A DNA stretch of 14,246 nucleotides from Blastocatellia bacterium (GTDB lineage: Bacteria; Acidobacteriota; Blastocatellia; Pyrinomonadales; Pyrinomonadaceae). Where the stretch lies: NCBI GenBank assembly GCA_003175865.1, contig PSRF01000071.1:1-14246 (forward strand), given 5' to 3'. The notes beneath the pieces were generated by a model, which searched no databases, was not told the origin of the DNA, and saw only the letters and a list, made by a program, of their open reading frames with translations. Shown piece after piece: positions 1 to 14,246 of the stretch; the first letter of the stretch is position 1; each line of letters opens with the position of its first letter. Made by a program: the position numbers and the translations under genes.

Positions 1-73
1 CACAAGCGCACGAGACGTACGCGGTCCGACAGAAGAGCTTTGAACCATTTAACGCAGGCCTACTAAAGGGTAA
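1..73 (+). repeat. Single arm of the TACTAAAGGG palindromic element (copy A)
   Basis: One arm of the element found twice more as inverted pairs at 901-1072 and 6630-6795. A 35-bp core at 6-40 starts GCGCACGAGACGTACGCGG and ends in AGAAGAGCTT. About 20 variable bases follow, then the terminal block TACTAAAGGG at 61-70. Its inverted partner would lie left of the window edge, so it cannot be seen whether this is a complete pair. It ends 9 bp past the stop codon of the methyltransferase on the opposite strand. Confidence 0.85.
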
Positions 74-81
74 GTTGCCCC

Positions 82-831
82 TCAACGTTTCACTAATACG
101 CGCAAGTCAACTGGACCACGAACTATTATTTTCGCTTTTTTACTCCGCGATGTTTTTGCTGCCCTTCTCGAATTTACGGCTTCTCTAACCTTGGTCAAGA
201 GGTGTTTGTCTCCGTGTATCTTTCCGAGACTAGCGTATTCATCAAGCCAAGTGTCAAAGTCCCTAAATCGATCCATTCGGCGAGTGCAGTCGAAACGTAT
301 GCGAGTCACCAGCTTTAGTAAACCTGCTTCGACCATTGCCTCGATGGCTCGATTCGCAGCGTAGTCCTCGTCGAAGCTCTCCTTCATGACGGTCACGAGC
401 TGATAGGTGCCGTCGTATTCGATGCCCACGTGTCGATGCACCGGTGCTGGTCGCAAGTCCAGCAGATAACCATCGCTCTTAAGAACTCGTCGTGCTTGTC
501 GAAGGGCATGGACCATGCCCTCGAGAGAAACTCATCAAAGAGACCAGGCGAACAACACCAGATCAAAGGTTCCTCTTCCGTATTCAAGACGACTCGACTT
601 GCCAACACTGAACCGAACGCGCGACGCAAAACTAGGTGGCAGTTGTCGGCGGGCCAAATCAATCAGGCGTGCATTTGGTTCGATGGCTTCGACTTGTGCA
701 CCTAATCGTGCGAGGCGTCGGGTCACGCGTCCCTTACCACAACCGATCTCGAGTACCTTCTTACCGGGCCAATCAGTGACTTGTCTGAGTGCCTTTATTT
801 CGTTTTGCTCGCGATCAACTATTAATGACAT
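82..831 (-). CDS. Class I SAM-dependent methyltransferase with two tandem in-frame UGA codons (candidate selenoprotein, or pseudogene)
   Basis: Rossmann-fold methyltransferase, 249 codon positions if both UGAs are decoded, a normal length for the family. Motif I VLEIGCGKGR is at residues 26-35, the acidic residue after strand 2 is E51 in EAIEPN, and motif IV FDLVLFAWSL is at 89-98. Codons 99 and 100 are both UGA (537-532). The same frame then continues with VSLEGMVHALRQARRVLKSD, the helix and strand expected right after motif IV, so nothing is missing and there is no frameshift. The ATG at 831 has an AAAGGA sequence 8 bases upstream. The internal ATG at 516 has no ribosome binding site and would give only half a fold. 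Substrate unknown. Either the UGAs are recoded (selenocysteine suggested by the following stem-loop) or this is a recently dead gene. The methyltransferase assignment is firm; the state of the gene is not. Confidence 0.8.
499..524 (-). promoter_or_regulatory. SECIS-like stem-loop directly after the tandem UGA
   Basis: On the mRNA strand TCGA-GGGCATG pairs with CATGCCC-T-TCGA: 11 base pairs, one bulged U, and a 3-base loop GUC. The loop starts 18 bases after the second UGA and 21 after the first. As I recall the bacterial SECIS consensus, it asks for a stem-loop within the coding region about 16-37 bases from UGA to loop, with a short loop containing G in its first two positions; this structure fits. 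The hairpin overlaps codons for a conserved methyltransferase helix, so it could be partly coincidental. Confidence 0.45.
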
Positions 832-850
832 GGGGAGGATCCTTTCCGGC

Positions 851-885
851 GTGAATCGTAAATCGTGAATCGTGAATCGTAAATG
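851..885. repeat. Five tandem heptamers, consensus GTRAATC
   Basis: Five consecutive 7-bp units read GTGAATC, GTAAATC, GTGAATC, GTGAATC, GTAAATG. They sit 20 bp upstream of the methyltransferase start, between it and the palindromic element at 901-1072. Copy number could vary by slippage. A role in the methyltransferase promoter is possible but not shown. Confidence 0.75.
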
Positions 886-900
886 ATAATTTGGACGTTA

Positions 901-1072
901 CCCTTTAGTAGGAACTTGCGAATCAGGTTTTCAAGCTCTTCTGTCGGACCGCGTACGTCTCGTGCGCCAACTCGTATTACCAATCTTCCTTGATTCCAAA
1001 AACATGCGCACGAGACGTACGCGGTCCGCCAGAAGAGCTTGAATTATTCAATGCAAGGAGACTACTAAAGGG
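901..1072. repeat. MITE-like inverted-pair element (copies B and C)
   Basis: A 172-bp element bounded by perfect 10-bp terminal inverted repeats CCCTTTAGTA (901-910) and TACTAAAGGG (1063-1072). Inside are two oppositely oriented 35-bp cores at 933-967 and 1006-1040, differing at one base (GTCCGAC versus GTCCGCC), separated by 38 bp. The roughly 22 bases between each terminal block and core are not conserved between arms. It lies between the divergently transcribed methyltransferase and IPT/TIG genes. There is no open reading frame, so it would be non-autonomous. TA flanks both outer ends, perhaps a target duplication, but the other copy does not clearly show this. Confidence 0.85.
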
Positions 1073-1166
1073 TACGTAAGAGGATTTCGAAAGTGGACAA
1101 CCTTCGGATGACGTTGGTGATACTAAGCAGTGTCTGTTCTCAACAATACTGAGCATTCTCTTAAAT

Positions 1167-2570
1167 ATGGTTCGACGAGTATTGATTTCTACATTCTTCT
1201 GCTGTCTTGCTCTGTTGACTCTTTGCATCGAAGTGATGGGGCAGTCGCCAGAGAGTTCGAGTAGTGAGTTACCAAACCAGCAGGCGGGGACGCCTGCGCT
1301 CCCAGCACAAACGCCAAGACCCCTCACAGGGTCTATTACAAATCAAGACACTGGGCCAGTTGTGAAGGATTGGGACCCGAAGAGTGGTTCGGCCAACTCA
1401 GTTATCGAGTTGCGTGGGTATCGATTGCATCCGGCTGACACTGAAAAAATCAAAGTCTCCTTTATTCAGAACGGAGTGGCGTTCCGTGTAAGTACTAAAG
1501 GTGGATCGAGTGTCACGAACGATGAGTACAACGGCGAACAGACGCTTGACGTGATTGTGCCTGAACAAGCTTCATTGGGGATGGGGCAATTTGTTGTGGA
1601 GTCTGACGGACACAAAAGTGTTGCAGCAACGGTGAACATCACAGAATGGAAACCGCCACTGGTGAAGAGCTTGACTCCGACAAGTGGGCCGCCAGGAACT
1701 TTGGTGAGTATTGAATGCGAAGGGTTCCATGTCGACGACGACCTCGACATCACCGACGTGGAGGGTAATCAGGTGAAGCTGAAGGGAGGAGCCGGCTCAT
1801 CGAATGGAACTGCATTCGTTTTGGCTGATGATGTAGCTGAGGGTGTCATCACAGTTCGGATCGGAAATAAGAAGCACGGAATGGGCCAGTATTCAGAACC
1901 ATTCACTTTCACTGTCACAGACGACCCGCTGCCACCTCAATTAATAGCTGACTACATGACATCAGTTGCTCCTGGACAGTGGATAGAACTGCAGCATGCG
2001 AGTGAAGCTCCAGTCAGAAATTCAGAACGCACCGAAGTTGTCTTCAAACAGTCGGGTCGAACAATCATTGTCGCGACCCAAAAACCAGCGAGGCCGCACG
2101 TCGAAGTGCCGATCGCACTTTCACCAGGTGAGGTGCAAATACAGGCGAGAACCTGGCGTGATGGACGTCAGTCGGAGTGGTCGGACCCGATTACTATTTC
2201 GTTGGCTGAAAAACGGGTTGCTCCAAAGGTAAATGCCATCAGACTAGAACAGGGAAGTTGGGTGCAACTCTGGCCTGGTCCAGATCGCGCAACGAGTTTC
2301 AGCGTCGTTCCAGGGGATGTGGTGGTGCTTAATGGACTGTGGCCTGTGAAGGATGCAAGTGACTTAAAGGTCTCATTTGTGCGACCGGGTCAAATCATTA
2401 CGTTGAGGGTGAAGGAATTGAATGAGAAAGCAGATTGGTTTGGTGACTTGCGAGTGAGTTTGCCAACGTCGCTGGGCCTTGGTAATTGGCGGATGATCGT
2501 GAGTAGTGAGACAGATAGCCAACATGGTGAAGTGCCGTTGGTGATCAAGGTCAAGAGTACCCACAAATAA
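1167..2570 (+). CDS. Secreted IPT/TIG-like (immunoglobulin-fold) protein
   Basis: Protein of 467 residues with a Sec signal peptide at 1-25 (RR, hydrophobic LISTFFCCLALLTLCIEV, probable cleavage after VMG). A low-complexity linker rich in S, P and Q runs to about residue 62. Two IPT/TIG-like modules follow: PVVKDWDPKSGSANSVIELRGYRL starts the first near 64, and PPLVKSLTPTSGPPGTLVSI starts the second near 163. A less typical beta-rich region at 255-460 contains fibronectin-like stretches (QARTWRDGRQSEWSDPI) and GXGNWRM. No catalytic motif is visible, so a surface or periplasmic binding/scaffold role is inferred. The ATG lacks a clear ribosome binding site, but the signal peptide fixes the start. 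Odd feature: codons for residues 39-47 come from a palindromic repeat. Nothing was recognised in 1073-1166 upstream. Confidence 0.8.
   Translation: MVRRVLISTFFCCLALLTLCIEVMGQSPESSSSELPNQQAGTPALPAQTPRPLTGSITNQDTGPVVKDWDPKSGSANSVIELRGYRLHPADTEKIKVSFIQNGVAFRVSTKGGSSVTNDEYNGEQTLDVIVPEQASLGMGQFVVESDGHKSVAATVNITEWKPPLVKSLTPTSGPPGTLVSIECEGFHVDDDLDITDVEGNQVKLKGGAGSSNGTAFVLADDVAEGVITVRIGNKKHGMGQYSEPFTFTVTDDPLPPQLIADYMTSVAPGQWIELQHASEAPVRNSERTEVVFKQSGRTIIVATQKPARPHVEVPIALSPGEVQIQARTWRDGRQSEWSDPITISLAEKRVAPKVNAIRLEQGSWVQLWPGPDRATSFSVVPGDVVVLNGLWPVKDASDLKVSFVRPGQIITLRVKELNEKADWFGDLRVSLPTSLGLGNWRMIVSSETDSQHGEVPLVIKVKSTHK
1280..1307. repeat. GCAGGCG palindromic repeat embedded in a coding sequence
   Basis: 28 bp: hairpin GCAGGCG-GGGA-CGCCTGC followed by the tail GCTCCCAGCA. 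It differs by one base (GGGGA for GAGGA) from the arms at 4407-4434 and 13465-13492. Here it is a lone arm read in frame as part of QQAGTPALPAQ in the linker after the signal peptide of the IPT/TIG protein. Confidence 0.85.
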
Positions 2571-2572
2571 CC

Positions 2573-2632
2573 TCTCTGCCCTCCCCTGTGGTTAAGTTGA
2601 AGGCAAGAACGCCAAACTGCAGAGGGCAGAGA
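2573..2632. terminator. Possible bidirectional terminator between convergent genes
   Basis: TCTCTGCCCTC (2573-2583) and GAGGGCAGAGA (2622-2632) form a perfect 11-bp stem with a 38-base loop. It lies in the 88-bp gap between the convergent IPT/TIG gene and permease. The right arm runs into a purine-rich stretch (2617-2657) repeating CGCAGAG. No clear T-run on the plus strand; placement rather than structure supports the call. Confidence 0.4.
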
Positions 2633-2657
2633 ACGCAGAGAAAGCGCAGAGAAAAGA
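2617..2657. repeat. Short purine-rich GCAGAG repeats
   Basis: The hexamer GCAGAG recurs four times (in GCAGAGGGCAGAGAACG and then twice as CGCAGAGAAA), ending just before the permease stop codon. It looks like a degenerate short intergenic repeat; no function is evident. Confidence 0.5.
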
Positions 2658-2658
2658 G

Positions 2659-4200
2659 CTAGTTCTCCGTGACTGGAGCTCCCGCGGGTGAGACGCCGTG
2701 TTCAGTGATTTCCTCTCTCAAGAATCGCGACATCACACTGTGCTTGCGACCGTAACCAAAGTAGATCACAAACCCAATCAACAACCATCCTCCGAGTCGT
2801 AACCAATTCTCAGGTGGCAACGAGAACATCAGGAGCAAACACGTGAGAATTCCGACAATCGGGACCAACGGCACGAGTGGCGCGCGAAATGGGCGGGGCA
2901 CATCAGGGTGTGTGCGTCGCATGATTAGCACTGCCGAGCAAACGATTACAAAAGCCAGGAGTGTTCCGATGTTGACGAGATCAGAAAGCAATCTCAGTGG
3001 TAACAGCGACGACAATAATGCTGCAAACACGCCAGTGACGATTGTCGATTTCCAGGGTGTGCGAAACTTCGGATGGACCTCGCCGAAAAAATTCGTGGGC
3101 AATAGACCATCGCGCGCCATCGCCAGGAGAATGCGTGCCTGGCTCAACATTGTCACCAACACTACCGATGTAATTCCGATCAAGGCACCAGCCGAGATTA
3201 CAAGCTGCGCCCACGTTAGTCCCACCTGCTTGAAGGCTCCCGAGACAGGCGCATTAATGTCGATTGTGTTGTAAGGGACCATGCCAGTCAGTACTGCGCC
3301 AACGCCCATGTACAGCGCGGTGCAGATTAAAAGCGAAGCAATAATTCCAACCGGCACATCACGTTCAGGTCGTCGCGCTTCTTCAGAGTGTGTCGAGACG
3401 GAATCGAAACCGATGTAGGCAAAGAAAATGATCGCGGCTCCTGCGAGCATGCCCAAAGGCTGTCCGCCTTTATCTGCCTGGCCCAACAAAGTGTTACCGA
3501 AGAAATTGATGCCGGTGTAACCGTACGGAGCGAAGGGATGCCAGTTCGCTGTGTTGATGTAGAACACGCCGACGGCAATCACAAAGATCACGATCGCAAC
3601 TTTGAGTATGACCATCGCTGTATTGAAACTCGCACTTTCGCGGATGCCGATCACCAGGACGACAGTAACCGCGCCCACAATAACCATCGCTGGCAGGTCC
3701 AATAGTCTGCCCGTCGATACAAACTTGCCCAACGCGGCGTTGTAGTCGAACGGTGCGTCGGTAAGACCGTCAGGCAAGCGCAGATTGAAGATCCCGATTA
3801 AGTCCTGGAAGTAATGCGATGCGCCGTGGGCAACTGCTCCAGCTGTCACCGCGTATTCAAGGACGAGGTCCCAACCAATGATCCACGCCAGTAGCTCGCC
3901 GAGAGTTGCGTAGGCGTACGTGTAGGCGGAGCCAGCAACGGGTGCCATCGAAGCAAACTCCGCATAGCAAAGCGCCGCCAACGCACAGGCAAAACCTGCA
4001 ACGACGAACGAAAGAATCATTGCTGGTCCAGCGCGTTCGTGTGCAGCGACGCCTGTCAGCACGAAGATTCCTGTGCCGATGATTGCGCCGACACCGAGAC
4101 TCGTTAACTGAATTGGTCCGAGTACTCGGCGCAGGCGGTGGTCCCCTGCCATTTCCTTCAGAAGTAGTTCGAGCGGTTTGCGTGTGAAGATTTGCGCCAT
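2659..4200 (-). CDS. APC-superfamily amino acid permease (cationic amino acid transporter type)
   Basis: Inner-membrane secondary transporter of 513 residues, typical for the CAT/YfnA branch of the APC superfamily, with about 12 hydrophobic helices. The first helix carries the APC signature GAIIGTGIFVLTG (38-50), whose broken helix contacts substrate in the family. PVAGSAYTYAYATLGELLAWIIGWDLVLEY (from 87) and GFDSVSTHSEEARRPERDVP, conserved in the loop after helix 6, are also family-typical. The ATG at 4200 is chosen over an in-frame start at 4317 because GGGAGGT lies 6-7 bases upstream and family homology begins there (MAQIFTRKPLE). It is the last of five co-oriented genes, 235 bp after the response regulator. 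The ribosome binding site is paired in a hairpin (4208-4246). Exact substrate (cationic or another amino acid) cannot be told from sequence. Confidence 0.93.
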   Translation of the reverse strand: MAQIFTRKPLELLLKEMAGDHRLRRVLGPIQLTSLGVGAIIGTGIFVLTGVAAHERAGPAMILSFVVAGFACALAALCYAEFASMAPVAGSAYTYAYATLGELLAWIIGWDLVLEYAVTAGAVAHGASHYFQDLIGIFNLRLPDGLTDAPFDYNAALGKFVSTGRLLDLPAMVIVGAVTVVLVIGIRESASFNTAMVILKVAIVIFVIAVGVFYINTANWHPFAPYGYTGINFFGNTLLGQADKGGQPLGMLAGAAIIFFAYIGFDSVSTHSEEARRPERDVPVGIIASLLICTALYMGVGAVLTGMVPYNTIDINAPVSGAFKQVGLTWAQLVISAGALIGITSVVLVTMLSQARILLAMARDGLLPTNFFGEVHPKFRTPWKSTIVTGVFAALLSSLLPLRLLSDLVNIGTLLAFVIVCSAVLIMRRTHPDVPRPFRAPLVPLVPIVGILTCLLLMFSLPPENWLRLGGWLLIGFVIYFGYGRKHSVMSRFLREEITEHGVSPAGAPVTEN

Positions 4201-4207
4201 CAAAGCA

Positions 4208-4246
4208 CCTCCCGAAAGTTTCTGAGACTTTAGTTGGTGCGGGAGG
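4208..4246 (-). promoter_or_regulatory. Hairpin sequestering the permease Shine-Dalgarno
   Basis: On the mRNA, CCTCCCG (4246-4240) pairs with CGGGAGG (4214-4208), which contains the Shine-Dalgarno, and the inner AAAGT pairs with ACTTT. This gives 12 base pairs with an 8-base bulge and a 7-base loop. GCACC upstream could instead pair with GGTGC just after the Shine-Dalgarno, an alternative fold. The ATG is 7 bases beyond the stem. This could be a translational switch, thermosensor or attenuator; no known riboswitch class was recognised. Confidence 0.5.
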
Positions 4247-4335
4247 AGTTGAGGAACGGTTTTGACACGAACATACGCGGGAGGGAATGAGTGGTTCTGT
4301 AGCGGAACGAACGGCACTTACGAACAGTCAACTCG

Positions 4336-4435
4336 GTGCTGGGAGCGCAGGCGTCCTCGCCTGCCAAAGTCTGGCGTCAGGTTAACCTTAATTGAAACCA
4401 ACCGATGCAGGCGAGGACGCCTGCGCTCCCAGCAC
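4336..4435. repeat. GCAGGCG palindromic repeat, inverted pair
   Basis: Two perfect 29-bp inverted arms (4336-4364 and 4407-4435), each containing the hairpin GCAGGCG-AGGA-CGCCTGC and the tail GCTCCCAGCAC, separated by 42 bp. It resembles the BIME arrangement of REP sequences. The right arm touches the stop codon of the response-regulator gene (4436-4438), so the transcript would fold into a large hairpin right after that gene, possibly limiting read-through into the permease or protecting the upstream 3' end. Confidence 0.9.
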
Positions 4436-5212
4436 TTACAAGCGTTCGCCGAGGAGATCGGTTAGTTTCTTTCTGCAACTGCGGCTGAGGATCAATTTCG
4501 TCCCGTCATGTAACACAACCCTATATTCGTGATTGAACCAGGGCTGCAGCTCTTTCACGCGATCGATATTGACGATGTGGGAGCGGTGGACGCGCAAAAA
4601 CTTTCGCGGATCAAGTTGTTGCTCGATGACGGTCATGCCTTCGCGGAACAAGTACGATTCTTTGCCCACGTGTATACGAACATACTTACCTTCGGCAGCG
4701 ATCCAATCAATCTCGTCGGTCTTTAGGAAGAAGGCACGACCGCCCGATTTGATCAGTAACCGCTCGAGACACAGCGATCGTGCTTTCAGCTCTTTAAGCA
4801 AAGCGAGAGTCTCCTGATTCACACCTTCCCGCTCCGAAAACAATCGAGTCTTGGCGCGTTGCAAAGCTTGTTCAAACCGCTTCTTATCAAAAGGCTTCAA
4901 AAGGTAATCGACCGCGGACACTTCAAACGCCTTGAGTGCATACTTATCGTAAGCTGTTACGAAGATCACGAATGGCATTGCATCCTGATCAAGCTTTTCG
5001 AGTACAGCAAATCCGTCCACTTCGGGCATTTGCACATCCAGGAAGACCAGGTGCGGTGCTTGCTGGTTGATTGCATCGATGGCTTCGTAACCGTTTGCAC
5101 AATCACCGATCACTTCTACTTCGACATCGCGCGACAACAGTTTGCGGAGACGACGCCGGGCGAGCGGTTCATCGTCGACTACGAGGGCACGAATTTTGTT
5201 AGCGGCGATCAT
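4436..5212 (-). CDS. LytTR-family response regulator
   Basis: 258 residues, the usual length for the LytR/AlgR family. The N-terminal receiver domain (7-122) has acidic residues D13 and D14, phosphoacceptor D59 in LVFLDVQMPEVDGF, T86, and K106 in DYLLKPFD. A short linker (125-152) leads to a C-terminal LytTR DNA-binding domain (153-256) with IDWIAAEGKYVRIHV and FLRVHRSHIVNIDRVKEL. It should be phosphorylated by the histidine kinase encoded just upstream and then bind promoter DNA as a dimer. No strong ribosome binding site precedes the ATG at 5212, but the receiver domain starts immediately. The spacer to the kinase gene is filled by a large nested palindrome. Target genes are unknown; the downstream permease is a candidate. 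Confidence 0.95.
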   Translation of the reverse strand: MIAANKIRALVVDDEPLARRRLRKLLSRDVEVEVIGDCANGYEAIDAINQQAPHLVFLDVQMPEVDGFAVLEKLDQDAMPFVIFVTAYDKYALKAFEVSAVDYLLKPFDKKRFEQALQRAKTRLFSEREGVNQETLALLKELKARSLCLERLLIKSGGRAFFLKTDEIDWIAAEGKYVRIHVGKESYLFREGMTVIEQQLDPRKFLRVHRSHIVNIDRVKELQPWFNHEYRVVLHDGTKLILSRSCRKKLTDLLGERL

Positions 5213-5242
5213 TGCTAAATCGTAAAGAGCTCACAACGACTT

Positions 5243-5411
5243 CACTCCGTTGGGAGTGCAATGTTTATAGCTCGCGACCCATAACACCTGTGGCTCCGTT
5301 GGAAGAGCGGCAACACGATCGTAATTGCAATCGTGTGAAAGCCGCTCTTCCGAACGGAGAAAACTAGTGAGGGCATGACGCGACTATAAACATATCACTC
5401 CTAACGGAGTG
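5243..5411. repeat. Nested palindromic element between kinase and regulator
   Basis: Three nested layers fill nearly the whole 213-bp gap. The outer 28-bp arms (5243-5270 and 5384-5411; CACTCCGTTGGGAGTG... and its inverse) match at 25 positions. The inner arms CTCCGTTGGAAGAGCGGC (5294-5311) and its complement (5341-5359) match over 18 bp with one bulged base. The centre is a near-palindrome ACACGAT...ATCGTGT (5313-5336). No open reading frame. As RNA it would be one very stable cruciform between the kinase and regulator messages. Confidence 0.9.
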
Positions 5412-5425
5412 CAAACCCTTGGTTC

Positions 5426-6580
5426 TTATGAACTCCCTTTGACCAAATGGTTAAACGGGATTTCCAGAGTCACTTTTAGTCCGCCTTCGGGAACATCATT
5501 CAACAATAACTGCTGATTCGCCTCATAGAGACGCTGCAATCTCTCCTTTGTCAAACTAAATCCAAGCCCCCGTTTAGCGGAGTTGCCTTGAAGTCCCGGG
5601 CCATTGTCCGTGACTACCAAACATAGAGAACCGTTGCTACGAGTAGATTGAATCTCGACGCGGCCCTTGCCAACACAGGCGATAACTCCGTGACGGATTG
5701 CGTTCTCGACGATCGGCTGGAGAATCAAATTGGGCACTAATGCTTCGAGTGTTTCCGGATCGATCTTCATATCGACGGTAAGTCGATCACGAAAGCGCAC
5801 CTGCTCAATCGCAAGGTAACAACGCAGAAATTCGAGTTCTTCCTGCAATGTAACTTCCTGTGCGCCGGAGTTATCAAGTGTGAGTCGAAGAAAATCACCT
5901 AATCTCGCGATCATTTCATCAGCGGCGTCGACGTCTTCATCGAGCAGCGTAGAAATTGAATTCAGTGTGTTGAAGAGGAAGTGTGGTTGCAACTGCATCT
6001 TTAGTGATTGCAGTTGCGCTTGCGTGACCTGCAGTTGTGCCTGGGCCAACTCGGTTTTGAGTCGAGATATCTTTAGCTCTTCGTCCTGGTGACGCCGGTA
6101 GTAGTCGATCACGTATCCAATTAAGAGCACAGTACCGTAACTCATGAATCCAGTAGGCAAGTTGAACAATACAAAAACGCTGAGTACGGAAGAAATCGAG
6201 GCGAGCCGGCGATAAACAGCCACGTGCAGGATCCAACCAACAATTAAATATGCAACGCGATGAATGATTGACAGCGAAAGACAACCAAATATATGAATCA
6301 CTGAATTGGTGAGAAGTCGGCCACGTTCGATAGGAAACCGTTTGGTCAACCAGAACACCAACGGTGAAAGTGCGGCCCATAGAAACCAGTAAGGCAACTC
6401 CCAGATCAACATCTCTGAGAAAGTCGGTTGTTGTCTGAAAATTGCGACGTAATGATCGGCGAATAGATAGTAATTAAGTGTGAATGTGATACCGATGAGC
6501 GTCCAGCCAATGACGATAGCGACCCAGAGTCTGAGGTGAGGTCGCTCAGTCGTTACTCGTTGTGGGTAGTCCGTTGCCAC
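5426..6580 (-). CDS. LytS/YehU-type sensor histidine kinase
   Basis: 384 residues. Four hydrophobic segments (about 18-40, 57-78, 89-118, 128-158) form the membrane sensor part with no recognisable extracytoplasmic domain. A glutamine-rich coiled coil (165-197) leads into the His_kinase domain: LQPHFLFNTLNSIS with phosphoacceptor H200, the N-box LQPIVENAIRHGV with N293, the G1-box DNGPGL (325-330), and GLGFSLTKERL (338-348). This layout is typical of LytS-family kinases that pair with LytTR regulators, as encoded next. The start is GTG at 6580; there is no in-frame ATG nearby and no clear ribosome binding site. A MITE-like element lies directly upstream (6630-6795), so any promoter is in or around that repeat, or transcription reads through from the glycosidase-like gene. 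The signal sensed is unknown. Confidence 0.94.
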   Translation of the reverse strand: MATDYPQRVTTERPHLRLWVAIVIGWTLIGITFTLNYYLFADHYVAIFRQQPTFSEMLIWELPYWFLWAALSPLVFWLTKRFPIERGRLLTNSVIHIFGCLSLSIIHRVAYLIVGWILHVAVYRRLASISSVLSVFVLFNLPTGFMSYGTVLLIGYVIDYYRRHQDEELKISRLKTELAQAQLQVTQAQLQSLKMQLQPHFLFNTLNSISTLLDEDVDAADEMIARLGDFLRLTLDNSGAQEVTLQEELEFLRCYLAIEQVRFRDRLTVDMKIDPETLEALVPNLILQPIVENAIRHGVIACVGKGRVEIQSTRSNGSLCLVVTDNGPGLQGNSAKRGLGFSLTKERLQRLYEANQQLLLNDVPEGGLKVTLEIPFNHLVKGSS

Positions 6581-6629
6581 ACGGATACGATAATGATGGA
6601 ACTTGCCACGCGCAAGACGCAGTCAGTTA

Positions 6630-6795
6630 CCCTTTAGTACGACCTTGGGATCAAGGCTCAAGCTCTTCTGTCGGACCGCGTACGTCTCGTGCGCCAACTT
6701 TCCATAAACGGCCTTTGTGATGATTGAAGCGCACGAGACGTACGCGGTCCGACAGAAGAGCTTGAATGGTTCAGTCGCGAGGGCGTACTAAAGGG
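6630..6795. repeat. MITE-like inverted-pair element (copies D and E)
   Basis: A 166-bp element bounded by CCCTTTAGTACG and CGTACTAAAGGG. The 35-bp cores (6660-6694 and 6729-6763) are perfect inverted copies of each other and match copies A and B, separated by 34 bp. It lies between the glycosidase-like gene and the kinase gene. Its right terminal repeat overlaps the end of the glycosidase-like reading frame and provides the TAG stop codon (6790-6788). No target-site duplication is evident. Confidence 0.88.
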
Positions 6796-9472
6796 AAAGG
6801 CTACGGACCGTGAAGTATGGTTGATTCATGAGGCCTTTGGAGTATCCTGGATAGAGCAGCGTTGCTCCAGTAGTGGTTCTCACTTCGAAATAATACTGCA
6901 GTGGATAATTGGACTTGGTGTAGTCGGCGGGAATTGTTGACCGATAAACGGAACCATTGCTCTTCATGTCGGCCACGTTGAATCGTTCTGCCTGGTTAAC
7001 ATGTCGATAGTAAAGCTTGGCCCACGTCGATGGCTGAACGACTGTAACTTCAATCTCAAGCGGTTTACCTGGGCTAAATTGTTTGACAGGAATGTGCTGA
7101 CCGGATAACTCACTTCGCTCAATACGACCGAGCACCTTCTGAATGATCATTGCAACTGTTTGAGAGGTCGCCGCCGGCTTCACTGATTCCGAACTCTTAT
7201 CAATTGCCTCAATATCGCGCTCAATAGCTGCCAAACGATCAAGCCAGTGCCCATGCAGGTGAGGGAGTTCCCCAACTGTTACATCGTCCACATAAACGTT
7301 CTTCGCACCGTTTGAGAACTCGGCCCAATGATCGCGAGCCTTGCGATACTGGTCCAGTGACGATGCAAGCGCACTGCGGTCACCACTCTTTTCAAATACT
7401 CGATAGAGAACAGCACTGCGAAACTTCGCCGCAAAAAATCGCCCGAGACCCATTTGAATGAGGACGTCGCTAGTTAAGCGCTTGAAATCAGGCGACGGTT
7501 CTTGCTGTCGAAGTCTCTGAACAGCTTGCGACAGCGATTGCCGGGCAGCCTCGACGTAATCGTCAAGCCACTGGGCCACCTCAAGTGGAGAGTACTTCCC
7601 ATTTTCCTCACCACGAAGCAGATCGTCAGCATAATCGTTGATGCGATAGAAGAGCTGCGGATCCAGAGGACTAACGTTCCCAAATACTTTTGGCGCCGGT
7701 GTGTCGCTGTACGAACCTGGATGCGCTGCATCAACTAACGACTGATTCATGTACATCTCGGGCCAGTAATTATTGTTCGCCGCGGAAGGAAGATGAGCGG
7801 TCGTGATCAGTGGAAGTATTCGACTCGCGTTTGCAAGTGAAGTCTCAAGATCAATTGTGTTCTCTCCAAATTGTTTCCGCAGGACGCGTTGCCAAACATC
7901 CGGTTCAGAATCCGGGTTATAGAGAAGACGTCCCCAAACTCTGTACGTGTACTCATACTTCTGAAAATCCCAACGTGTTCTGAGAGAAGTATCAGCATAC
8001 GCGCAGCGATCGCCAGCGTGTCCCGAACCGCGACGACCTTTGAACGTCAGCGGCTCCATGATCTCTGCACCGTTGCTTCCGCAAAACGTGAATGCTTTCG
8101 AATAGGCAGCCGCCGAAGACGGATCACCCCACAACAAGAGTCGCTGACTGCCAGGCCAGACTCGGTGAATGACCTTCCACGTTCGGTCCTCACGCAATAG
8201 ATCGCCGTAGCCATAACGCATGAAGCTACGTGAGCCTTCGCTCAGGTTCATCAAACGACTGGTTTGTTTCTTGGGATCTGGGACTTCGAGTTGACGAATG
8301 TCGGCCTGATGATAAGGAAGACCCAGATGCTCGGCCCAAAACTTCGGCGAGACTGTGATTGGCTGTCGTGTCGCAATGGCATTGCGAAGCATCGTCTCGT
8401 CCAAACCTTTCGGGTGCAGATCGATCTCGACACGACGTCCACATGTGGCCACCCCTTCGAAGATTGTTTGCCAAAACTGATAGCTGCCCTCCTCGACACC
8501 ACTCTCGCCGTGCGTCCGTATCGTGACTCCACTGATTGACGGACACGATTGCAACAGCAGACGCAGTGCGTCTCGACAATAAGTTGCATGCGTCTCGCGA
8601 GTCAGACCCTCGACGGTGTAGTTGGCATTTGGACTGTCGGTCCATTCGTATCCGTGCATCCATAGCCCAAGTTGGAAGTCGATTCCTCGCGCGACCGTCT
8701 GTTCGCCAATGAACTTCAACATTTCCAGATTGTGATCTCTTTCAGTGTTTGGTAATTGCGGAACTCGGACGTTGTATCCGGGCACGGACAATAGAAATGG
8801 GTAGGGAAACAAGAAGTAAGCGTCCGTAACTCGGCGTAGGAAGTCGTAGCCCAGACTGAGACTCAAGTTGAAACGGTTGAAGCGTTGAGTGGCGAGCATG
8901 GTGAGGTATTGAGTCCAGAACTCTCGATCGTTGAACCAGGCTTTGTCTTCGACTTCGCTTGCGAAGAGACGAAGGATGCTGCGAATTGAGTTGGTGGGAC
9001 GCTCGGAGATTGCTGACAGTATTCCAAAGACTTCGGTCTGAGCAAAAGCGTTGTTCAAACGGTCGCAGAGTTCGAGAAGTGCATAGACGAGACCGCGCGA
9101 GTCAGAACCACACGCAAGGAGAATGTTCTCCTTTGTTGGAACCAACGCAAGTGACTCGGGTGCCTTCGCAACGGAGACGCCGGTACGCCTCAATATCGCT
9201 TGAGTTACCTTCAACTGAGATCCCGACGCGACGATACATCCCTGTTCTGAAGGCACTTTGGGTAGTCGCTCTACTTTGACGTTCCATTTACTTAGCGACT
9301 GCTCAAGTTCATTCAAGGCCCAGCGGACCGACGAAGCATTTGCAACAGAGTCGTCTGGATCAATAACGAATGCGAGTCGAGAGTCCTTCGTTTGTTTAAA
9401 AGGCAGCCAAGGAAGGAAAGCGGCGCAACCGGCTAGTGCAATGAAGTCTCGGCGAGTTAAGTCACGTTTCAT
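6788..9472 (-). CDS. Tat-exported glycoside-hydrolase-like protein
   Basis: 894 residues. The N-terminus TRRDFIALAGCAAFLPW has a twin-arginine motif (R7, R8) and a lipobox-like LAGC at C16, so it is exported folded and may be lipid-anchored. Residues 32-150 look like the small alpha/beta domain preceding the barrel in GH20/GH67-type enzymes (LALVPTKENILLACGSDSRGLVYALLEL). Residues about 160-520 look like a TIM barrel: QRFNRFNLSLSLGYDF, FQLGLWMHGYEW, and GVTIRTHGESGVEEG, where E323 or E328 could be a catalytic acid. A helical region follows, then a beta-sandwich at about 799-890 (LEIEVTVVQPSTWAKLYYRH...YYFEVRTTTG). The family is inferred from architecture, not a named match; the substrate would be a uronate- or hexosamine-containing polymer at best guess. 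The start is ATG 9472 because the Tat signal begins there. The final codon and stop lie in a repeat element. Confidence 0.75.
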   Translation of the reverse strand: MKRDLTRRDFIALAGCAAFLPWLPFKQTKDSRLAFVIDPDDSVANASSVRWALNELEQSLSKWNVKVERLPKVPSEQGCIVASGSQLKVTQAILRRTGVSVAKAPESLALVPTKENILLACGSDSRGLVYALLELCDRLNNAFAQTEVFGILSAISERPTNSIRSILRLFASEVEDKAWFNDREFWTQYLTMLATQRFNRFNLSLSLGYDFLRRVTDAYFLFPYPFLLSVPGYNVRVPQLPNTERDHNLEMLKFIGEQTVARGIDFQLGLWMHGYEWTDSPNANYTVEGLTRETHATYCRDALRLLLQSCPSISGVTIRTHGESGVEEGSYQFWQTIFEGVATCGRRVEIDLHPKGLDETMLRNAIATRQPITVSPKFWAEHLGLPYHQADIRQLEVPDPKKQTSRLMNLSEGSRSFMRYGYGDLLREDRTWKVIHRVWPGSQRLLLWGDPSSAAAYSKAFTFCGSNGAEIMEPLTFKGRRGSGHAGDRCAYADTSLRTRWDFQKYEYTYRVWGRLLYNPDSEPDVWQRVLRKQFGENTIDLETSLANASRILPLITTAHLPSAANNNYWPEMYMNQSLVDAAHPGSYSDTPAPKVFGNVSPLDPQLFYRINDYADDLLRGEENGKYSPLEVAQWLDDYVEAARQSLSQAVQRLRQQEPSPDFKRLTSDVLIQMGLGRFFAAKFRSAVLYRVFEKSGDRSALASSLDQYRKARDHWAEFSNGAKNVYVDDVTVGELPHLHGHWLDRLAAIERDIEAIDKSSESVKPAATSQTVAMIIQKVLGRIERSELSGQHIPVKQFSPGKPLEIEVTVVQPSTWAKLYYRHVNQAERFNVADMKSNGSVYRSTIPADYTKSNYPLQYYFEVRTTTGATLLYPGYSKGLMNQPYFTVRSLSL

Positions 9473-9534
9473 CTGTCATGAACTGTCGACATCATGAGGT
9501 GGTTGAGCGCGAATTCGAACTTTCTAGATTGAAA

Positions 9535-9554
9535 TGCGACAGGGCGTTGTCGCA
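9535..9554. repeat. Small palindrome TGCGACA-N6-TGTCGCA
   Basis: A perfect 7-bp stem with 6-base loop GGGCGT, in the 182-bp gap between the NHL-LytM gene and the glycosidase-like gene. It could be a REP-like unit or an RNA hairpin in the leader of the glycosidase-like gene. No T-run follows on the minus strand beyond TTT. Confidence 0.5.
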
Positions 9555-9613
9555 CTCCAAAAAGAACACCGATGATACCACCGCTTCTTTGGAGAAGATG
9601 TGTATTTCCATTA

Positions 9614-9637
9614 AAGGCTTGTGAATGCGTAAGCCTT
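9614..9637 (-). terminator. Weak terminator-like hairpin after the NHL-LytM gene
   Basis: AAGGCTT and AAGCCTT form a 7-bp stem with a 10-base loop, 17 bases after the stop codon of the minus-strand gene. It is followed by TTAATGG rather than a true U-tract, so termination would be weak. Confidence 0.3.
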
Positions 9638-9654
9638 ATTGATCACAGCTTTGG

Positions 9655-11685
9655 TTACTTGATTGTAAGCAACAAATCATTGTGCGTTTCATTACCGGAG
9701 TAGTCTGCGGCGAAGATGCGCAGGGTGTAGTTACCCTTTGGAAGACTGGTGGTATCCCACGTACCCGGCGTGGCTCGACCGTCGCGGATCGTATTCGTCA
9801 CTTCGTAAAGAAATCGTGTCTCCTTACTTCCATAGACCGTTATACCGCTATCGGCAGCATACGCAAGTTTTGTTGCTTCAGCACTGGCAGGTAAACGATT
9901 GAAAATGATCGTCACGCGTGGTTCAGCGAAATTCGCAACTGGCGAGAGCTTCCGGTCGTCAGGTGTGGAGTCGGAAGTCTTACCGTCTTGAAAAACTTGA
10001 TACCCGAGTCGATAGACGCCAAGCCGACGACGATCGGAATTCATATCAGTCCGATCGAAGGCATCGACAACGATTCGTAAGTGGCCTGAGACCACAAGTC
10101 GTCCATTTTGTTTCTCAACAACGCGATTGCCAGATTCGTCAAATAGTTGAATGCCATCTTTTTCGATTGTTGGTGCAATTTTGTCGCTGAAGCCAACCGG
10201 CGAAAATGCGAGTGGGTTGATCTCGGCACCAGGTGGACCAATAATCAGGTGCACGTGATACATGCGATTCACAGTTCCAAGCGCCTCACCTGATTTGAAT
10301 ACAGTGCCTCGCCGGACGCGCACACGCGCGAGTTTTCCATCGGCAGAATTCACGGTTACGAACCGCGAATCGTTAAACGGTTTGCCTTCACTGTCGCGTC
10401 CGACTTTCATGTGAACGTAAGAGATCACACCGACGCGTAGTCCTTCAGAGAGTTCGTCGAAACCCCAATTGGGAAGTGGACTACTAACTTTCTCGGATCG
10501 GATTGCGCGCACAACTCTCCCGAACGGACCAAAAACATCGAGGCCACTGTGCAAGTGATCGCGACTGTCAGTTGAATCAAAACTACCACGTACTTCACCA
10601 ATTGTTGCCGCAACTTCATGTGGACTGTTCTGCGGATCGAGCGGCCAAAGAAGATTTTTGACTCCCAGTGTTTCGGCTGTGAGTCGCGGTAACAACTCTG
10701 TGGATTCCGGTGTCGAGTTTTCAGAGTGCGACAGTTTCCGGACCAGGTAGTTTGCCATGTCAGCTACGATCACATCACCACTTACCGGATCGATTGCCAG
10801 ACTCGCTGGTTGATTGAAACGTACACTCTCACCGCCACTATAACCTGACCCGTTCCCGGCTATAACCGACGCCCGACCATCCGGAGCAATCTGAAGAATA
10901 GTTCCGCGACCCATCTCGCTGACGTAAATGAAACCGTCGTGTGTTAGGGCAAGGCCGGCGGGTGATCGCAGGGAGGACCTGTCCTGCAGTGTAATCAGCA
11001 ATGTTGTGACTTGACCATTCGTTATTTTTCGCAATTGGTTGTTTCCAGTGTCAGCGACGTACAACGTGCCATCTGCGGATACCGCAACAGCACAAGGCGT
11101 ATCAAACTGCGCATTTGCGGCATCTCCGTCCTCGTAGCCAGGACGGCCAGCGCCGGCCACCGTAGTAACCCGACCATCAGTCGAGATTTTCCGTATTCGA
11201 TCGTTATAACTATCGGCGACGTAAACGGTACCCGCCGGATCGACAGCGACACCGATGGGTCCATTGAATTGTGCCTCGTATGCTGGACCATCGAGGTATC
11301 CAGAGGATCCAGTTCCGGCAATCGTGGACACGGCACCATCGCTCGTTACTTTGCGAATGCTGTTCGTGCCTGTGTCGGCGACGTAGATACTGCCGGCCGT
11401 ATCAATGGCCAGTCCGGAAGGTGTGTTGAGAATGTTGCTGCCGGTCAGTGTCATGAGTTTTCCGTCGGGCGAACGTTTCTGAATTACATTGTGCTCGCCA
11501 GCGTCAGAAATATAGACAGCTCCGTCATTGCCGATTGCAACACCAAAGGGATCCGAAAGTAAGAGGGGTGAACCGTCGCCAGCTATGGTGGTGACATGTG
11601 CGTGCCAGTTGAAGGGGGTCGGCTTCGTTCGAGCGCAGCTTACAGTTGTGATGACAAGGAAAAAGAGGATCAGAAGTTTGTGCAT
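9655..11685 (-). CDS. Lipoprotein with NHL beta-propeller fused to LytM/M23-type domain
   Basis: 676 residues from ATG 11685. MHKLLILFFLVITTVSC is a lipoprotein-like signal with C17 as probable lipidation site, so the protein sits outside the inner membrane. Residues 28-318 contain about six NHL repeats (PSGLAIDTAGSIYVADTGTNSIRKV; PIGVAVDPAGTVYVADSYNDRIRKI), a beta-propeller. Residues about 350-500 resemble an M23 (LytM) fold: HSGLD (379-383) supplies the HxxxD pair, YVHM (423-426) the strand with a conserved His, and HVH (477-479) the HxH zinc/catalytic motif. A C-terminal beta domain (510-676) resembles fibronectin/Ig modules. The role could be peptidoglycan or peptide cleavage, or binding only. 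A GTG at 11745 in the same frame was rejected because it would bury the signal peptide. Divergent from the M24 peptidase gene. The NHL-M23 combination is unusual. Confidence 0.85.
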   Translation of the reverse strand: MHKLLILFFLVITTVSCARTKPTPFNWHAHVTTIAGDGSPLLLSDPFGVAIGNDGAVYISDAGEHNVIQKRSPDGKLMTLTGSNILNTPSGLAIDTAGSIYVADTGTNSIRKVTSDGAVSTIAGTGSSGYLDGPAYEAQFNGPIGVAVDPAGTVYVADSYNDRIRKISTDGRVTTVAGAGRPGYEDGDAANAQFDTPCAVAVSADGTLYVADTGNNQLRKITNGQVTTLLITLQDRSSLRSPAGLALTHDGFIYVSEMGRGTILQIAPDGRASVIAGNGSGYSGGESVRFNQPASLAIDPVSGDVIVADMANYLVRKLSHSENSTPESTELLPRLTAETLGVKNLLWPLDPQNSPHEVAATIGEVRGSFDSTDSRDHLHSGLDVFGPFGRVVRAIRSEKVSSPLPNWGFDELSEGLRVGVISYVHMKVGRDSEGKPFNDSRFVTVNSADGKLARVRVRRGTVFKSGEALGTVNRMYHVHLIIGPPGAEINPLAFSPVGFSDKIAPTIEKDGIQLFDESGNRVVEKQNGRLVVSGHLRIVVDAFDRTDMNSDRRRLGVYRLGYQVFQDGKTSDSTPDDRKLSPVANFAEPRVTIIFNRLPASAEATKLAYAADSGITVYGSKETRFLYEVTNTIRDGRATPGTWDTTSLPKGNYTLRIFAADYSGNETHNDLLLTIK

Positions 11686-11885
11686 AGAATATTTGAGGTC
11701 GTACAACAGTTGGAAAGTGTCAGTGAATCTCTTCTCTTGTAACACTCAGATTGATTGTAACGGAAATAAGCTTAATTTAATTCTGCTCTATTCAGCGTTA
11801 GGCTAGAATGCATAGAACACCTCGGTAGATCTAAATCAAGCGGTGCATTTCAGCGGATTCTTTTCCAATAGCAAAGGACTGAATT
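11686..11885. promoter_or_regulatory. Divergent intergenic region with a possible plus-strand promoter
   Basis: This 200-bp AT-rich gap must hold the promoters of the divergent NHL-LytM and M24 peptidase genes. A TAGAAT at 11804-11809 resembles a -10 box for the plus strand, but the matching -35 position reads TTCTGC, a poor match. On the minus strand TACAAT (11755-11750 region) is a possible -10. No operator-like palindrome was seen. Only the gene arrangement supports the call strongly. Confidence 0.3.
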
Positions 11886-13352
11886 ATGAAAACAAACTAT
11901 AAGTGGTTACTTGTATTCGTATTGCTTGCACCCTTTGAGATAAATGCACAGGTTGGTTTCTCCCCCTTCCGACAGGACTTCCCTCCCGAAGAGTTTGCGG
12001 GTCGACGTGCCAAGGTCTTCGAATCAATTGGTGCTTCTTCAATCGCGCTGGTTCAAGGAGCCCCGAGTCCGCCGGGTTACACACGCTTTCGACAGTCGAA
12101 CGAATTCTATTACCTGTGTGGCATCGAGGTTCCCAACGCTTACTTGTTGCTTGATGGCGCTGCGAAACGCACTGTCCTCTATCTTCCGCATCGCAATGCT
12201 GGGCGTGAACGTGGCGAAGGCAAACTGCTTTCGGCTGAAGATGCAGATGAAGTGAAGAAGCTCAGCGGAGTTGATGATGTCTACGGCACAGATTTGTTGG
12301 GTGAGCACCTGGCTCGTTATGCGCGCGGCGGATTTATACGCACGATATTCACTCCGTTCATGCCGGCGGAAGGCACTGCGATGTCCCGTGACCTGGCCAT
12401 CCGTGTGATTGGTGACTACGCCGCAGACCCGTTTGATGGACGAGGTTCACGCGAAGGAGAGTTCATCAATTTACTACGGACCCGCTTTCCTCAGTTTGCC
12501 ATTAACGATCTCACGCCAACAATTGATCAGTTGCGTCTCATCAAGAGCCCGCGAGAGATAACAATGCTCGAAAAGGCCACTCGGCTTTCAGGTCTTGCCT
12601 TGATGGAAGCTATGCGTTCGACGGTCCCTGACATTTACGAATACGAGTTGGATGCGGTCGCGAAATTTGTTTTCTACCGCGGTGGCGCACAGGGCGACGC
12701 TTATTACTCACTGATTGCGAGCGGGCAGAATGCATTCTGGCCCCATTACAATGCAGGCCAACGGAAAATGTTGGATGGCGATTTTCTTTTGATGGATTAC
12801 GCCCCTGACGTTGGTTACTACATGTCAGATGTGACACGTATGTGGCCGGTCAATGGGAAGTTCAGTCCATGGCAACGCGAGTTATATGGTTTCTACCTGA
12901 CTTGCTACCAGGCGATTTTGAAACACATCAGGCCTGGAGTTACTGCACAAGTGATCAAACAGGAAGCAGTACGCGACATGGAGAGTGCTCTTACAACGAC
13001 AAAGTTTTCAAAACCTGAGTACGAGCGTGCGGCGCGTACATTTGTAACCAGCTACAAAGATTCCACCGCGAACCCTCGAACGACACTGGGTCATTGGGTT
13101 GGTATGGCCACACATGACGATGGCACGGATTATGGTCCATTGCGTGCTGGGATGGTGTTTACGATTGAACCGGCGTTGGTAGTGCCGGAAGAGAAGGCTT
13201 ACGTGCGGCTCGAGGATATGATCGTGATTACAGAGACTGGGGCTCGCATCATCTCGGATTTTGTTCCGATGGACATCTCCGGGATTGAGAAGCTCATGCA
13301 GGAAGATGGAATGCTTCAGCGTTATCCACGTATGAAACCCACGAGTGAGTAA
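11886..13352 (+). CDS. Secreted M24-family metallopeptidase (Xaa-Pro aminopeptidase type)
   Basis: 488 residues with a Sec signal peptide (MKTNYKWLLVFVLLAPFEINA, cleavage after A21). The N-terminal creatinase/aminopeptidase-P domain (28-215) includes FRQSNEFYYLCGIEVPNAYLLL. The C-terminal 'pita-bread' M24 domain (222-460) carries all five metal ligands: D304 in LMDYAPDVG, D315 in YMSDVTRMW, H403 in LGHWVGM, E428 in TIEPAL and E443 in RLEDM, plus H287 in WPHYN. It should be a two-metal enzyme that removes N-terminal residues before proline from peptides in the periplasm or outside. The ATG has AAAGGA 7 bases upstream. It is transcribed alone, divergent from the NHL-LytM gene; the palindromic pair 50 bp downstream may act as its transcript end. 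Export is less common than the cytoplasmic PepP form but known in soil bacteria. Confidence 0.94.
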   Translation: MKTNYKWLLVFVLLAPFEINAQVGFSPFRQDFPPEEFAGRRAKVFESIGASSIALVQGAPSPPGYTRFRQSNEFYYLCGIEVPNAYLLLDGAAKRTVLYLPHRNAGRERGEGKLLSAEDADEVKKLSGVDDVYGTDLLGEHLARYARGGFIRTIFTPFMPAEGTAMSRDLAIRVIGDYAADPFDGRGSREGEFINLLRTRFPQFAINDLTPTIDQLRLIKSPREITMLEKATRLSGLALMEAMRSTVPDIYEYELDAVAKFVFYRGGAQGDAYYSLIASGQNAFWPHYNAGQRKMLDGDFLLMDYAPDVGYYMSDVTRMWPVNGKFSPWQRELYGFYLTCYQAILKHIRPGVTAQVIKQEAVRDMESALTTTKFSKPEYERAARTFVTSYKDSTANPRTTLGHWVGMATHDDGTDYGPLRAGMVFTIEPALVVPEEKAYVRLEDMIVITETGARIISDFVPMDISGIEKLMQEDGMLQRYPRMKPTSE

Positions 13353-13403
13353 CGACATTACGGCGATGCCATTCTCGCTAACGACAGGTTCAAGATGCAC
13401 TCA

Positions 13404-13492
13404 GTGCTGGGAGCGCAGGCGTCCTCGCCTTCTTGTTCCGTTGAAAGCTCTTGCAATGTAACTAGCAGGCGAGGACGCCTGCGCTCCCAGCA
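13404..13492. repeat. GCAGGCG palindromic repeat, inverted pair
   Basis: Arms at 13404-13432 and 13465-13492, with one mismatch (CCTTC for CCTGC) in the left arm and a 32-bp spacer. It is the same family as 4336-4435 and 1280-1307. It lies 51 bp downstream of the M24 peptidase gene and could form a large transcript-end hairpin. Confidence 0.9.
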
Positions 13493-13520
13493 ACACGGTG
13501 ACTTATGCCAAAGGATAACT

Positions 13521-13642
13521 GAAAGGCTTTGGCTTTCCGTCACAGCTACCTCATTTTTGAGGCTATGCCTGAGGCGGCGGAGCCGCAATAGTTCTGCAGC
13601 AACTCCGAAAGGCAAAGCCTATCGGCAAAGGCAGCGGCAAAG
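13521..13642. repeat. Complex repeat-rich non-coding stretch
   Basis: Part of a 510-bp stretch without a confident gene. It holds imperfect inverted arms GGCTTTGGCTTTCCG (13525-13539) and CGAAAGGCAAAGCC (13606-13619), hairpins CCTCA-TTTT-TGAGG (13549-13562) and GCGGC-GGA-GCCGC (13574-13586), and a direct repeat CGGCAAAG at 13623 and 13635. It looks like another dispersed intergenic repeat unit; the family boundaries are uncertain. Confidence 0.5.
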
Positions 13643-13650
13643 CCGAGCGT

Positions 13651-13698
13651 TAAGAGGATAAGAATTTCGTAGTGACCCAGTTTAGAGCCTGGCGAAAT
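13651..13698 (-). pseudogene. Possible remnant of a Ser/Thr protein kinase N-terminus
   Basis: A minus-strand frame reads ISPGSKLGHYEILILL. This resembles the start of acidobacterial Hanks-type kinases (for example xxPGTxLGxYEIxxxLGAGGMGEVY), but the glycine loop and everything after are missing and the frame runs into repeat DNA. The surrounding 65-codon open frame (13743-13546) is otherwise low in information. A 16-residue match from memory is weak, so chance remains possible. Confidence 0.25.
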
Positions 13699-13805
13699 GG
13701 ACGCTGATGGGATGGCAAGACAAGCGATAAGAATCGTCTGCATTCTAACTCATTAGGTCTCGTTCATTGATATTTCGGAAGAGTTTAGTCTCTCAAAAAT
13801 GCGAA

Positions 13806-13838
13806 TGCCCTGAATTGGCGACTCGCCTCTTCAGGGCA
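13806..13838 (-). terminator. Strong hairpin, probable terminator of the small secreted protein gene
   Basis: TGCCCTGAA (13806-13814) pairs with TTCAGGGCA (13830-13838), and inside it GGCG-ACT-CGCC stacks after a 2x2 internal loop: 13 base pairs in total. On the minus strand it starts 26 bases after the stop codon at 13864 and is followed by TTCGCATTTTT. It could also stop plus-strand transcription (CTGCTTTT follows). Confidence 0.6.
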
Positions 13839-13863
13839 CTGCTTTTACTCTGCGGATTCTGTG

Positions 13864-14246
13864 CTACTGCATCTCTGCAACTACGGTAACGAGTTCGGCG
13901 GCATGTTTCGCCGCAGAGTTCTGCGCAAGCTTAGATTCGCGCTCGAGCGCTCGTTCGCTCTTGGACTTGCTTACTTCCCACGCCTTGTAGCCTGGTATAC
14001 AGACCTGCGCGAGAAAGTAGCGGTCCCCATACTTGCGGAAAACGAGTTTGGCCTGAGTCGAATCGCTGGCGCTCAGTATCTGAGTTGCCATCCGAAACGT
14101 GTGTTGGCCACTACTTAGATTGGTGATTGACAATGGACCTGAGTTGGATGCAGTCACTCCACGAGCGGTGATTTTACCTGCATGGACTGTCTGGTCTCCG
14201 ACGATGAAATCAAACGGGACGCTGGCTCGAACACCATAGGTTGACT
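13864..14246 (-). CDS. Small secreted protein, 5' end beyond the window
   Basis: The frame is open to the window edge; about 126 C-terminal residues are visible, starting STYGVRASVPFDFIVGDQTVHAGK and followed by a predicted beta-rich core with AKLVFRKYGDRYFLAQVCIPGYKAWEV. It ends in a charged helix (KSKSERALERESKLAQN). This pattern (VPFxFxVGxxxxxAGxY..., KLVFxRYGxxYFLxQ, then KSxxERxLxRE) is familiar to me from abundant, uncharacterised exported proteins of Acidobacteriota, usually about 150-180 residues with a signal peptide. Function unknown; no catalytic motif is visible. A GTG at 14157 is internal to the conserved part and is not the start. A strong hairpin follows the stop codon. Confidence 0.75.
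   Translation of the reverse strand, partial: STYGVRASVPFDFIVGDQTVHAGKITARGVTASNSGPLSITNLSSGQHTFRMATQILSASDSTQAKLVFRKYGDRYFLAQVCIPGYKAWEVSKSKSERALERESKLAQNSAAKHAAELVTVVAEMQ

Follow-up and report, generated by a model that had tools for sequence, protein, structure and literature searches.

Two adjacent in-frame UGA codons and a conserved hairpin predict tandem selenocysteines in a bacterial methyltransferase family

Introduction

The window analyzed in this study is a stretch of 14,246 nucleotides, positions 1 to 14,246 of contig PSRF01000071.1 of a Blastocatellia bacterium. Near its left end lies a methyltransferase gene whose reading frame contains two directly adjacent UGA codons, and the locus therefore raises the question of whether the gene is broken or whether both codons are translated, and as which residue. 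An initial annotation of this DNA had proposed a selenoprotein methyltransferase with adjacent selenocysteines (Sec). We investigated this proposal by comparing the gene, its relatives, the hairpin that follows the UGA codons, and the selenocysteine machinery of the genomes that carry the gene.

Results

Two UGA codons within one methyltransferase reading frame

We translated the minus-strand frame from position 831 to position 82. The only internal stops were codons 99 (window 537-535) and 100 (534-532), both TGA, and codon 250 was the closing TGA. The translation thus bore out the annotated presence of two neighbouring in-frame UGAs in an otherwise intact methyltransferase gene. The features of the gene are as follows.

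82..831, minus strand: gene of a class I SAM-dependent methyltransferase, with 249 codons before the terminal TGA, read through codons 99-100 (from the predicted structure and relatives in 52 other distinct loci)
532..537, minus strand: two adjacent in-frame UGA codons, 99 and 100, at which Sec-Sec is proposed; stop-free homologs have Cys-Cys in the aligned positions
82..84, minus strand: terminal TGA of the methyltransferase gene; UGA also serves as a stop here

The Pfam domain Methyltransf_25 ran across both stops (residues 26-121, E 1.6e-17), in agreement with the earlier claim that both halves of the protein lie in one frame. The upstream half alone matched this model at E 1.3e-12, and no match to it at E <= 0.001 was found for the downstream half alone. 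An AlphaFold model with Cys written for Sec (pLDDT 94.8, pTM 0.91) predicted that both halves form one well-ordered fold. The Rossmann-like fold and the glycine-rich SAM motif that define class I SAM-dependent methyltransferases were both found, and the nearest solved structures were methyltransferases with varied substrates. The predicted structure places residues 99-100 between strand beta-4 (89-95) and the helix at 103-116, in the post-beta-4 loop, which in this fold lines the methyl-transfer site. Scans of the window found no tRNA with ARAGORN and no Rfam match at gathering thresholds.

Relatives of the protein and the residues at the site

A protein search returned 115 relatives of the window protein. 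Most of these (91 of 115) are short C-terminal proteins of 137-156 aa that are confined to the post-UGA part (the window's own is one of them), and 9 further matches have this part fused to an extra domain. Judging from the protein records, database entries of approximately 140 residues are probably fragments left by gene callers that halted at the UGAs. An additional C-terminal domain of approximately 110 residues was observed in P0100, P0101, P0104-P0107, and P0110-P0112; in P0100, the one scanned, this domain had no Pfam or NCBIfam match. Three weak matches were left out of the alignment, and 11 other aligned relatives carry Cys-Cys at the site.

The relative P0002, which is 64% identical to the window protein over its whole length, is called with Trp-Trp at the site. 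This entry would be in keeping with a genome-wide reassignment of UGA to Trp, Gly, or Cys, and it is also what calling a gene with TGA as Trp would give. However, the window gene itself ends in TGA, TGA closes 15 of the 51 family genes with a known end, the aligned residues are Cys and neither Trp nor Gly, and a reassigned codon would not need the hairpin found downstream. Genome-wide recoding is contradicted by this normal use of TGA as a stop, and we regard it as extremely improbable.

A scan of GTDB representative genomes yielded 25 loci, 24 of which are family members and one of which (L031) is unrelated. In this first locus set, with the window's own gene included, 22 of 25 had TGA-TGA; L008 had TGT-TGA and L011 TGC-TGA (both titled KSB1), and L014 (titled Proteobacteria) had TGA-TGT. 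Whole-genome profile searches (A4) were run at E <= 1e-25 with up to seven candidates scored per genome, so that stop-free copies may be missed. In the window's own phylum, these searches found the gene in 6 of 396 genomes (including its own and G070), all with two TGA codons. For the class to which the Anaerolineae genome G009 belongs, the count was 46 of 396 genomes and 48 copies, 40 with two TGA codons and 8 with one. We took 35 loci from the profile searches (30 TGA-TGA, 3 TGA-TGC, and 2 TGA-TGT), of which 7 repeat earlier loci.

Among the 53 distinct loci, 45 carry TGA-TGA (UU), 6 carry TGA-Cys (UC), and 2 carry Cys-TGA (CU); in each of the eight mixed loci, one of the two codons is TGA and its neighbour is TGT or TGC. 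The initial annotation had named a conserved UGA-UGA in other genomes as decisive, and the pair was found in this large share of the loci. Its suggestion that some relatives have Cys-Cys after the WSL motif was also right, since columns 99 and 100 held Cys or UGA only in 28 of 28 aligned rows, including 10 stop-free proteins that all have Cys-Cys. The family thus displays the hallmark of bacterial selenoproteins, a conserved in-frame UGA that is exchangeable with Cys.

We computed a tree with the two site columns masked. The state of the pair changed at least 11 times on this tree, six times at position 1 and nine times at position 2. The window gene fell within a clade with 100/100 support that comprises seven rows from Armatimonadota, Chloroflexota, Acidobacteriota, and KSB1, and this mixture of phyla suggests horizontal transfer of the methyltransferase gene. 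The record titles of the carriers name Chloroflexi, Acidobacteria, Armatimonadetes, KSB1, ANGP1, and Proteobacteria. Viral contigs yielded no relative in a scan, and plasmid tblastn with the window protein (34 records) or L014 (22 records) returned matches that were all below 60% identity, none with 80% query coverage. Two genomes carried two copies of the gene: on contig C16 of G599 the copies lie approximately 5 kb apart start to start with one TGA each, and in G822 one copy has two TGA codons and the other has one.

Selection downstream of the UGA codons

The presence of two stops in one frame could also mean that two nonsense mutations have accumulated in a decaying methyltransferase gene. 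The gene was not found in 15 same-genus genomes (67-99% complete), and one relative does look decayed, namely L030 of genome G023, in which most of the N-terminal half is missing, the sequence diverges shortly past the hairpin, and the SelA match of the genome is weak. Nevertheless, the same two codons are stops in the 45 of 53 loci mentioned above, which come from several phyla. We further estimated dN/dS in pairs whose downstream halves are over 62% identical at the protein level, a choice that biases the sample to low downstream values and makes the two halves not comparable with each other; the median was 0.19 downstream of the UGAs, where none of the 67 pairs exceeded 0.40, and 0.24 upstream of them in 65 pairs. 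A decayed tail is unlikely because downstream identity was kept at dS values of 0.4 to 1.5. According to these computations, purifying selection acts on the protein after the UGAs. A pseudogene origin is thus refuted for the family as a whole by the conserved UGA-UGA and the downstream purifying selection, and with selection on the hairpin also standing against it, we consider it very unlikely for the window gene.

A conserved hairpin behind the UGA codons

The initial annotation had described an 11-bp hairpin with a GUC loop, placed correctly for a bacterial SECIS. Folding confirmed such a hairpin in the window, with one bulged U, but the part conserved across the family is a core of 7 bp and not 11. 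The two features are as follows.

504..520, minus strand: SECIS core shared across the family, a stem of 7 bp (GGGCAUG/CAUGCCC) around the loop GUC (513-511), from the alignment of 53 loci, covariation, and a re-encoding test
499..524, minus strand: extended hairpin of the window sequence, a stem of 11 bp in which one U bulges out on the 3' side, closed by a GUC loop, from folding

The loop starts 18 nt past the second UGA and 21 nt past the first. Folded alone, the window sequence gave no significant result (z -0.49; 56 of 200 shuffles folded at least as well), and it is the comparative evidence, not the single-sequence fold, that makes the hairpin decisive. From the first UGA onward, the alignment of the 53 loci is free of gaps. 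The core base-pair cells are kept in 370 of 371 cases over these loci, the exception being the top pair of L057, in which the stem has 6 bp. The loops are 3 nt long and read GUC, GUU, or GUG, with GGU in L059 and a 5-nt loop in L057. Compensatory changes affected both sides of five of the seven pairs in 14 cells; in shuffled controls the mean was 1.8 cells, and 0 of 500 shuffles reached as many pairs or cells. When the partner strand was slid along the alignment, pairing fell to 20-61%.

We then compared the observed hairpins with 2000 synonymous re-encodings that preserve the same proteins and use each gene's own codons. Complete hairpins were present in 52 of the 53 loci, whereas the re-encodings averaged 3.3 and never exceeded 11, and the protein sequence therefore fails to explain the hairpin. 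The substitutions at individual loci were as follows: in eight loci, Gly GGC and Ala GCC are replaced by Ser AGC/AGT and Ala GCT; in L086, one G-C pair has become C-G with both amino acids altered; and in L059, four of the seven pairs are replaced and all seven are still paired. The His codon in the hairpin is CAT in 50 of 50 cases, compared with 48% elsewhere in the family genes. These computations show that the RNA hairpin is under selection.

The published bSECIS model specifies a loop of 3-9 nt, a stem of 4-16 bp, a distance of 16-37 nt from the UGA, a G in the first two loop positions, and a minimum free energy of -7.5 kcal/mol or lower (PMC13188914). The family hairpin falls within these limits: G starts the loop in 53 of 53 loci, the spacings are 18 and 21 nt, and the consensus energy is -10.94 kcal/mol. 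When 44-nt stretches from 25 rows were folded singly, all gave -10.6 kcal/mol or lower. Together with its completeness and covariation, this agreement upholds the proposal of a bacterial SECIS at the expected place.

The hairpin also contains an AUG, and translation might stop at the UGA and restart there (MVHAL), yielding two proteins. The abundance of short C-terminal ORFs among the database matches is what a restart would produce, and all 20 short rows displayed begin at this same Met. However, L059 has GTC in place of this ATG and yet keeps the hairpin, uninterrupted Cys-Cys homologs exist, and the two halves are predicted as one fold. A restart would also leave the interchange of Cys and UGA unexplained, and the chance that it accounts for the locus appears very small.

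Selenocysteine machinery in the carrier genomes

The window belongs to a metagenome-assembled genome (MAG) of 436 contigs that is 62% complete. This genome encodes a full-length SelB of 639 aa (389.7 bits versus a cut-off of 242) with the SelB winged-helix and beta-barrel domains, whereas the 62%-complete assembly yielded no selA, selD, or tRNA-Sec. The initial annotation had recommended a search of the same genome for the machinery; most other carriers examined have it, and in the window's own incomplete genome SelB alone was found. Among the 15 same-genus genomes, SelA was strong in 13, present as a fragment in G025, and absent from the matches of G024 (67% complete). All 42 relatives with a completeness of at least 90% had a SelA match, which in G058 was weak (1.1e-5). 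SelA presence alone proves little because SelA is common in these lineages anyway.

Of the 23 other carriers in the first set, 21 had a strong SelA match, G023 had a weak one, and none was found in G006. The tRNA-Sec model matched 14 of 14 control genomes at E <= 0.001, five of them above its cut-off; because the model matches controls too, we counted tRNA-Sec only at 64 bits or more. By this measure, 20 of the 23 carriers had tRNA-Sec (all except G006, G007, and G010), and the anticodon was UCA in all 4 loci tested. SelB exceeded its cut-off in 10 of the 11 carriers searched (not in G006), and SelD did so in 11 of 11, with 10 of these SelD genes having an in-frame TGA of their own. In the class sample, SelA was found in 45 of 46 carriers (all except G782) versus 272 of 350 non-carriers (Fisher p 3e-4, uncorrected for kinship).

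SelB could instead deliver Cys, or a mixture of Sec and Cys, by means of a tRNA-Cys that resembles tRNA-Sec, so that Cys would occupy one or both sites. There is a precedent in a described tRNA-Cys that functions with SelB, and Cys is the alternative residue in homologs. Nevertheless, the tRNA-Sec(UCA) in the loci tested is an ordinary one and most carriers searched have selA and selD; moreover, a Cys codon would suffice for Cys without any SECIS. We therefore judge Cys insertion to be unlikely and Sec insertion to be the better reading of the UGA codons.

Genomic neighbourhood and repeats

Clustering of the neighbouring ORFs in the loci examined found no neighbour common to the whole family; once antisense ORFs and the gene itself are set aside, neighbours were shared only within clades. 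In one clade, the gene neighbours YqeB (TIGR03309), a selenium-dependent molybdenum cofactor maturation gene, in L061, L066, L068, and L078 by clustering, with confirmation by profile in L061 and L066. In L091 (40-7586; G580), an XdhA-like hydroxylase and, directly upstream, an XdhC-like factor were found beside the gene, both below the NCBIfam cut-offs. These neighbours hint at selenium-related metabolism in that clade only, which is too narrow a basis to set a function for the family.

Two repeats were observed in the window. The first, of 35-39 nt, occurs at 6-40, 930-967, 1006-1043, and 6672-6751 and flanks the methyltransferase gene; it also lies at the left end of the contig. Its 23-nt core has 60 matches in the window's own genome at two mismatches or fewer (0 for the reversed control), many of them inverted pairs that mostly lie 57-91 nt apart start to start. 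This repeat is a REP-like dispersed element, and its recurrence in the same genome supports the assignment of the contig to the bin. The second repeat, of the GGGAGCGCAGGCGTCCTCGCC type, has five matches in the window, at 1283-1303, 4341-4430, and 13409-13488, four of which form two inverted pairs with start-to-start distances of 69 and 59 nt.

Discussion

On the evidence presented here, the gene product is very probably a selenoprotein: a class I SAM-dependent methyltransferase that has adjacent Sec residues at positions 99-100, with both UGAs served by one hairpin. The conserved UGA pair, the Cys-Cys homologs, and the selected SECIS support the selenoprotein methyltransferase that had been proposed at the outset, and we infer that Sec is inserted at both codons from the single SECIS. 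In the proposed mechanism, SelB would deliver Sec-tRNA to both UGAs, and the one hairpin, lying within the coding sequence with its loop 18 and 21 nt downstream, would guide both insertions. The resulting Sec-Sec pair would sit directly after beta-4, in the loop lining the methyl-transfer site.

This arrangement resembles that of bacterial SelB/SECIS selenoproteins of the formate dehydrogenase type, in which the UGA likewise aligns with Cys of homologs and is followed at 16-37 nt by a hairpin of the bSECIS type; SelA, SelB, SelD, and tRNA-Sec are likewise found in most of the carrier genomes searched. It differs from them in having two directly adjacent UGAs and one hairpin for both. Four Sec-containing methyltransferase families, MduS (NF045649), MTase/UXPK-star (NF047649), ArsM/AhpD (NF041537), and ArsM/DUF2284 (NF041536), share a methyltransferase domain and two or three Sec residues with the present family; compared through their NCBIfam models and Table 1 of PMC13188914, they have Sec motifs of the type CxxU or UxxG and not UU. 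The four proteins that we scanned scored 22-40 bits against the NCBIfam models of Sec methyltransferases, whose cut-offs are 380-575, and the window protein therefore lies outside these families (NF047649, 32.2 versus 460 bits; NF041537, 21.7 versus 510 bits). MduS was not among the best 25 of the 30 matches of the window protein, and the distant homolog P0087 scored 35.5 against its cut-off of 380. The best NCBIfam score of the window protein was to CpaM, a corrinoid protein-associated methyltransferase (NF043040), but at 66.2 bits versus a cut-off of 180 it is not a member of that family either.

Table 1 of a 2026 review, with 119 prokaryotic selenoprotein families and subfamilies, lists no UU motif (PMC13188914). 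In the open-licence papers searched and this table, we found no bacterial family with tandem Sec, and the sole tandem-Sec claim was that for the algal PDI_e, whose motif GUGUU contains consecutive Sec-Sec (PMC7539508). The algal protein shares the Sec pair with the present family, whereas it is related to protein disulfide isomerases and is not a methyltransferase. The present proteins are predicted to form a bacterial selenoprotein family with conserved adjacent Sec.

The pair's loop lines the methyl-transfer site, and for this reason we propose, tentatively, that the vicinal selenols could bind or activate a soft substrate that is then methylated; metalloids, heavy metals, and chalcogen compounds are examples of such substrates. 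The broader picture of a widespread, hitherto unrecognised selenoenzyme family in which one SECIS serves two consecutive Sec residues and a vicinal diselenol in the active site serves to bind and methylate a soft metalloid, metal, or chalcogen substrate is conceivable, although we hold it to be somewhat less probable than its opposite. Such a family would be the first in bacteria with conserved tandem Sec.

If the predicted insertion is true, the gene adds a selenoprotein family spread over all the groups named in the record titles above. It would also offer a natural system for investigating how translation escapes termination when a single SECIS and SelB have to decode two neighbouring UGAs. 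With at least 11 changes of state on the tree, the naturally occurring UU, UC, CU, and CC versions permit the contribution of each selenium to be compared.
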